DNA of 64,000 nucleotides from Devosia submarina (GTDB lineage: Bacteria > Pseudomonadota > Alphaproteobacteria > Rhizobiales > Devosiaceae): contig NZ_PYWB01000001.1 in the NCBI RefSeq assembly GCF_003056345.1, forward strand, positions 496,001-560,000. Reading direction: 5' to 3'. The number at the start of each line of letters is the position of its first letter. Position 1 is the stretch's first letter. The notes beneath the pieces are model-generated. The model saw nothing but the letters and a program-made list of their open reading frames with translations. It was not told where the DNA came from and did not search any database. Made by a program: the position numbers and the translations under genes. Of the stretch, positions 1 through 64,000 are shown in pieces.

Positions 1-1
1 G

Positions 2-1756
2 GCCAGGCTGCCCTTTCTCGCCCTCCTGATCCTGGGCGGATCCGTGGCGCTCATCGAAGCCTCGCTGTTCTATTATGTCGGTCGCCTCGTCGACATTCTC
101 GACGCCGCCAACCAGAGCGAGGGCTGGAGTGGGCTCCTCGCCCGCAACGGCCCCGAACTCATCCTCATGCTCGTGGTGGTCCTGGGCGTCCGCTTCATCA
201 TCACCTGGCTCTCTGCCGTCGTCGAAGAGCAAACGGTCAATCTGGGCTTCTACAATCTCGTGCGCTGGCAGGCCTACAGGCATGTCATTCGCCAGAACCT
301 GAGCTTCTTCCAGAACGATTTCTCTGGCGCCATTGCGAGCAAGATCTGGCAAGCCGGTGGCGCTGTGGGCGATTTCATGGTCGCCGCCCTCCAGGTCGTC
401 TGGTTTATCGCCGTTTACGCCCTCACCACGCTGATCCTCGTGGGCCAGCTCGATTGGCGCCTCGGCGCCGCCGTCGCACTCTGGATCGTCACCTTTTCGC
501 TCCTTGCCTGGTATTACGTGCCCCGCATGCGCAAGCGCTCAGCCGCCGCGGCCGAATCCGCCTCCGCGCTTACCGGCCGCATCGTCGACAGCGTCTCCAA
601 TATCCAGACGCTCAAGCTCTTCTCATCCCAGGATGAAGACGACAAATTCGTCCGCCGCGGCTTTGACAACTTCCTCGCCTCCATGACCACGCTGGCCCGC
701 ACCTTGGTGGGCGTGCGCTCAGCCATGGGCATGCTCTCGGGCATCGCCATTGCGGGCATCGGTGCGCTGGCTGTTCACCTCTGGACGCAGGGGCTCGTTT
801 CGGTCGGCGGCGTCGCCTTCACCCTTTCGCTTGTCCTGCGCCTCTACAATCTCCTTGGCCGCATGATGAACCAGCTCAACGGCCTCATGCGCAATTACGG
901 CACCGCGCAAAACTCCGCCGATCTCATCGCCCGCCCCCTGGGCCTCGTCGACAAGCCCGACGCCAAGCCTCTGAGCATCACCGAGGGCCGCATCCGCTTC
1001 GAAAACATCACCTTCCACTATGGCCGCGACAACGGCATCATCGACTGCTTCAATCTCGACATCGCCCCCGGCGAGCGCGTCGGCATTGTTGGCCGCTCCG
1101 GCGCGGGAAAATCCACCCTGGTCAGCCTCCTGCTGCGCTTCTACGACCTCCAGGGCGGCCGCATAACCATTGATGGGCAGGATATTTCGGACGTCACCCA
1201 GGCTTCGCTGCGCGCCAATATCGGCGTCGTCACGCAGGACACTGCGCTCCTCCATCGCTCCGTGCGCGCCAACATCGCCTTTGGCCGCAACGACGCCAGC
1301 GAGGAAGACCTCCTCAACGCCGCCCAGATGGCCGAGGCGGATGAGTTCATTTCCGACCTCGTCGATTACCGTGGCCGCACCGGCTACGACGCCCAGGTGG
1401 GGGAGCGCGGCGTCAAGCTCTCTGGCGGCCAGCGCCAGCGCGTCGCCATCGCCCGCGTCCTCCTCAAGGACGCGCCCATCCTGGTCCTCGACGAAGCCAC
1501 CTCTGCCCTCGACAGCGAAGTTGAAGCCGCCATCCAGGAACAGCTCGAACGCATGATGGCCGGAAAAACCGTCATCGCCATCGCCCACCGCCTCTCCACT
1601 ATCGCCGCCATGGACCGCCTCATCGTCCTCGAAAAAGGCACCATAGTGGAGCAGGGCACCCATGGCGAACTGCTGGCGCTGAACGGTCAGTACGCACGGC
1701 TATGGGAGCGGCAGTCGGGTGGGTTCCTGGATCCGGACGTCGGACCAGTCGAGTAG
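2..1756 (+). CDS. ABC exporter, fused permease and ATPase (5' end outside window)
   Basis: Half-size ABC exporter: an N-terminal six-helix membrane domain followed by a nucleotide-binding domain. The reading frame stays open to base 2 and reads as hydrophobic membrane sequence before the first GTG at 44, so the gene is cut by the window edge and the GTG is probably not the start. Walker A (GRSGAGKST, near base 1093), signature LSGGQRQR, Walker B ILVLDEATSALD and H-loop AHRLST are all intact, so the ATPase should work. The family exports lipids, peptides or drugs; the substrate cannot be told from sequence. It stands apart from its downstream neighbour, with a 559-base gap after the stop. Confidence 0.9.
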   Translation, partial: ARLPFLALLILGGSVALIEASLFYYVGRLVDILDAANQSEGWSGLLARNGPELILMLVVVLGVRFIITWLSAVVEEQTVNLGFYNLVRWQAYRHVIRQNLSFFQNDFSGAIASKIWQAGGAVGDFMVAALQVVWFIAVYALTTLILVGQLDWRLGAAVALWIVTFSLLAWYYVPRMRKRSAAAAESASALTGRIVDSVSNIQTLKLFSSQDEDDKFVRRGFDNFLASMTTLARTLVGVRSAMGMLSGIAIAGIGALAVHLWTQGLVSVGGVAFTLSLVLRLYNLLGRMMNQLNGLMRNYGTAQNSADLIARPLGLVDKPDAKPLSITEGRIRFENITFHYGRDNGIIDCFNLDIAPGERVGIVGRSGAGKSTLVSLLLRFYDLQGGRITIDGQDISDVTQASLRANIGVVTQDTALLHRSVRANIAFGRNDASEEDLLNAAQMAEADEFISDLVDYRGRTGYDAQVGERGVKLSGGQRQRVAIARVLLKDAPILVLDEATSALDSEVEAAIQEQLERMMAGKTVIAIAHRLSTIAAMDRLIVLEKGTIVEQGTHGELLALNGQYARLWERQSGGFLDPDVGPVE

Positions 1757-2315
1757 GGCAAGGATCTTTCAGTCGACACCTCCCCCTTGCGGGGCTTCGA
1801 CCCGTCCCGCAGGGCCAATCGCTCCAGTGCAGCGATTGGAGGGGAGAAGGCCATGAGAGCTATGCTCGAATGGCGATCAAGGGTGGTGAGCCCAGTATAG
1901 GATCAGTCGAGTAGGGCAGGGATTCTCAGTCGACACCCTCCCCCTTGCGGGGAGGGATCAAGGGTGGGGGCGGTTAGCCCGGATGTCGCTGCCATTGGCC
2001 GCAAGATTAGGGCGTCCCGCACACGACATAGTGGCTCGCAGCACTCCCTCCCAACCTCCCCCGTCAAGGGGAGGTGCAGCACCGTGTATGTCGCACCCCC
2101 CTAACTGACCCACCAAAACCTCAGTCGACACCTCCCCCTCCCAGGGGGAGGATCAAGGTGGGGGTGTGCCCGGCCCTGAACCTCTCCCCCACCACCCCAC
2201 TGGAAAAACCCAAAATCCCCCATTGGAACCCCGCCAAAGAGCGGCTATGCATCGTTGCAATCGATTTCGCCCAGCCTAAACCAGCTGCTGTCCTCGCGAC
2301 GCACCAGGAGCCCTA
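1757..2315. repeat. Repeat-rich intergenic gap with three related palindromic units
   Basis: There is no credible gene in this 559-base gap. Two related units begin near 1746 and 1906; they share the words GTCGAGTAGGGCA and TCAGTCGACAC followed by CTCCCCCTTGCGGGG. A third, shorter unit starts near 2122 (TCAGTCGACACCTCCCCCTCC then its complement). Another CCTCCCC...GGGGAGG hairpin lies near 2055-2078. These look like mobile or amplified intergenic palindromes. The last 70 bases hold a probable operator for the beta-mannosidase, listed separately. Confidence 0.6.
2246..2261. promoter_or_regulatory. LacI-type operator candidate upstream of the beta-mannosidase
   Basis: The 16 bases TATGCATCGTTGCAAT form an imperfect palindrome around a central CG, close to the LacI-family core TGCAACGTTGCA. 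The right half (CGTTGCAAT) is identical to that of the site before the AGE isomerase gene at 50316-50331. It ends 54 bases before the mannosidase start, a usual place for a repressor. The regulator is not in the window. The assignment is inference. Confidence 0.45.
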
Positions 2316-4838
2316 ATGTCCCCCAATACTTCCTATTCCGCCCTCGACCTCGCGGGCTCCTTCCGCCTGACTTCCCCCACAAAGTCCGACATCGACCTGC
2401 CGATCACCCTGCCGGGAGACGTGCATCAGGCCCTGCTGCAGGCCGACCGCATCCCCAATCCCTATTTCGGCGAAAATGAAAAGACGGTGATGTGGGTCAA
2501 CGAAACCGCCTGGTCGGTCGAACGCAGCTTCACCGCCTCCGCCGCCCATATCGATGGCTATCTCACCCTCACCTTGGCCGAAGTCGACTGCATCGCCACC
2601 ATCCTGCTCAATGGCGAAGTGGTCGCCAAAACCGACAACAGCTTCATCCGCAACGACATCGACGTTACCGGCAAGGTCCGCGAGGGCGACAACACGCTGC
2701 GCATCGAGTTCGACATCGCCCCTGATGTGGCCAAGGCGCGCGCCGACGCGCACCCTTTCCCCATTCCCTTCACCAAGAACTACCAGACCAATGGCCTGAA
2801 GGGCATCCACATGAACTTCATCCGCAAGGCCGCCTGCCATGCGGGCTGGGACTGGGGCATCTGCCTCATGCCCATCGGCGTCTACGGCACCATGACCTTG
2901 CGCAAGTCGCGCCTCGCCCGCCAGGAGAGCGTCCAGGTCGACCAGGTTCACGCCAACAACTCCGTGGAACTGTCGATCAAGACTCGACTTTTCGCCTTCG
3001 CTCACGGTCAAGTGGAACTTGAACACACCATCGACGGGCAGACGGTCACCGACAAGCTCGTGGTGCAAAAGGGCGAAAACGTCTTCACCCACAACGTCAC
3101 CATCCACAATCCCAAGCTCTGGTGGCCCGCAGGGCAGGGCGAGCAGCCGCTCTACGAACTCGTGACCAACCTCGATGGCGAAAAGACCACCCGCCAGATT
3201 GGCCTGCGCAAGCTCGAATGGATCGTGGAAAAGGACGAGATCGACCACAGTTTCAAGTGCCGCATCAATGGCCGCGACATCACCATGATGGGCGCCAACT
3301 GGATCCCCGCCGACGCCATTCCGTCGCGGATTACGCCTGCGGTCATCCGGGACCTGCTGGAAAGCGCCAAGGGCGCCAACATGAACATGCTCCGCATCTG
3401 GGGCGGCGGGCAGTATGAGCCCGACTATTTCTATGAGCTCTGCGACGAGCTCGGCATCCTCATCTGGCACGATTTCATGTTCGCCTGCATGAGCTACCCG
3501 TCGGACCGGCCGTTCCTCGAAAGCGTGCGCACCGAGATCACCCAGCAGGTCCGCCGCCTCTCGCACCACGCCTGTATTGCCCTCTGGTGCGGCGACAACG
3601 AGGTCATCGGCTCCCTCAGCTGGTACCCCGAGACCAAGGCCGATCCCGGCCGCTACATCGCCAATTACGACCGCCTCAATTCCATGCTTGGCAACATCGT
3701 GGAAGACGAAGACCCCGTCCGCCGCTTCTGGCCGTCCTCGCCGTCCCTGGGCTATCTCGACTTCTCCGACGGCTGGCATTCCGACACCCGCGGCGACCTC
3801 CATTATTGGGACGTCTGGCACTCCGCCAAGGCCTTTGAAGCCTACCGCACGGTGCATCCGCGCTTTGCCTCCGAGTTCGGCTTCCAGTCCTTCACCTCGA
3901 TGAACGTTATCGAGACCTTTGCCGAAGAAAAGGACCGCAACCCGTCCTCGCCGGTCATGGAAATGCACCAGCGCAATGATGGCGGCAATGCGCGCATCCT
4001 TGAAACCATGACGCGCTACTTCCGTTTCCCCAGCAATTTCGACCAGATGGTGTTCCTGAGCCAGATCCAGCAGGGCCTGGCGATGAAGACCGCCATCGAA
4101 TACTGGCGCTCCACCAAGCCGCGCTGCATGGGCACGCTGTTCTGGCAGATCAACGACATCTGGCCGGTGGCTTCATGGTCGAGCCTTGATTATGGCGGGC
4201 AGTGGAAGCTGCTCCAATACATGGCCAAGCGCTTTTTCCTGCCCGTCAACGTCGTTGCCGTCCCGGTGAAGTCCGAGGTCCGCACCAATTCGCGTGGGCT
4301 CCCTGTCCAGGGCGATCTGCCCGACACCATCGTGCTCAAGGGCATCAACGACACGGCCGGCCCGGTCTCGATCAGCCTTGAAGTGCGCGCCGTCAAAGTC
4401 GGCGGTGGCGACCGCGTGGTCTTCTCCGGCAATTCAGCCATCGGCCCCGATGCCGCGATTGTCGTCACCGAAGTGCCCATGGAAGAGCTTGAAGCCGACG
4501 AATTCCTTTTCTTCTCCTGGCGCGATGCCGAGGGTATACTGCTCGGCGAGAACGACTTCTTCCCCAAGGCCTACAAGGCCTACGAAATCGTCCCGACAGA
4601 GGTCAGAGGGAATTGGTCCGATCGCGATGGTCAGGCCGTCCTGACGCTCGAGTCGGACAAACCGGCCTTGTTCACCACGGCCACGGTGGACATTCCGGGC
4701 TACTTCTCCGACAACGCCGTGACGCTCCTGCCGGGCCGCAAGACCGAACTGGTCTTCACCCCCCGCCATGGACGCTCGGTAACCTCGGGCGAACTGGATC
4801 CTTCGCTCAAAATCCGCAATCTCAGCGAGACATTCTAA
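2316..4838 (+). CDS. Beta-mannosidase, glycoside hydrolase family 2
   Basis: 840 aa, the normal length for GH2 beta-mannosidases, which remove terminal beta-D-mannose from manno-oligosaccharides and glycoproteins. The N-terminal sugar-binding sandwich, the Ig-like middle domain and the TIM barrel can be followed in order. The acid/base motif WCGDNE lies near residue 427 and the nucleophile region ASEFGFQSF near 516; both glutamates are present. No signal peptide is visible, so the enzyme probably acts in the cytoplasm on imported oligosaccharides. It starts with ATG after a gap with a LacI-like operator. The nearby FGGY kinase and the distant AGE isomerase fit sugar catabolism, but no dedicated transporter lies beside it. 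Confidence 0.92.
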   Translation: MSPNTSYSALDLAGSFRLTSPTKSDIDLPITLPGDVHQALLQADRIPNPYFGENEKTVMWVNETAWSVERSFTASAAHIDGYLTLTLAEVDCIATILLNGEVVAKTDNSFIRNDIDVTGKVREGDNTLRIEFDIAPDVAKARADAHPFPIPFTKNYQTNGLKGIHMNFIRKAACHAGWDWGICLMPIGVYGTMTLRKSRLARQESVQVDQVHANNSVELSIKTRLFAFAHGQVELEHTIDGQTVTDKLVVQKGENVFTHNVTIHNPKLWWPAGQGEQPLYELVTNLDGEKTTRQIGLRKLEWIVEKDEIDHSFKCRINGRDITMMGANWIPADAIPSRITPAVIRDLLESAKGANMNMLRIWGGGQYEPDYFYELCDELGILIWHDFMFACMSYPSDRPFLESVRTEITQQVRRLSHHACIALWCGDNEVIGSLSWYPETKADPGRYIANYDRLNSMLGNIVEDEDPVRRFWPSSPSLGYLDFSDGWHSDTRGDLHYWDVWHSAKAFEAYRTVHPRFASEFGFQSFTSMNVIETFAEEKDRNPSSPVMEMHQRNDGGNARILETMTRYFRFPSNFDQMVFLSQIQQGLAMKTAIEYWRSTKPRCMGTLFWQINDIWPVASWSSLDYGGQWKLLQYMAKRFFLPVNVVAVPVKSEVRTNSRGLPVQGDLPDTIVLKGINDTAGPVSISLEVRAVKVGGGDRVVFSGNSAIGPDAAIVVTEVPMEELEADEFLFFSWRDAEGILLGENDFFPKAYKAYEIVPTEVRGNWSDRDGQAVLTLESDKPALFTTATVDIPGYFSDNAVTLLPGRKTELVFTPRHGRSVTSGELDPSLKIRNLSETF

Positions 4839-4936
4839 GCCGCATTTCGCTCACCAATTCACATGAAGTGCTGTAGTCAACGATAACAGTCTGCTACCCA
4901 GTAGCCTTCATCTGCTACACCTCGCTAACCCAGATT

Positions 4937-4958
4937 TGGCGGCCTCCCGCCGCCATTT
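4937..4958 (+). terminator. Weak hairpin after the beta-mannosidase
   Basis: TGGCGGC-CTCCC-GCCGCCA is a perfect 7-bp stem followed only by TTT. It could end mannosidase transcription or sit in the leader of the next gene, which starts at 4979. Confidence 0.3.
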
Positions 4959-4978
4959 CCGGCCCACCGGAATCGCCT

Positions 4979-5899
4979 ATGTCCACTCACATCGCGCCCG
5001 TTGAAGAGCGCCACAACACCGGCATAGGCATCCTGCTGCTGTCGCAATTGGTGCTGATCTTTCTCGACACCTCAGCCAAATGGATGTCCACCCAGGGTAT
5101 TCCTACCGGCGAAATCGTCTTCATGCGCTATGCCGTCCATGTCGGGTTGATTCTCGCCATCGTCTGGCCCCTGCGCGGAAAAAGCCTTTTCCGGACAGCC
5201 AATTGGAAGCTCGAGGTCATGCGCGGCGTGTGCCTCCTGCTGACCACCGCCGGCAATTTCCTGGCCATGCGCTACCTTCCGCTGACCGTCACCGGCGCGC
5301 TGATCTTCACCAGTCCTCTCATGGTCTGCGCCCTTTCGGGCCCCATGCTGGGCGAAACCATCGGCTGGCGCCGCTGGCTCGCCATTACCGTGGGATTCAT
5401 AGGCATTCTCATCATCGTGCGCCCGGGCACCGAAGCCTTCCAGCCTGCCTCGCTGCTTGGCCTTGGCGCCGCTTTCTTTGTCGCGCTTTTTTCCATCCTC
5501 ACCCGCAAGTTGGCGGGCGTCGACTCAGCCATGACCCAGCAATTCTATGCCGGCGCAATTGCCCTGGTCATGGTCACGCCCTTCGCCTTCACCGGCTGGG
5601 TCTGGCCATCCAACGGTCTGACATGGCTCGCCTTTTTCGGCGCAGGCACGGTCGGCATGCTGGGCCATATCCTGCTCTCAGTGGCGCACCGCTTCGCGCC
5701 GCCATCCACCCTGGCGCCGTTCAACTATCTGACGCTTCTTTATCTTGCCATTGTCAGCTGGCTGATCTTCAACGAGCCGCCTGAACCCTGGTTCTATCCC
5801 GGCGCTGGCATCATCATCGCCAGCGGGCTCTACATCTGGCTGCGGGAAAGAAAACTCAACAAGGCAAGAACATCCGTTGACGAAGGGATCGCCCGGTAA
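4979..5899 (+). CDS. EamA/DMT-family membrane transporter
   Basis: 306 aa with about ten hydrophobic segments arranged as two EamA repeats, the usual form of drug/metabolite transporters. Members export amino acids, nucleobases or other metabolites at the inner membrane; the substrate is not predictable here. The second repeat begins around the stretch LLGLGAAFFVALFSILTRK. The gene stands alone, with repeats behind it, and nothing in the context narrows its job. Confidence 0.85.
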   Translation: MSTHIAPVEERHNTGIGILLLSQLVLIFLDTSAKWMSTQGIPTGEIVFMRYAVHVGLILAIVWPLRGKSLFRTANWKLEVMRGVCLLLTTAGNFLAMRYLPLTVTGALIFTSPLMVCALSGPMLGETIGWRRWLAITVGFIGILIIVRPGTEAFQPASLLGLGAAFFVALFSILTRKLAGVDSAMTQQFYAGAIALVMVTPFAFTGWVWPSNGLTWLAFFGAGTVGMLGHILLSVAHRFAPPSTLAPFNYLTLLYLAIVSWLIFNEPPEPWFYPGAGIIIASGLYIWLRERKLNKARTSVDEGIAR

Positions 5900-5914
5900 A
5901 ACACCAGGCTACCC

Positions 5915-6154
5915 GTCTATCCCGCATCACCTTCCGCCGTCATTGCCGGGCTTGTCCCGGCAATCCAGCAATGATCGGACATTCCTGGACCACCCAGACA
6001 AGCTAGCTGGTGACGGTGTGGAGGAGTCTGTCCACCCAAACATCACTCAGGTCTATCCGCATCACGTACCACCGTCATTGCCGGGCTTGTCCCGGCAATC
6101 CAGCGATGGCCGGGCATCCCTGGACCACCCGGACAAGCCGGGTGGTGACGGTGG
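5915..6154. repeat. Two tandem copies of a roughly 105-base palindromic element
   Basis: Copy one spans about 5915-6019 and copy two about 6051-6154. Each begins GTCTATCC(C)GCATCAC, carries the hairpin TTGCCGGG-CTTGT-CCCGGCAA, then CCTGGACCACCC and GACAAGC, and ends in TGGTGACGGTG. In copy two the outer ends CACCGTCA and TGACGGTG are inverted repeats of each other. The hairpin core is of a kind widespread between genes in Hyphomicrobiales. The element fills the gap between the convergent EamA and sugar kinase genes. Confidence 0.75.
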
Positions 6155-6182
6155 GAGAAGCCGGTTTCTTGAAATGCCGCTT

Positions 6183-7553
6183 CTACCCAGCCACAACCCG
6201 TTCAGCCCAAAGCCGCGCATAATCCGCGAACCCCGGAACGTCCAACGGCGAAAAGCCGCGCCCCTGCGGCACTTGAGCCTCTTCCGGCCCAAACAGCAGG
6301 CTAGCCCCCATGCTGGTCCCCGTGGCATCCGCCGATGCACTAACCGGCACCCCCGTCAGCGCTGCCAAAGCCTGGCCAAACAAGGTATTACGCGCCAGCG
6401 GCCCCTCGATAATAATGCTCCGCCCCAGCCCGCAAAGCCCAAGGCAAGCCTGCGCCACCAGCGCTAAGTAAAGCGAGACGGCCGCTGTCCGCTCCCCATC
6501 CGTCAGGGCCGCCGGATCGCTAGTCCACCGTCCCGCGCTATGGGGAAACGGCCCCACACCCGGCGCAAAGCTCGGCAGTGCTTGGATGCCTTGGGCAACG
6601 ACCTTGCCGATATCCTCCGCGCTGGGCTCAATCGGATGGGGCACCAGGATCTCGAACTCCCGACCGCCCATGAACCGCGCCGTGGGCACTGGCCGCCCAA
6701 ACGCATCGACATTGGCAAGGCTATCCCGTCCGGCATCAAGCCCCTGGGTACTCCCGCCAACCGTCATGGAAATCGCCCAGGTCCCGGTGGAAAGGATCGT
6801 AAACGGCGCCTCTCGTCCACCAAGATGGGGAATCAGCGAAGCATTGGAATCATGGATGCCCACCGTCACCGGAGTGTCCAAAGGCAGGCCCGTCGCCTCG
6901 ACAATCTCCGCACTCACCGGGCCAAGCACCGAGGCAGCGGGCCGGATCGTCGGGAACAGCTTGAGCCATCCCTCAGCCTCCACAAGGCTCGAGAACTCCC
7001 CGCGATCCGGCGCCCAAAGATCGGTATGGCACCCCAGCGACGTCACCTCGCTCGCGCGCGCTCCCGTCAGCCGCCACGCCCAATATTGCGGATAGGTCAG
7101 GATGTCGGTGATTTGGGCAAACTCGGCACCAAAGCGCCGGCTCTGCCAGAAAATCTGCGCCCCAAGATTGAGCCCATTGGGTAAGCGGGGCGACAAGGTT
7201 TCGCTGAATTGCGGCCGCACCGCTCCATATTCCGCCGCCGTTTCCTCGGGCCCCTCGAATTCATAATCCAGAACCGGCATGGCGAGCCGGTCTCCCGCCA
7301 TCAACGCCGCCGTCGCGCCATGTGTGGTAATGGAAATCCCATCGACCCCATTCTCCGCCTGCAATTGCTTGAGGCTGTCGAGAATGAAGCTCCAAAGCCG
7401 CTCCACATCCGCATGCGGGTAAATTCCAAGGTTAACCACATTATTGGGCGTGGTTTTCCCCCCGACCTGCTGGCGCGTTACACTGTCGATCAGAACGACC
7501 TTGGCATTGGTCTTGCCGATGTCGATAACGGCGATATGGCGGGGCAGGGGCAT
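6183..7553 (-). CDS. FGGY-family carbohydrate kinase
   Basis: 456 aa from the ATG at 7553; a longer frame exists, but the conserved ATPase start IAVIDIGKTNAKVVLID follows this ATG directly. The protein phosphorylates a sugar or ketose with ATP in the cytoplasm. Motifs seen are the phosphate-1 loop DIGKTNAK, the catalytic region GIHDSNASL and the phosphate-2 stretch STGTWAISM. Overall it resembles the rhamnulokinase/fuculokinase-like branch found in rhizobial sugar operons, but the substrate is not certain. It is divergent from dusA; a perfect 16-bp palindrome at 7614-7629 lies in between and could control it. No isomerase or aldolase is next to it. Confidence 0.85.
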   Translation of the reverse strand: MPLPRHIAVIDIGKTNAKVVLIDSVTRQQVGGKTTPNNVVNLGIYPHADVERLWSFILDSLKQLQAENGVDGISITTHGATAALMAGDRLAMPVLDYEFEGPEETAAEYGAVRPQFSETLSPRLPNGLNLGAQIFWQSRRFGAEFAQITDILTYPQYWAWRLTGARASEVTSLGCHTDLWAPDRGEFSSLVEAEGWLKLFPTIRPAASVLGPVSAEIVEATGLPLDTPVTVGIHDSNASLIPHLGGREAPFTILSTGTWAISMTVGGSTQGLDAGRDSLANVDAFGRPVPTARFMGGREFEILVPHPIEPSAEDIGKVVAQGIQALPSFAPGVGPFPHSAGRWTSDPAALTDGERTAAVSLYLALVAQACLGLCGLGRSIIIEGPLARNTLFGQALAALTGVPVSASADATGTSMGASLLFGPEEAQVPQGRGFSPLDVPGFADYARLWAERVVAG

Positions 7554-7613
7554 GACGCGGGCTCTGCTAAGGAGGACAAGGGGGAGATAATGCAAAGCTT
7601 GCCATTGCGCCAT

Positions 7614-7629
7614 CGCTAACATGTTAGCG
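7614..7629. promoter_or_regulatory. Perfect palindrome between the FGGY kinase and dusA
   Basis: CGCTAACATGTTAGCG is a perfect 16-bp palindrome, 61 bases before the kinase start and 67 before the dusA start. Its half-site TGTTAGCG is common in operators of sugar-responsive LacI- or GntR-type regulators. It probably controls the kinase rather than the housekeeping dusA gene. No regulator gene is adjacent. Confidence 0.5.
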
Positions 7630-7695
7630 CGCTCGGCTTGGTCTGTCGCGGACAGCAGTGTATAGAACCCGCTCTCTCCCAACCGGTCCGGACTC

Positions 7696-8703
7696 TTGAC
7701 CCAAACCACGCTTGAACTCGCCCGCAGATTCTCCGTCGCGCCGATGATGGACTGGACGGACCGTCACTGCCGGTTCCTTCACCGCCAGTTGACGCGCCAT
7801 GCCTTGCTGTTCACCGAAATGGTGACATCAGCTGCAATTGTGCACGGCGATGTGGAGCGGCACCTTTGGTTCGACCGGGTCGAGCAGCCGCTTGCCCTGC
7901 AGCTGGGCGGCTCGGACCCCGCCGAATTGGCCCAGGCCATCCGGCTTGCCGAGCCATTCGGCTATAGCGAAATCAACCTCAATGTCGGCTGCCCCTCCGA
8001 CCGCGTCCAGTCCGGCCGCTTCGGCGCCTGCCTCATGGCCGAGCCCGAGCTCGTCGCCGAATGCGTCCGCGCCATGCGGGACGCCACTGATCGCCCCGTC
8101 ACCGTCAAGTGCCGGATCGGCATCGACGATCAGGACACGGAGCAGAGCCTTGATCGCTTCGCCGACCAGATGGTCGCGGCCGGCGTTGCTGCCCTTTATG
8201 TCCATGCCCGCAAGGCATGGCTTAAAGGCTTGTCGCCAAAAGAAAACCGCACCATTCCGCCGCTCGACTACGACCGCGTCCACCGCCTGCGGGCACGTCT
8301 CGCACCGCTCCCGATGTTCATCAATGGTGGCCTTGAAACCCTGGAAGCCGCCGAAGCGGAAATGGCCTTCATGGATGGCGTCATGCTCGGCCGCGCCGCC
8401 TACCACAACCCCATGATCCTCGCCGAAGTCGACCATCGCTTCTTCGGCGAAAGCGAGCCGTCACCCTCGCTCGAAAGCGTAATGCACGCCATGGCCAACT
8501 ACGCCGAGCGCGAGCAGAGCACCCGCGGCACCCGCATCAACAATGTCACCCGCCACATGCTGGGCCTCGCTAATGGCCTGCCCGGCGCCCGCCAGTTCCG
8601 CCAGATCCTGAGCGTCGACGCCTGCAAGCCCGGCGCCGGCCCCGAGGTCATCCTGCGCGCGCTTGAAGCCGTCAACCGTCCGCGTCTCGCCGCCGCCAGC
8701 TAG
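7696..8703 (+). CDS. dusA: tRNA-dihydrouridine synthase A
   Basis: 335 aa flavoprotein that reduces uridines in the D-loop of tRNA (positions 20/20a) using NADPH. The TIM-barrel FMN-binding start RFSVAPMMDWTDRHCR and the catalytic-cysteine segment NVGCPSDRVQSGRFGA are typical of DusA. The only good start is a TTG at 7696, since the next methionines already lie inside the conserved motif. The stop overlaps the end of the convergent aspartyl protease gene by four bases. Confidence 0.93.
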   Translation: MTQTTLELARRFSVAPMMDWTDRHCRFLHRQLTRHALLFTEMVTSAAIVHGDVERHLWFDRVEQPLALQLGGSDPAELAQAIRLAEPFGYSEINLNVGCPSDRVQSGRFGACLMAEPELVAECVRAMRDATDRPVTVKCRIGIDDQDTEQSLDRFADQMVAAGVAALYVHARKAWLKGLSPKENRTIPPLDYDRVHRLRARLAPLPMFINGGLETLEAAEAEMAFMDGVMLGRAAYHNPMILAEVDHRFFGESEPSPSLESVMHAMANYAEREQSTRGTRINNVTRHMLGLANGLPGARQFRQILSVDACKPGAGPEVILRALEAVNRPRLAAAS

Positions 8704-9386
8704 TCAGTCAGCTCCAGCGAGTTCTGCGTCACGCTATAGCGCGACAGCGTTTCCAGAAACGTCATGCCCAAAAGGCTCGTTTCCAGCGCCTCCTGCTCGG
8801 TCACAAAAGCCATCACGCCCCGGCGGACGATTCCGCCCACTTCGATCTGATCGAGCCGCACCCGCGCCGCCCGCCCGGTGCCATTGGCCGTCGACACCGG
8901 AATGGTAAACTGCAGATTGCCCGTATCGATTCCCGCCGCTTCCGCATCCTCCGGCGTCAGCACAACGGCGCTCGCCCCAGTGTCGAAGATCATCGGTGTC
9001 GTATGGCCATTGACGGTGGCATTCACTTCGAAATGCCCCCCCATCCCCCGGCGGAACACAGCCGTCCCCTGCTCGGCATTGACCAGCGCCACCCCTGGCT
9101 GGAATTCGCCCGCGACCCGGCCGGCAATGCTGGTGATCTCGTCACGATAGGCATAGGACAGCGCGGCCACACCAAAGATCGCAACCCAAAGAAAGACGCT
9201 GCTCAAAAGCTCGGACGCGCGCCGCCGCCGCGTAAATATTCCGCCGGCAAACACCACCAGTAGCACCAGAAGGGGAATCAGCTGCGCCGTCTGCTGCTGC
9301 GTCATGCCCACCAGACTGCCGGCATCCGCACTGATCAACAGCGCCAGCCCCGCCGCCACAAGAAGCGCAATGCCGATAAAGATCAT
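8700..9386 (-). CDS. Membrane-anchored retropepsin-like aspartic protease (TIGR02281 type)
   Basis: 228 aa. The N-terminus has three hydrophobic segments (about residues 1-20, 35-52 and 63-80) and the C-terminal half is a clan AA aspartic protease domain with the active-site motif FDTGASAVVL. Proteins of this arrangement are common in alphaproteobacteria; their physiological substrates are unknown. A single catalytic aspartate motif means it should act as a dimer. It is encoded convergent with dusA and shares no operon with cobS, which ends up on the same strand upstream. Confidence 0.85.
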   Translation of the reverse strand: MIFIGIALLVAAGLALLISADAGSLVGMTQQQTAQLIPLLVLLVVFAGGIFTRRRRASELLSSVFLWVAIFGVAALSYAYRDEITSIAGRVAGEFQPGVALVNAEQGTAVFRRGMGGHFEVNATVNGHTTPMIFDTGASAVVLTPEDAEAAGIDTGNLQFTIPVSTANGTGRAARVRLDQIEVGGIVRRGVMAFVTEQEALETSLLGMTFLETLSRYSVTQNSLELTD

Positions 9387-9451
9387 GCCCTCGCGCCTTT
9401 CCCTGGGGTTACCTCAACACCATAAAGGCACGGCAGACGGCAATTTCAAGG

Positions 9452-10303
9452 TCAAACAAATGGCAGCAATGCCGCAAGCAAGGCGATTTCAATCAGGGTG
9501 CCAAGCGCCCCGATAAGATCGCCCGTCTGCCCGCCCACCATCTTGCGGCACAGCGCAGTCCAGCCCAGCACCACTAAAATCGCTGCCAACACGGCCGTTG
9601 CAAGGCCGAGGAGACTCGTTGCCGGGCCACCCAGAATGAACATGAGAATAAGGGCAAACACCGCCCCAACGCTGAAAGAACCAACGCCCAGCCGCCCCAC
9701 TCTGGCCGAAGCACCACCACTTCGCGCGGAGGGCAGGGCAACAGCCAGCCAGAGCGAAGCTGATCGGGCAACAATACCTGCCGCAAGCCAAACCGCCGCC
9801 GCAGCAAGCGGCGAAACAATGGCCATCGCGCCCAGGGCCGTCACGCGCAGCAGGATAAAAAGCCCGAGGGCCGCAACGCCATAAGTGCCGTGGCGGCTGT
9901 CCTTCATGATCTCGAGCCGCCGCTCGACCGTATGCCCACCGAACAATCCGTCAGCAGCATCGGCCAGCGCATCATCAGCCATGGCGCCGCTCACCAGCAC
10001 CATGGCGCCGACAGCCAGTGACGCCGCAAAATACTCCGGCAAGCCGACCAGCACCGCCCCTGTCAGCAAAAGCGCCGGCAGGAGGCCGATCAGCGCACTG
10101 GCAAAGGGCAGGGCCGTGGCAATGCGCCCTAGCTCCGGCTGCACATGGGGCGACGAACCCGTTGGCAATCTTGAGAAAAAGCGCAGTGCCATAACTAGAT
10201 CGGCCTTGAGGCCAATCGCCTCGGCGCGCTCCTGCGGTCGGCTCTCCAGCACGATCTCAGCTTGGATCTGATCGGTCGGCTGCTTTTTCTCGCTCAATTG
10301 CAT
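9452..10303 (-). CDS. cobS: Adenosylcobinamide-GDP ribazoletransferase
   Basis: 283 aa integral membrane enzyme that joins adenosylcobinamide-GDP and alpha-ribazole (or its phosphate) in the last step of cobalamin assembly. The N-terminal LVMALRFFSRLPTG, the metal-binding DDALADAADGLFGG and the following HTVERRLEIMKDSRHGTYG are diagnostic, and several membrane helices follow. I chose the ATG at 10303; a longer frame reaches 10468 but would run into cobT on the other strand. It is divergent from cobT with a 59-base gap, too short for a cobalamin riboswitch. Confidence 0.93.
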   Translation of the reverse strand: MQLSEKKQPTDQIQAEIVLESRPQERAEAIGLKADLVMALRFFSRLPTGSSPHVQPELGRIATALPFASALIGLLPALLLTGAVLVGLPEYFAASLAVGAMVLVSGAMADDALADAADGLFGGHTVERRLEIMKDSRHGTYGVAALGLFILLRVTALGAMAIVSPLAAAAVWLAAGIVARSASLWLAVALPSARSGGASARVGRLGVGSFSVGAVFALILMFILGGPATSLLGLATAVLAAILVVLGWTALCRKMVGGQTGDLIGALGTLIEIALLAALLPFV

Positions 10304-10362
10304 TTGGCTCTGTTCTGGGCAACAAGGTCGCCAGCTTCCTACCACAGCCATCCGGACGCGCC

Positions 10363-11385
10363 ATGCCCCCTCTCGATCCCGCCTACGCCGACGTTCTTGA
10401 ACTGCTGACAATCCCTCCGGAAGGCGACGAAGCAGCCGTTGCAGCCGTCCGCGAGCGCGACGCAGCACTCACCAAGCCCGTCGGTTCCCTGGGCGCCCTT
10501 GAAGGCCTGGTCGAGTTCCTCGCACGCTGGCAGGGCCGGGCAAAGCCGCGCCTCGACAATCCCATGGTCACGATCTTTGCCGCCAATCACGGCGTCACCG
10601 ACCAGGGCGTCTCGGCCTTTCCGCGCGAAGTGACCGCCCAGATGGTGGCCAATTTCACCAATGGCGGCGCCGCCATTTCGCAAATCTGCGCCTTGCACGA
10701 GATTAATCTGAGGGTGTTCGAGCTGGCGCTGGAACTGCCCACCGGCGACATCACAAAAGAAGCAGCGCTGGACGACCGCATGTGCGCCGCCACCATTGCC
10801 TATGGCATGGAAGCCGTAGCGGGCAAGCCGGACTTGATTTGCCTTGGCGAAATGGGAATCGGCAACACCACTGTTGCCGCTGCCATCTATGCAGCACTTT
10901 TTGGCGGAACAGGCGCCGATTGGGTCGGCCGCGGCACGGGCGTCGACGACGAAGGCCTCAAGCGCAAGGCTCATGCGGTGGATCAGGCGCTCGCCTTCCA
11001 TGCCGGCAGCCTGGACCATCCTCTTGCGATCCTCGCCCGCCTCGGCGGCCGTGAGATCGCAGCCATGCTGGGCGCTCTCCTTGCGGCCCGGCACCAGAAG
11101 GTCCCCGTGATCATTGATGGTTTCGTGGCCACCTCAGCGGCCGCAATCGCCTATGCCGTCAATCCAGATGCCATATCGCATTGCCTTTTCGCCCATGTCT
11201 CGGCTGAGGGCGGCCACGCCCGTGCCCTCGCGGCCATGAACCAGAAAGGCCTGCTTGATCTCGGCATGCGGTTGGGCGAAGGCAGCGGCGCCGCCCTGGC
11301 CGCCGTGCTCGCCAAGACCGCTCTTCACCTACACAACAACATGGCAACCTTCGAAAGCGCTGCCGTGAGCACCAAAAGCACCTAG
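10363..11385 (+). CDS. cobT: Nicotinate-nucleotide--dimethylbenzimidazole phosphoribosyltransferase
   Basis: 340 aa cytoplasmic enzyme that makes alpha-ribazole phosphate from nicotinate mononucleotide and 5,6-dimethylbenzimidazole, the lower ligand of cobalamin. KPVGSLGALEGL, NHGVTDQGVSAFP, GEMGIGNTT and the C-terminal catalytic-glutamate motif AEGGH are all present. It pairs functionally with the divergent cobS gene, so late cobalamin assembly is encoded here. Its stop overlaps the end of the convergent HD-GYP gene by four bases. Confidence 0.95.
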   Translation: MPPLDPAYADVLELLTIPPEGDEAAVAAVRERDAALTKPVGSLGALEGLVEFLARWQGRAKPRLDNPMVTIFAANHGVTDQGVSAFPREVTAQMVANFTNGGAAISQICALHEINLRVFELALELPTGDITKEAALDDRMCAATIAYGMEAVAGKPDLICLGEMGIGNTTVAAAIYAALFGGTGADWVGRGTGVDDEGLKRKAHAVDQALAFHAGSLDHPLAILARLGGREIAAMLGALLAARHQKVPVIIDGFVATSAAAIAYAVNPDAISHCLFAHVSAEGGHARALAAMNQKGLLDLGMRLGEGSGAALAAVLAKTALHLHNNMATFESAAVSTKST

Positions 11386-12473
11386 TCGGCCGCCAGCATG
11401 ATCCGGCCCAGCGCCTTAACCAAGCTGCCTTCCACCTTGCCGGCCGACGCCATTGCCGTCAAAACGGCCATGGCTTGTGCGGGCTTGGCCGGGTCCTTGT
11501 AGGCGCGCCGCTCGATCATGGCGGCGTAGATGTCGCAAATGGTGACGATGCGGGTGATGTCATCGATCTCGGCACCTTGCAGCCCATCGGGATAGCCGCT
11601 CCCATCCAGCATTTCGTGGTGGTGGCGCACGCTGCGCAGGGTCGCAGCGTTGAAGCTGCTGTGAGCGGCCAGGTAATCATATCCATCAACAGGGTGCTGA
11701 CGCAGCACCCGCATCTCGCTCTCGCTCAGCGGACTGGCCTTGTTGAGAATGGGCAGCGGCACGGCCGCCTTGCCGATATCGTGCAACATGCCGGCCAGCG
11801 TCAGCGTCACGACATCGGCATGCCCCATGCCCGCACCCACGGCAAAGGCTGAAACGACGCCCGTGACCAGCATGCAGTGCTGGTAGGTGCCCACATGGTA
11901 TCCACGAACCGTCGCCAGCCATTGCGCTGCGCCGACGCTGCCGACCGCATCTGCAATCCTGCCACTCGCATCATGCGCACCGGTGCTGTCGAAGATCGTA
12001 CTGGCCAAAAGGCATCGAAAGCCCGCGTCGAGCACATTGACGCCATCGTCGATGGACCGGCGCACAGCAGCCTCGTCGCTCCCGAGCGCCACAACGCCGT
12101 GGTGCTGCCGGATGGCTGAATGAACATCCACGGGCCGGGCGGGGCGGGCAAGAATGCAATCGGCTCCAAGCACCTGGGCATGAACACTTGTAACCCGCAC
12201 ATGCGGATCAACCAGGAACACCCGGCATCCTGCGCCGCGGCGCATCAGCAGAACTTTGAGCCGCCGGACAATGTCGATCTTGCGAAGGTCGACATCCACG
12301 ACCAGGTTGGGATCGACGGCAAGATGCTCGCTCGAAAGGTCGTCGATATGGATGGTCTTGGCGCCCAGCGACCGGGCAAAAGCGATAGCCTCCGGAAAGG
12401 GGCTCCGCTCCGTCACATAGATCAACGCACCATTACCAGGAAAGTGCTGCACGTCCGCCTCTTTGCTGGACAT
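11382..12473 (-). CDS. HD-GYP domain protein, probable cyclic-di-GMP phosphodiesterase
   Basis: 363 aa. The C-terminal two thirds form an HD-GYP domain with GMLHDIGK and RHHHEMLDGSGYPDG intact, as expected for an enzyme that breaks cyclic di-GMP to GMP. The first ~125 residues look like a worn-down receiver domain (the stretch FLVDPHVRV and a CheY-like layout) that has lost the acidic pocket, so it is unlikely to be phosphorylated. It is next to, and in the same direction as, the histidine kinase gene upstream, with a 49-base gap; the two may be co-transcribed. Confidence 0.85.
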   Translation of the reverse strand: MSSKEADVQHFPGNGALIYVTERSPFPEAIAFARSLGAKTIHIDDLSSEHLAVDPNLVVDVDLRKIDIVRRLKVLLMRRGAGCRVFLVDPHVRVTSVHAQVLGADCILARPARPVDVHSAIRQHHGVVALGSDEAAVRRSIDDGVNVLDAGFRCLLASTIFDSTGAHDASGRIADAVGSVGAAQWLATVRGYHVGTYQHCMLVTGVVSAFAVGAGMGHADVVTLTLAGMLHDIGKAAVPLPILNKASPLSESEMRVLRQHPVDGYDYLAAHSSFNAATLRSVRHHHEMLDGSGYPDGLQGAEIDDITRIVTICDIYAAMIERRAYKDPAKPAQAMAVLTAMASAGKVEGSLVKALGRIMLAAD

Positions 12474-12522
12474 GCCTTATCACGGGCTTGGTTGCGTATC
12501 GCCTAATAGCAAGGGTAAACGA

Positions 12523-14049
12523 TTAGCCCGCTTCCGAATAAATCTCGAGGCGGCTCTTCTTTTCAACGACTGGCGCCAGTGCGTCCATCACGCGCGCCCG
12601 GGGAAAAGTTGCGATCACTTCCGTGCCAAAGCGCAGCTTGCTGAAGAGATCGAACCGCCCCTGGTGTAATTCCATGATCTTCTGGACGATCGGCAATCCA
12701 AGCCCTGCGCCTTGCTCCGCAGTCTTTTGCGCCAGCGAGCCCTGACCGAACGAGGACAGAACGGTTTCAATCTCTTCCTCGGGAATGCCAGGGCCATTGT
12801 CCTTGACCGACACCAGCTGCCCGCCGTCGCCACTGCGGGTCACCACCAGAACGATCTTGCCATTCTGCGGCGTGAACTTGATGGCGTTGCTGAGCAAATT
12901 GAGCACAACCTGGCGGATCGCCCGCTCGTCGCCCCAGAGCCGCGGCAGATTGTTGCCGACATTGTAGACCAGCTCGATCCCCTTGCTCTTGGCGCGCAGC
13001 TCCATCATGCGCCGGCAATCGGCAGCAATATCGACCAGCGAAACGACTTCTTCGTTGAGGTCATACTTGCCGGCCTCGATGCGGCTGAGATCGAGCAGCT
13101 CGTTGATCAAATTCAACAAATGCTGACCGCTGCTGTGAATATCGCCCGCATATTCCTTATATTGCGGCACCTGGTGCGGCCCCAGCAATTCGGATTTGAG
13201 CACTTCGGAAAAGCCGATAATGGCGTTGAGCGGGGTGCGTAGTTCATGGCTCATCGTTGCCAGAAACTGCGACTTGGCGATATTGGCCTGCTCGGCATGG
13301 CGCCGCGCCTCATCCGACATTTGCCGCGCTTCCTCAAGCTCGGCGATCAGCGAGTCCTTCTCGGCCTGGTGCGTAATTGTTTCCAGCTCGGCAGCATGCA
13401 ATTGCCGCGCGAGATAAACAAAGAACACAACACCACAAACGGAAACAGCAGCCAAGGTGTAGTTAAGCGTGCCGCCCAAGGCGATGAGATTGCCCGAGAC
13501 GGTGATTGCAACGGGCAGGGTGCTGGTAAGCGTCGCGGGCGGCAGGGTGTGCGTGGCCACGGCATTGGCCGCAACCGCCACCAGCACCATGGCGAACATC
13601 ACGGCGGTGAGCGGTTCGGGATTAGTTACCAGCGTGAACAGCGACAAGGTCGACCAGGAAAGGCCGCAAATCGTCTCGCCGATCACGAAGCTCGTGGTCC
13701 AGCGCGCCGCGTTGAACTTGGCCGGGTCGCTTGCCCTGAAGCGCTGCGCAACCAGCACCACGACCAGCAGGCTCGCTATCACCATCCCGGCCCATAGGGC
13801 AGTAAACAGCGGCGGCACCCAGAAGGTCGCAACGATCGCAAGAATGATGACGAGGCCGGCAATCGGCAGCGCGGAGCGCAGGCGCGAGCTGGCATAATCA
13901 TGCATCAGCTCGAAATCAAACGAGGCGCGGGTGCCGGAGCTGGATGTGAGACGCTGACGCGCATCAAGCACGGTCTTTTGTGCAGCGCGTTTACTGTCGC
14001 GTCCCATCTGTGAACGGACGTCGTTGATGACAGCCGACTGGGGCGACAT
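12523..14049 (-). CDS. Membrane sensor histidine kinase
   Basis: 508 aa. Several hydrophobic helices lie between residues ~60 and 215, followed by a coiled-coil linker and the HisKA box MSHELRTPLNAIIGFSE with the phosphorylated histidine at about 268. The ATPase domain shows LNLLSNAIKFTP, DNGPGIP and GAGLGLPI. There is no PAS or periplasmic sensing domain. The kinase core resembles the PleC/DivJ/PdhS group that feeds the DivK cell-cycle pathway, but membership is inference. An inverted repeat lies 29-49 bases before the start. No partner response regulator is adjacent; the HD-GYP gene follows it. Confidence 0.85.
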   Translation of the reverse strand: MSPQSAVINDVRSQMGRDSKRAAQKTVLDARQRLTSSSGTRASFDFELMHDYASSRLRSALPIAGLVIILAIVATFWVPPLFTALWAGMVIASLLVVVLVAQRFRASDPAKFNAARWTTSFVIGETICGLSWSTLSLFTLVTNPEPLTAVMFAMVLVAVAANAVATHTLPPATLTSTLPVAITVSGNLIALGGTLNYTLAAVSVCGVVFFVYLARQLHAAELETITHQAEKDSLIAELEEARQMSDEARRHAEQANIAKSQFLATMSHELRTPLNAIIGFSEVLKSELLGPHQVPQYKEYAGDIHSSGQHLLNLINELLDLSRIEAGKYDLNEEVVSLVDIAADCRRMMELRAKSKGIELVYNVGNNLPRLWGDERAIRQVVLNLLSNAIKFTPQNGKIVLVVTRSGDGGQLVSVKDNGPGIPEEEIETVLSSFGQGSLAQKTAEQGAGLGLPIVQKIMELHQGRFDLFSKLRFGTEVIATFPRARVMDALAPVVEKKSRLEIYSEAG

Positions 14050-14077
14050 GTGTACTCTTTACTCGTTACTATGTAAT

Positions 14078-14098
14078 GCGAATGCTAAAACCATTCGC
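14078..14098. promoter_or_regulatory. Inverted repeat upstream of the histidine kinase gene
   Basis: GCGAATG-N7-CATTCGC is a perfect 7-bp inverted repeat in the divergent gap between the kinase and the nuclease gene. It may be an operator or a leader hairpin. I do not recognise the binding protein. Confidence 0.35.
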
Positions 14099-14177
14099 TA
14101 CGCTTACAGGCCAAACACTAGCGTTCTCATAGTTAACATGCGGTGAAATCCTGCCCCGGCATTCACATCGAAAGCGC

Positions 14178-14708
14178 TTGTTCTCCGGGCGCGCCGGAAC
14201 CCTGTTGGCAATCATTGTTCTGGCGGCTGCGGCACTAGTGGCGGCGTATCTCGAGCCAGCCCCCAAACCTCTGCAGGGCAGCGCCCGAGCCAGCGATGGC
14301 GACAGTTTTCGCCTGGGCGATGAAAGGGTGCGGCTCCTGGGGATCGATGCCCCCGAATTGCAGCAGACCTGCCGCGACGAAAAGGGCAGAGATTGGCCCT
14401 GCGGCCTTGCCGCCCGCGACCGAATGGCAGCGCTGCTGGCCGAAGGCGGAGTGGATTGCCGCCCCGAGGGGCACGATCAATATGGCCGCTTGCTGTCCAC
14501 GTGTACGGTCAGGGGGCGCGATCTCGCCCTAGCTATGGTCAGCGAGGGCCTTGCCATTTCCGCAGATAAACACAAGCGCGAAGAACAGGCCGCTCGGCAG
14601 GCTCGGCGTGGCATCTGGCGCGGCGGGTTCGATCTGCCGCGCGACTGGCGGCGCGACCATGCCGATCAAAACGGCGCATGGTCTTGGCTCGGCTTTCTCG
14701 GCCTCTGA
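14178..14708 (+). CDS. Thermonuclease-family (SNase-like) secreted or anchored nuclease
   Basis: 176 aa. A hydrophobic stretch at residues 8-24 is a signal peptide or anchor. The rest is a staphylococcal-nuclease fold: DGDSFRLGDERVRLLGIDAPEL and YGRLLSTC keep the calcium-binding and catalytic residues expected of the family, which cuts single- or double-stranded nucleic acids. The only in-frame start near the signal segment is a TTG at 14178, so the exact N-terminus is uncertain. Cysteines near residues 55, 64, 83 and 98 may form disulfides. It is a single gene, divergent from the kinase. Confidence 0.8.
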   Translation: MFSGRAGTLLAIIVLAAAALVAAYLEPAPKPLQGSARASDGDSFRLGDERVRLLGIDAPELQQTCRDEKGRDWPCGLAARDRMAALLAEGGVDCRPEGHDQYGRLLSTCTVRGRDLALAMVSEGLAISADKHKREEQAARQARRGIWRGGFDLPRDWRRDHADQNGAWSWLGFLGL

Positions 14709-14825
14709 TGGCCGCCGGCGCCACTCACGCAAGATTATTGCGGAAATACGGCAGATATGGCAGTTCTAACGCCAATTTCAGACGGATCTGGATCGATCCG
14801 CAAAATCTCATTTCTGGGGGCACGT

Positions 14826-15311
14826 ATGGCTTTGGACAAGATCGACCGCAAGATCCTCACTCTCCTGCAAAAAGACGCCACCATGCCCGTTGCCGAAATC
14901 GGGCGCAAAGTCGGTCTGTCCACCACCCCATGCTGGCGCCGCATCCAGAAAATGGAAGAGGATGGCGTTATCCAGCGCCGCGTCGCGGTCCTTGATCCAG
15001 CCAAGGTCAATGTCGGGGTGACCGTGTTCGTCTCGGTCAAGACCAACGAGCACAACGAAGCCTGGATGCGCAAATTCGCTGGCGTGATCGACGAATTCCC
15101 CGAAGTCGTTGAATTCTATCGCATGAGCGGGGACGTCGACTACCTCATGCGCGTCGTTGTTCCCGATATCGGTGCCTATGACTCGTTCTACAAGAAGCTC
15201 ATCAGCAAGATCAATCTAACCGATGTGAGCTCTGCCTTTGCCATGGGCCAGATCAAATATACAACGGCCTTGCCGCTCGACTTCGCCATTGTTGTTGACG
15301 ACGACAAATAG
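14826..15311 (+). CDS. Lrp/AsnC-family transcriptional regulator
   Basis: 161 aa with an N-terminal winged helix (LDKIDRKILTLLQKDATM...VGLSTTPCWRRI) and a C-terminal RAM ligand-binding domain (FYRMSGDVDYLMRVVV). Such proteins sense amino acids and control their metabolism or transport. The ATG at 14826 has a GGGGG ribosome site and matches family starts; an upstream ATG would add 23 unlikely residues. The VOC gene follows after 9 bases, so the two are probably co-transcribed. Its targets are unknown. Confidence 0.9.
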   Translation: MALDKIDRKILTLLQKDATMPVAEIGRKVGLSTTPCWRRIQKMEEDGVIQRRVAVLDPAKVNVGVTVFVSVKTNEHNEAWMRKFAGVIDEFPEVVEFYRMSGDVDYLMRVVVPDIGAYDSFYKKLISKINLTDVSSAFAMGQIKYTTALPLDFAIVVDDDK

Positions 15312-15320
15312 GAGCCACCC

Positions 15321-15731
15321 ATGTTGATCGGCTTCGAGCATGTGGGCACCACATCGCGTAATCTGGACAGGACCATCGCGTTCTATTGCGATCTCCTTGG
15401 CCTCCGGCTGGTGCTGCGCAAACCGCAGACAACGGGCGAACTCGCCTTTCTCGACGCTGGTGGTGGCATGCTCGAAGTCTTCGCCCCGGCAGCGGAGATC
15501 TCGCCCGCGCGTGAAGTTCCGCCGGAAGAAGCCGGCATGCGCCACGTCACCTTCGCCGTGACCGAACTTGACGAGATGATTGCGCGCTTGGAAACAGCCG
15601 GCGTTTCCATCATCGAGCGCCCACGCCCGGCCCACAATACCGAGCTGATCAAGCGCGTCGCATTCGTGCGCGATCCAGACGGCATCATCGTTGAACTGAT
15701 CGAGCGCGCCGAGGGCAGGGCATCTATATAG
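15321..15731 (+). CDS. VOC-family (glyoxalase-fold) protein
   Basis: 136 aa with two beta-alpha-beta-beta-beta modules. The motifs FEHVGTTSRNLDRTIAFY and the C-terminal FVRDPDGIIVELIE fit a metal-dependent lyase, epimerase or dioxygenase of the vicinal-oxygen-chelate fold. His7, Glu51 and Glu124-type ligands are in place. The reaction cannot be assigned. It probably shares a transcript with the Lrp gene just upstream. Confidence 0.8.
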   Translation: MLIGFEHVGTTSRNLDRTIAFYCDLLGLRLVLRKPQTTGELAFLDAGGGMLEVFAPAAEISPAREVPPEEAGMRHVTFAVTELDEMIARLETAGVSIIERPRPAHNTELIKRVAFVRDPDGIIVELIERAEGRASI

Positions 15732-15743
15732 GGCGCTAAACCC

Positions 15744-16178
15744 TCAAGAAACCTGCACGAGGCTCCTGAGCTCCGCCACCGCCTGCTGCAGCACAGCCTC
15801 GGCCTCCATCGCTGTCGGAAGCCCCACAACCATCAGGCGTTGAACCGAATGGTTGTTGTAGAGGCTGACCATGAAGTCCTCGAGCGGCAGCGCTCCATAC
15901 TGCTCAAGAGCAATTTGCCGCTCGATGACAGTGAGCTGGGGGCCACGGGGCCGATGCGCCGCTAGCTCCATGACGAGTGACAAAGCCCCGTTCTCGGCGC
16001 TTACAGCGGCCCGGAACTCGAGCAGATCCTTCGGATCATCCGCAGCCGCAAACAGGCGGTCCACCATGGCGTCCGCCAGTGCTACCACGAGCATGGCTTT
16101 CCGGATGGAAAGCGGAGATCTGCTGTAGGCGTGCATGGCGTCCTCGAGAAAACGCCAATGCTCCTGCAGTTCAGCCAA
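15744..16178 (-). CDS. Small helical protein of unknown function downstream of the dienelactone hydrolase
   Basis: About 144 aa, not recognised. It is cysteine-free and predicted mostly helical, with a conserved-looking core SPLSIRKAMLVVALADAMVD and a C-terminal segment rich in Leu, Ala and Glu. I place the start at the TTG at 16178, which overlaps the hydrolase stop by eight bases and gives coupled translation. The ATG at 16136, which has a GAGGAC ribosome site, would give a shorter protein of 130 aa. The tight link to the hydrolase suggests one transcript. Confidence 0.55.
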   Translation of the reverse strand: MAELQEHWRFLEDAMHAYSRSPLSIRKAMLVVALADAMVDRLFAAADDPKDLLEFRAAVSAENGALSLVMELAAHRPRGPQLTVIERQIALEQYGALPLEDFMVSLYNNHSVQRLMVVGLPTAMEAEAVLQQAVAELRSLVQVS

Positions 16179-16848
16179 GGTGCTGGCGGAAAAAGGCCAG
16201 CGTGCGCGCTGAGGCCTTTGTGCACGCCACTTCATCGAAGTGCGATGGCCTGTCGCTGTTGCAAAAGCCATGGCCCGCTGCATAAACGTGGATGCCGACG
16301 CAGGGGTGCGTGGCCTTGAGCTGCTCGATCTGCTCAAGCGGAATGCCCTTATCCTCGCCCCCGAAATGCATCTCGAGCGGGATCTGCGGCGCGAGCTCGA
16401 TATAATTGGGGATGCCGCCACCGTAATATCCCGAAGCTGCGCTCAGCCCCATGCCCCGATGCGCTGCCGCCCGCCATGTCATGGCGCCTCCGAAGCAATA
16501 GCCGGTGATGCCCACCTTGCCCGCATCCGAGACTGCCTTGATTGCGGCTTCCACATCGAGCAGTGCCGTGTGCTGGTCGAACTTCTTCATCATCTCGCCG
16601 ATAACGGCAAACTGATCCGGCCCGTAATTTTCGCTCTCATAACCAAGTTCCACCCGGTCGAACATGGCAGGCGCAATGGTCAGATAGCCATGCGCGGCAA
16701 AGCGATCCACTACGCTGCGAACCCATTTATTGACGCCCCAGACCTCCTGGATCACGACAAGCCCACCGCGCGGCGCTCCTTCGGGTGCAGCCCGATAGGC
16801 GTTGAGGGTGAAGCCGTCACTAGCTGTAATCGTCAGATGTTCACCCAT
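16171..16848 (-). CDS. Dienelactone hydrolase family protein
   Basis: 225 aa alpha/beta hydrolase. The nucleophile motif GYCFGG carries cysteine rather than serine, the acid lies in FGGEDKGIP and the histidine in GHGFCN, which is the Cys-Asp-His triad of dienelactone hydrolases. The family opens lactone rings in chlorocatechol breakdown, but most chromosomal members have other, unknown substrates. There is no signal peptide. The ATG at 16848 follows GAGGG. The small unknown gene is translationally coupled behind it. Confidence 0.88.
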   Translation of the reverse strand: MGEHLTITASDGFTLNAYRAAPEGAPRGGLVVIQEVWGVNKWVRSVVDRFAAHGYLTIAPAMFDRVELGYESENYGPDQFAVIGEMMKKFDQHTALLDVEAAIKAVSDAGKVGITGYCFGGAMTWRAAAHRGMGLSAASGYYGGGIPNYIELAPQIPLEMHFGGEDKGIPLEQIEQLKATHPCVGIHVYAAGHGFCNSDRPSHFDEVACTKASARTLAFFRQHLG

Positions 16849-16886
16849 TCATGCCCTCGCCCCATTTGTAACTGTCCACGCCGGAT

Positions 16887-17900
16887 TTAACCGCCCGTCA
16901 CGCTCATATGGCGGGTGACCGCTGGCGCAAGACGATTGCGATCCAGAACAAAATCGTGCCCCTTCGGCTTGAGCAGCATGGCCTGATCTAGCGCCCGATC
17001 AAGCGCCGCTGCTCCACCTTCCCGCAGCGCATCGCGCAGATTAACCTGGTCATCCTGCCCCAGGCACATGAACAATTGCCCGGTAGCCGTGAGGCGCACG
17101 CGATTGCAGCTCTCGCAGAAATTGTGACTCATTGGCGTGATGAAGCCGAGCACGCCATTGGTTTCCGCGACATGAACATAGCGCGCCGGCCCGCCGGTGC
17201 GCTGGCTCAGTTTGGTGAGGCTATAGCGTCGCGCGAGCCGGTCATGCAGCTCGCGCAAGGGCAGATATGTATCCACCCGGTCAATGCCGACCTCGCCCAG
17301 CGGCATGCCCTCGATCAGCGTCAGCCCCAGGCCCTGGCCATGCGCCCAAGCCATCATGGGCTCGATCTCGTCTTCGTTGACGCCCGCCATCGCGACCATG
17401 TTGATCTTGATTGCAAGGCCCGCCGCCTGCGCCGCCTCGATCCCGTCCAGAACATCGGTAAGCCGCCCGCGCCGCGTGATCGCGGCAAAACGTTCCGCAT
17501 CCAGCGTGTCCAGCGACACATTGAGTCGCCTTACGCCAGCATCGTGAAGCGCCTGCGCGTGCTTGGCCAATTGGCTGCCATTGGTTGTGAGCGTCAGCTC
17601 TTCCAACCCGCTGCCGATTCGGGCGCCCAGACTGTTCACCAGATCCATGATGTCGCGCCGGACCAGCGGCTCCCCGCCGGTCAGCCGGATTTTGGTGCAA
17701 CCCCGCGCGATGAACGCCGATGCAATTGTTTCGACTTCTTCAAAGCTCAAGACCTCCTTCTTGGGAAGAAATGTCATGTTCTCGGCCATGCAATAAACAC
17801 AGCGGAAGTCGCACCGGTCGGTGACCGATATTCTCAAATACGAGATGTGCCTGCCATAGCGATCAACAAGCGGCCTGGCAGCGGACAAGGGCATGGTCAT
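16887..17900 (-). CDS. moaA: GTP 3',8-cyclase
   Basis: 337 aa radical SAM enzyme that starts molybdenum cofactor synthesis by rearranging GTP. It has the N-terminal cluster motif CDFRCVYC, the SAM-binding TGGEPLVR, the C-terminal second cluster [10 protein letters not shown]...CLG and the end GG needed for catalysis. I use the ATG at 17900; a TTG at 17909 and an ATG at 17894 are alternatives. MoaC and the other Moa genes are not in the window. The terminator of the L,D-transpeptidase gene separates it from that gene. Confidence 0.95.
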
Positions 17901-17941
17901 GGGGTGCAATCTATTCGCTCACCCACCGTTTTCAAAGTACA

Positions 17942-17976
17942 GGCAAACAAAAAGGGCCGCCCTGATGGCGGCCCTT
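17942..17976 (-). terminator. Intrinsic terminator after the L,D-transpeptidase gene
   Basis: A perfect 10-bp stem (AAGGGCCGCC with its complement, 5-base loop, 17952-17976) is followed on the minus strand by TTTTTGTTTG. It lies just after the stop of the gene at 17995-18606. Confidence 0.85.
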
Positions 17977-17994
17977 CCAAACAATTCTGCGTTT

Positions 17995-18606
17995 CTAGTG
18001 ATTGACCACGATCAAGGCGCCTACCTTCACGCGCTCATAAAGATCGGTCACATCCTCATTGGTGAGGCGAATGCAGCCCGACGAGACAGCTTGGCCGATG
18101 GACCATGGCTCGGATGTTCCATGCACGCGATAAAGCGTGGACCCAATATAAAGTGCGCGTGCGCCAAGCGGATTGTCCGGGCCGCCGGGCATGTAGGCTG
18201 GCAGATCAGGCACGCGCTTGCGCATCTGCGGCGGCGGGGTCCAACCGGGCCATTCTGCCTTGCGAGTGATTCGGTGCTTGCCCGACCAGGTAAAACCGTC
18301 GCGGCCAACGCCCACGCCATATTTCAGTGCCTTGCCATCTTCCAGCACCAGATAAAGCCGGCGCTCTCCCGTTTCAATCACGATCGTGCCAGGCTTGTGA
18401 TTGGTGGCATAGTCGACGACTTCGCGCTTGATGGGGCTGCCGCGCCGCGTGCTCCGGGGCGCTGTAGACGGCTCTTCCCAAGTGTTGGTGAAGCTGTTGT
18501 AGACGCGCGCAGCCATGGTCGGCATGACGCTCCCCACCGACAAGACTATCGCCAGCCCGATGGCTGCCCCTGACTTCGCATTCAACATCTGACGACTTGG
18601 CCTCAT
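17995..18606 (-). CDS. Periplasmic L,D-transpeptidase (YkuD domain)
   Basis: 203 aa. An N-terminal signal peptide (hydrophobic core AIGLAIVLSVGSVMP, cleavage near MAA-RV) leads to a YkuD domain with the catalytic motif HGTSEP...SSGCIRL; the cysteine nucleophile and histidine are intact. The family makes 3-3 cross-links in peptidoglycan or attaches proteins to it. The ATG at 18606 is chosen; the ATG at 18588 would also leave a good signal peptide. A 5-bp inverted repeat CGAAC-N5-GTTCG lies just upstream at 18616-18630. The gene is monocistronic. Confidence 0.88.
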   Translation of the reverse strand: MRPSRQMLNAKSGAAIGLAIVLSVGSVMPTMAARVYNSFTNTWEEPSTAPRSTRRGSPIKREVVDYATNHKPGTIVIETGERRLYLVLEDGKALKYGVGVGRDGFTWSGKHRITRKAEWPGWTPPPQMRKRVPDLPAYMPGGPDNPLGARALYIGSTLYRVHGTSEPWSIGQAVSSGCIRLTNEDVTDLYERVKVGALIVVNH

Positions 18607-18841
18607 GAAGTAGAACGAACCAATTGTTCGAGCATCGAAATATCTTGGTTGCTTACGCTTAATGGTTTGCAGCGGAAAGGGTCGCGCGCCCCCATTCCGC
18701 CATACTCGCCTTACCATCGCCTATTTGTGTTGCTGGAAAGTTACAGATGCTCGTTACTGAACTGTGATGCCCCTTGGGCCGCGACGTTGACTCAGGCGGC
18801 GAAGGTCGGCAGAGAACCTGTAGTAGGGCAGGGAAGCAGTT

Positions 18842-19543
18842 ATGAGCGAGGATCTAAAGCGGCAAGCCGCTGCAAGGGCGCTGGACCAGGTTCAGCCCGG
18901 CATGCGCCTGGGCCTGGGCACTGGCTCGACAGCAAGGCACTTCGTAGACCTTCTGGGCCAAAAAGTCGCCCAAGGGTTCGACTGCATTTGCGTCCCGACG
19001 TCCGAAGTCACCGCGCGTCAGGCGCAGTCCCTCGACATTCCCTTGTCAGACCTCGACCACCTCGATCGCCTCGACCTTACCATCGATGGTGCAGACGAGA
19101 TCGATTCCGAACTCAACCTCATCAAGGGGGGCGGCGGTGCCTTGCTGCGCGAAAAAATCGTTGCGGCTGCTTCTGATGCCATGATCGTAATTGCAGATGC
19201 ATCCAAGCTCGTTCAGACGCTGGGCCGCTTCCCTCTTCCCATCGAAGTCAATCGCTTCGGTCTCGGTGCAACCCGCCGTGCCATCGAGCAGGTCATGGCC
19301 GCGCATAGCGCACAAGGAGCGTTGCAGCTTCGCGAGACTGCGCCCGACACGCCCTTTGAAACTGATGGGCGCCATCTCATCCTGGATGCTTTTTTTGGCC
19401 GCATTTCGCGGCCAGAAGCGCTTTCGCGCGACTTGCTGGACATCGCAGGGGTGGTCCAGCATGGGCTATTCATCAAGATGTGCGAAACAGCTTACGTGGC
19501 GACGCCGGCCGGAATAGAAGCACTTAAGCGGCCACAGCCTTAG
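18842..19543 (+). CDS. rpiA: Ribose-5-phosphate isomerase A
   Basis: 233 aa enzyme that interconverts ribose 5-phosphate and ribulose 5-phosphate in the pentose phosphate pathway. Motifs [20 protein letters not shown] and [14 protein letters not shown] are characteristic and contain the catalytic aspartate, glutamate and lysine. It starts with ATG behind AGGGAAG. The DUF2059 gene starts 15 bases after its stop, and the pair ends at a strong terminator. Confidence 0.95.
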
Positions 19544-19558
19544 ACGAGAGGGAAAGAA

Positions 19559-20071
19559 ATGACCGGTTTGATGTTGCGCGGTAAAGCGCTCCTTGCAGTC
19601 GCGCTGAGCGCAAGCGTTCTTGCATTTGCCGCCCCTGCAATGGCGCAGGAAGTGCCGCCTGAGCAGCTCGCCTTGGCACGCAAATATGTTGATCTGACCG
19701 ACCGTGCGGCCGTGTTCGAAACCACCATGGTCGAGATCGCCATCGGCTCCATGCGCCAGATCGTGCAGCAAAACCCTGAAATTTCCGAGCAGACCAACAC
19801 CGCCATCGGCAAAGTCCTGGAAGAATTCCGCGGGCGCAAGAGCGAGCTGCTGGACCAGTTCGCCCGCGTTTATGCCGTTCGCTTTACCATACCCGAACTG
19901 CAGGAAATCGTTGCCTTCTATGAATCGCCAACCGGGCAGAAGCTGTCCATGGCCAATTCGGAAGTGAACATCGATCTGCAGCGCGTCATGCAGGTGTTCA
20001 CCAACAATGTGCGGCCTGAGTTTTTCGCTAAGGTCCGCGCCGAGCTTCGCACGCAGGGTATTGAACTCTGA
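19559..20071 (+). CDS. Secreted DUF2059 protein
   Basis: 170 aa. A signal peptide (residues ~1-30, ending PAMAQ) precedes a helical domain of the DUF2059 family, recognised by the stretch IPELQEIVAFYESPTGQKL. The function of the family is unknown; members sit in the periplasm. It has a good ribosome site (AGAGGGAAAG) and is co-oriented with rpiA, 15 bases upstream, so one transcript is likely. Confidence 0.85.
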   Translation: MTGLMLRGKALLAVALSASVLAFAAPAMAQEVPPEQLALARKYVDLTDRAAVFETTMVEIAIGSMRQIVQQNPEISEQTNTAIGKVLEEFRGRKSELLDQFARVYAVRFTIPELQEIVAFYESPTGQKLSMANSEVNIDLQRVMQVFTNNVRPEFFAKVRAELRTQGIEL

Positions 20072-20096
20072 TCCTGCCCCGGCAAGGCACCACCGG

Positions 20097-20122
20097 CCCC
20101 GCCTAGAGCGGGGTCTTTTTTT
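20097..20122 (+). terminator. Intrinsic terminator after the DUF2059 gene
   Basis: CCCCGC-CTAGA-GCGGGG stem-loop followed by TCTTTTTTT ends the rpiA-DUF2059 transcript. Confidence 0.85.
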
Positions 20123-20186
20123 GCGCTGTAACATTACCCATATTTATCGGTATTTGCCGATACATCTCGCCTGACCAGGAGCGCCC

Positions 20187-21566
20187 ATGTCCTTTGATTA
20201 TGATCTGATTGTTATCGGCGGCGGTTCTGGCGGTGTTCGCGCGGCCCGCATGGCGGCGAGCTATGGTGCCAAGGTCGTCGTGGTTGAGGAATACCGCGTC
20301 GGCGGCACCTGCGTGATCCGCGGCTGTGTGCCCAAAAAGCTGTATGTTTATGCATCCCGCTTCAAGGACCAGTTCGACGTCGCCTCCAGCTTTGGCTGGC
20401 AGGTAGACGCCTCCTTTGATTGGCCCACCCTGGTGGCCGCCAAGGAAAAGGAAATTACTCGCCTCGAGCACGCCTACACATCCAATTTGCAAAAGCCTGG
20501 CGTCGAGATCGTCAAGGACCGCGCGCGCCTCACCGGACCTAACAGCGTTCAGATTATCGGGCAGAACCGCGAGCTGACCGCGAGATACATCCTGGTTGCA
20601 ACCGGCGGGCACCCCTTCATCCCCGATATCCCTGGCGCAGAACTGGCCATCACCTCCAACGAGGCCTTTGATCTGCCGGCGTTGCCTCATTCCATCCTGA
20701 TCGAGGGTGGTGGCTATATTGCAGTGGAATTCGCCACCATTTTCGCCGGCCTTGGCGTCAACACCACCATTGTTTATCGCGGGGACCGGCTGCTGCGCGG
20801 CTTTGACGAAGACATGCGCATTGGCCTTGAAGCTGGGCTCGAAGAGCGCGGTATCAGGCTGATCTACGGAAGCACGATCACCGCTCTGTCTCATGCGGGA
20901 GACGACATTTCCGCCACATTCAGCAATGGGGTGACCGCCCCCTATGGCGCGGTGATGTTTGCCACCGGCCGTACGCCGAACACGCAAGGGCTGGGGCTTG
21001 AAGAAGCCGGCGTCAAGCTCGCCGGCAATGGCGCTATCGTGGTGGACGCCTATTCCCAGTCATCCGTGCCCTCCATCTACGCCGTGGGCGACGTCACAGG
21101 GCGCGTGGCGCTCACTCCCGTTGCAATCCGCGAAGGCTGGTACTTCGCCGAAACGCTGTTCAACAATAATCGGCAAGCCGTGGACTATGGCCTCATCCCT
21201 ACGGCTGTATTCTCCGAACCCGAACTGGGCGTTATCGGTCTCAGCGAAACCGAAGCGGCTGGGAAATGCGACATCGATGTGTACCTCACCCGCTTCCGCC
21301 CGATGATCAACACGCTCTCCAGCAGGACCGAGCGCATGATAATCAAGCTGATTACCGAAAAGGACGAGGGCAAGGTGCTGGGCTGCCATATCCTGGGCCC
21401 GGGCGCTGGCGAAATGATCCAGTTGGTCGCCATTCCCATGGGCATGAATGCGACCAAGGCCGATTTTGATCGGGCCATGGCAGTGCATCCGTCAGCCGCC
21501 GAGGAATTGGTGACCTTCAAGGCGCCGAGCTATCGCTATCGCAAAGGTGAAAAGATCGGCGGCTGA
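20187..21566 (+). CDS. gor: Glutathione-disulfide reductase
   Basis: 459 aa FAD enzyme that reduces oxidised glutathione with NADPH. The FAD dinucleotide fold (VIGGGSGGVRAARMAA), the redox-active disulfide GGTCVIRGCVPKK, the second FAD motif YAVGDVTGR and the C-terminal catalytic histidine in MAVHPSAAEE are all in place. A good ribosome site (AGGAG) precedes the ATG. It would supply reduced glutathione also for the Atm1-type exporter and the GFA protein elsewhere in the window, though that link is inference. Confidence 0.95.
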   Translation: MSFDYDLIVIGGGSGGVRAARMAASYGAKVVVVEEYRVGGTCVIRGCVPKKLYVYASRFKDQFDVASSFGWQVDASFDWPTLVAAKEKEITRLEHAYTSNLQKPGVEIVKDRARLTGPNSVQIIGQNRELTARYILVATGGHPFIPDIPGAELAITSNEAFDLPALPHSILIEGGGYIAVEFATIFAGLGVNTTIVYRGDRLLRGFDEDMRIGLEAGLEERGIRLIYGSTITALSHAGDDISATFSNGVTAPYGAVMFATGRTPNTQGLGLEEAGVKLAGNGAIVVDAYSQSSVPSIYAVGDVTGRVALTPVAIREGWYFAETLFNNNRQAVDYGLIPTAVFSEPELGVIGLSETEAAGKCDIDVYLTRFRPMINTLSSRTERMIIKLITEKDEGKVLGCHILGPGAGEMIQLVAIPMGMNATKADFDRAMAVHPSAAEELVTFKAPSYRYRKGEKIGG

Positions 21567-21660
21567 TGCCGGTTTGGCGTGGCCCGATTGCACTTGGCAG
21601 GGCATCCAAGCCTTGGTATTCCGCCATTCACGCTGTTGCGACCTGTAAGGACTTGCCGAG

Positions 21661-23037
21661 ATGACCAACTGGACCCCCGATAGCTGGCGCGCAAAGCCCA
21701 TTTCACAGGTCCCGGCCTATCCCGATGCGGCGGCCCTGGCCGAAGCCGAGCGGCAATTGTCGACCTTTCCCCCGCTGGTCTTTGCGGGCGAAGCGCGCGA
21801 CCTCAAGGCGCGCCTTGCCACCGTTGCGCGGGGCGATGCATTCCTGCTGCAGGGTGGCGATTGCGCAGAGAGCTTTGCCGAGCATGGCGCCGACCACATC
21901 CGCGACTTCTTCCGCGTTTTCCTGCAGATGGCAGTGGTATTGACCCACGGCGCCAGCAAGCCCGTGGTCAAGGTCGGCCGCGTCGCCGGCCAGTTCGCGA
22001 AGCCCCGCTCCGCCGACACTGAAACCATCGATGGTGTGGAACTGCCGAGCTATCGCGGCGACATCATCAACGCGATCGACTTCAACGAAAAGGCCCGCAT
22101 TCCCGATCCCGACCGCATGCTGCAGGCCTATCGTCAATCCGCGGCGACCCTGAACCTGCTGCGCGCCTTCTCCATGGGCGGCTATGCCGAACTGACCCGC
22201 ATCCACGAATGGACCGTTGGGTTCATGAAGGGCTCCAACTGGTACCCACGCTACGAGGAAGTGGCACGCAAGATCGATGATGCGATCACCTTCATGGGCG
22301 CGCTCGGCCTTAACCCCGACAACACTCCCGCCTTGCGCCAGACCAGCTTCTTTACCAGCCACGAAGCGCTCTTGCTCGGCTACGAGGAAGCGCTGACCCG
22401 TCGCGACTCCATCACCAATGATTGGTACGCAACCTCGGGTCACATGCTTTGGATCGGCGACCGGACCCGCCAGCCTGACGCTGCTCACGTCGAATATTTC
22501 GCCGGCATCAAGAACCCCATCGGCATCAAGTGCGGGCCCTCGCTCACCAGCGAAGATCTGCTGCGCCTGCTTGATCGCTTGAACCCAACTGATGAAGCCG
22601 GCCGCATTACGCTGATTGCTCGCTTCGGTTCCGACAAGATCAACGAACATCTGCCGCGCCTGATCGAAACCGTGCAGAAGGCTGGCCGCACCGTCGTTTG
22701 GTGCTCCGATCCGATGCATGGCAACACCATCAAGGCGTCCTCGGGCTACAAGACGCGCCCCTTCGAACGCGTCCTTTCGGAGGTGAGGTCGTTCTTCGAA
22801 ATTCACCGCGAAATGGGCACATATGCCGGCGGCGTGCATATCGAGATGACGGGCGACGACGTGACCGAATGTGTCGGTGGCGTGTCCGCCGTTACTGAAG
22901 CCTCGCTGTCGGATCGCTATCACACCTATTGCGACCCCCGGCTCAATGCCAGCCAGGCGCTGGAACTGGCTTTCCTTGTCGCCGAAGAAATCCACGTGCA
23001 AAAGCCGCCGCGTCGGCAGTGGGCAGCCGGCGAATAA
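21661..23037 (+). CDS. 3-deoxy-7-phosphoheptulonate synthase, class II
   Basis: 458 aa; first enzyme of the shikimate pathway, joining phosphoenolpyruvate and erythrose 4-phosphate. The plant/actinobacterial class II form is seen from [19 protein letters not shown] at the N-terminus, the metal-binding [12 protein letters not shown] and the C-terminal [18 protein letters not shown]. Class II enzymes are the usual form in Hyphomicrobiales. The kinase gene follows on the same strand after 84 bases but is unrelated in function. Confidence 0.95.
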
Positions 23038-23121
23038 GGCAAGGTCTCGACTTGCCCGCGTGAAGTGGGCGGGCCGTCTTGCCGCCGCCGAAATCACCCA
23101 ATCCGCCAATGGAAGCCGCGA

Positions 23122-25023
23122 ATGCCTCATCATCTCTTTCCCGCGGCGACACCTGAAACCCTGGAGCGGCTTGGAGAAATCCCGCTGCTCAAGCTCATCA
23201 GCAATTTCGATTGGTCCTTGACCCCTCTAGGGGCGATCACGGGCTGGTCAGAAAGCCTCAAGGGCGCGGTACGGGTAATGATGACCAGTTCCACCGCCAT
23301 GGCCATGCTGATCGGCGAGGAAGGTATTCTCGTCTACAACCAGGCCTATGCTGATTTCGTCGGTACGCGTCACCCCGAGATCTTCGGCATGCCGGCAGTC
23401 CAGGCCTGGCCCGAAGCCGCCGCATTTAATCACGACAAAATCGAGCGCGGTCTTGCCGGGCTATCCACCAGCCTGCCTGCTGCAGAGATGACGCTCAACC
23501 TCAACGGTCAGCCCGAAACATTCTGGCTTGAGCTGCACTATAGCCCCGTCATGGGCGATGATGGCCTCCCCCTGGGCTCGCTCGCCATCCTGCACGACAT
23601 CACAGATCGCATGATGGCCGAAAAGGCCCTGGCTCGCAGTGAAGAGCGGCTTTCCCTGGCTCTCAACGGCTCCACCCTGGTCGGGACCTGGGACTGGGAT
23701 GTGAGCGGCGACGTGGTCACCGCCGACGACAAGTTCGCCCAGATGTACAATCTTGATCCGCTGCGCGCCGGCCTGGGCGTTCCGGTCAGTGATTTCGTGC
23801 GGGCCATCCATCCCGACGATGCCGGGCGGGTCAACAAGGAGATCGAGGAGGCACTGCAAACGGGTGGCCAGTTGCGCTCCGAGTATCGCCTTGTGGGCGC
23901 CAACGGAGAGATCAGCTGGGTTGTCGCTTCCGGAAGGCCGCGCATGGGCCCGGATGGGCGTGCCGAGCGTTTTCCTGGCGTGGTGTTCGACGTTACTGAG
24001 CAACGCCGCATTGCCGAAGCCCTCCAGCAGAGCGAACTGCAATTTCGCACATTGGCGGACACCATGCCCCAAATGGTATGGTCCACACTGCCCAATGGCT
24101 ATCACGATTACTATAATGCGCGCTGGTACGAGTTCACCGGCGTTCCCGTGGGCAGCACGGATGGCGAGGCCTGGAACGATATGTTCCATCCCGATGACCA
24201 GGAGCGCGCGCGCGAAGTCTGGATGCATTCGCTGCAGACCGGAGAACCCTACGAAATCGAGTACCGGCTCAAGCATCATAGCGGCGTTTACCGCTGGACG
24301 CTTGGTCTCGCACAGCCCATTCGCGATTCAGCGGGCAATATCGTGCGTTGGTTTGGCACCTGCACCGACATTCACCAGGCCAAGATCGCCGCCGAAGAAC
24401 GCGAGCTTGTGGCCCAGGAACTAAGTCATCGCATCAAGAACATCTTCGCCGTTCTGAACGGCATCATCAGCCTTTCCGCACGCAGCCGGCCCGAGATCAA
24501 GCCCTATGCCGACGAACTACGGCAGCGCATTTTCGCCTTGGGAGAGGCACACGACTATATCCGTCCCCGCTCTCATGCCTCGGCTGCGGCCGGCGGCCGG
24601 GGTACGCTCAAGGAACTCGTAGAGCGGCTGATGCAGCCCTATCGGGCCGCCAATGGCGACAGGATGGAGATCATCGGCGATGATGTTGTGATCGACGATG
24701 CTGCCGCAACGCCCTTGGCCATGCTGTTCCACGAATTGGCCACCAATGCTGCCAAATATGGTTCATTGAGCGCCACGGAGGGCAGGGTGGTCCTCACCGG
24801 ATCCCAGTCCGGCGATTACTACCACCTGTCCTGGAAAGAAATCGGGGGTCCCCCGCTCGAGGGAACAGCAGCTAAGGGCAGCTTTGGTTCAAGGATGATC
24901 GAGCTCAGCGTCCAGGGGCAGCTCAGTGGCAAGCTCGAGCGCTTCTGGGAGCCCGACGGCCTTCGGGTCGAGATCGACCTGCCCCTGCAAGGACTGCAAC
25001 GCTCCGCTCGTCTGCAAAACTAG
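23122..25023 (+). CDS. Soluble PAS-domain histidine kinase of the HWE family
   Basis: 633 aa without membrane helices. Three PAS-like domains lie at roughly residues 15-165, 175-300 and 305-425. The kinase domain has the HWE-type phosphorylation box LSHRIKNIFAVLNGI (His near 434), the ATPase asparagine motif FHELATNAAKYG and the WKE motif in LSWKEIGGPP that gives the family its name. The start is the ATG at 23122. It faces a single-domain response regulator whose stop overlaps its own by four bases; the pair may form a two-component system. PAS ligands are unknown; no LOV cysteine motif is visible. Confidence 0.9.
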   Translation: MPHHLFPAATPETLERLGEIPLLKLISNFDWSLTPLGAITGWSESLKGAVRVMMTSSTAMAMLIGEEGILVYNQAYADFVGTRHPEIFGMPAVQAWPEAAAFNHDKIERGLAGLSTSLPAAEMTLNLNGQPETFWLELHYSPVMGDDGLPLGSLAILHDITDRMMAEKALARSEERLSLALNGSTLVGTWDWDVSGDVVTADDKFAQMYNLDPLRAGLGVPVSDFVRAIHPDDAGRVNKEIEEALQTGGQLRSEYRLVGANGEISWVVASGRPRMGPDGRAERFPGVVFDVTEQRRIAEALQQSELQFRTLADTMPQMVWSTLPNGYHDYYNARWYEFTGVPVGSTDGEAWNDMFHPDDQERAREVWMHSLQTGEPYEIEYRLKHHSGVYRWTLGLAQPIRDSAGNIVRWFGTCTDIHQAKIAAEERELVAQELSHRIKNIFAVLNGIISLSARSRPEIKPYADELRQRIFALGEAHDYIRPRSHASAAAGGRGTLKELVERLMQPYRAANGDRMEIIGDDVVIDDAAATPLAMLFHELATNAAKYGSLSATEGRVVLTGSQSGDYYHLSWKEIGGPPLEGTAAKGSFGSRMIELSVQGQLSGKLERFWEPDGLRVEIDLPLQGLQRSARLQN

Positions 25024-25427
25024 ACAGCCTGGGCAAACAATTGTAGCCGGCGCGGCGGTGATGCATCGCCCGCCTGCCGCTGCGACACGGCAAAAGCCAC
25101 AGCCGCACGCAGATCACTATCCGTAACAGGCTTTGGAAGAACGCCGATCGTTCCGGGTACACCCTGTCCCAATTGGGACGGATTGGCTGTCATGAACAGC
25201 ACGGTAACGCCATGGGCTTCCGCCAAGGCCTTGCCAATTGCCATGCCGGTGGGGCCGTCGCGGAGGTTCAGGTCAACAAGGGCGACATCGCTTTCCGTGC
25301 CCAGCTCCAGCGCCGTCTGCCGGTCGGGAGCAATGCCCGCCGTTTGAAAGCCCATATCACCGATCACATGCTCGATCTCTGTCGCGACGAAGATCTCGTC
25401 TTCAACAACCAATATCCGACAAGTCAT
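25020..25427 (-). CDS. Single-domain response regulator
   Basis: 135 aa, only a receiver domain. The acidic pair is in VVEDE, the phosphorylated aspartate in VALVDLNLRDG (about residue 52), the threonine in LFMTANPS and the lysine in LPKPV, so it should be phosphorylated. There is no output domain, as in the small receivers that pass phosphate between HWE kinases and other regulators in alphaproteobacteria. It is convergent with the HWE kinase gene, which is its likely partner. Confidence 0.88.
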   Translation of the reverse strand: MTCRILVVEDEIFVATEIEHVIGDMGFQTAGIAPDRQTALELGTESDVALVDLNLRDGPTGMAIGKALAEAHGVTVLFMTANPSQLGQGVPGTIGVLPKPVTDSDLRAAVAFAVSQRQAGDASPPRRLQLFAQAV

Positions 25428-25642
25428 TCAAATCACTCTTCGACGCGCTGCCTTCTGGCACTCGACCGCTGCCTTGACGCGGCCAGCCCCGCTTATCGCA
25501 CATAATGGTCGTGCCGCCATGCGGTTTGTGCGTCAGCATGCGATCAACTCACAACTACCGTGTTGGTGCCGCTTAGCGGAACATTAACCCTAATAAGTGA
25601 TCAATAGCGCGTCACCCAATGGGTTTTGTTCTGGAGTCTTCC

Positions 25643-26716
25643 ATGTCCCGCTCGCTGCTAGGCACCACTGCGATCCTCTCGCTCACTGCCGCCATGCCCG
25701 CCCTAGCCGCGGACTATTTCGGCAGCTTCCAGGAAATTCGCCCGGCTTATGCTCAGGACTGGGGCGTAGCAGAGGACTCCCTGCAGTTCGAAGCGGGTGT
25801 GCGTTACTGGTATTCCCTAGGCGAGCAGGAGCACAATATTGGTCCCAACTCGGAAACCATGAACACCAAAACCAATTCGGGCGAGGCGTTCGTGCGGATC
25901 GATGACAAGATGACCCGGTCCTACCTAGAAGCAACGGGCGGGTATGGTATTGCCCACGATGGCGACTACAGCACCAACGGTGGTGTGAGTCTGGATTTGC
26001 CCGCCGCTCGCCTGGGCTACATCGGCGCCGACTTCGGTTGGCTGCCCTTTGGCAGCGACAGTGCCAGCTTCGGTTTTGTTACGGGATACCAGTACACCAA
26101 TGACTCTCCTGACACAGGCCGAGTTGATTTCACCACGGCCGAAACAGCGGGCGACATCTCGTGGTCCGATCAGACTGGTGATTGGAGCGTTGGTGGCGAC
26201 AGCGAGATCAACAATTTCGACGTCCACGCCCTTAAGCTCGGCCTTGCTGGACGCTTTGACGCTGATGTGTTTGACATTACCGGCGAAGCTTACGCGACAC
26301 CCTATGCTTGGGTAAGCGGTACATACGGCGCCTACGACGCCGGCTTCACAGACGGATATGCCGGCGGACCAAACGGAATGAGTTTTCTGCAGGGCTCGGC
26401 TGCCTCCATCAACGGGTTCGGCTACGGTGTCGGCGGCAAGCTGATGGTGGGCTTTCACCCCACGGAGAACCTGACCATCCGTGTGGGCGGCCGGGCGTCC
26501 TATCTTCAGGGTCAGTACGACGCCACCTATGACGTGGCAACTGTCACCCACCCCACCAGCAATCCCGACACGATAGACCCCGATACAGGTATGGCAATCC
26601 CAGCCGATCCAGCTTACGGACCGCCAACTCTGAGCCGTCAGACCTATATCAGTGACAACAATCCCTTCTCCATGCTTCGCTATGGCGGCCTGCTGGAAGT
26701 CTCCGGCCGCTTCTAG
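25643..26716 (+). CDS. Outer membrane beta-barrel protein
   Basis: 357 aa. A signal peptide (to PALAAD, residue ~22) is followed by long alternating beta strands rich in Gly, Tyr and Asp, ending in the phenylalanine-terminated strand LLEVSGRF, the classical C-terminal signal for outer membrane insertion. It fits the general opacity-like barrel class of alphaproteobacteria. The ATG at 25643 has a TGGAG ribosome site; an in-frame ATG 24 bases upstream is less likely. The function is unknown, and it is monocistronic. Confidence 0.75.
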   Translation: MSRSLLGTTAILSLTAAMPALAADYFGSFQEIRPAYAQDWGVAEDSLQFEAGVRYWYSLGEQEHNIGPNSETMNTKTNSGEAFVRIDDKMTRSYLEATGGYGIAHDGDYSTNGGVSLDLPAARLGYIGADFGWLPFGSDSASFGFVTGYQYTNDSPDTGRVDFTTAETAGDISWSDQTGDWSVGGDSEINNFDVHALKLGLAGRFDADVFDITGEAYATPYAWVSGTYGAYDAGFTDGYAGGPNGMSFLQGSAASINGFGYGVGGKLMVGFHPTENLTIRVGGRASYLQGQYDATYDVATVTHPTSNPDTIDPDTGMAIPADPAYGPPTLSRQTYISDNNPFSMLRYGGLLEVSGRF

Positions 26717-26836
26717 CACGGGAGCGGCAAGCGTCTTTGCCTGCTTGCCCTCCATCGGGTGAGGCGATAAGCCTTTGCGCGCGCCACCTTCGGCCGGCGC
26801 GCCAAGCTCTTACTCAGCCAGCGAGCCCGTATAGCA

Positions 26837-28504
26837 GTGACAGACCACCTCCGAATTGCGCTCGCCCAGCTCAATCCCAAGGTGGGGGACCTGCCTGGCA
26901 ACCTCGCGCTGGCCCGCGCGGCACTGGATGACGCGATCGCCGCTGGTGCCGACATCCTGATGTTCCCCGAGCTGTTCCTGACCGGCTATTTTCCCGACGA
27001 TCTGCTGTTCAAGCCCAAGTTCATCTCCGACGCAATGCAAGCGGCGCGCGATTTGGCTGCGCAAACCGCGGGCACCGATCTCGCGCTGATCTTGCCCAGC
27101 GTCTGGTTCGAGAAAGCCTGCCTCTACAACGCAGTGCTCGTTGCCGAAGGGGGCGAAATCACCGCCATCCGCTTCAAACGCGAACTGCCCGATGCCGACG
27201 TTTTTTATGAAAAGCGCTATTTCACGCCCGGCCCACCGCCCGATCCGGTGACCATCAAAGGCGTACCGATCGGCATCCCGATCTGCGAGGATATCTGGCA
27301 CCCCAATGTGTGCGAACACCTCGCCATGCGCGGAGCGCAGCTCCTGCTCTGCCCCAATGGCTCGCCATTTTGGTCCAACAAGCAGCACATCCGCAAGGAA
27401 CTGGTCCGTAACCGCGTTGCTGAGCACGACATCCCCTTGCTCTACCTCAATCAAGTCGGCGGTCAGGACGAACTGGTTTTCGATGGCGCATCCTTTGCCA
27501 TGGAGCCGGGAAACAAACTGGCGTTCCAGGGCAAATCCTTCCAGCCCGATTTCATCGTCTCAGACTGGACCCTTGGCGAGAACGGCTGGACCTGCACAAA
27601 TGGTCAGGTCACCGAGCTTCCCTCGCCAGATGAAGCACCCTGGATGGCCTGCGTGCTTGGCCTGCGCGATTATCTCCGCAAGAACGGCTTCAAGCATGTT
27701 GTTCTGGGCCTTTCCGGCGGCATAGACAGTGCTGTCGTCGCCGCCATGGCCGTCGATGCGTTGGGCGCGGAAAACGTGCATTGCATCATGCTGCCCTATC
27801 GCTACACCTCCGAAGCAAGCCTCAAGGACGCCAAGGATTGCGCCGAGCGTCTCGGCGTGCGCTACGACGTCGTCTCCATCGGTAACCCGGTGGACAACGC
27901 CCTGGCTGAACTCGCCCCCATCTTCGACAATCGCCCGGCAGACTTGGCGGAAGAAAACATCCAGTCCCGCATGCGTGGCCTTGTCCTTATGGCCGTCAGC
28001 AACAAGCTCGGCTCCATGCTCCTCACCACGGGCAATAAATCCGAGATGGGCGTGGGTTACGCCACCATCTATGGGGATATGAACGGCGGCTATAACCCCC
28101 TTAAGGACATGTTCAAGATGGAGGTCTATCGCCTCGCCGCCTGGCGCAACAGCCATCGCCCGGTCGATTGCCTGGGCCCCAAGGGCGATGTGATCCCGCA
28201 AGCCATCATCGACAAGGCGCCTAGCGCCGAACTGCGCCCTAACCAGACCGACCAGGATAGCCTGCCGCCTTATCCCGTGCTCGACGAAATCCTCACCGCC
28301 ATCGTTGAGGACGAGCTGCCGCTCGAAACGCTGGTCGAGCGCGGGCACGATCGTGCGCTGGTTGAACGCATCGAGCGCCTGCTCAACCTCGCCGAATACA
28401 AGCGCCGCCAGTCCGCCCCCGGTCCCAAGCTGACCGTCAAGGCTTTCGGACTGGGCCGTCGCTATCCCATCACCAATGGCTACAAGGATCGGACCCTGGG
28501 ATGA
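26837..28504 (+). CDS. nadE: Glutamine-dependent NAD+ synthetase
   Basis: 555 aa, two domains: an N-terminal nitrilase-fold glutaminase (Glu in FPELFLTGYFPDD, Lys in FKRELPD, Cys in PICEDIW) and a C-terminal ATP-dependent amidotransferase (SGGIDSAVVAAMAVDA). It converts deamido-NAD to NAD+. The start is a GTG at 26837. The stop overlaps the start of gltX (ATGA at 28501-28504), so the two are translationally coupled. Confidence 0.95.
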   Translation: MTDHLRIALAQLNPKVGDLPGNLALARAALDDAIAAGADILMFPELFLTGYFPDDLLFKPKFISDAMQAARDLAAQTAGTDLALILPSVWFEKACLYNAVLVAEGGEITAIRFKRELPDADVFYEKRYFTPGPPPDPVTIKGVPIGIPICEDIWHPNVCEHLAMRGAQLLLCPNGSPFWSNKQHIRKELVRNRVAEHDIPLLYLNQVGGQDELVFDGASFAMEPGNKLAFQGKSFQPDFIVSDWTLGENGWTCTNGQVTELPSPDEAPWMACVLGLRDYLRKNGFKHVVLGLSGGIDSAVVAAMAVDALGAENVHCIMLPYRYTSEASLKDAKDCAERLGVRYDVVSIGNPVDNALAELAPIFDNRPADLAEENIQSRMRGLVLMAVSNKLGSMLLTTGNKSEMGVGYATIYGDMNGGYNPLKDMFKMEVYRLAAWRNSHRPVDCLGPKGDVIPQAIIDKAPSAELRPNQTDQDSLPPYPVLDEILTAIVEDELPLETLVERGHDRALVERIERLLNLAEYKRRQSAPGPKLTVKAFGLGRRYPITNGYKDRTLG

Positions 28505-29826
28505 CTGTTGTACGCTGGGCTCCTTCCCCCACAGGCCGCATCCATCTGGGCAATGCCCGGCCGGCCCTCCTGAACTGGTTCTATGCCCGTCGCAATGGCG
28601 GCCGCTATGTGCTGCGCATGGACGATACTGACCACGCTCGCTCCACGCGCGAATTCGCCGATGGCATCGAGGTCGATCTGGCCTGGCTCGGTGTCACGCC
28701 GGACCTGCTCGTGCGCCAGTCGGAGCGAACTGCGCTTTACGACGCGGCCAAGGAGCGCCTGATTGCAGCCGGCCGGCTCTATCCCTGCTATGAAACCGAG
28801 GACGAGCTGGACCGGCGCCGCAAGCGCGCCCGCGCGCTCAACAAGCCTCCGATCTATGATCGTGCAGCGCTCAAGCTGACTGACGAGGATCGTGCACGCC
28901 TCGAGGCGGAAGGCCGCAAGCCCCATTGGCGCTTCAAACTCGATGGCAAGCCCGTCCAGTTCGACGACCTCATCAAGGGGCCCCAGACCGTCAACACCGC
29001 TTCCATGTCCGACCCGGTACTGGTGCGAGAAGACGGCAGCTATCTCTATACGCTCCCCTCGGTCGTTGATGACATCGACCTTGGCATCACCCACGTGATC
29101 CGCGGGGAAGACCATGTCTCTAATACCGGCACGCAGATCGAAATCTTCGAAGCGCTTGGCGGCCAGATCCCGACCTTCGCGCACCATAATCTCCTGACCG
29201 ACTCGGAAGGGCAGGGCTTCTCCAAGCGCCTGGGTTCGCAGTCCATCGCCGATTTCCGCGCCGAGGGCTACGAGCCCATGGCAATCGCCATCATGGCGTC
29301 GATCACCGGCACGAGCCTGCCTATCGAGACCTATGAAACGCTGGACGAAATCGCCAACCGTCTCGATTTCGGCATGATCTCCCACGGCGCCGCACGCTTC
29401 GATCCGGCTGAACTCGATACGCTCAACGCCCGCCTCCTGCACGCCATGCCCTATGAGGCTGTTCGGGCGCGCCTTTCAAGCCTGGGCCTCGAAGGAGAAG
29501 CAATCTGGCTCCTCCTGCGCGATAACCTTGGCAAGTTTGACGACATCAAGGAGCTTTCAAAGCTCGTCACCGGCCCTGTCGATCCAGTTGTCGCCGACGA
29601 AGATCGTGATTTCCTTGCCCTCGCCAAGGCGCTGCTTCCGCCCGAACCCTGGGATCAAACCACCTGGTCACACTGGACCGACGCGCTCAAGACAGCCACG
29701 GGCCGCAAGGGCAAGGCTCTCTTCCTGCCCCTGCGCCTCGCCTTGACCGGCCGGCACGATGGTCCCGAACTTAAGTCCCTGCTCCCGTTGGTTGGGCGTA
29801 CGGCGTGTCTGGACCGACTACCCTGA
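28501..29826 (+). CDS. gltX: Glutamyl-tRNA synthetase
   Basis: 441 aa class I synthetase that charges tRNA-Glu (and probably tRNA-Gln, later amidated). The HIGH-like motif is SPTGRIHLGNARPA and the KMSKS-like motif is GFSKRLGS. At 441 aa it is somewhat shorter than typical ~470 aa forms, as in the second GltX copy many alphaproteobacteria carry. It is coupled to nadE. Its last 56 bases overlap the convergent DUF2865 gene. Confidence 0.93.
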   Translation: MTVVRWAPSPTGRIHLGNARPALLNWFYARRNGGRYVLRMDDTDHARSTREFADGIEVDLAWLGVTPDLLVRQSERTALYDAAKERLIAAGRLYPCYETEDELDRRRKRARALNKPPIYDRAALKLTDEDRARLEAEGRKPHWRFKLDGKPVQFDDLIKGPQTVNTASMSDPVLVREDGSYLYTLPSVVDDIDLGITHVIRGEDHVSNTGTQIEIFEALGGQIPTFAHHNLLTDSEGQGFSKRLGSQSIADFRAEGYEPMAIAIMASITGTSLPIETYETLDEIANRLDFGMISHGAARFDPAELDTLNARLLHAMPYEAVRARLSSLGLEGEAIWLLLRDNLGKFDDIKELSKLVTGPVDPVVADEDRDFLALAKALLPPEPWDQTTWSHWTDALKTATGRKGKALFLPLRLALTGRHDGPELKSLLPLVGRTACLDRLP

Positions 29827-30940
29827 CCACCTTGTTTCCAAATTGCACCAGCCGCAGCTGATTATCCTGCGCGGCCTGAACCGGGCGTGATACAACAGTC
29901 TCGCCTGGGCCTGCAGGGCGCGGCCTGGGCAGGGGGACATCCACCAGATTTGCCGTTTCAAGCGGCGCCTGCATTGGTGTTTCGGCTGCGGCGATGGGCT
30001 GAACGCCGCGCGGGTCCCGCAAGGGCAGCGGGAAACGCTCGCCTCGCACCTCCAGCATGGCGCGCTCCGAGCCATCGCTTCCCGTCGCGACCGAGAGCGT
30101 TCCATCCGATTGCGGCTCCACCTTGCAGCTGGCCGATGGGCTGGTATCGAGCTCCGTGCGATATTTGAATGCGCTGGGCAGCGCTGTATAGGGCTCGCCA
30201 TATTCATTGCGCATCTGCTCGGGCTCTTGGCCCGGATTGTCATAGAAATACAGCGCTACGGGCGTCGTGGTACAGCTCGCCTGGCAGGTCTGCGCGTCAT
30301 TGACCACATAGTCCGGCAGCGTCGCATAGCTGATGGGCCAGAAATATCCGTCGCTCAGGCGAACGCACACGGTCCGCACCGTCCGGTAGCCCTGATAATC
30401 CCAATAGCCGCCACCATCGATCATCTGCCCGTCACTGAAATCGCCTTCCGAGGTCGTCCCGAAAATGCGATCGAACACCGACTGGCGGTCCTGGCTGAAC
30501 GTTTCGCTCGAGCCCCGGTTCGAGCCGCATCCGAAGCGCGCCAGTTCCTGCAGAATGGCTTCCCGCTGCCCCGCAACGGCATTGGCCGATTCGACCTGCT
30601 GCCCCACTGAAGCTGCCACTTCGCGCAGGCGCAGCACTTCCCGTCCGATCTGCGTGCAACGCGGCGTCAGCGTCCGCCCCGCCTTGGCATCGTCGTTACA
30701 ACCCTCGCGAATGTAGCGGCTTTCCATCTGCTGTACGTCGCGCGCAGCACTCCGCGCCGCCTGGGAATTTCCGCCCATCTGGCGGAAGTCGCCGTTCCGG
30801 TCGACCTGGCGCAGCATGTTTTCGAGCCGGGCGCATTGCGCCGCCTGCGCATAGGCCGTCTCGATGTCCAGCACGAGGCAGAAAGCCGCAAGCACCAGCG
30901 CAAAAAGGGCGCGTCCAAAATTCCTGCCTGGCTTTATCAT
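29771..30940 (-). CDS. Secreted DUF2865 protein
   Basis: 389 aa. A signal peptide (residues ~10-31, ending AYAQA) is followed by a helical region with paired cysteines and then the DUF2865 core, seen as VCVRLSDGYFWPISYATLP and DAQTCQASC...VALYFYDNPG. The family occurs in Hyphomicrobiales and has no known function; members are probably periplasmic. The C-terminal ~100 residues are low in complexity and rich in Pro and Arg. Its 3' end overlaps gltX by 56 bases. Confidence 0.85.
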   Translation of the reverse strand: MIKPGRNFGRALFALVLAAFCLVLDIETAYAQAAQCARLENMLRQVDRNGDFRQMGGNSQAARSAARDVQQMESRYIREGCNDDAKAGRTLTPRCTQIGREVLRLREVAASVGQQVESANAVAGQREAILQELARFGCGSNRGSSETFSQDRQSVFDRIFGTTSEGDFSDGQMIDGGGYWDYQGYRTVRTVCVRLSDGYFWPISYATLPDYVVNDAQTCQASCTTTPVALYFYDNPGQEPEQMRNEYGEPYTALPSAFKYRTELDTSPSASCKVEPQSDGTLSVATGSDGSERAMLEVRGERFPLPLRDPRGVQPIAAAETPMQAPLETANLVDVPLPRPRPAGPGETVVSRPVQAAQDNQLRLVQFGNKVVRVVGPDTPYAQPTGAGT

Positions 30941-31074
30941 GAGATCCCGTGATGTGATGGGTGGCGCATCGCGAAGAAGCTCTTAAGAGAACGCTAGGGC
31001 CGCTCACAACATTATAGGGACGGCGAGGGTAGGGCAAAAGCGCTACACGGTCACACCAGCAGAGAAATGAACCA

Positions 31075-32076
31075 ATGAAGCTTGCAACGCTCAGAAACGG
31101 CCGCCCCGATGGACAGCTGGTTGTGCTTTCCAGTGATTTGAGCCGCTTTGTTTCGGCCGGTCGAATCGCCATGAATCTGCAAGCGGCGCTTGACGATTGG
31201 GACCGCTCTCGCGAGGCATTAACGGCCTTGGCCGCCCAACTGGACGCCGGCGCCATTTCGGGTCAGCCTTTCCAGCCATCCGAAGCCTTGGCCCCGCTCC
31301 CCCGCGCCTATCAATGGATCGACGGCTCCGGCTATCTCAGCCATCTCGAACGCGTCCGCAGCCTCAAGGGCAGCAAGGATGCCGAACTACAATCGGACCG
31401 GCCTCTGCTCTATCAGGGCGCCTCGGACTCCCTTTCCGCTCCTCACGATCCCATAATCGCCACCAGCCCCGATCTTGCCATCGACTTCGAAGCCGAAGTC
31501 GCGGTCATCACCGGCCCGGTAGGCATGGGCGCCAATCGCGAACAGGCCGCAGCCGCTATTCGCCTTGTCACTATCTGCAATGACGTATCGCTGCGCCGCC
31601 TTGTTCTGGACGACCTCCAGAATGGCTTCGGCTTTTTCCACGCCAAGCCCTCCACCGCCTTTGCTCCCGTCGTGATTACGCCCGATCAACTCGGTAGCGC
31701 CTGGCGTGACAATCGCCTCCATCTTCCCGTCCGCATCGAGGTGAATGGCGCGCTTTATGGCCAACCCAATGCCGGCACCGATGTCCACTTCGACTTCGCC
31801 GACCTCATCGTCGAAGCCGCCCGCACCCGCAATCTCGCTTGTGGCACCATCGTGGGCGGCGGCACTGTCTCTAATCGCCACGACGAAGCCCTCCCCATCA
31901 AGAAGGATGGCATCGGCTTTGCCTGTATTGCCGAAGCGCGGACGGTCGAAAAACTGAAATACGGCCGGGCCCGCACGCCATTCCTCAAAGATGGTGATAC
32001 CGTCCGCATCAGCGCAATAGGCGCAGACGGAAGCTCCGTCTTCGGTGCCATCACCCAGAAGGTGTCGGTGATCTAG
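31075..32076 (+). CDS. Fumarylacetoacetate hydrolase family protein
   Basis: 333 aa. The FAH-fold C-terminal domain holds the metal-binding EAEVAVI stretch (near residue 140), GSAWRDNRLHLPVRIEVNG and the C-terminal VGGGTVSN. Members cleave C-C bonds or decarboxylate 2-oxo acids with magnesium. The N-terminal domain and the segment YQGASDSLSAPHDPI match the tyrosine-degradation type more than the short YisK type, but no hmg or hpd genes are near. The start is ATG at 31075. Confidence 0.85.
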   Translation: MKLATLRNGRPDGQLVVLSSDLSRFVSAGRIAMNLQAALDDWDRSREALTALAAQLDAGAISGQPFQPSEALAPLPRAYQWIDGSGYLSHLERVRSLKGSKDAELQSDRPLLYQGASDSLSAPHDPIIATSPDLAIDFEAEVAVITGPVGMGANREQAAAAIRLVTICNDVSLRRLVLDDLQNGFGFFHAKPSTAFAPVVITPDQLGSAWRDNRLHLPVRIEVNGALYGQPNAGTDVHFDFADLIVEAARTRNLACGTIVGGGTVSNRHDEALPIKKDGIGFACIAEARTVEKLKYGRARTPFLKDGDTVRISAIGADGSSVFGAITQKVSVI

Positions 32077-32210
32077 CGCGGCCTGCGGCAATACGTCGTC
32101 ACCTGATCCGATAACATTCCCGTGTACTCGTTGGGGGCGTCACAGAGCCGTGCCACTCTCCGCAGCGCCTGACACAAAGCTGTCCGGCTATCGCATTGAG
32201 GGTGCAGTTG

Positions 32211-32669
32211 ATGTCGATCAGAAAAATAACGACCTTGGCCTTGGCTGGTTTGATGAGCGTGGGCATAGTAGCTGCCTTCGCACAGGATGCTTTCGTGGCG
32301 CCGACCACGCCCGAAGAGGCAGTAGAGGCGCGCCAAGCCACCATGAAGGAAAATGGTGCAACCCTGCGCACGGCCGCTCAGCTCAGCGGCGCTGAGGCTG
32401 TCGCCGCCATGCAGACCCTGCTGGATAACTACACAAACATACCCGCCCTGTTCCCCGAAGATTCTGCGGTTGGTGACAGCAAGGCGCTGCCCGTAATCTG
32501 GGAAAATTGGGAAGAATTCACGGCCATTGTCGAAAGCGGCCGCTCTGCTGCCGAAGCCGGCCTTGCCGCTGCCGAAGCGGGTGATGCCGCGGCTTATGGC
32601 GAAGCTGTCAAGGCGATTGGCGCCACCTGTGGCCAGTGCCACCAGCAGTTCCGCGCCGCGCAGAGCTGA
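32211..32669 (+). CDS. Cytochrome c556/c'-like periplasmic heme protein
   Basis: 152 aa. The signal peptide (to AFAQ, residue ~25) is followed by a four-helix bundle with one C-terminal heme site CGQCH (residues 140-144). A methionine in RQATMK near residue 45, in the first helix, is the probable sixth ligand, as in cytochrome c556. The family handles periplasmic electron transfer or gas binding. The ATG at 32211 has GAGGG nine bases upstream. It is a single gene closed by a terminator. Confidence 0.9.
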   Translation: MSIRKITTLALAGLMSVGIVAAFAQDAFVAPTTPEEAVEARQATMKENGATLRTAAQLSGAEAVAAMQTLLDNYTNIPALFPEDSAVGDSKALPVIWENWEEFTAIVESGRSAAEAGLAAAEAGDAAAYGEAVKAIGATCGQCHQQFRAAQS

Positions 32670-32689
32670 AGAATGCCTCCAAGGCAATT

Positions 32690-32716
32690 GGCGGTCCTCT
32701 GGGGCCGCCTTTTTTG
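32690..32716 (+). terminator. Intrinsic terminator after the cytochrome gene
   Basis: GGCGGTCC-TCTG-GGGCCGCC stem (with one G-T pair) followed by TTTTTTG. Confidence 0.85.
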
Positions 32717-32881
32717 TTTGCGCTTGATTTCTGCGCCCGTTCCGGTCACAACAGCCGCATGAAGACCGGTATCATTCTGATTAACCGCTGCATTATTACC
32801 TGCTAACCACTCGTTGGCGGCGCGGTCTTCTTCACCCACAATTCTGATACCTGAAGAGCCAAGCAGCCCGCGACTTTTCGC

Positions 32882-34321
32882 ATGGCCACGATCTTTGGGA
32901 CGATGATGTCGGGCACACCACAACTCACCCTCTACAATACGCTTACGCGCACCAAGGAAGCCTTCACGCCCTTGGACCCCAGCAATGTGCGTATGTATGT
33001 GTGCGGCCCCACCGTTTACGACTTCGCCCATATCGGCAATGCGCGCCCGGTGATCGTGTTCGATCTGCTCTTCCGGCTGCTGCGGCATGTCTATGGCGCA
33101 GACCACGTCACCTATGTCCGCAACATCACTGACGTCGATGACAAGATCAACGCCCGCGCATTGCGCGACTTCCCTGATCTGCCGCTCAACGAAGCCATCC
33201 GCCGGGTCACCGAGAAAACCGAAGCGCAGTTCCTGTCCGACGTGTCAGCCCTCGGCACCCTGCCGCCGACCGTCCAACCTCGCGCCACGGACAACATCGG
33301 GGAAATGCAAACCCTGATCGCTGAATTGATCAGGCGCGATCACGCCTATAATGCCGCCGGCGAAGTCCTTTTCGCCGTTGATACCATGCCTGACTATGGC
33401 CAGCTCTCGGGCCGCAATCTGGAAGACAATCTCGCCGGCGCCCGCGTGGCCGTCGACCGGCACAAGAAGAACCCCGCCGATTTCGTGCTCTGGAAGCAAT
33501 CGGCAGACAACGAGCCGGGCTGGGATAGCCCATGGGGCAGGGGCCGGCCGGGCTGGCACATTGAATGCTCAGCCATGAGCGAGCGCTATCTTGGACAAAC
33601 CTTCGATATTCATGGCGGCGGTCTCGACCTTATCTTCCCGCACCACGAGAATGAGATCGCCCAATCCCGCTGCGCCCACGGCACCCATGCCATGGCGCAG
33701 GTGTGGATGCACAATGGCTTTCTTCAGGTCGAAGGCCAGAAGATGAGCAAGAGCCTGGGCAATTTCATCACCATCAACGACCTCCTGCAGACCGGTGCCA
33801 TGGGCGGCCACGCCTGGCACGGCGAAGTTCTGCGCCTTGCCATGCTGATGACCCATTATCGCGAGCCCATCGATTTCTCGCTCAAGCGTCTCGAAGAAGC
33901 CGAAAGCAAGCTGCGCAATTGGCAGCAGGCTGCCTGGGGCGCTGAGATCAGCGAATCGGGCCAGCCCGATGCTTCCGTGGTCAAGGAACTGGCAGACGAT
34001 CTCAACTTCCACCGCGCCAGCGTTGCGCTCGATTTCATCGCCAAGCGCGCCAACCGGAACGAGGGCGACGCCAAGCATTGCCTCGCCGCAACTCTCCGCT
34101 TCCTCGGCTTCAGCCTTGATTCCCTCCTCACCTCCGACGAGGGCTGGGAAGAGCCGGCTCATATCGCCACCGCGATCGCCGAACGCCTGGCTGCCCTCAA
34201 CAACAAGGATTTCGCCCGCGCCGACGCCATCCGCAACGAGCTGGCCGAGCAGGGCATAGCGCTGATGGACTACAAGGACGAAACTGGCGAGCGCCGCACC
34301 AGATGGGAAGTCAAGCGATGA
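32882..34321 (+). CDS. cysS: Cysteinyl-tRNA synthetase
   Basis: 479 aa class I synthetase. The zinc-binding CGPTVYD, the HIGH motif FAHIGNARP and KMSKSLGNF are intact. ATG at 32882 is used; ATGs at 32903 and 32906 are possible. The stop overlaps the start of the GFA gene (ATGA at 34318-34321), and citramalate synthase follows, so cysS-GFA-citramalate synthase form one operon. Confidence 0.95.
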
Positions 34322-34791
34322 CGCAGGCCTATTCCGGCGGCTGCCAGTGCGGCGCCATTCGCTATCGCTTCACGCAAAGCCCATCCGGCGCTCATATCTG
34401 CCATTGCCGCATGTGCCAAAAAGCCTTCGGTGCCTTCTACGCGCCGCTGGTCGGCGGCCCGCGCGACAGCTTCGAAATCACGCGCGGGGCGCTTGGCACT
34501 TTCATGTCCTCCGACCAGGCCGAACGCGGCTTCTGCCCCCGATGCGGCACCCCGCTCACCTTCCGCTACATCGATAGTGACCGCATCTCTGTTTCCATTG
34601 GCTCCCTCGACAATCTCGAAGCCTTCCCACCTGAGGATCAGCACGGCATCGAGAGCCGCCTGAGCTGGGTCAACGATCTCGGCCATCTGCCCGATCATCC
34701 ACCCACCGAGGGGGAAAACGAGCATGCCGATTTCATCCAGTCCACCAACCACCAGCACCCCGACCACGACACCGAACGCTGGCCCGAGTAG
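34318..34791 (+). CDS. GFA-family zinc protein
   Basis: 157 aa of the glutathione-dependent formaldehyde-activating/CENP-V fold. Zinc ligands are visible as CQCG, HCRMCQ and CPRCG. The family can bind glutathione adducts; most members have no proven reaction. The C-terminus is rich in His and Asp ([11 protein letters not shown]). It is coupled to cysS by a four-base overlap and ends four bases before the citramalate synthase start. Confidence 0.87.
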
Positions 34792-34794
34792 ATC

Positions 34795-36411
34795 ATGCCC
34801 AAAGAACGCCTCTACATCTTTGACACGACGCTGCGCGACGGCGCACAAACGGCTGGGATCGAGTTTTCTCTGGAAGACAAGATTTCCATTTGCCGCCTGC
34901 TCGAAGACCTTGGCGTTGACTACATCGAGGGCGGCTATCCCGGCGCCAATCCGGTGGACACCGAGTTTTTCGAAACCAACCGGACCCACACCGCCACCTT
35001 CACCGCCTTCGGCATGACCAAGCGGGCAGGGCGCTCTGTCGAGAACGACCCCGGCGTTCAGGCTCTTCTCAATTCCCAAGCCAAGGCGGTTTGCTTCGTC
35101 GCCAAGACGTGGGACCACCAGGTCCGCCTTGCGCTTGAACTATCGCTCGAGGAAAACCTGCAAAACCTGCGCGAAACCGTAAGCGCCGCCGTCGCGAGCG
35201 GCAAGGAAGCCCTGATCGATTGCGAACACTTCTTTGACGGCTTCAAGGCCAATTCGGATTATGCGCTAGCCTGCGTGTCCACGGCACTCGACGCCGGGGC
35301 ACGCTGGGTCGTACTTTGCGACACCAATGGCGGCACCATGCCTTCTGAAATCAGGGACATCGTGGGCAAGGTTCTTGCCGTCGCCCCCGGCAGCAAGATC
35401 GGCATCCACGCCCATGACGATACCGGCCAAGCCGTCGCCAACACCCTCGCTGCCGTGGAAGCTGGCGTCCGCCAGATTCAGGGCACGCTCAATGGCATAG
35501 GCGAGCGCTGCGGCAATGCCAATCTGATCACCATCATCCCAACGCTTGTGCTCAAGCCCATCTTCGCCGACCGCTTCGAAACCGGCATCGATGCGTCGCG
35601 CCTTGAACAGCTGACCCACATCTCTCGCGCTTTTGACGACAGGCTAAACCGCGCCCCGTCTAAGCAGGCACCCTATGTCGGCGCGTCCGCCTTCGCCACC
35701 AAGGCGGGTATCCACGCCTCGGCCCTGCTTAAGGATTCCTCCACCTATGAGCATGTGCCGCCCGAGAGCGTTGGCAATGAGCGCTCCATCATGGTCAGCC
35801 AGCAGGCCGGAAAATCCAACTTGCTGACGGCCCTGGCCCGCCACAATATCCATCTCGCCAAGGACGACCGGCGCCTCGAAAAGCTCCTCGCCACCGTCAA
35901 GGACCGTGAAGCCCGCGGCTATTCCTATGATGGTGCCGACGCATCCTTTGCCGTCCTCGCCCATGAAGTGCTGGGCACCTTGCCCAATTACTTCCAGGTC
36001 GAAAACTATCGCACCAGCGTTGAGCGCCGCCACAATTCGCAAGGCGAGGAGATCACCGTTACCGAAGCGGTGGTGAAAATCCGCGTCGAGGGTGAATTGC
36101 TGATGTCCGTCGCTGAAGGCAATGGCCCGGTCAACGCCCTGGACTTGGCCATGCGCAAGGATCTCGGCAAATATTCCTCCCGCATCGAGGATCTCGAACT
36201 CGTCGATTTCAAGGTCCGCATCCTGGATGGCGGCACGGGCGCGGTCACCCGTGTGCTGGTCGAAAGCCGCGATGGCACTGGCGAGCGCTGGTACACGATC
36301 GGCGTATCGCCCAACATCATTGATGCATCATTTGAAGCTCTATATGAATCGATTACCTACAAGCTGTTGAAAACTGAAGCGGCACAGAAAACAACAGAAC
36401 TGGTGGCTTAA
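34795..36411 (+). CDS. cimA: (R)-citramalate synthase
   Basis: 538 aa DRE-TIM enzyme that condenses pyruvate and acetyl-CoA into citramalate, the threonine-independent entry to isoleucine. The N-terminal motif FDTTLRDGAQTAG, the metal site IHAHDDTGQAVAN and NGIGERCGNANL identify the HMGL-like barrel; a LeuA dimer-type regulatory domain fills residues ~410-530, so feedback inhibition is likely. Closest to the TIGR00977 branch rather than 2-isopropylmalate synthase. Last gene of the cysS operon. Confidence 0.9.
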   Translation: MPKERLYIFDTTLRDGAQTAGIEFSLEDKISICRLLEDLGVDYIEGGYPGANPVDTEFFETNRTHTATFTAFGMTKRAGRSVENDPGVQALLNSQAKAVCFVAKTWDHQVRLALELSLEENLQNLRETVSAAVASGKEALIDCEHFFDGFKANSDYALACVSTALDAGARWVVLCDTNGGTMPSEIRDIVGKVLAVAPGSKIGIHAHDDTGQAVANTLAAVEAGVRQIQGTLNGIGERCGNANLITIIPTLVLKPIFADRFETGIDASRLEQLTHISRAFDDRLNRAPSKQAPYVGASAFATKAGIHASALLKDSSTYEHVPPESVGNERSIMVSQQAGKSNLLTALARHNIHLAKDDRRLEKLLATVKDREARGYSYDGADASFAVLAHEVLGTLPNYFQVENYRTSVERRHNSQGEEITVTEAVVKIRVEGELLMSVAEGNGPVNALDLAMRKDLGKYSSRIEDLELVDFKVRILDGGTGAVTRVLVESRDGTGERWYTIGVSPNIIDASFEALYESITYKLLKTEAAQKTTELVA

Positions 36412-36420
36412 CTGGATGGC

Positions 36421-38505
36421 GTGGGCCATCCTCCGGAGGACGAACTGGCCGATACCGTTCCGAAACAACCTCTTGCTCTGACGCTTGGAGCAGCGGCTGT
36501 AACCCTTGTCGTGATTATTGGTGTGCTTGCTGGCCCATCCGTCGTCTACTGCTTCAATGCCGAAGGCGGCATGGGACAATGCCTGCGTGGGCAGATGGTC
36601 CAGTCTGGCCTCCTCCGCCAGCCCGAGATAGCCGCAGTAGACCCTGCACCCACCAGCCAGCCTCTTGCCGCTCCCGCAACATCGGAACCGGAAACGGGCA
36701 TCGCTGAACCAGCGCTGGATGCCACCCCGCCTGCCACCCCCGATAGCGACAGCGTTGTCGCCGCAACTTTTGGCCTCCTGCGCGCTGAACCCGATGGCTC
36801 CGTCGTTATCGCGGGCAGCGGCACGCCGGGCTCCGAGGTGGAAGTTTTTGCTAATGACGACCTGCTGGGAACGGCAATGGTCGAACCTAATGGCGATTGG
36901 GTCTTTGTTCCCGCCACCCCACTCAGGCCTGGCGAACTCGAGATTACCTTGGGCGAGGCCGGTAAGCCTGGCCGCGCGGCTGAATCCATTGTCGTTGCCA
37001 TCAATGAAGACCGGACCAGCCAGCCCCTAGTAGTTGCCAGCAAACCCGGCGCCCCCAGCGAAATCCTCCAGGGCCCCGAAGAAGACACCCAGATCGCCTC
37101 GGCCGAGCCTGCACCCGCAGCTGCGCCTGCTGCGGCACCCGCCGCCCCAAGCCCGGCTCCCGATGCCGAGCCCGAACCCGCCGTCGCCACAGCGCCCGAG
37201 CCAGTCGAGCCGCCTGCGACCCAAGCGCTGGCTACGCCAGATGTAAGCGCGGATCCGCAGAACACCCCGCCTGCTCCTCAGCCCGAAGCTCCTGTCGAGC
37301 CAGAAGTAGCGGAACCAGCACCCTCAGAGGCTTCACAGCCCCCTGAAGCAAGCGTAGCCAGCGCCGATCCTGCACCTGAAACCCCAGCGCCCGCCACGCA
37401 TTCGCTTGGCAGCACCCCGCCCACCATCGACGCTGTCGAGATCGAAGGCGATCGGACATTCTTTGCCGGCGCTGGTCCCGAAGGCGCCGACATCCGGCTC
37501 TATGTGGATGACCAGTTCATCGCCGACGCCGAGGTGTCCGGCGGACGTTGGCTCGTGGAAGCCGGCCCCGTCCTTGACCAGCCCAGCCAGCGCGTCCGCA
37601 TCGACATGCTCCAGCCGGGCACGGCCGATGTCGCTGCGCGCGCAGAGGTCAACTTCGTGGTGGAATTACCCGCCGAAGAACCGGTCGCTATCGCTCAGGC
37701 CGACGCCCCTGCGCCAGCATCAACGCCCGCACCATCCACCGAAGCTCCAGCTGCTCCCGCAGCCGAGCCCCAGGCTCCACTGCCGGCGGAGTCCGTTGAC
37801 CCAGCGCAACAGCCCGCTGCAGCACCTCCATCTGCCCCGATCCAGCAGCAGACCCCACAGCCAAGTGCCCCCGCTGCCCAGTCAGCCGCACCAGCCGAGC
37901 CAGCCGCACCAGCCGAGCAAACCGCTAGAGCAACCGAAGCCGCTACGCCTCAGCCCCAGGCTCCCCAGCCAAGCGCCCCCGCGCCTCAGCCGGCTGAACC
38001 TGCCGCAGTTTCATCTGCTCCTGCAGTGGCAGAACAGCCAGCTACTGCTCCTGCCGTGCCACAACAGCCAGCTGCGCCGCCAGAGCCTCCGGCGGAAGCA
38101 GCTAACACGGTTGAGCCCGCGCCGGCAGCCCAACCCGAAGCCGAGCCCGTGGCTGCAGCGAGCGCCCCGCCAGCAGCCGAACCGAGCCAGACTGCGGAGA
38201 CCCCAGCTGCAAGCGCGTCTGCCGAACCCATCTCCGAGCCCACCCCTCCGGACAATCCAGCCTCGGCTGACGCTGAGATCCCCACCATGGTGGCCGTGTC
38301 AGTGGGCGGCCCGGATGCGGAACGCTTTGCCGCCGGCAAGGCTATCATCCGGCGCGGCGACAACCTCTGGACCATTGCGCGCCGCGTCTATGGCCAGGGC
38401 GTCAAATACACCACCATCTACGAGGCAAACACCGGCCAGATCCGCGATCCCAACCGGATCTACCCGGGCCAGGTCTTTGCCCTGCCGGAAGATGCGGCAA
38501 ACTGA
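36421..38505 (+). CDS. Membrane-anchored LysM protein with Ig-like and Pro/Ala-rich regions
   Basis: 694 aa. An N-terminal membrane anchor (about residues 17-42) leads to a Pro/Ala-rich stretch, a bacterial Ig-like domain (~117-190), a second, related Ig-like domain (~335-425), a long low-complexity linker of Pro, Ala and Gln (~425-630), and a C-terminal LysM domain (~641-693, IRRGDNLWTIARRVYG). LysM binds peptidoglycan, so it probably spans the periplasm and ties the inner membrane to the wall. The start is a GTG at 36421; no in-frame ATG precedes the anchor. It follows citramalate synthase after 9 bases. Confidence 0.85.
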   Translation: MGHPPEDELADTVPKQPLALTLGAAAVTLVVIIGVLAGPSVVYCFNAEGGMGQCLRGQMVQSGLLRQPEIAAVDPAPTSQPLAAPATSEPETGIAEPALDATPPATPDSDSVVAATFGLLRAEPDGSVVIAGSGTPGSEVEVFANDDLLGTAMVEPNGDWVFVPATPLRPGELEITLGEAGKPGRAAESIVVAINEDRTSQPLVVASKPGAPSEILQGPEEDTQIASAEPAPAAAPAAAPAAPSPAPDAEPEPAVATAPEPVEPPATQALATPDVSADPQNTPPAPQPEAPVEPEVAEPAPSEASQPPEASVASADPAPETPAPATHSLGSTPPTIDAVEIEGDRTFFAGAGPEGADIRLYVDDQFIADAEVSGGRWLVEAGPVLDQPSQRVRIDMLQPGTADVAARAEVNFVVELPAEEPVAIAQADAPAPASTPAPSTEAPAAPAAEPQAPLPAESVDPAQQPAAAPPSAPIQQQTPQPSAPAAQSAAPAEPAAPAEQTARATEAATPQPQAPQPSAPAPQPAEPAAVSSAPAVAEQPATAPAVPQQPAAPPEPPAEAANTVEPAPAAQPEAEPVAAASAPPAAEPSQTAETPAASASAEPISEPTPPDNPASADAEIPTMVAVSVGGPDAERFAAGKAIIRRGDNLWTIARRVYGQGVKYTTIYEANTGQIRDPNRIYPGQVFALPEDAAN

Positions 38506-38511
38506 GGACAA

Positions 38512-38544
38512 AATGGCCCGCCTGCGTGCGGGCCATTGATTTTT
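38512..38544 (+). terminator. Intrinsic terminator after the LysM gene
   Basis: AATGGCCCGC-CTGCGT-GCGGGCCATT, a perfect 10-bp stem, is followed by GATTTTTC. It separates the LysM gene from the ArsR operon. Confidence 0.85.
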
Positions 38545-38598
38545 CGGTGGGCAACGCCCATTTCTATCGTAATTCACCGATCAACGCAGTCGAGCGCC

Positions 38599-38919
38599 AT
38601 GCAAGACGACGATATTGCCACAATCATGCGAGCCCTGGGCCATCCGGTCCGCCTCCACATTCTGCGCATCCTGGCCAAGCAGCAGCGCGGCGAATGCTGC
38701 TGCGCAGACGTGACCGAGGAACTACCGCTCGCCCAATCCACCGTCAGCCAGCACATCAAGGTCCTGCTCGACGCCGGTCTCATCGAGCGCAAGCCGCGTG
38801 GCACGCGCAACTGCTACATCGTGCAGCATGAGCGCCTCGCCGCCCTCGGCTCGGCCTTCTCCGGCATGGTGGCTAAACTGGGTCCCGCTGCGGCCAAACT
38901 GGAATCGGAACCCGCCTGA
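38599..38919 (+). CDS. ArsR/SmtB-family metal-responsive repressor
   Basis: 106 aa winged-helix protein. The recognition helix is AQSTVSQHIKVL. Just before it lies ECCCADV (Cys33-35), a variant of the ELCVCDL metal site in ArsR/CadC sensors; a fourth cysteine is at residue 72. It probably leaves DNA when bound to a soft metal or metalloid. The ATG at 38599 is chosen from family length. Its stop overlaps the start of the ABC exporter (TGATGG at 38917-38922), so the exporter is its likely target. Confidence 0.88.
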   Translation: MQDDDIATIMRALGHPVRLHILRILAKQQRGECCCADVTEELPLAQSTVSQHIKVLLDAGLIERKPRGTRNCYIVQHERLAALGSAFSGMVAKLGPAAAKLESEPA

Positions 38920-40814
38920 TGGCCCTGGACAATGCTGAAAAGAAGCCCTCCGTCAGCGCGGAGGAGGGCTCGGTATTCTCCACGGTCCGCAATTTATGGG
39001 CTTACATGTGGCCAGCCGACCGCCCTGATCTGCGGCTCCGGGTTGTTCTCGCCATCGGCGCGCTGCTCCTGAGTAAAGTCGCGACGACCCTGATCCCCTT
39101 CGCCTACAAGGGCATCATCGACAGCCTTGATACGGGCTCACCCGATAGCGGCGTCATCCTTGGGCTCGCCGTGCCGATCGTCTTGGTCATCGCCTATGTG
39201 CTGGGCAATGTCCTGGACGCAGGCTTCCAGCAATTGCGCGATGTCCTCTTCGCCAGCGTCGGCCAAAACGCCGTGCGCAAGCTGGCCCTGCGCACCTTCC
39301 ACCACCTACATCGCCTCTCGCTACGCTTTCATCTGGCGCGCCGAACGGGTGGTTTGAGCCGCGTCATCGAGCGCGGCACCAAGGGCATCGAAACCATCGT
39401 GCGCTTCACGATGCTCAACATCGCGCCCACCCTGGTGGAGTTCCTGATCACCGCCGTGATCTTCGTGTGGCTCTTCGGGGTCAGCTATCTCGGCGTACTC
39501 GTGGTGATGATCTGGGGCTATCTTTACTTCACCATCAAGGCGTCCAACTGGCGCATCGCCATTCGCCGCGACATGAACCAGTCCGATACAGACGCCAATG
39601 GCAAGGCCATCGACTCGCTGCTCAACTTCGAAACGGTGAAATATTTCGCCAACGAAGACATGGAAGCACGCCGCTACGACGCCTCCATGGCCGGCTATGA
39701 ACGCTCCGCCATCCGCATCTGGACCTCGCTGGGCTTCCTCAATTTCGGCCAGGCCGTCATCTTCTATGGCGGTTTCCTCGTCATCTCCGTCATGGCCATC
39801 AATGGCGTCATGAACGGCACGTTGACCCTTGGCGATTTTGTCCTGCTCAACACCTTCCTGATGCAGGTTTATCGCCCGCTCAACTTCATTGGCTTCGTAT
39901 ATCGCGAGCTGCGCCAGGGCCTCACCGATATCGAGGAGATGTTCAAGCTCCTCGACCAGGATCCCGAAATCGAAGACCGTCCCGGTGCCAAACCGCTTAG
40001 GATTACCGGCCCGGTGATCCGCTTCGACAACGTCACCTTCCACTACGATCCCGACCGCCCCATCCTCAAGGGCGTCAGCTTCGAAGTGCCCGCGGGCAAG
40101 ACCGTCGCCATTGTCGGCCCCACCGGCGCCGGCAAGTCCACCATTTCGCGCCTGCTTTACCGCTTCTACGACGTCACGGGCGGCGCCATCACCATCGACG
40201 GGCAGGACTTGCGCAACGTCACCCAGCAATCGCTGCGCAATTCTATCGGCATGGTCCCGCAGGATACGGTCCTCTTCAACGATACCATTGGCTACAACAT
40301 CGAATATGGTCGCCCCGGCGCCTCCGAAGAGGAAATCCGCTCTGCTGCCGCCATGGCACAGGTCGGCCCCTTTATCGAAACCCTGCCCAAGGGCTATGAC
40401 ACGCCCGTAGGCGAACGCGGCCTCAAGCTCTCCGGCGGGGAAAAGCAGCGCGTTGCCATCGCCCGCACGATCCTGAAATCCCCGTCCATCTTGATCCTGG
40501 ATGAAGCAACATCGGCTCTCGACACCAAGACCGAGCGCGACATCCAGTCAGCTCTCGACGTGGTCTCCCAAAACCGCACCACGGTTGTGATTGCCCACCG
40601 CCTCTCCACCGTCGTCAACGCCGACGAAATCCTGGTGCTGCGCGACGGCGTCGTGGCCGAACGCGGCAACCACCTTGCCCTGCTGCAAAAGGACGGCCTT
40701 TACGCCCAGATGTGGAACCGCCAGCGCGAAGCCACCGAAGCTGAAGAAAAGCTCCTCCAAACCGCCAACGATCCCGAGGGCTTCGTCAAGCGCGGCACCC
40801 CTGCGGCTGAATAA
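38919..40814 (+). CDS. Atm1-type ABC exporter, fused permease and ATPase
   Basis: 631 aa half exporter of the Atm1/HMT1 group, which exports glutathione conjugates or metal-glutathione complexes across the inner membrane. After a short soluble N-terminus there are six helices (residues ~40-330), with the Atm1-like GGLSRVIERGTKGI segment, and then the ATPase: Walker A GPTGAGKST (~396), signature LSGGEKQR, Walker B ILILDEATSALD. It is translated from a start overlapping the ArsR stop. The metal-sensing regulator suggests a role in metal detoxification, by analogy with bacterial Atm1 proteins. Confidence 0.92.
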   Translation: MALDNAEKKPSVSAEEGSVFSTVRNLWAYMWPADRPDLRLRVVLAIGALLLSKVATTLIPFAYKGIIDSLDTGSPDSGVILGLAVPIVLVIAYVLGNVLDAGFQQLRDVLFASVGQNAVRKLALRTFHHLHRLSLRFHLARRTGGLSRVIERGTKGIETIVRFTMLNIAPTLVEFLITAVIFVWLFGVSYLGVLVVMIWGYLYFTIKASNWRIAIRRDMNQSDTDANGKAIDSLLNFETVKYFANEDMEARRYDASMAGYERSAIRIWTSLGFLNFGQAVIFYGGFLVISVMAINGVMNGTLTLGDFVLLNTFLMQVYRPLNFIGFVYRELRQGLTDIEEMFKLLDQDPEIEDRPGAKPLRITGPVIRFDNVTFHYDPDRPILKGVSFEVPAGKTVAIVGPTGAGKSTISRLLYRFYDVTGGAITIDGQDLRNVTQQSLRNSIGMVPQDTVLFNDTIGYNIEYGRPGASEEEIRSAAAMAQVGPFIETLPKGYDTPVGERGLKLSGGEKQRVAIARTILKSPSILILDEATSALDTKTERDIQSALDVVSQNRTTVVIAHRLSTVVNADEILVLRDGVVAERGNHLALLQKDGLYAQMWNRQREATEAEEKLLQTANDPEGFVKRGTPAAE

Positions 40815-40819
40815 AGCCG

Positions 40820-41338
40820 TCAGGCAGCCAGGACCATTTCGCTCTGAATGGCTGCCATGACGCTGGGTTGATTATGCCCGAGCAGCTGAAATGCGCTGTT
40901 GGTCGTGCCGTGCTGCATGGCGCTGACCACTTCCAGCACATGGACGCTCAAGAGTGGCCCGCGTACCCCGCGCTGTCGCAGGGCTGCGAGACCTTGCAGC
41001 ACGGCCTGGCCCGAAGGAGCGGCATCATAGATTCCGGCAGGGTGGGGCAGGGGCGGCACATTCTGCTCCGAAAGGACAATCTGCTCAGCTCCCACGCCAG
41101 CTGCATTCAGGGCCTTGTGGTGGACATCACGCAAAGCCCTGCGGAAATCCGCTCCGCTGATGCCGAGCTTGCTGAACACTCGCTTCGCCGATCCGTCCGA
41201 AAGGTCCAACGCCGCCAGCACGAAGTGCTCCGCTCCAGGCCGTCCCTGATGTTGCTCATGGGCGGCCGCCTCTGCTCGCTCGCAAAGCGTCTTGATCGTA
41301 CCCATATCGGCAAAGCGCTGCTTAAGCTTGTTGAACAT
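40820..41338 (-). CDS. Stand-alone Clp N-terminal domain protein
   Basis: 172 aa with two Clp-N repeats (about residues 15-75 and 105-165) and no AAA+ ATPase part. In ClpA/ClpC this domain binds substrates and adaptors, so this protein may present substrates to a Clp ATPase or act as a stress-linked adaptor. The ATG at 41338 sits behind GAGGG, ten bases after the stop of the small HTH gene, so the two are one operon. Convergent with the exporter gene, six bases away. Confidence 0.82.
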   Translation of the reverse strand: MFNKLKQRFADMGTIKTLCERAEAAAHEQHQGRPGAEHFVLAALDLSDGSAKRVFSKLGISGADFRRALRDVHHKALNAAGVGAEQIVLSEQNVPPLPHPAGIYDAAPSGQAVLQGLAALRQRGVRGPLLSVHVLEVVSAMQHGTTNSAFQLLGHNQPSVMAAIQSEMVLAA

Positions 41339-41348
41339 CTTATGTCCC

Positions 41349-41564
41349 TCAGATCTTGGTTGTGGGATCGATGCTCGACAACCGCTTGTGCGCAGCTTGC
41401 TTGCTGACGCCAAGCGCCTGGGCAATACGCGCCCAGGACCATCCCTGCGCCAGCGCGTCACGCACGGCTTTGCGTTCCAGCCGATTAGCCATTAGGCGCA
41501 GGGCAACGACCTGCGCAAAGCTGGCGTCTGGGTCATCATCGCGATTGTGGTCAGCATCATCCAT
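41349..41564 (-). CDS. Small helix-turn-helix DNA-binding protein
   Basis: 71 aa. An acidic N-terminus is followed by a helix and a homeodomain-like HTH, GWSWARIAQALGVSKQAAHK. It is the first gene of the HTH/Clp-N pair. Two inverted repeats overlap its promoter region, so it is likely an autoregulator. Similar small HTH genes stand next to Clp-N genes in actinobacteria, as I recall from those genomes; no function is established. Confidence 0.78.
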   Translation of the reverse strand: MDDADHNRDDDPDASFAQVVALRLMANRLERKAVRDALAQGWSWARIAQALGVSKQAAHKRLSSIDPTTKI

Positions 41565-41565
41565 G

Positions 41566-41610
41566 CGTCAACCATAGTTGACGCTCGCCCTGTTGTCAAC
41601 CTTTATTGAC
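41566..41610. promoter_or_regulatory. Tandem inverted repeats upstream of the HTH/Clp-N operon
   Basis: Site one, CGTCAAC-CATA-GTTGACG (41566-41583), is a perfect inverted repeat right next to the start codon at 41564, covering the ribosome site. Site two, GTCAAC-CTTT-ATTGAC (41595-41610), has the same layout with one mismatch. Centres are 28 bases apart. Two like sites at one promoter strongly suggest a dimeric repressor, most simply the HTH protein itself. Confidence 0.65.
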
Positions 41611-41633
41611 GAACAGGGATCAGGTACCTGACT

Positions 41634-41795
41634 TTAGAGGCGAGAAGAAGGCCGTGTCAGCGCCCGGAAATGTTCTGGAGACAGCACCACTCCCACATCA
41701 GCGCCGTCCTTTTGGATGCGCACCGGCTCCCGGGCAGCGTCCTTCAGCAGGGCTTCGAATTGCGTATCGAGATCCTTGACTTTCTTGACCGGCAT
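41634..41795 (-). CDS. Orphan Phd/YefM-like antitoxin
   Basis: 53 aa from the ATG at 41795, which has AAGGGA as ribosome site. The core PVRIQKDGADVGVVLSPEHF matches the Phd/YefM antitoxin fold (beta strands and helix that bind DNA and toxin). No toxin gene lies on either side, so it is either an orphan or serves as a plain regulator. Confidence 0.6.
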   Translation of the reverse strand: MPVKKVKDLDTQFEALLKDAAREPVRIQKDGADVGVVLSPEHFRALTRPSSRL

Positions 41796-41836
41796 GAAGC
41801 TATTCCCTTGTTGGATGCCCATCCGAAGTACAACGG

Positions 41837-41862
41837 AAAAGGCCCGCATCGCTGCGGGCCTT
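41837..41862 (-). terminator. Intrinsic terminator after the RND operon
   Basis: AAGGCCCGCA-TCGC-TGCGGGCCTT, a perfect 10-bp stem, is followed on the minus strand by TTTTCC. It lies just after the permease stop at 41880. Confidence 0.75.
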
Positions 41863-41879
41863 CTGCTTAGCTGGAAGCC

Positions 41880-44800
41880 CTATTCGGCCGCTTCGGGCCG
41901 CACATCGGGCCCATCCTTGTTGCTCGCCAGCCCCTCGTTCTTGCTGACGATATACCGCTTGGTGCCATCGGCATCAGCAGGGATCTCCACCGCCAGCCCG
42001 TCAAAGCCTGCCGGCACAGCCATCTGGGGCTGCCGCCCGCGTCCAGTTGCAAACCGACCGAGCCGGCCGAACTGGTGGCCGATCCACTTGATCTGCCCCC
42101 ACATCACGTTCGGTGCAGTCACCATAACCGGCACCATCACCAGCGTCAGCATGGTCGATACAAACAATCCTGACACCAATGCTGCCGACAAATGAATGAA
42201 CCAGGAACCAGCCAGACCACCCACCACCACTTCGCGGCGGATGAAGTCGAACTCGATATTAAGCGCCATCGGGATGACGCCCAGCGCCGTCACCGTTGCC
42301 GTGAGCAGCACAGGCCGCACACGCTGGCTGATGGTGATCAGCATGGCCTTGACGGGCTCCACATGCTCGTCGCGATGGTAGTGGTTGTAGGTGTCGATCA
42401 GCACGATGCCGTTTTTCACCACAATACCCGCCAGCGCCACGATGCCCAGGCCCGTCATGATGGCCGAGAAGCTCATTCCCGTGACCACCATGCCCAGCAT
42501 CACGCCCGCAATCGACATCACAACCGTCATCAGCGTCACAACGACCTGATAGAAGCTGTTGTATTCGATCAGCAAGATCAGCGCGATCAGGGCGAGAGCC
42601 GCCGCAAGCGCCACCACGATAAAGGCGTTGGTATCATCAACCTGTTCGGCCGCGCCGCCATAAACGATCTCGACGCTTGCCGGCCATTCCTGCGTTTGCT
42701 GCCATTCCTGCAACTGCGCGATCTTGGCGTCCGCTGCTACGCCCTCGGTCAGGTTCGCCGCAACAGTCATGGCGTAAACGCCATTGCGTCGTTCGATGTT
42801 GGCGACCTTCGGCACGGCCTGGCGATCGATGAAGTTGGAAACCGGCACCAACCCTTGGGCGGTGACGACTCGCAGGGAGTCAAGCGCATCGAAAGTCCGC
42901 TCGCCTTCGGGCAGGCGCACCCGGATGTCGAGTTCTTCATCCGTGCCGTCGTCGGGGCGATAGCTCCCGAGCTTCACGCCCGAGGTGACCAACTGCACAT
43001 AGGGCGAGAGCTCCCGCACGCCGATGCCATATTGGGCAGCGGCTTCGCGGTCGATCGTCACCTGCCAGTCAATACCCGGGGCAGGGCGGCCGTCTTCCAC
43101 GTCGATGGTATCGCCCAGCTCGTTTTCCACATAATCACGCAGCTTGGCTACCGCCGGGGCAATGTCGTTGTAGACCGTGCCTTCCACCCGCAGATTGATC
43201 GCTTTGCCCGCAGGAGGCCCATTCTCCTGCGCTGCGATCTGCACCTCGAGCCCGGAAATGTCCGCCACCCGGTCACGGATGTTCTGGAAGATTTCGGCGG
43301 CCTTGACGCGCTCGTTGTAGGGCATCAGCTGCAAATTGAACGAGCCGATCGTGTCGGGCGGTGCCGCACTGCTCAGCCCACCATCCGCTCCGCTGCCACC
43401 AAAGCTCATGATGACGTCCTGGATGCCCTGCACCTGCAGGATTTCCTGTTCGACCTCAGCAAGCAGATCGCGGATCTCGATTGGCGAGTAATTGCCGCGC
43501 GTGATGACGTTCACCGTCCCGAACTCAGGCTCGGAGGCCGGAAAGGCCTCCGTGCCCGTCGGGTTCATGATGTAGGCGGCAAACATCATAGCGATCAGGA
43601 CGAACCCGACAGCCAGCGTTGCCACGGGCCAGCGGATCAGGTGCTCCATCGTGCGGACATAGAAGCCTGTCACCCCGCGCACCTTCTTGGGATCGAACTT
43701 GTCGGCATACATCACGATGTCAGCCGCTTCCTTCGCCTTGGGGTCCACATGAGTGGAGGCAATGAAGGCGCCGATGATCGGCATGAAGATCAACGCGGAG
43801 ACGAGCGAGGCCACCATCACAACGATTACGATGATCGGCAGATAGCTCATGAACTTGCCGATAATGCCCGGCCAGAACAGCAGGGGCACAAACGCGCCCA
43901 AAGTCGTGAGCGTGGCCGAAACCACTGGCACGAACATCTTACGCGCTGCAAGAATGAAGGCCTCCTTTTTGGGAACGCCCTCCATCAGCTTGCGCTCGGC
44001 ATATTCCACCACCACGATCGGGTCGTCCACCAGCACGCCCACCGCTAGTACAAGCCCGAACATGATCATCATGTTGATCGTCATGCCCATCATCTGCACG
44101 ACCAGGAACGCGATCATGAACGAGATCGGGATCGACATGCCGATCATGATCGCCGGCCGGACGCCCAGCGTGGCCACGCAGGTGATCAACACCAGTGCCA
44201 CGGCGGTCAAGACGGCTGCTTCCAGCGAGCGGAACAGATTGCGGGTCGTATCGGCCTGGTCGATCAGGAAACTGGTTTGAACGCCTTGCGGCCAGTCGGC
44301 CGTAAAGGCTTCTGTCGTGGCTCGCACATTCTCGGAAATAGTGATGACATTGGTGCCGAGCTTTTTGACCACGCCGAGCGTGATCGCCGGCTGCCCGTTC
44401 ACATTGGCATAGGACGTTGCGTCCTCGAATGTGCGGGTAATGGTTGCCACGTCGCCAAAGGTCACCACCGTGTCGCCGGCCGTCTTGAGCGGCAGGGAAT
44501 AAACGTCGGCCGCGCTCTTGATCAGGCCCGGAACTTCAACGTTGAACGAACCCTGGCCCGTGTCCAGCGTGCCGCCCGGGACCACCATGTTGTTTTTGGC
44601 CAGGGCATCAAACAGCTGCGACGCCGTAAGGTCATAGGCCTCGAGGCGCACAAGGTCGATCTGGACTTCCAGCACTTCATCGCGTGATCCCGAGAGCGTA
44701 ACGCTCTGCACATCGCCCATGCTTTCGAGTTCGTCCTGCAAATCCTTGGCGCGGCGCACCAGCTCGCGTTCGGGCACCGAACCATAAACCGCAACCGAAA

Positions 44801-45218
44801 TGGTCGGCATGTCGGTGAACGAGATTTCCCGCACGATCGGCTCGTCGGCATCGGCCGGCAATTCGGCAGAAACGCCATCAAGCGCCGCGCGAACATCGCT
44901 CAGCGCCTGGTCCTTGTCGGCATTGACGTTGAACTCAAGGAAAACGCCGGCATGTCCGGTGGTCGAGGTGGAGGTATAATTCTCCAGATCATCGACATCC
45001 TTGATGCGATCCTCGATCGGCTTGGTCAGCAGCGTCTCGGCGTCGCGCGGTGAAACGCCGGTCTGGGTCACCGAGACATAGAAATAGGGGATGTCGATCG
45101 CCGGGAAGCTTTCCTTGGGCAAGGAAAGATAGGCTGAAAGGCCTGCTCCCAGCAGAAGCACCATGACCGTGAGGATGACGCGCGGCATCCTCAGCAAGCG
45201 TTCAAGGAAATCGATCAT
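41880..45218 (-). CDS. RND efflux permease (AcrB/HAE1-like)
   Basis: 1112 aa inner-membrane pump with twelve helices and two large periplasmic loops. The proton relay is seen as VGVLVDDPIVVVE (Asp pair) and the lysine in GIVVKNGIVLID. It is about 60 residues longer than classical AcrB because of a polar C-terminal tail. Substrates are typically hydrophobic drugs or, in some members, other toxic compounds. Its start overlaps the adaptor gene stop by four bases, and PadR lies further upstream; no TolC-like gene is in the window. Confidence 0.93.
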   Translation of the reverse strand: MIDFLERLLRMPRVILTVMVLLLGAGLSAYLSLPKESFPAIDIPYFYVSVTQTGVSPRDAETLLTKPIEDRIKDVDDLENYTSTSTTGHAGVFLEFNVNADKDQALSDVRAALDGVSAELPADADEPIVREISFTDMPTISVAVYGSVPERELVRRAKDLQDELESMGDVQSVTLSGSRDEVLEVQIDLVRLEAYDLTASQLFDALAKNNMVVPGGTLDTGQGSFNVEVPGLIKSAADVYSLPLKTAGDTVVTFGDVATITRTFEDATSYANVNGQPAITLGVVKKLGTNVITISENVRATTEAFTADWPQGVQTSFLIDQADTTRNLFRSLEAAVLTAVALVLITCVATLGVRPAIMIGMSIPISFMIAFLVVQMMGMTINMMIMFGLVLAVGVLVDDPIVVVEYAERKLMEGVPKKEAFILAARKMFVPVVSATLTTLGAFVPLLFWPGIIGKFMSYLPIIVIVVMVASLVSALIFMPIIGAFIASTHVDPKAKEAADIVMYADKFDPKKVRGVTGFYVRTMEHLIRWPVATLAVGFVLIAMMFAAYIMNPTGTEAFPASEPEFGTVNVITRGNYSPIEIRDLLAEVEQEILQVQGIQDVIMSFGGSGADGGLSSAAPPDTIGSFNLQLMPYNERVKAAEIFQNIRDRVADISGLEVQIAAQENGPPAGKAINLRVEGTVYNDIAPAVAKLRDYVENELGDTIDVEDGRPAPGIDWQVTIDREAAAQYGIGVRELSPYVQLVTSGVKLGSYRPDDGTDEELDIRVRLPEGERTFDALDSLRVVTAQGLVPVSNFIDRQAVPKVANIERRNGVYAMTVAANLTEGVAADAKIAQLQEWQQTQEWPASVEIVYGGAAEQVDDTNAFIVVALAAALALIALILLIEYNSFYQVVVTLMTVVMSIAGVMLGMVVTGMSFSAIMTGLGIVALAGIVVKNGIVLIDTYNHYHRDEHVEPVKAMLITISQRVRPVLLTATVTALGVIPMALNIEFDFIRREVVVGGLAGSWFIHLSAALVSGLFVSTMLTLVMVPVMVTAPNVMWGQIKWIGHQFGRLGRFATGRGRQPQMAVPAGFDGLAVEIPADADGTKRYIVSKNEGLASNKDGPDVRPEAAE

Positions 45219-46492
45219 GCTGGTGTCCCTTCAGCATCGGTTCCGGCAACAGGCACGTTGGTGGCGTTGACGGCCTGGCCATCAACGACATATTCTTGGC
45301 CCACGGTGATCACGTCGGCCGATGCGGGCAGGCCCAGCACCCACACGCCGTCGCGCGTGTCGCTGGAAATGGTGATGGGCACGAACTTGGCCTTGCCATC
45401 CGCCACCGTGCTCACGCCCAGGACGCCATCTTCGTTCAGCGTCAGGACAGATTGTGGCAGCAGGTGCGCTGGCGCGGAGCCCATATTAACCGTAGCAGTC
45501 GCCGTGATGCCGTCGCGAATGGCGCCATCATCATTGGGGATCTCGATTTCGACCGCAAAGGAACGCGTCGCCGGATCGGCGGTGGACGAGATAAACGTCA
45601 CCTTGCCCTTGGCATTCTGCCCCGTGATAGTGGCAACATCAGCCTCCAGCCCGAGCTTGGCCAGGCCGATACGCGCTTCCGGCACCTGGCCGATAAAGAC
45701 CATCGGGTTGAGCTGAACAATGGTCGCGCATGGCTGACCCATGGGCAGCATCGAGCCGGCAACGGCCAGTGGATCCTGCACAACCCCGGCCACTTTGGCC
45801 TTGATCTCGGTGCGCTCCAGTTCCGCCTCGGCATTGTCCAGGGCCGCCTGTGCAGTGGTCACCTGCGCCTCGGCAGCGCTTACCGCGACCTGCGTGGCGC
45901 GTGCCGTATTAGGCGGCGCCAAGCCTTTGTCGCGCAGCTCCTGATTGGTCTCGAAATCTGCCTGCGCCTGCTCGAGCGCGGCTTCTGCCTGGGCAAGCCC
46001 AGCTTGGGCCTGCGCAACAGCTGCGGCGCGCGTACCCTGGTCCAGCGTGCACAGCAGATCGCCAACAGCGACATCCTGCCCCTTGCTGACATGCACCACG
46101 TCAACGATGCCCGACGTTTCGGCGACAGCGCCAACGCTCGACTTAGCCTGCGTACGCCCGCGCAGCGGCACTTCGATGGGCATGGCCTGCGCTACATAGG
46201 TCGATGTGCGAACCGACTGCAGATTGGTCTGGCCACCCATTTCCTGCTCGTTGCGCTGGGCAATGGTCAGGTGCGGATTGGGTCCGTGGGCCTCGGCATG
46301 TTCTGCCAGCACCCCCGCTTCGGCAAGCTGGGTGGCAATCGGCCCATGTTCCTCGCCCTCGATCACCGAAATGATCGGGCGCTCGCCCTTACCGGGGCCA
46401 TTGCCCCCCATAACGAGAGTGCCGGTAGCCAACCAGCCACCGGCCAGAACAAGGATCAGGAACGCGACCCCATAAGAAAACAATGCACGCAT
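45215..46492 (-). CDS. RND periplasmic adaptor (membrane fusion protein)
   Basis: 425 aa. An N-terminal anchor (residues ~1-30) without lipobox is followed by a lipoyl half (VVDVVHVSKGQDVAVGDLLC), a coiled-coil hairpin (about 170-240) and beta-barrel domains. It links the permease to an outer-membrane channel encoded elsewhere. Second gene of the PadR-adaptor-permease operon; the PadR stop lies 14 bases upstream. Confidence 0.92.
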   Translation of the reverse strand: MRALFSYGVAFLILVLAGGWLATGTLVMGGNGPGKGERPIISVIEGEEHGPIATQLAEAGVLAEHAEAHGPNPHLTIAQRNEQEMGGQTNLQSVRTSTYVAQAMPIEVPLRGRTQAKSSVGAVAETSGIVDVVHVSKGQDVAVGDLLCTLDQGTRAAAVAQAQAGLAQAEAALEQAQADFETNQELRDKGLAPPNTARATQVAVSAAEAQVTTAQAALDNAEAELERTEIKAKVAGVVQDPLAVAGSMLPMGQPCATIVQLNPMVFIGQVPEARIGLAKLGLEADVATITGQNAKGKVTFISSTADPATRSFAVEIEIPNDDGAIRDGITATATVNMGSAPAHLLPQSVLTLNEDGVLGVSTVADGKAKFVPITISSDTRDGVWVLGLPASADVITVGQEYVVDGQAVNATNVPVAGTDAEGTPA

Positions 46493-46506
46493 GATGAAGT
46501 CGCCCC

Positions 46507-47055
46507 CTATTCAGCCGCGTCTTTATTTGGCTCGGCTCGCGCCAATTCTATGAGTTCGTGCATATGGGCGCGCGTGTGCTGCTCTGCAACGGCCATGACT
46601 GTGCGCCCATAATTTATGATCCAGGATTCAGCAGCATTGGCACTGCACTGTTCCAGTGCCTCGTCCAGATGCTTGCGCTTTTCGGTGGTCCGATCGAGGA
46701 ATTCCTGCGCCCTTTGCTCCACCAGATCGCGCGGCAAGATATGGGCAAACCTGGCAAAAAGCAGAAACGGGCTGCGGAAAATGTCGGGCCCGAGCGCTTC
46801 GGTTAACTCAGCCGCGAAAGCCTGCCGGCCGGCTTCTGTGATGGAATAGATTTTTTTTGCAGGCTTGCCGTCCTGCGGCTCGATGCGGCTGGTTACCAGT
46901 CCATCATCCTCGAGCCTGGCCAGCGCGGGATAGATAGAGCCAAAGCTCGCCTCGAGGAAATAGGAGCATTCTCCTTCGGTGCAATTCCGCCGGATCTCAT
47001 ATCCGGTGGCGTCGCCCTCAAAAAGGATCGACAAACAAAGCGTACGAACGTTCAT
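46507..47055 (-). CDS. PadR-family transcriptional repressor
   Basis: 182 aa. The N-terminal winged helix (ILFEGDATGYEIRR, then SFGSIYPALARLEDDGLV) is typical of PadR proteins, and a helical C-terminal domain makes the dimer. PadR repressors often control efflux pumps and respond to phenolic or drug-like ligands. First gene of the efflux operon, with two inverted repeats before its start. The ATG at 47055 is preferred over one 15 bases upstream. Confidence 0.88.
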   Translation of the reverse strand: MNVRTLCLSILFEGDATGYEIRRNCTEGECSYFLEASFGSIYPALARLEDDGLVTSRIEPQDGKPAKKIYSITEAGRQAFAAELTEALGPDIFRSPFLLFARFAHILPRDLVEQRAQEFLDRTTEKRKHLDEALEQCSANAAESWIINYGRTVMAVAEQHTRAHMHELIELARAEPNKDAAE

Positions 47056-47068
47056 GCAAGCCTGCTCC

Positions 47069-47113
47069 ACCAGCCATATGCTGGTTCAATATATGCTGGC
47101 TATGTATATATTG
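47069..47113. promoter_or_regulatory. Two inverted repeats upstream of padR
   Basis: ACCAGC-CATAT-GCTGGT (47069-47085) is a perfect inverted repeat. CAATATAT-N11-ATATATTG (47087-47113) is a second, AT-rich perfect one. Both lie within 60 bases of the padR start and could be operator and promoter parts of an autoregulated PadR promoter. Confidence 0.5.
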
Positions 47114-47187
47114 GCCGTGAACTGTGCAATATGTACGGCAGTGCACGGCGGGCAGATCAGTCAAACCAGCCTTGCATGGCTCACAGA

Positions 47188-48021
47188 TCAGCCCAGGATC
47201 CGGTGCATTTCCCGTGCCGCGCGCTGCGCCAGCGTAAGATCAGCTGCGGCAACAAAAAATGGATTGAGGAAACCTCGATCTTGCTTCCCATAGCGCAAGC
47301 GTTCGCCATCCAATGTCAGTATGGCGCCACCCGCAGCCTCCAAAACGGCTTGCCCCGCAGCGGTGTCCCATTCACAAGTGGGCGTGAACCGTGGATAAAT
47401 TTGGGCATCGCCGCGCGCCAGCAGGCAAAACTTCAGCGACGATCCGACCGACACATCCTTTTCCACCGCAAGGCAGTCGCACAGATCCGCCAGCGCGGCA
47501 TGACCATGCGACCGGCTTGCCACAATCCGCAGTGGTTCGGCAGATGATGTGCGGATAGGCTGCCGCTCACCAGCTTTTCCATTGGCAACAACGAGATAAA
47601 AGGCGCCGTTCACATCACCTATGAAAGCATCGCCCGTGGCTGGCGCCAGCACCACGCCCATAATGGGAACGCCATGCTCCACCAGGGCGATGTTCACCGT
47701 GAACTCCCCATTGCGCTTGATGAATTCCTTGGTCCCGTCCAACGGATCGACCACGAAATAGCGCTCGCCCAATTGGGGAATGATCCCGGCGGCAACGCTT
47801 TCCTCGCCCAGCACGGGAATGCCGGTGGGACGCAAATGCTCGATAATGATCGCTTCGGCGGCAGCATCCGCCTCGGTCACCGGCGAGCCATCCGCCTTGC
47901 TCACCGCATTGATGGGTCGCCCATAAACATCCATGATCACGCCTGCAGCGGCAATTGCCGCCTTGAGCGCCAGGGTCAAAAGACTATCCTGTGAAGCGGA
48001 AAGTGGCTCGGCGGTGATCAT
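47188..48021 (-). CDS. cysQ: 3'(2'),5'-bisphosphate nucleotidase CysQ
   Basis: 277 aa member of the inositol monophosphatase superfamily. Metal-binding motifs GEES and DPLDGTKEFIKRNGEFTVNI, and CEWDTAAGQAVLEAAGG at the C-terminal end, are complete. It breaks down adenosine 3',5'-bisphosphate, the by-product of sulfate reduction, so it fits with the sulfate transporter in this window although it is not in the same operon. Confidence 0.9.
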   Translation of the reverse strand: MITAEPLSASQDSLLTLALKAAIAAAGVIMDVYGRPINAVSKADGSPVTEADAAAEAIIIEHLRPTGIPVLGEESVAAGIIPQLGERYFVVDPLDGTKEFIKRNGEFTVNIALVEHGVPIMGVVLAPATGDAFIGDVNGAFYLVVANGKAGERQPIRTSSAEPLRIVASRSHGHAALADLCDCLAVEKDVSVGSSLKFCLLARGDAQIYPRFTPTCEWDTAAGQAVLEAAGGAILTLDGERLRYGKQDRGFLNPFFVAAADLTLAQRAAREMHRILG

Positions 48022-48092
48022 GGGGCAGGGGCCTCGGCAGCGGACGCCTCATCTACGCGCCGTGCCGATGCCTTGCAACCAGCCTCTATCGC

Positions 48093-48878
48093 TTAGCGAA
48101 GAAGGCTCTGCCCGCCATCGATCCAGATTGGGGTGCCCGTGATGTGCCGCGAGGCGTCCGAGGCGAGGAACAGCACTGCGTCGGCCACGTCCTCAGCCTT
48201 GCCGCTCTTGCCTCCGGTCAGGGGAATGTCCCCTTCGGGGAAATCCACGGGAACTTCGGCTTCTTCCTTGCCGCGCTGCTGGGTGTTGTCCGAAATTTTG
48301 GATTCGATCGCGCCAGGGCATAGGGCATTGATGCGGATACCTCGATCGCCCAGCTCGAGCGCCAATTGCTGCACCAATGCGAGCTGGCCAGCCTTGGTCA
48401 CCGAGTAGGCGCTGGCGCCCGGTGTTGTGAAAGTCCGCGTCCCGTTGATTGAGGACACAACGATGATCGACCCGCCGCCTGCTTCAATCAGATGCGGAAC
48501 AGCAAGGTGGATCGTCAGATAGGTTCCGCGCAGATTGACCTGGATCGTCTTGTCCCATTCATCGGGCTGCAGATCCTGGATCGGCGCCCATACGCCATTG
48601 ATCCCTGCGTTGGCCACCACGATGTCGAGCCGCTTGTAGTCCCGGATAATTGCATCCATCAGCTCGCGCATGGCGTTTTCGTCGGACGTATCGGCCGTCA
48701 TGGCCGTGGCCTGTCCGCCCTTACCGCGAATTTCCGCAGCTGTCGCCTCGACCTCATCGGCCGTGCGGCTCATCACCACCACAGTCGCTCCAGCCTCGGC
48801 CAATTTCATCGCCGAAGCCTTGCCGATCCCCGAACCAGCGCCCGTCACGAGCGCCACTTTTCCAGTCAAATAATACAT
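48093..48878 (-). CDS. Short-chain dehydrogenase/reductase
   Basis: 261 aa classical SDR. The cofactor motif TGAGSGIG, NAG in VVANAGING, the serine in VVSSINGT and YSVTK (YxxxK) are intact. It uses NAD(P)H; the substrate is unknown. The ATG at 48878 follows GGAGG. It lies downstream of the AGE isomerase gene on the same strand, with a repeat-bearing gap of 129 bases, so a sugar substrate is possible but unproven. Confidence 0.88.
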   Translation of the reverse strand: MYYLTGKVALVTGAGSGIGKASAMKLAEAGATVVVMSRTADEVEATAAEIRGKGGQATAMTADTSDENAMRELMDAIIRDYKRLDIVVANAGINGVWAPIQDLQPDEWDKTIQVNLRGTYLTIHLAVPHLIEAGGGSIIVVSSINGTRTFTTPGASAYSVTKAGQLALVQQLALELGDRGIRINALCPGAIESKISDNTQQRGKEEAEVPVDFPEGDIPLTGGKSGKAEDVADAVLFLASDASRHITGTPIWIDGGQSLLR

Positions 48879-48954
48879 CAGAGCCTCCGTGCTAAGGCTC
48901 CAACGCACAAGGCGGAATATGGTTGGGCGAAGGGGGCGGTCGGCAAACTCCAAT

Positions 48955-48989
48955 CGTCACCCTCGGGCTCGACCCGAGGGCTCTACACT
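48955..48989. repeat. Single copy of the CGTCACCCTCGGG palindrome
   Basis: CGTCACCCTCGGG followed by CTCGACCCGAGGG. The same opening word is found at 57484 and 63909, where the element is larger. It lies between the AGE isomerase and the SDR gene. Confidence 0.7.
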
Positions 48990-49007
48990 TTCCGCGGTAC
49001 GCTCAAG

Positions 49008-50279
49008 CTAATGCCCGGATCTCGTCGCCCCATTCGCCTCGATGATCGCCGCCGTCAAACTTCCGCTCGAGGGAAACAGGGGGATCAAGCAGGCCTGCAA
49101 CGCATGATAAATGTCCGGCTTGCCCACAAACAGGCGTGAGGTCGGCGTTAGATCTTCCTTGAGCTCGCTCAGCCATCCGCCACGCTGGTGATCGATCACA
49201 TGGTTCTCGGCATAGTCCCAAAGCTTGCGATACCAGCCCTGGAAATAATCGTCTCGATCATGCGTGCTGAGCACAGCTGCGGCTCCGATCGCCTCGCTCA
49301 CCGGCCACCACAGCTTTTCGCGCATCATGGGCTTGTTGTCCCAGTCCAGCGTGTAAAAGAACCCGCCATGCGCTTGGTCCCAACCCAGATCGATCGATTG
49401 CCGAAAGAGATTGCGCGCAGCATCGGTCATCCATGACAGCCGCTTGTCGCCCAGTGCCCAAAGCTGAAACAGGAGTCGCGACCATTCCAGCCAATGTCCC
49501 GGCGTCGTACCCGATGGGCGGAACATTTCATTGCCCTGGTACTCCTTGTCGAGCACCCAATTATCATCGAAATGCTCGGCGACCCGGTGCCCTAGCGGCA
49601 CGGCATTCTTGAGGATGATCAGCTCGGCAATGCGCTCGGCCTTGCCCAGATATTTGCGGTCCCCTGTTGCCTCGAAGGCTGCCATCAGCGCTTCGGTCAT
49701 GTGCATATTGGCGTTCTGCCCACGATAGGGCAGCAGTTCCGACCAGTCCTGGTTGTATTCGTCGCGCACGGCGCCGCGCTCTTCATCCCAGAACTTGGCA
49801 TTGATGACGCCAGTCACGTCGGCCAGCACCTGATCAGCCAGCGGATGGCCGACGAGCTTGGCGCTGGACGCCGCCAGAAGCACAAAAGCATGGCCATAAG
49901 CCTGCTTGGACCCGTCACTGATCCCATCATTGTTGACGCCCCAGGCATAGCCGCCATGCTTGGCGTCCCGATGATGCTCCCATACATAACGCATGCCATG
50001 GTCCACCACCTCGTCCGACCCTGGACGCCCTAAGAGGCTCCCGATTGCGGCACAATGGACCATGCGCGTCGTCACATGGATCTGGCGCGCTGGATTGTCC
50101 CCACCCAGCGGCTTGCCTTCGTCATCAAGCTCAAAGAACCCGCCCTTGGGATTGATGGAAGCCTGCACAAAAAAATCGAAGAGATTATTGGCCTGCCGCA
50201 TCAGATATTGGCGGTGAAACGGCCGCAGCGCCCAGGCGCTGCTATTGGTCTGGGGCAAATGGCTTGGGGCGTCGATCAT
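49008..50279 (-). CDS. AGE-family sugar epimerase/isomerase, possibly mannose isomerase
   Basis: 423 aa (alpha/alpha)6 barrel. Catalytic-site histidines appear in RMVHCAAIG, QAYGHAFVLLAAS, NMHMTEALM, PGHWLEWSRLL and DIYHALQAC, the layout seen in N-acylglucosamine 2-epimerase, mannose isomerase and YihS. I favour an isomerase acting on mannose because its promoter shares an operator core with the beta-mannosidase gene, which would supply mannose; that link is inference. Transcribed toward the SDR gene. Confidence 0.85.
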   Translation of the reverse strand: MIDAPSHLPQTNSSAWALRPFHRQYLMRQANNLFDFFVQASINPKGGFFELDDEGKPLGGDNPARQIHVTTRMVHCAAIGSLLGRPGSDEVVDHGMRYVWEHHRDAKHGGYAWGVNNDGISDGSKQAYGHAFVLLAASSAKLVGHPLADQVLADVTGVINAKFWDEERGAVRDEYNQDWSELLPYRGQNANMHMTEALMAAFEATGDRKYLGKAERIAELIILKNAVPLGHRVAEHFDDNWVLDKEYQGNEMFRPSGTTPGHWLEWSRLLFQLWALGDKRLSWMTDAARNLFRQSIDLGWDQAHGGFFYTLDWDNKPMMREKLWWPVSEAIGAAAVLSTHDRDDYFQGWYRKLWDYAENHVIDHQRGGWLSELKEDLTPTSRLFVGKPDIYHALQACLIPLFPSSGSLTAAIIEANGATRSGH

Positions 50280-50315
50280 GCTGGCTCCTCATCTCCCCCG
50301 AGCTATATCCGCGCC

Positions 50316-50331
50316 ATCGCAACGTTGCAAT
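50316..50331. promoter_or_regulatory. LacI-type operator candidate upstream of the AGE isomerase
   Basis: ATCGCAACGTTGCAAT is palindromic at 14 of 16 positions around a central CG, and lies 37-52 bases before the start codon. It has the right half CGTTGCAAT in common with the site at 2246-2261. Confidence 0.55.
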
Positions 50332-50408
50332 CTTCAGCCCAGCCGCAAGCTATTCACAGGAACCGCGTCTGTCCCTGCCCCTCGAGAGGTGGTTAGGCGG
50401 GGGCAATT

Positions 50409-51356
50409 CTACCCCCGCTCATACCAAGCCTCTACCCGCGCCACTTCCTCTGCCGACCCCAAAATCACCGGCACCCGCTGGTGGATATCATTGGGCTGCA
50501 GATCCAGGATCTTCTGGCGCCCCGTGGTCGCCCCGCCCCCCGCCGCCGTCACCAGCAGCGCCATTGGATTGGCCTCGTAAAGCAGCCGCAGCCGCCCGCC
50601 CTTGCTCATGGTTTCGCTGTCGAGCGGATACATGAAAATCCCGCCTCGCATCAGGATGCGGTGAATGTCCGCGACCATGGAGCCCACCCAGCGCATATTA
50701 TAGCGCTTTCCCGCTGGCCCGCTTTCCCCGGCGACATTTTCTGCGACATAGCCCTTGGTCGCCGCGTCCCAAAACCGCTCGCGCGCCGTGTTGATCGCAT
50801 ATTCCTCCGATGCCGGCGCGATCCTGAGCCCTTCCTTGCTCAGCACCCAATCGCCGTCGAGGTCGAGCGTGAACACCGTCACGTCCTGCCCAAAGGTCAG
50901 CACCAGATTGGTGGCCGGCCCATAGGCGGCATAGCCCGCCGCCAGCTGCGCCGAGCCCTTCTGCAAAAGCCCGCCGGCCGCATCAAGAACGGAAAAGATG
51001 GTCCCGACCGTCACATTGACATCGAGGTTGGACGACCCATCCAGCGGATCGGTGGCTACCAGATAAGGACCGTTGGTGCCGAAATGCACCGCCTCATCGA
51101 GCTCTTCGGAAACCAGAATCGAAACTTCGGGATTGTCCTGCAAGTGCTTGAGAACAACATCGTTCGAGATGACATCAAGCGCCTTTTGCGCCTCGCCTTG
51201 GATGTTGGTGCGCCCCACGACGCCGATCTGCCCGGTGATCGGCGCCCTGCGCAACACCTGGTCGATCTCAACACTGGCCGCTGCCATGCTGGCCACCACG
51301 GAGGCCAGCTTCTGGTCAACTGCGTGCTGGGAAAGCCATTGGGCAAGATTGGTCAT
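50409..51356 (-). CDS. fbp: Fructose-1,6-bisphosphatase, class I
   Basis: 315 aa gluconeogenic enzyme. The metal-binding DPLDGSSNLD near residue 100, VSEELDEAV upstream of it and the C-terminal KILDLQPNDIHQRVPVILG match class I FBPases. It is oriented like the glutamate dehydrogenase gene 90 bases upstream; together they would help growth on amino acids, though a shared transcript is not shown. A possible fructose-6-phosphate link to the AGE isomerase is speculative. Confidence 0.94.
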   Translation of the reverse strand: MTNLAQWLSQHAVDQKLASVVASMAAASVEIDQVLRRAPITGQIGVVGRTNIQGEAQKALDVISNDVVLKHLQDNPEVSILVSEELDEAVHFGTNGPYLVATDPLDGSSNLDVNVTVGTIFSVLDAAGGLLQKGSAQLAAGYAAYGPATNLVLTFGQDVTVFTLDLDGDWVLSKEGLRIAPASEEYAINTARERFWDAATKGYVAENVAGESGPAGKRYNMRWVGSMVADIHRILMRGGIFMYPLDSETMSKGGRLRLLYEANPMALLVTAAGGGATTGRQKILDLQPNDIHQRVPVILGSAEEVARVEAWYERG

Positions 51357-51446
51357 ATCGCGCTCTCTGTTGTAATTGGTGGCAGTCTGCCCAGCCCAGG
51401 CTCCGCTGCCAAGAACAACTTTCGCCTAAGAGCACCCGCGAGAGCC

Positions 51447-54400
51447 TCAAGCCTCCTGCGCCAGATCGGCCAGCAGCCCCGCGGCCACCGACAGGCGCGA
51501 CACGGTAAGCTGCCCTTGCGTCAGCTCCGCCACCGCCTGTCGCGTCCGCTCGATCCCTCGCTTCTGGGCTTGCGCCCAGGCCTGTGCCCGCTCACCGACC
51601 GAGCCGCTGCCCGATTGGAGCAGGTCGGCCGTAAGATCACGCTGCGCGCGCATTGTATTGGCGAGGGCCCGATCCAGCGCCATCCGCTCGAACCGATCGC
51701 TGAGCACGATCGCCCGCCCCTGCTCGATCACCGGCCAGAGCGCAAAACAATCGAACACCGTAAAGAACGCCGCCGCGCCGTCCTCCACCGAAACGCCAGC
51801 CCGTTCGCTCACCAGCACAATGTCGCTGGCATAGCTGAGGACATCCAGTTCCGCGACCGCCCGCGCCAATTCCTGCGACACGCCTTGTCCCTGGAGCGCT
51901 GCCACCTCATCGGCCAGATGCTCCCGCAGCGAAGCGGGCAGGGTGCTTTCGAGCATGGCCCGCAAGCTCGCAACGCCCCTACGATGCCGCTCCACCAGCC
52001 CCGCTAGGCCTTGCCCCACCACGGCATTGCGCAGGAACCACAGGCTTTCGCGCCGCAACACATGCATGACGCGCTCATAAAGGCGCAATTGCACCGCGCC
52101 CGGCACGATCCCATCCGTGACATCGATCATGTCGTGGAGCTCGGCCACGCCATAAACATCCCGCGTCGCCGCATAGGCCAGGGCTATCTCCCCGGCCGTT
52201 GCGCTGCTCGCCGCCATCAACTCGCTGGCAAAGGCCGGCCCGCCATGGTTGATCATCGCATTGGCCAGAACCGTTGCAATCACCTCCCGCCGCAGCCGGT
52301 GCCCTCGCGCCGCATCGGGATAGGTCCGGTGCAGTGTTTCGGGGAAATAGCGGAACAGCTCCCCAGCCAGATATTCATCATCGATCCCATGCCCTTCCAA
52401 TAGCTCGGCATAAAGCGTGAGCTTGGCATAGGCGAGGATCACCGCCAGTTCCGGCCGCGTCAGCCCCTTGCCGGCGGCCGCCCGCGCGTCCATCACCGCG
52501 TCCGAGGGCAGATGTTCAACCTGCCTGTCCAGCAGCCCGCGTGCTTCGAGGCGCTCGATCAACTCGCGATGATCGGGCAGTTCCGCAAGCCCTGCGCGCT
52601 CCGCAAGGGAAAGCGCCAGCCCCTGCAGATAGTTGTTGCGCAGGCACAGCGCCGCCACCTCCTCGGTCATGGTTTGGAGGAAGCTGTTGCGCGCTTCCAG
52701 CGTCAGCGACCCACCAGCCACCAGCGGCGCCAGCGCGATCTTGATATTGACCTCAAGGTCGCTCGAATTGACGCCCGCCGAATTGTCGATCGCATCGGTG
52801 TTGATCCGCCCACCTGCAAGGGCAAACTCCACGCGGCCCCGCTGCGTCACCCCCAGATTGGCGCCTTCACCAACCACCTTGGCGCGCACCTCGCTGCCGG
52901 CGACACGGATCGCGTCGTTGGCCCGGTCGCCTACTTCGGCATCCAGTTCCGTGCTGGCGCGGATATAGGTGCCGATACCGCCAAACCACAGCAGATCCAC
53001 CTCCGCCCGCAGGATCGCCGACATGATCTCCGCCGGCGTTGCTTGCTCCACATGAAGCCCGAGCACGGCCTTCATCTCCGCCGTCAGCGGAATGGATTTA
53101 AGGCTCCGCGGAAACACGCCGCCACCAGGCGAGATCAGGCTCTTGTTGTAGTCCTGCCAGCTCGAGCGCGGCAGGTGGAACAGCCGCTGCCGCTCGGCAA
53201 TGCTCGTTGCCGGATCAGGATTGGGATCAATAAAGATATCGCGGTGGTCAAACGCCGCCACCAGCCGGATTGCAGGGCTCAGCAACATCCCATTGCCGAA
53301 CACGTCCCCGCTCATGTCGCCCACACCTGCCACGGTGAAGGGCTCGGTCTGAATATCGCGGTCCATCTCGCGGAAATGCCGCTTCACCGCTTCCCAGGCG
53401 CCACGCGCCGTTATGCCCATTTCCTTGTGGTCATAACCGGCCGACCCGCCCGACGCGAAGGCATCGCCGAGCCAGAACCCACGCTCCAGCGCAATGCTGT
53501 TCGCCGTGTCCGAAAAGCTTGCCGTTCCCTTGTCTGCGGCGACCACGAGATAAGGATCGTCCCCATCCCGCCGCACGACGCCTTCGGGCGGCGCCACCTC
53601 GCCACCAACCAGATTATCGGTGACATCCATCAGCGCCCCGATAAACAATCGATAGCTCGCCACGCCTTCCGCCTGGAACGCCTCGCGCGGCATGCCCTTG
53701 GTCAGTTGCTTGGGCACGAACCCGCCCTTGGCGCCCACTGGCACGATCACGGCATTTTTCACCTGCTGCGCCTTCACCAGCCCCAGCACTTCGGTGCGGA
53801 AATCCTCCGGCCGGTCAGACCAGCGCAGCCCCCCGCGGGCAATGGCGCCAAACCGCAGGTGCACGCCCTCCACCCGCGGCGAACACACCGAAATTTCGCG
53901 GAACGGCCGCGGCGCCGCCATGCCCTCAACCTTGTGGCTGTCGAACTTGATCGCCAGCGTGGGCCGACGCGCCCCCTGGCTGTCCCGCTGGAAGGCATTG
54001 GTGCGCACCGAGGCTTCGATCAGATTTTGGAAGCGCCGCACGATCGTATCTTCGTCCAGCGATGCCATGGCATCGAGCGCTCCCGCGATCACCGCCCGCG
54101 CCGCTTCCGCCTCGGCCTCCCGATCCTCCACCGCCGGATCATGCAGCGCATTAAACAGCGCCACCAGCCCCCGGGCCGCGCTCGACTGCGTCACCAGCAC
54201 CTGCGCGATATAGCGCTGCGAATAGGAAGTCCCGATCTGCCGGAGATAGCGCGACAGCGCCCGCAGCAAGGCCGCATCGGTCCATTCCAACGCCGTTTTG
54301 CTCACCAGCGCGTTGAGCTGATCGCTTTCCGCGCGTCCCTCCCACACCGCCAGCAAGCCCGCTTCCACCGCAGCGCCGCGCGCCACGGGGTCGAAGCCCC

Positions 54401-56102
54401 CAGCCAGTGGCTCGAGCACCATGTCGTGCAGATAGCGCTCCTCGCCATCGCGCGGCACGATCGTATAGGTTCGCTCGTCAATCACCCGGAACCCGAAGGC
54501 TTCCAGCATAGGCACCCGGTCGCTCAGCGGAATCGGGCTCAGCTTATGGTAGAACTTGAGCCCCAGCGTCCCGTCGCTCCCATTACGGGCATGAAGTCGA
54601 ATGGCCACGCCCTGGCCTTCATCGAGCCCGCGCAGCACGGCAATATCAGCCAGCGCATCATCAGCACTGTTGCGCGACTGGTATGCCGCCGAAAACGCAT
54701 TCCGGTAATCGCTCACCTCAGCCGGATCGCTCGCCCGCGCCACCAGTGCGTCGCCGAATGGCGCGGTCAGCGCGTCCACGCGCCGCTCCAGCGCCTGTCG
54801 GCTGGGTTGTGGCGTCGGACCATTGATCCGGCCGATGATCACATGCAGCCGCACCAGATCCCCTTCGGGGAAATGGGGATAATAGGCCGAAACACGCCCG
54901 TCATAGCTCTGGGCCAAAAACGCATTGATCCGCTCGCGTGCCGCCCCGTCGTACCGGTCGCGCGGTACATAAACCAGGATCGACACAAAATTGTCGAACC
55001 GGTCCACCCGCGGCAAGACACGCACCCGCGGCCGGTCATAAAGCGCTGCAATGGCCGTTGCGAACTCGAACAGCTGATCGATATCGATCTGAAACAATTC
55101 ATCGCGCGGATAGCTGTCGAGCGCGCTCAGCAAGGTGCGCCCGTCATGCCCCTGCGGGTCTACACCGGATTTGAGCATGACTTCGCTGATCTTGCGCCGG
55201 ATCAGCGGCACTTCCGTGTGGGGGATGGCCAGCGCCTTGGCGGTAAACAGCCCCAGAACGCGCAGCTCGCCCGCGACCTCGCCATCAGCCCCCCAGAGCT
55301 TGATCCCGACATAATCGAGATGCGCCCGCCGGTGCACGCGGGAGCGCACATTGGCCTTGCTGACAAACAGCGGTTCACCGGACTGCAGGAACAGCCCATG
55401 CTGTGGCGTGAACTCCACGAACTCCGTCCCGCTGCGCAACACCCGGCGTTCGCCATCGCGCAAAATGCCGAGCCCGCTTCCCGCGACTTGTTCCAGCCCA
55501 TGCCCGCCCAACCGATATTCGCGCGTGCCCACAAAGGTGAAATTATCGTCCGTAAGCCAGTGGAGAAACTGCAGGGCCTCCTCGTGCTGGCTTCCCCCGC
55601 GCTGGCCCAGATCTCCGATCGCCCGATGCAGGCGCTCCAGCATAGACTCCCAATCCTGCACCGCCCGCGACACATCCTCCATGGTTGCGGCGAATTCAGC
55701 CCGCAAGGCATCCACATCCTCGACGCGCGCACTGCGAATATGCAGCACGCTCAGCCGCCGCCCGTCATGGCCTTGCACCACAGGGTGCGAAAACAGCTCC
55801 ACCATGCCCCCTGATGCGCGCACGGCCGCCAGGGCACTGTCGACGATAAAGGGCATGTCGGGAGAAACGATATTGACCGTTAGATGATCATCAGCGCCAA
55901 GGGGCGGCTCAACCGAAATGGCGCTGCCTTCGCCCTTGTGCTTCTGGGCGAAATAATAGGCACCCCGCATGGCATCTTCGAACACGCCCGGCGCAAGCCG
56001 CGACAGATCTTCCCGGTCCGTCGCCTTCAACGCCGCTGCAAGAAAGGCGCTGAACTGCTCGCCCGCACCTGCTGCCGGCTCGTTGCGCTGTTCTTGATCC
56101 AT
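51447..56102 (-). CDS. Large NAD-specific glutamate dehydrogenase
   Basis: 1551 aa, the GDH180-type enzyme that oxidises glutamate to 2-oxoglutarate and ammonia with NAD+. The N-terminal ~700 residues hold ACT-like regulatory domains; the catalytic core follows with RGGLRWSDR, the glutamate-site lysine in PVGAKGGFVPKQL and GDMSGDVFGNGM. A long C-terminal helical domain closes it. The ATG at 56102 has GGGGAG before it; the ATG at 56129 is less likely. A long frame on the opposite strand (52512-55814) is only a codon-bias shadow. Confidence 0.94.
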   Translation of the reverse strand: MDQEQRNEPAAGAGEQFSAFLAAALKATDREDLSRLAPGVFEDAMRGAYYFAQKHKGEGSAISVEPPLGADDHLTVNIVSPDMPFIVDSALAAVRASGGMVELFSHPVVQGHDGRRLSVLHIRSARVEDVDALRAEFAATMEDVSRAVQDWESMLERLHRAIGDLGQRGGSQHEEALQFLHWLTDDNFTFVGTREYRLGGHGLEQVAGSGLGILRDGERRVLRSGTEFVEFTPQHGLFLQSGEPLFVSKANVRSRVHRRAHLDYVGIKLWGADGEVAGELRVLGLFTAKALAIPHTEVPLIRRKISEVMLKSGVDPQGHDGRTLLSALDSYPRDELFQIDIDQLFEFATAIAALYDRPRVRVLPRVDRFDNFVSILVYVPRDRYDGAARERINAFLAQSYDGRVSAYYPHFPEGDLVRLHVIIGRINGPTPQPSRQALERRVDALTAPFGDALVARASDPAEVSDYRNAFSAAYQSRNSADDALADIAVLRGLDEGQGVAIRLHARNGSDGTLGLKFYHKLSPIPLSDRVPMLEAFGFRVIDERTYTIVPRDGEERYLHDMVLEPLAGGFDPVARGAAVEAGLLAVWEGRAESDQLNALVSKTALEWTDAALLRALSRYLRQIGTSYSQRYIAQVLVTQSSAARGLVALFNALHDPAVEDREAEAEAARAVIAGALDAMASLDEDTIVRRFQNLIEASVRTNAFQRDSQGARRPTLAIKFDSHKVEGMAAPRPFREISVCSPRVEGVHLRFGAIARGGLRWSDRPEDFRTEVLGLVKAQQVKNAVIVPVGAKGGFVPKQLTKGMPREAFQAEGVASYRLFIGALMDVTDNLVGGEVAPPEGVVRRDGDDPYLVVAADKGTASFSDTANSIALERGFWLGDAFASGGSAGYDHKEMGITARGAWEAVKRHFREMDRDIQTEPFTVAGVGDMSGDVFGNGMLLSPAIRLVAAFDHRDIFIDPNPDPATSIAERQRLFHLPRSSWQDYNKSLISPGGGVFPRSLKSIPLTAEMKAVLGLHVEQATPAEIMSAILRAEVDLLWFGGIGTYIRASTELDAEVGDRANDAIRVAGSEVRAKVVGEGANLGVTQRGRVEFALAGGRINTDAIDNSAGVNSSDLEVNIKIALAPLVAGGSLTLEARNSFLQTMTEEVAALCLRNNYLQGLALSLAERAGLAELPDHRELIERLEARGLLDRQVEHLPSDAVMDARAAAGKGLTRPELAVILAYAKLTLYAELLEGHGIDDEYLAGELFRYFPETLHRTYPDAARGHRLRREVIATVLANAMINHGGPAFASELMAASSATAGEIALAYAATRDVYGVAELHDMIDVTDGIVPGAVQLRLYERVMHVLRRESLWFLRNAVVGQGLAGLVERHRRGVASLRAMLESTLPASLREHLADEVAALQGQGVSQELARAVAELDVLSYASDIVLVSERAGVSVEDGAAAFFTVFDCFALWPVIEQGRAIVLSDRFERMALDRALANTMRAQRDLTADLLQSGSGSVGERAQAWAQAQKRGIERTRQAVAELTQGQLTVSRLSVAAGLLADLAQEA

Positions 56103-56328
56103 GCCGTCGTCTCCCCATTCTTCATGCAATCGCCTGGGTGCTCGCCCGCAAGGAGCCCCTCAAGCTCAATGTGACGCATGGGGTTAAGTTGCCCCTTTGG
56201 CCCTAAAGGAACAGCATTCCGCACAACGGCAATAATGGGCAGGGCAGGGCGATCTTTTCCCCGTTTGCCGCGCCTTGCAGAAAAGCTGTTCTACCAACCG
56301 GGCCGCCGCGCACAGCCGCTACCTTGCA

Positions 56329-56353
56329 ATACCCTACTGCTCTGGTAGGGTTT
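56329..56353. promoter_or_regulatory. 25-base inverted repeat upstream of the sulfate-binding protein gene
   Basis: ATACCCTACT-GCTCT-GGTAGGGTTT: the arms match at 8 of 10 positions. The layout resembles 25-base sites of Rrf2-family regulators (IscR/CymR type). A second site with the same ACCC-N13-GGGT frame lies at 61003-61027 before cysT. It is 28 bases from the sbp start. Confidence 0.55.
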
Positions 56354-56380
56354 CACTATTCGATCTCCGGGGAGACAGAG

Positions 56381-57412
56381 ATGAAGACCTCAACCAAAAT
56401 CCTTGCCTATGCGGGCCTCGCTGCCGCGCTGACACTCGGCTTTGCCGTTACCGGCCATGCGCAGGACCGAACCCTGATCAATGTCAGCTATGACCCGACA
56501 CGCGAACTCTACCGGCAATTCAACGAAGCCTTTATCGCCCATTGGCAGCAAACAGCCGGTGAAACTGTCGCCGTCCAGACCACCCATGGCGGCTCCGGCG
56601 CCCAGGCCCGCACCGTGATCGACGGCCTTGAAGCCGACGTCGTGACCCTGGCGCTTGAAAGTGACGTCAACGCCATCTCCGACGCCAATCCTGCCCTCAT
56701 TCCCGCCGATTGGCGCGGCACGCTCGACAACAACAACGCCCCATACACCTCCACCATCGTGTTCCTGGTCCGCAAGGGCAATCCCGAAGGCATTGCCGAC
56801 TGGGGCGATCTGATCAAGGACGGCGTTGAAGTGATCACGCCCAATCCCAAGACCTCCGGCGGCGCCCGCTGGAATCTCCTCGCTGGCTGGGCCTGGGCCA
56901 AGGCACAACCGGGCGGCTCCGATGCAACGGCGCAGGAATACATCACCGCGCTCTACAAGCACGTTCCCGTGCTCGACACCGGCGCGCGCGGCTCCACCAC
57001 CACTTTTGTCCAGCGCGGCATTGGCGACGTTCTCCTTGCCTGGGAAAACGAAGCCTATCTTGCCCTTGAAGAACTCGGTCCCGACGCCTTCGACATCGTG
57101 ACCCCCTCGGTTTCGATCCTTGCCGAACCCTCCGTGGCCCTAGTTGTGGGCAACGCCGAAAAGAAGGGCAACACGGACGCCGCCCGGGCCTATCTCGAAT
57201 ACCTCTATTCCGATGAAGGACAGGCCATCGCCGCCGCCAACTATTATCGCCCCTTCAAACCTGAAGCCGCAGCCGCCGAAGACATCGCCCGCTTCGGCGA
57301 GGTTAACCTCGTCACCATCGCCGATTTCGGCGGCTGGCGCGAAGCCCAGCCTAAATTCTTCGGCGACGGAGGCATCTTCGACCAGATCTATTCTGGCGCC
57401 CCAGCACAATAG
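56381..57412 (+). CDS. sbp: Sulfate ABC transporter, periplasmic binding protein
   Basis: 343 aa. A signal peptide (to GHAQD, residue ~28) is followed by a sulfate/thiosulfate-binding fold: VSYDPTRELYRQFNEAF and HGGSGAQARTVIDGL carry the backbone sulfate contacts. It delivers sulfate to CysT-CysW-CysA, which are encoded 3.7 kb downstream on the same strand, past a block of unrelated genes. The ATG at 56381 has GGGGAG upstream. Confidence 0.93.
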   Translation: MKTSTKILAYAGLAAALTLGFAVTGHAQDRTLINVSYDPTRELYRQFNEAFIAHWQQTAGETVAVQTTHGGSGAQARTVIDGLEADVVTLALESDVNAISDANPALIPADWRGTLDNNNAPYTSTIVFLVRKGNPEGIADWGDLIKDGVEVITPNPKTSGGARWNLLAGWAWAKAQPGGSDATAQEYITALYKHVPVLDTGARGSTTTFVQRGIGDVLLAWENEAYLALEELGPDAFDIVTPSVSILAEPSVALVVGNAEKKGNTDAARAYLEYLYSDEGQAIAAANYYRPFKPEAAAAEDIARFGEVNLVTIADFGGWREAQPKFFGDGGIFDQIYSGAPAQ

Positions 57413-57906
57413 GCTGCAGCCATCCCCTCTCCTCCGGAAGGGGAGGAAATTTGGAGTGGATCACAACATCCACCCCCACCGCTCGTCACCCTCGGGCTCG
57501 ACCCGAGGGCTTTTCACTTACAACGTGGGCAAAAAACACAGATCTTTCGGGTAAAGCCCGAGGATGACGATCGTGGATGTGGCATTGTCTCGACGCAGCC
57601 ACGGTGTCACCCCGGGCCGACCCGGGGCCCATCTCGAGATCCGTCCCCAGCCGCAAGGTGGATTGAACGACGGCCACCAAGGATCGTACCAAGCCCGGCA
57701 CGACGCTCCTGGCTATGGTGCCATTCCCCCCGTGCGCAGTGTGCCAATAGGCCTCATGGTGAGCCTGTCGAACCACGAGGCCTCGCGAGTGGAGGCCTGG
57801 GCGCTACGACCTCGTGGTTCGACAAGCTCACCATGAGGTCTACTGGTGAACCAATCTGCCCCACGCACCGCCCCATCCCTTTGCTTCCGGGTAAGGGGGT
57901 GAAACT
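57413..57906. repeat. Repeat cluster between sbp and the DUF6894 gene
   Basis: No gene is visible in these 494 bases. In order: a CTCCTCCGGAAGGGGAGG hairpin near 57426; the CGTCACCCTCGGG element (57484-57569), whose outer ends CGTCACCCTCGGG and CCCGAGGATGACG match at 12 of 13; a CCCCGGG...CCCGGGG element with the word GCCGCAAGGTGGA (57605-57661); and the large inverted repeat listed separately (57752-57838). It lies where the sulfate locus is split, which may mark an old rearrangement. Confidence 0.7.
57752..57838. repeat. Near-perfect 29-bp inverted repeat
   Basis: The left arm (57752-57780, starting CCTCATGGTGAGC) and the right arm (57810-57838, ending GCTCACCATGAGG) match at 28 of 29 positions around a 29-base spacer. 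The right flank reads TCTACTGG. Its complement CCAGTAGACCTCATGGTG starts again at 63981, at the end of the window, so the element is dispersed. Confidence 0.85.
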
Positions 57907-58185
57907 TCAATGCACCGTCATTGGCTCCACCGGAACCCCTGACCCGCCGCCCATTTTGGGCCCGGCCCAGAACACCACGTAAAGCAGATCCTCGCCCCGA
58001 TCGTCGGTAATCTCGATCGAGCGCGGCAGGCGCAGATCCCCGCCGGTACTCGCCGCTTCTTCCACGATCGCCCGCCCGAGTTCGGCGGCACTCTGCTCCG
58101 CCGCGTCAAGATTAGGCAATTCGCGCCCGTCCGAATCCCGGATCAGTTCGTCATCGGTGCGATAATGGAAAAAATATCGGGGCAT
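57907..58185 (-). CDS. Small DUF6894-family protein
   Basis: 92 aa starting MPRYFFHYRTDDELIRDSDG, then ELPNLDAAEQSA, the typical opening of DUF6894 proteins, which are widespread in Hyphomicrobiales and have no known function. The ATG at 58185 is chosen from the family start; an upstream in-frame extension lacks similarity. The sequence ends in a glycine- and proline-rich tail. A possible stress role is not established. Confidence 0.75.
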   Translation of the reverse strand: MPRYFFHYRTDDELIRDSDGRELPNLDAAEQSAAELGRAIVEEAASTGGDLRLPRSIEITDDRGEDLLYVVFWAGPKMGGGSGVPVEPMTVH

Positions 58186-58270
58186 TCTCGCCTCCCTGTT
58201 TTGGGAGAAATGCCGCTGCCACACATGGGTTGCGCAAGGGCAGGGCGGGTTAAGGGGGAGCCTGCCAGTT

Positions 58271-58822
58271 TCATTCCGTGTCGGCAAGCTGGCGATAGCC
58301 ATGCCGCTGCCAGATCAGTGGCGTCCGGCTGGTTGTCGTCTCGGCATCCACGATCGCCCCGGCAAATAGCACATGCGTGCCTGTTTCGATGGAGCCGATA
58401 ACCTCGCAATCCATCGCCGCGGCCGTGCCCAGCAACATTGGATGCCCCGATGGCCAGGCACTCCACTCGCCAAGATTGAACCGCTCATGCGCCTTCACCC
58501 GCCCGGCAAAGGCATCGGCAATCGCCTGCTGATTGTCCGCCAGCGCCGCCACTGAAAAACCACCGGTCTTGGCGATCAGGTCCGCGAGGCGACTCATGAT
58601 GTCAATGGAAACCAGCAGCGTCGGCGGTTCGGCCGCTAGCGACATCAGCGATGTCACAGTCCGCCCGATCCGCTCATCCCCGCGCCGTGCCGTCACCACA
58701 TGCACGCTCGAGCCAATGGCCGACATGGCCGCGCGAAACTCGGAATTGCCCACCACGGGGCGGGTGGGCAGGCGCAGCCTCATGGCGTCAGGCAAGTCGA
58801 AGTCAGCCATGGCACTCGTCAC
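58271..58822 (-). CDS. Flavin reductase-like FMN-binding protein
   Basis: 183 aa with the split-barrel flavin reductase fold, seen from FRAAMSAIGSSVHVVTA, TVTSLMSLAAEPPTLLVSID and GTHVLFAGAIVDA. Members reduce FMN or FAD with NAD(P)H to feed two-component monooxygenases. No monooxygenase is near. The start is a GTG at 58822 after GGGAGAAAG. It shares orientation with the DUF6894 gene 85 bases downstream. Confidence 0.83.
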   Translation of the reverse strand: MTSAMADFDLPDAMRLRLPTRPVVGNSEFRAAMSAIGSSVHVVTARRGDERIGRTVTSLMSLAAEPPTLLVSIDIMSRLADLIAKTGGFSVAALADNQQAIADAFAGRVKAHERFNLGEWSAWPSGHPMLLGTAAAMDCEVIGSIETGTHVLFAGAIVDAETTTSRTPLIWQRHGYRQLADTE

Positions 58823-58903
58823 AATCTTTCTCCCGGCTGCTTGGGAATAGCGCCGCCGCTGGCCACAGTTCGGGCCACATGGGGGCTCAACGCATCATTC
58901 CAA

Positions 58904-58939
58904 TAAAGGTGCCGGCCGCCGCGCAAAGCCGCGGCCGGC
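58904..58939 (-). terminator. Terminator-like hairpin after sodB
   Basis: A strong GC stem (GCCGGCCGC and GCGGCCGGC, 58911-58939, with one internal mismatch) lies just after the sodB stop; downstream on the minus strand is ACCTTTATTG, a poor T-run. Confidence 0.5.
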
Positions 58940-58947
58940 GGATTGTC

Positions 58948-59550
58948 TTAGCCGAGATTGGCTTCGGCAAACTCGTAATTGGCCAGCCGATCAAGGAAAT
59001 TGGAGACATAGTCCGGCCGCCGATTGCGGAAATCGACGTAATAGCTGTGCTCCCATACATCGAGCCCCAGCAGCGGCTTGCCTTCGCCCGTGGCAATCGG
59101 ATTCGAGCCGTTCGGCGTCTTGGTGACCTTGAGCTTGCCATCGGTGCCCAGCACCAGCCACGCCCAGCCCGAGCCGAACTGCGTCGTTGCGGCCGTCTTG
59201 AACTGCTCCTTGAACGCCTCGACGCTGCCCAGATCCGCGATGATCTTGTCCTGCAGCTTGCCGGGCAGGCCACCGCCATTGGGCGAAAGCGCGTTCCAGA
59301 AATGGATGTGATTCCAGTGCTGCCCGGCATTGTTGAACACTGGCGCGAGGTCCGGCTTGCCATTGGCAAAGGCGATGATCTCTTCAAGCGACTTGCCCTG
59401 CAGGTCCGCGTTCTTTTCCACGAAGCCGTTCAGCGCCGTCACATAAGCCTGGTGGTGCTTGTCGTGGTGCAGCTCGAGCGTTTCCTGGCTCATGCCGCGT
59501 TCGGCAAGCGCGGAATGGGAATAGGGCAGGGCGGGAAGTTCAAAGGCCAT
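58948..59550 (-). CDS. sodB: Iron/manganese superoxide dismutase
   Basis: 200 aa cytoplasmic enzyme that turns superoxide into peroxide and oxygen. ELPALPYSHSALAE and the metal ligands in LELHHDKHHQAYV, NNAGQHWNHIHFWN and GLDVWEHSYYVDF are intact. The GGGLPGKLQ and GSGWAWLVL segments favour the iron type. It is divergent from the SufR-like regulator, with a 66-base gap, and may be under its control. Confidence 0.93.
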   Translation of the reverse strand: MAFELPALPYSHSALAERGMSQETLELHHDKHHQAYVTALNGFVEKNADLQGKSLEEIIAFANGKPDLAPVFNNAGQHWNHIHFWNALSPNGGGLPGKLQDKIIADLGSVEAFKEQFKTAATTQFGSGWAWLVLGTDGKLKVTKTPNGSNPIATGEGKPLLGLDVWEHSYYVDFRNRRPDYVSNFLDRLANYEFAEANLG

Positions 59551-59616
59551 TCTTGCATCCTCTTCATGGCTGGCCGCCGCTTGCTATTTTCGAGCGCGGC
59601 GTTTAATTTCCAAGCA

Positions 59617-60309
59617 ATGACTTTGAAAACCTCTGCCGCTGATATGTCAAGCGCCGACTTGGAAAACACGGGCTGGTCGCCACGCTCCGCCTCCGAGCGC
59701 ATTCTTATGCTGCTCAAGATGCATGGTGCGCTCTCGGCTACGGCTATTGGCCAGATGCTGGGCACAACAGGCGAAGCGGCTCGCCAGCAATTGGCGCGGC
59801 TCGCCGATGACGGCCTTGTCCATGCTACAAGCCTTGCCAGGGGCGTCGGCCGCCCCACCCAGAACTGGCAGCTCACCCAAGCCGCACAAAAGCGCTTTCC
59901 CGATACGCACGCGGCGCTCACCGTCCAGCTGCTCGATATCGTGCGCTCTTCCCTTGGGGAGGACGCCCTCGACACCATCATCAGCACGCGCGAAGCCGCC
60001 ACCACCCAGGCCTACCACAATGTCATGGCCGATGAGCCGAGCTTGCGCGAGCGGGTCGCCCGGCTGGTGCAATTGCGCTCAGCGGAAGGCTACATGGCCG
60101 CTTGGCACGAGCAGGAGGACGGCTCGCTCCTGCTGGTCGAAAATCACTGCCCCATCTGCGCCGCCGCCACGGCTTGCCAGGGCTTTTGCCGCGCCGAGCT
60201 CGACGTGTTCAGCGCCGTTCTTGGCCCCGACGTGTCCGTCACGCGCGAAGAGCACATTGTCTCTGGCGGCCGCCGCTGCAGCTACGCCATCCGCGAGATC
60301 GCCTCATGA
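59617..60309 (+). CDS. SufR-like iron-sulfur winged-helix regulator
   Basis: 230 aa. The N-terminal winged helix (MLLKMHGALSATAIGQMLG, then the recognition part GEAARQQLARL) is followed by a helical region and a cysteine cluster: Cys178, 181, 187, 191 and 221 in ENHCPICAAATACQGFCRAEL and RRCSYAI. This arrangement resembles SufR, which holds an iron-sulfur cluster and represses Suf genes. No suf gene is near; instead sodB is divergent and a truncated hemoglobin follows with a four-base overlap (ATGA at 60306-60309). An NO- or redox-sensing role is inference. Confidence 0.8.
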   Translation: MTLKTSAADMSSADLENTGWSPRSASERILMLLKMHGALSATAIGQMLGTTGEAARQQLARLADDGLVHATSLARGVGRPTQNWQLTQAAQKRFPDTHAALTVQLLDIVRSSLGEDALDTIISTREAATTQAYHNVMADEPSLRERVARLVQLRSAEGYMAAWHEQEDGSLLLVENHCPICAAATACQGFCRAELDVFSAVLGPDVSVTREEHIVSGGRRCSYAIREIAS

Positions 60310-60782
60310 GCCAAACCGAACCCACGCGCCTTCATCGCATCGGCTGGGAAACCCCCGATGGCCTCACCGAAGAGCTGATCCGCTCCGTGGTGGAGCAATT
60401 CTATGCCCAGGCGCGCCGTGATTCCGTCATCGGCCCCGTCTTCAACCGCGTCATCCCCAACGAGGCCTGGCCGCACCACCTCGATGTGATCACCGATTTC
60501 TGGAGCTCCATGCTCCTGGGCACCGGCCGCTATGGCGGCCGCCCCATGCCCAAGCACATGGCCATTCCCGAACTGTCCGATCACCATTTCCAGCGCTGGC
60601 TAAGCCTGTTCCGCCAAACCGCGGAAAAACTCTGCCCACCCGAAATAGCCGAACTCTTTATCGAGCGCTCCGAACGCATCGGCAACAGCTTCCGCATGAA
60701 CATCGCCATGCGCCGCGGCCAAGACATCACCCACATGTCCCCCCTCGAGCGCGAATCTCCCCCCTGGCCCCCCAAGGACTAA
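60306..60782 (+). CDS. Group III truncated hemoglobin
   Basis: 158 aa globin. The proximal histidine region is in HMAIPELSDHHFQRWLSLF, and the distal side FYAQARRDSVIGPVFNRVI with FWSSMLLGTGRYGG fits group III (TrHbP/cgb-like) truncated hemoglobins. They bind oxygen and NO; roles in NO removal or respiration at low oxygen are proposed. Translationally coupled to the SufR-like regulator. The C-terminus is Pro-rich. Confidence 0.88.
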   Translation: MSQTEPTRLHRIGWETPDGLTEELIRSVVEQFYAQARRDSVIGPVFNRVIPNEAWPHHLDVITDFWSSMLLGTGRYGGRPMPKHMAIPELSDHHFQRWLSLFRQTAEKLCPPEIAELFIERSERIGNSFRMNIAMRRGQDITHMSPLERESPPWPPKD

Positions 60783-61091
60783 GTGCTGCGCACCCAGCCC
60801 TCCCCACCCCCGATGTCATCCCGGCTTTAAGCCGGGACCCATCCCGAGATCCCACCCCTGCCGCAAGGTAGGAGTGTCAGCCGATAGCGCCCTTGCAGAG
60901 GGGAGCTTAGTCGGCAGCCTTCCTCCCCTCCCAAAATCTCCCCCACATGCAGAATTATTTTCCACACCCCTCCGCGCAAACGCCACAGCCTCGTCTTTGA
61001 GAAACCCGACCATTCAACTAGGGTCACGCCGCCGAGCCGCTGGAGAGGTCGCCGTGAGCCATTTGAATAGCTTCATCCCGGGGATTGCCGT
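60783..61091. other. Intergenic gap with a repeat and the cysT promoter region
   Basis: No gene of normal size. Near 60814-60873 there is a CCCGGC...GCCGGG hairpin with the words ATCCCGAGATCC and GCCGCAAGGTAGGA, related to the element at 57605-57661. Further on come the inverted repeat at 61003-61027 and a possible 13-codon leader frame (61054-61095), both listed separately. Confidence 0.6.
61003..61027. promoter_or_regulatory. Inverted repeat upstream of cysT, like the one before sbp
   Basis: AAACCCGACC-ATTCA-ACTAGGGTCA has ACCC and TAGGGT at the same 21-base spacing as the site before sbp (56329-56353). The arms themselves are only partly symmetric. The shared frame suggests one regulator for both halves of the sulfate transporter. 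Confidence 0.45.
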
Positions 61092-61095
61092 TTGA
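61054..61095 (+). other. Possible 13-codon leader frame coupled to cysT
   Basis: GTG at 61054, eight bases after a good GGAGAGG ribosome site, opens 13 codons (VSHLNSFIPGIAV) and ends in a TGA at 61093-61095 that overlaps the TTG start of cysT at 61092. It may be a coupling leader, or chance. Confidence 0.3.
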
Positions 61096-61961
61096 GCACG
61101 CTGGCCGCGACCACACCGCGCCGCGCCTGGGGCCTTCGCAAACCCAATGTCATTCCAGGCTTCGGCCTGACGCTTGGCTTCACGCTCACCTATTTCTCGC
61201 TGATCATCCTGATCCCCCTCATCGCCCTTGCCATCCGCTCTGCCGGCCTGGGCCTTGACGGCTTCCTCAAAGCCGCCAGCGACCCGCGCGTCCTCGGCTC
61301 GCTCCGCGTCAGCTTCGTTACGGCCCTGATCGCCGCGAGCATCAATGTCGTGTTCGGCACGCTTCTCGCCTGGGTGCTGGTCCGCTATCGCTTTCCCGGC
61401 CGCCGCATCTTCGACGCTGTTATCGACCTTCCCTTTGCCCTGCCCACCGCTGTCGCCGGCATTGCCCTCACGGCCATCTATGCGCCCAACGGCACCATGG
61501 GCGCGCTTTTCGCGCCTTTAGGCTGGCGCATCGCCTACACCCCGGCCGGCATAGTCATAGCCATGATCTTCATCGGCCTTCCCTTTGTTGTGCGCACCAT
61601 CCAGCCCATCCTCGAAGAAGTCAGCCACGAGGTGGAAGAAGCCAGCGCGACCCTGGGCGCTAACCGATTCCAGACCATCACCCGCGTGATCCTGCCCAGC
61701 CTCACCCCGGCCATCCTCACCGGCTTTGCCCTGGCCTTCGCCCGGGCGGTTGGCGAATACGGCTCGATCATCTTCATCGCCGGCAACATCCCCTTCGTTT
61801 CCGAGATCGCGCCGCTGCTGATCTTTATTCGCCTGCAGGAATTCAACTATGTCGGCGCCACGGTGATCGCCGTGATCATGCTGCTGATCTCCTTTGCGAT
61901 CCTGCTCCTGATCAACCTCATCCAGGCCTGGAGCCGCAGCAGGTACGGCTATGGCAACTAA
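61092..61961 (+). CDS. cysT: Sulfate ABC transporter permease CysT (CysU)
   Basis: 289 aa inner-membrane permease with six helices. The EAA loop is EEASATLGANRFQTITRVILPSL (read in parts: EEASATLGA, RVILPSLTP), as expected for sulfate importers, and pairs with CysA. The start is a TTG at 61092 behind GGGG, overlapping a short leader frame. Overlaps cysW by 11 bases. Confidence 0.92.
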   Translation: MSTLAATTPRRAWGLRKPNVIPGFGLTLGFTLTYFSLIILIPLIALAIRSAGLGLDGFLKAASDPRVLGSLRVSFVTALIAASINVVFGTLLAWVLVRYRFPGRRIFDAVIDLPFALPTAVAGIALTAIYAPNGTMGALFAPLGWRIAYTPAGIVIAMIFIGLPFVVRTIQPILEEVSHEVEEASATLGANRFQTITRVILPSLTPAILTGFALAFARAVGEYGSIIFIAGNIPFVSEIAPLLIFIRLQEFNYVGATVIAVIMLLISFAILLLINLIQAWSRSRYGYGN

Positions 61962-62820
61962 GCTCCGCGCTCGCGCCAAGCGGCGCATTTCCCCCACCAG
62001 TGAGCGCCCCCTGGTTCAGTGGCTCCTGATCGCCATTTCACTGGCGTTCATGGGCATCATCCTCGTCCTGCCGCTTTATGCGGTATTCCACGAGGCATTC
62101 AGCAAGGGCATCGGCGCCTATCTCGCTGCCCTTACCGAGCGCGATGCCCAGGCCGCGATCCGGCTGACCCTCCTGGTCGCTGCCATTGCCGTGCCGCTCA
62201 ATGTGGTTTTCGGCCTCGCCGCCTCCTGGGCCATTGCCAAGTTCGAATTCAAGGGCAAGGCCTTCCTGATCACCTTGATCGACCTGCCTTTTTCCGTCTC
62301 GCCAGTGATCTCGGGCCTGGTTTATGTGCTGCTGTTCGGGGCAGGGAGCTTTCTTGGCCCCTGGCTCAAGAGCTATGGCATTGAAGTGCTGTTCGCCCTG
62401 CCCGGCATCGTGCTGGCCACCATCTTCGTCACCTTCCCCTTTGTTGCCCGCGAACTCATCCCCCTCATGCAGGATCAGGGCACGGGCGACGAGGAGGCTG
62501 CGCTTTCCCTCGGTGCCAACGGCTGGCAGACCTTTTTCCGCGTCACCCTGCCCAACATCAAATGGGGGCTCCTCTACGGCGTGCTGCTCTGCAATGCCCG
62601 CGCCATGGGTGAGTTCGGCGCCGTGGCTGTCGTTTCCGGGAAGATTCGCGGGCAGACCACCACCATGCCCTTGCAGGTGGAAATGCTCTACAATGAGTAC
62701 AATGCCACGGCGGCCTTTGCCCTGGCGTCCTTGCTGGCGCTGCTCGCGCTGGTCACGCTTGTACTTAAAAGCGTGCTGGAATGGCGCTTTGGCGAAGAAA
62801 TCGCCGCCGGTAGTCACTAA
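61951..62820 (+). CDS. cysW: Sulfate ABC transporter permease CysW
   Basis: 289 aa inner-membrane permease, partner of CysT in the CysTWA importer. It has an amphipathic basic N-terminus, six helices and the EAA motif EEAALSLGANGWQTFFRV, followed by GAVAVVSGKIRGQTTTMPL, which is typical of CysW. It starts within the end of cysT, and cysA follows 15 bases after its stop. Confidence 0.94.
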   Translation: MATKLRARAKRRISPTSERPLVQWLLIAISLAFMGIILVLPLYAVFHEAFSKGIGAYLAALTERDAQAAIRLTLLVAAIAVPLNVVFGLAASWAIAKFEFKGKAFLITLIDLPFSVSPVISGLVYVLLFGAGSFLGPWLKSYGIEVLFALPGIVLATIFVTFPFVARELIPLMQDQGTGDEEAALSLGANGWQTFFRVTLPNIKWGLLYGVLLCNARAMGEFGAVAVVSGKIRGQTTTMPLQVEMLYNEYNATAAFALASLLALLALVTLVLKSVLEWRFGEEIAAGSH

Positions 62821-62835
62821 CAGGATTTGGTGTCT

Positions 62836-63873
62836 ATGGAAGTTCGCGTTCAAAATGTACGCAAGGAATTCGACCGGTTCCCGGCGTTGCATGATGTCTC
62901 GCTCGATATCCGCTCGGGCGAGCTGATCGCGCTGCTGGGCCCCTCCGGCTCGGGCAAGACCACGCTCCTGCGCCTCATCGCGGGCCTCGAAATGCCCACA
63001 GCCGGCCGCATCTTTTTTGGCGACACCGACGCTTCGGAAAAAACCGTCCAGGAGCGCAACATCGGCTTTGTGTTCCAGCACTATGCCCTGTTCCGCCACA
63101 TGACGATCCTGGAAAACATCTCCTTCGGCCTCAAGGTGCGCCCGCGCGCGACGCGCCCACCCGCTGGGGAAATCCGCCGCCGCGCCCTGGAATTGCTCGA
63201 TCTCGTCCAGCTCGCAGGCCTCGAAAAGCGCTACCCCAACCAGCTTTCCGGCGGTCAGCGCCAGCGCGTTGCCCTTGCGCGTGCCCTCGCCATCGAGCCC
63301 GCTGTGCTCCTGCTCGACGAACCCTTTGGAGCGCTGGACGCACAGGTCCGCCGCGAGCTGCGCAAATGGCTGCGTGAAATCCATGATCGCACCGGCCACA
63401 CCACGGTTTTCGTAACGCACGACCAAGAAGAAGCCCTTGAACTCTCCGACCGCCTCTGCGTCATGAGTCAGGGCCGCATCGAGCAAGTCGGCACCCCCGA
63501 CGATGTCTACGACCACCCGACCTCGCCCTTCGTCTTTGGCTTCATCGGGGAATCGAGCGAACTGCCCGTTACCGTCCAAAACAACGAGGTCTGGCTGGGC
63601 GGCCGCCCCCTCGGCCTTCCCGCAGGCGACTCGCAGCCCGGCAAGGCCCGCCTCTTTTTCCGCCCCCATGACGTCGAACTCGTCCAGGCCGACGCCGCCC
63701 TCACCGGAGCGGTAAATACCGCCCGCCGGGTCGGCGGCACCCGCCGCGTCGAACTCACCATTAGCGGCGCCAACCAACCGGTCGAAGTCGACCTTCCCTT
63801 CGATCACCCCGCTACCGAAAACGCTGCCCTGACCTTCCGCCCCCGCCGCTGGAAACTCTTCCCAGCCGCCTAA
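62836..63873 (+). CDS. cysA: Sulfate/thiosulfate import ATP-binding protein CysA
   Basis: 345 aa ATPase of the sulfate importer. Walker [10 protein letters not shown], signature LSGGQRQR and Walker [12 protein letters not shown] are intact, and a C-terminal regulatory domain (from about residue 240) ends in [12 protein letters not shown]. The ATG at 62836 is preferred to a TTG nine bases upstream. It ends the cysTWA operon; repeats follow. Confidence 0.94.
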
Positions 63874-64000
63874 GCGCGCTTGGTCACCGAAGACTCCCAC
63901 CCACCGCGCGTCACCCTCGGGCCTGATCCGAGGGACTCGGGCCTAACCCGAGGGTGACGATCAAGTGTTTCCCCGCTGCTCCAGTAGACCTCATGGTGTG
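63874..64000. repeat. Terminal repeat region: 13-bp inverted repeat plus start of another element
   Basis: CGTCACCCTCGGG (63909-63921) and CCCGAGGGTGACG (63947-63959) form a perfect 13-bp inverted repeat, the fullest copy of the family also seen at 48955 and 57484. From 63981, CCAGTAGACCTCATGGTG opens what looks like a second copy of the 57752 element, cut by the window end. The stem may also serve to end cysA transcription. Confidence 0.75.

Follow-up and report, generated by a model that had tools for sequence, protein, structure and literature searches.

The N-terminal domain of the Clp chaperone ClpC1 is the docking site for adaptors, substrates and drugs, and the target of cyclomarin, rufomycin, ecumicin and lassomycin. 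ClpT1 and ClpT2, which are subunits of the chloroplast Clp core, are not known to have a helix-turn-helix (HTH) partner. The closest described relative of the locus considered here is ClpC2 (Rv2667 and its relatives in mycobacteria and other actinobacteria), a single chain comprising an HTH and a Clp_N domain that serves as autorepressor and as sponge for cyclomarin (PMC10030653). That paper describes ClpC2 from actinobacteria, where it weakens the effect of an antibiotic that targets Clp, and its cyclomarin-specific induction is confirmed by a paper of 2026 (PMC12913811). Its operator, CGTCAAC-n5-GTTGACG, lies 1-2 nt before the start codon, is often repeated and extends over the -35 and -10 elements, and a leaderless transcript has been proposed (PMC10030653). 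Taylor et al. 2023 assign DNA binding to the Clp_N domain of ClpC2 (R185/R189; PMC10030653); an HTH region resembling RelI has been recognised in the same protein (PMC13284704).

A split, ClpC2-type gene pair in Devosia

The window (that is, the whole 64,000-nucleotide stretch of Devosia submarina DNA that was analysed) contains a split, ClpC2-type module on its minus strand (Table 1). It is read in the order distal palindrome, proximal palindrome, GC, HTH gene, 10-nt gap, Clp_N gene, and the palindromes follow the pattern GTCAAC-N4-GTTGAC in two copies 28 bp apart. An earlier note on this DNA had placed the HTH reading frame, the Clp_N gene and both palindromes correctly. Its remark that the function of such a pair is undescribed is half right, in that ClpC2 has the same two domains, a nearly identical operator and a published function (PMC10030653). 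No two-gene proteobacterial form was found in the literature searched, which excluded most subscription journals and all bioRxiv preprints.

Table 1. Positions of the module's genes and of predicted regulatory features in the window
Feature	Position	Strand	Remarks
HTH protein gene, 71-aa	41349..41564	-	proposed autorepressor; predicted recognition helix at residues 55-65
Stand-alone Clp_N gene, 172-aa	40820..41338	-	double repeat, without AAA+ module; ATG at 41338
Proximal operator (putative), GTCAACTATGGTTGAC	41567..41582	-	exact palindrome; 2 nt (GC) ahead of HTH ATG
Distal operator (putative), GTCAATAAAGGTTGAC	41595..41610	-	one mismatch; 28 bp upstream of proximal operator
-35 box TTGACA (predicted)	41594..41599	-	3' half of distal operator plus next base
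-10 box TATGGT (predicted)	41571..41576	-	spacer plus first bases of 3' half of proximal operator
Predicted transcription start, A of HTH ATG	41564	-	deduced from box positions
Shine-Dalgarno-like GAGGG of Clp_N gene	41346..41350	-	overlaps HTH stop codon; 7 nt before clpN ATG

The Clp_N protein scores 27.2 bits with Pfam PF02861, for which the cut-off is 20.7; the Pfam HTH matches of the HTH protein are weak and none is at cut-off (the best, HTH_23, has 24.4 against 24.6 bits), and neither protein reaches any NCBIfam cut-off. AlphaFold models of the two have pLDDT values of 81.7 (HTH) and 93.7 (Clp_N, a complete double Clp repeat). The profile of split HTH proteins finds the HTH of the one-chain, ClpC2-like proteins L152, L154, L155, L157 and L158 at E values from 2.5e-8 (L152) to 9.3e-8 (L158), and L158 matches the ClpC2 structures 8ad9 and 8ada at 1.2e-43 and 1.8e-31, respectively. 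Compared with the PDB directly, the HTH profile matches RelI (1.3e-4), the sigma factor 3hug (5.9e-4) and ClpC2 8ada (0.076), and the Clp_N profile matches ClpC (0.0015), ClpB (0.0057) and then the ClpC2 domain 8b9o (0.62). The Clp_N part has no special closeness to ClpC2, because ClpC2 ranks lower both by sequence (in the PDB) and by structure (below ClpC1). A single-sequence PDB search with the HTH protein, which gave an artificial repeat protein (8vd6, 3.8e-5) as best match and then RelI (6.1e-4), was set aside. Searched by structure, the HTH model gave only generic HTH folds (Z up to 5.4) and no assignment to a family; 8ada and 9sdc were not among the matches listed. The PDB holds further ClpC2 structures (9p2p, 9p39 and 9p4h).

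Two other reading frames of the window may be mentioned. A 71-aa frame at 41634-41849 (-) is Phd/YefM antitoxin-like (22.5 bits, under the cut-off of 29.8). It was considered as a third member of the operon and rejected: among the nine copies in the genus, that of the window alone has it directly alongside (L009 and L011 have weaker partial matches at a distance of about 1 kb, and none was found in the other six loci). The second frame, at 36421-38505 (+), encodes a protein of 694 aa that is rich in Pro and Ala and has a LysM domain at its C terminus.

Distribution of the pair and conservation of its operators

The HTH gene is present in 9 of 136 genomes of the family (its own included), the Clp_N gene in the same nine, and the two are adjacent in 9/9. 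All nine carriers belong to the genus of the window, one of 16 genera. None of 384 other genomes of the class has a match at E 1e-10, which may be an undercount because scoring was limited to the best 15 candidates in each genome. The module is accessory, and its sporadic distribution (in the family and in the class) fits an accessory protection gene. In seven of the nine genus members (L005-L011) it adjoins the same ABC transporter gene, and in 16 of the 26 module-free loci examined the transporter is followed within 1.5 kb by an RND permease gene like that of the window; in the other two members (L012 and L013) the module sits elsewhere in the genome.

Scanning a collection of species genomes with the HTH profile yielded 205 relatives, the best 80 of which were analysed. 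These 80 span alpha-, beta- and gamma-proteobacteria and Actinomycetota, and in 79 of them a Clp_N match starts within 158 nt after the HTH match, in a separate frame, as in the window. The two-gene HTH/Clp-N module of the earlier note, its conservation elsewhere and its occurrence in actinobacteria are thus borne out for the best 80 of 205 relatives. The sole exception is L105 (an Acidimicrobiales MAG, 2900-3200), which has the HTH and perfect tandem palindromes without a Clp_N match downstream; from this locus, the HTH/operator cassette may serve other partners. Plasmid pSU1 of Agarilytica (Gammaproteobacteria) also carries a pair, and so do two very large Embleya replicons (Actinomycetota). 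(The Clp_N match is split across two frames at L046 3199-3721 and L060 3086-3712, by assembly error or decay.) With a phage or virus origin in mind, viral contigs yielded only two weak relatives (45 and 49% identity across part of the HTH) and phage records no match; the PADLOC anti-phage models gave no Clp_N match and a single HTH match whose E value, 0.031, carries no weight.

The nature of the partner also bears on the reading of the pair as a toxin-antitoxin system, with the HTH protein as antitoxin, like its relative RelI, and Clp_N as toxin. RelI is the best PDB match of the HTH profile and homologues of RelI have been proposed to derive from ClpC2 (PMC13284704), but the partner in 79 of the best 80 of 205 loci is Clp_N and not a RelE-type toxin, which makes this reading very improbable. 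A RelE/BrnT-type toxin gene is not the neighbour in the window or in those 79 relatives.

The operators are judged by conservation. Within the window there are 4 palindrome sites with up to two mismatches where chance would give 1.3, and 6 of 100 shuffled sequences have as many; such counts are weak evidence for that reason and were set aside as within chance. Tandem palindromes are found in all nine genus members, 28 bp apart (27 in L007). The wider operator set comprises 84 loci (the 80 above, three plasmid loci and the window), or 83 without L064, which lacks upstream DNA. A tandem palindrome at 27-29 bp is present in 80 of the 83, with 0-4 mismatches over 24 fixed positions. (The scan scored 81 of 83 loci at up to 4 mismatches of 24, and L098, with a spacing of 24, is spurious among these; some of the loci repeat genomes of the family scan under a different name, and closely related loci are not independent of one another.) Among 1680 stretches of 180 bp taken at random from the same loci, the best tandem score was 6 mismatches, reached once, so that 0/1680 have the score of the real loci. 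The repeats that the earlier note described are thus a feature of homologous promoters as well. Chance palindromes beside an unrelated gene pair would accord with the unremarkable site count of the window, but both palindromes are kept at nearly the same spacing in those 80 of 83 loci and in two phyla, and this explanation is scarcely credible. Massilia loci L097-L099 have a single palindrome in place of two, a natural single-operator variant. A wider regulon was not seen: the 6 sites with at most one mismatch in the genome include the two of this promoter, and the reversed pattern, used as control, has 2.

The HTH profile has a match in 31 of 35 genomes of the Frankia order. Thirty HTH loci of this order were fetched and 21 kept, nine being dropped as incomplete (among them L158, a one-chain ClpC2) or as HTHs in other long proteins; together with the 84 loci and Catellatospora L120 they form a set of 106. 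For most of the Frankia-order loci the Clp_N partner was found by rule or by eye. It was not found for L145 and L132, and L132 has only a shortened Clp_N-like frame. The one-chain HTH+Clp_N proteins L152, L154, L155 and L157 have tandem GTCAAC-N5-GTTGAC (4/4). Where the HTH gene is separate, all 93 tandem loci have an N4 spacer (9 of the 106 loci are without tandem). Thus N5 goes with one chain and N4 with two genes. Similar HTH domains also occur in the Frankia order inside longer proteins with a C-terminal repeat that we take to be PASTA-like (L150, L151, L153, L156 and L160), where no palindromes were found.

An unrooted tree was made from HTH+Clp_N sequences in 95 rows, without the plasmid loci and without L046, L060 and L105. 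Its five one-chain rows form one starred group, and its 65 proteobacterial rows form another, next to actinobacterial two-gene rows with an A-type HTH. That Actinomycetota hold all forms suggests that the module originated there, although the tree is unrooted. With seven deep or long rows dropped, the test rejects a single clade of Alphaproteobacteria (26 rows against 62; p 2.3e-5), which is in keeping with transfer between classes; the transfer that the earlier note held possible is upheld as movement between lineages. Within the window's genus, the tree counterparts of L012 and L013 (L050 and L055) stand apart from the other members without firm support. Two separate acquisitions by the genus were considered and dropped, a single clade not being rejected (AU test, p 0.378).

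Promoter architecture and the DNA-reading domain

In 88 of the 93 N4 tandem loci the last bases of the distal palindrome are TTGAC. The spacer of the proximal palindrome and the two bases following it read TAnnnT in 75 of 93 (the distal spacer does so in 6 of 93), so that only the proximal palindrome is shaped as a -10 box. Spacings of 27, 28 and 29 between palindromes, found in 4, 71 and 18 of the 93 loci, place the two boxes 16, 17 and 18 bp apart. The best promoter match of the region in the window is TTGACA-17-TATGGT (10 of 12), one of three found where 0.3 are expected. Judged from sequence, the operon mRNA is probably leaderless, since the predicted transcription start falls on the A of the HTH start codon. 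No Shine-Dalgarno sequence was seen before the HTH gene; before clpN, a GGAG- or AGG-type stretch is seen by eye in many of the listed relatives. The earlier note had one repeat covering the ribosome site, but the proximal palindrome is better read as part of the promoter. Its view of the HTH protein as the module's own small autoregulator fares better. The operators lie on the predicted -35 and -10 boxes and are conserved in tandem, and ClpC2 offers a parallel, by analogy with which the HTH protein likely represses its own operon.

Which domain reads the operator may be considered for the whole group, and several features suggest that in ClpC2, too, it is the HTH. The palindromes remain with the HTH where Clp_N is absent (one case, L105). 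The crystal chain of the ClpC2 N-domain, 8ada, stops at residue 72 (..IGKSMGV), inside the HTH, and the segment that follows is the presumed recognition helix (TKQAAQKRF in L158); because the chain ends before this helix, the ClpC2 fold could not show the whole HTH. In the AlphaFold model of the Devosia protein the recognition helix begins with Lys55. With Lys or Arg at HTH position 55, 312 of 320 half sites have G as the outer operator base; with Ala there, 50 of 68 have A, and 14 of the 18 exceptions of the Ala type sit in the half site that doubles as -35 box. One Catellatospora genome has both kinds: L085, with Ala and ATCAAC, and L120, with Arg and GTCAAC. As proof of contact this covariation was downgraded, because the tree needs just one K/R-to-A change; it is a single event and suggestive only. 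The Clp_N domain may strengthen DNA binding.

The Clp_N protein as a candidate guard of Clp N-domains

The earlier note called the Clp_N domain adaptor-like. As modelled, the protein folds like the N-domain of ClpC1 rather than like an adaptor: ClpC1 and other ClpC N-domains are the best structural matches (best Z 15.7, rmsd 2.7, 142 aligned residues, 16% identity), and the values for the stand-alone ClpT1 and ClpT2 (Z 13.8 each), ClpA (Z 12.5), ClpB (Z 12.0) and M. smegmatis ClpC2 (Z 11.0) are lower. The fold shared with ClpT1 and ClpT2 lends something to the possibility that Clp_N is a Clp regulator, which would bind adaptors, substrates or ClpP of its host, in the manner of plant ClpT or as a holdase in heat, and tune ClpAP, the HTH protein setting only the dose. 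Excess ClpC2 slows casein degradation, and ClpC2 mRNA rises about twofold on heat shock (PMC10030653), as such a role would have it. Housekeeping tuning predicts wide conservation, however, and 127 of the 136 genomes of the family lack the module, so that this possibility is unlikely, if worth keeping in mind.

The reading that we hold to be somewhat more probable than its contrary is that of a split ClpC2-type guard, made of a self-repressing HTH protein and of a ligand-sensing, sponging Clp_N protein. By analogy with ClpC2, the HTH protein, probably as one dimer per palindrome, would sit on both boxes (-35 and -10) of the leaderless promoter from which it is itself expressed, and keep the operon nearly silent. 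Clp_N is best read as sensing and soaking up a ligand that is aimed at Clp N-domains: it would be a decoy of a Clp chaperone N-domain, and it probably contacts the HTH protein, because both domains form one chain in ClpC2. A ligand of Clp N-domains (a peptide antibiotic, a protein of phage or competitor, or a flood of unfolded protein) would fill Clp_N and lift repression, and the Clp_N protein that then builds up would titrate this ligand away from ClpA or ClpB.

The genome has three carriers of PF02861, a ClpB, a ClpA (both named by reading their sequences) and Devosia Clp_N; no ClpC was found by this model, which would leave ClpA or ClpB as the target to be guarded. Against the guard reading, the N-domains of these two are less similar to Clp_N than that of ClpC1 is. 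Also counting against it are the PDB rank of ClpC2 for both profiles (after ClpC and ClpB for Clp_N, after a sigma factor for the HTH) and the loss of two cyclomarin contacts and of the ClpC2 dimer salt bridge. Cyclomarin itself is an unlikely ligand of Devosia Clp_N, because Phe80 and Glu89 of ClpC1 are not kept (they align with Ala106 and Gln115 in the profile alignment; the position of F2 is ambiguous, being Phe2 by profile alignment and about Arg8 by structure ranges). The Catellatospora protein of L120 keeps MFERF and IPFTPRSKVVLE, which comprise the three cyclomarin-contact residues, so that the choice of ligand may differ between branches.

A joint function of the two proteins, which gene order and the one-chain ClpC2 imply, could also take the form of a proteolytic switch. 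The HTH repressor would then be a substrate of ClpAP that Clp_N protects or delivers, and the operon would report free Clp capacity; ClgR, the mycobacterial regulator of Clp genes, is a Clp substrate according to the title of PMC5352834. On the other hand, the domains of ClpC2 are joined, and its release from DNA was shown with ligand and not by way of degradation (PMC10030653). We regard a proteolytic switch as improbable.

The guard reading can be extended, tentatively and with doubt outweighing confidence, to a cross-phylum family of two-gene Clp guards. Natural agents would then hit the Clp N-domains of ClpA-using Proteobacteria often enough for a self-derepressing sponge to have been kept and passed among alpha-, beta- and gamma-proteobacteria and Actinomycetota, and the operator reader of the whole ClpC2 group would be the HTH and not the Clp_N domain. 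If the split form holds, it would suggest that Clp-targeting agents, or other attackers of Clp N-domains, exist for Gram-negative bacteria too, and the promoter of the module would be a ready reporter for finding them. With DNA reading and ligand sensing on two different proteins, the way in which a ligand frees ClpC2 from DNA would also become directly testable.

Among known systems, RelI of RelS-RelI (PDB 9sdc) is likewise a short HTH protein related to the same domain, but its partner is a toxin that cleaves 16S rRNA (PMC13284704), whereas that of the Devosia HTH protein is Clp_N. ClpT1 and ClpT2 of Arabidopsis are, like Devosia Clp_N, stand-alone proteins of the Clp_N fold. ClpC1 is a full AAA+ chaperone; Devosia Clp_N is without AAA+ modules and has Ala in place of Phe80. 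ClpC2 differs from the Devosia module in being one chain rather than two genes with separate starts, in its operator spacer (n5 in place of N4, one base apart), in its cyclomarin contacts at Phe80 and Glu89 (ClpC1 numbers) and in a dimer salt bridge, D46-R57, which is not kept in Devosia (R57 aligns by hand with Leu38 of the HTH protein); a further point of difference is that no ClpC was found in the Devosia genome. ClpC2 and the Devosia module are alike in consisting of an HTH-type domain and a full Clp_N double repeat, with no ATPase and in the same order, and in having GTCAAC/GTTGAC palindromes that lie by the start codon, are repeated and overlie the -35 and -10 boxes.
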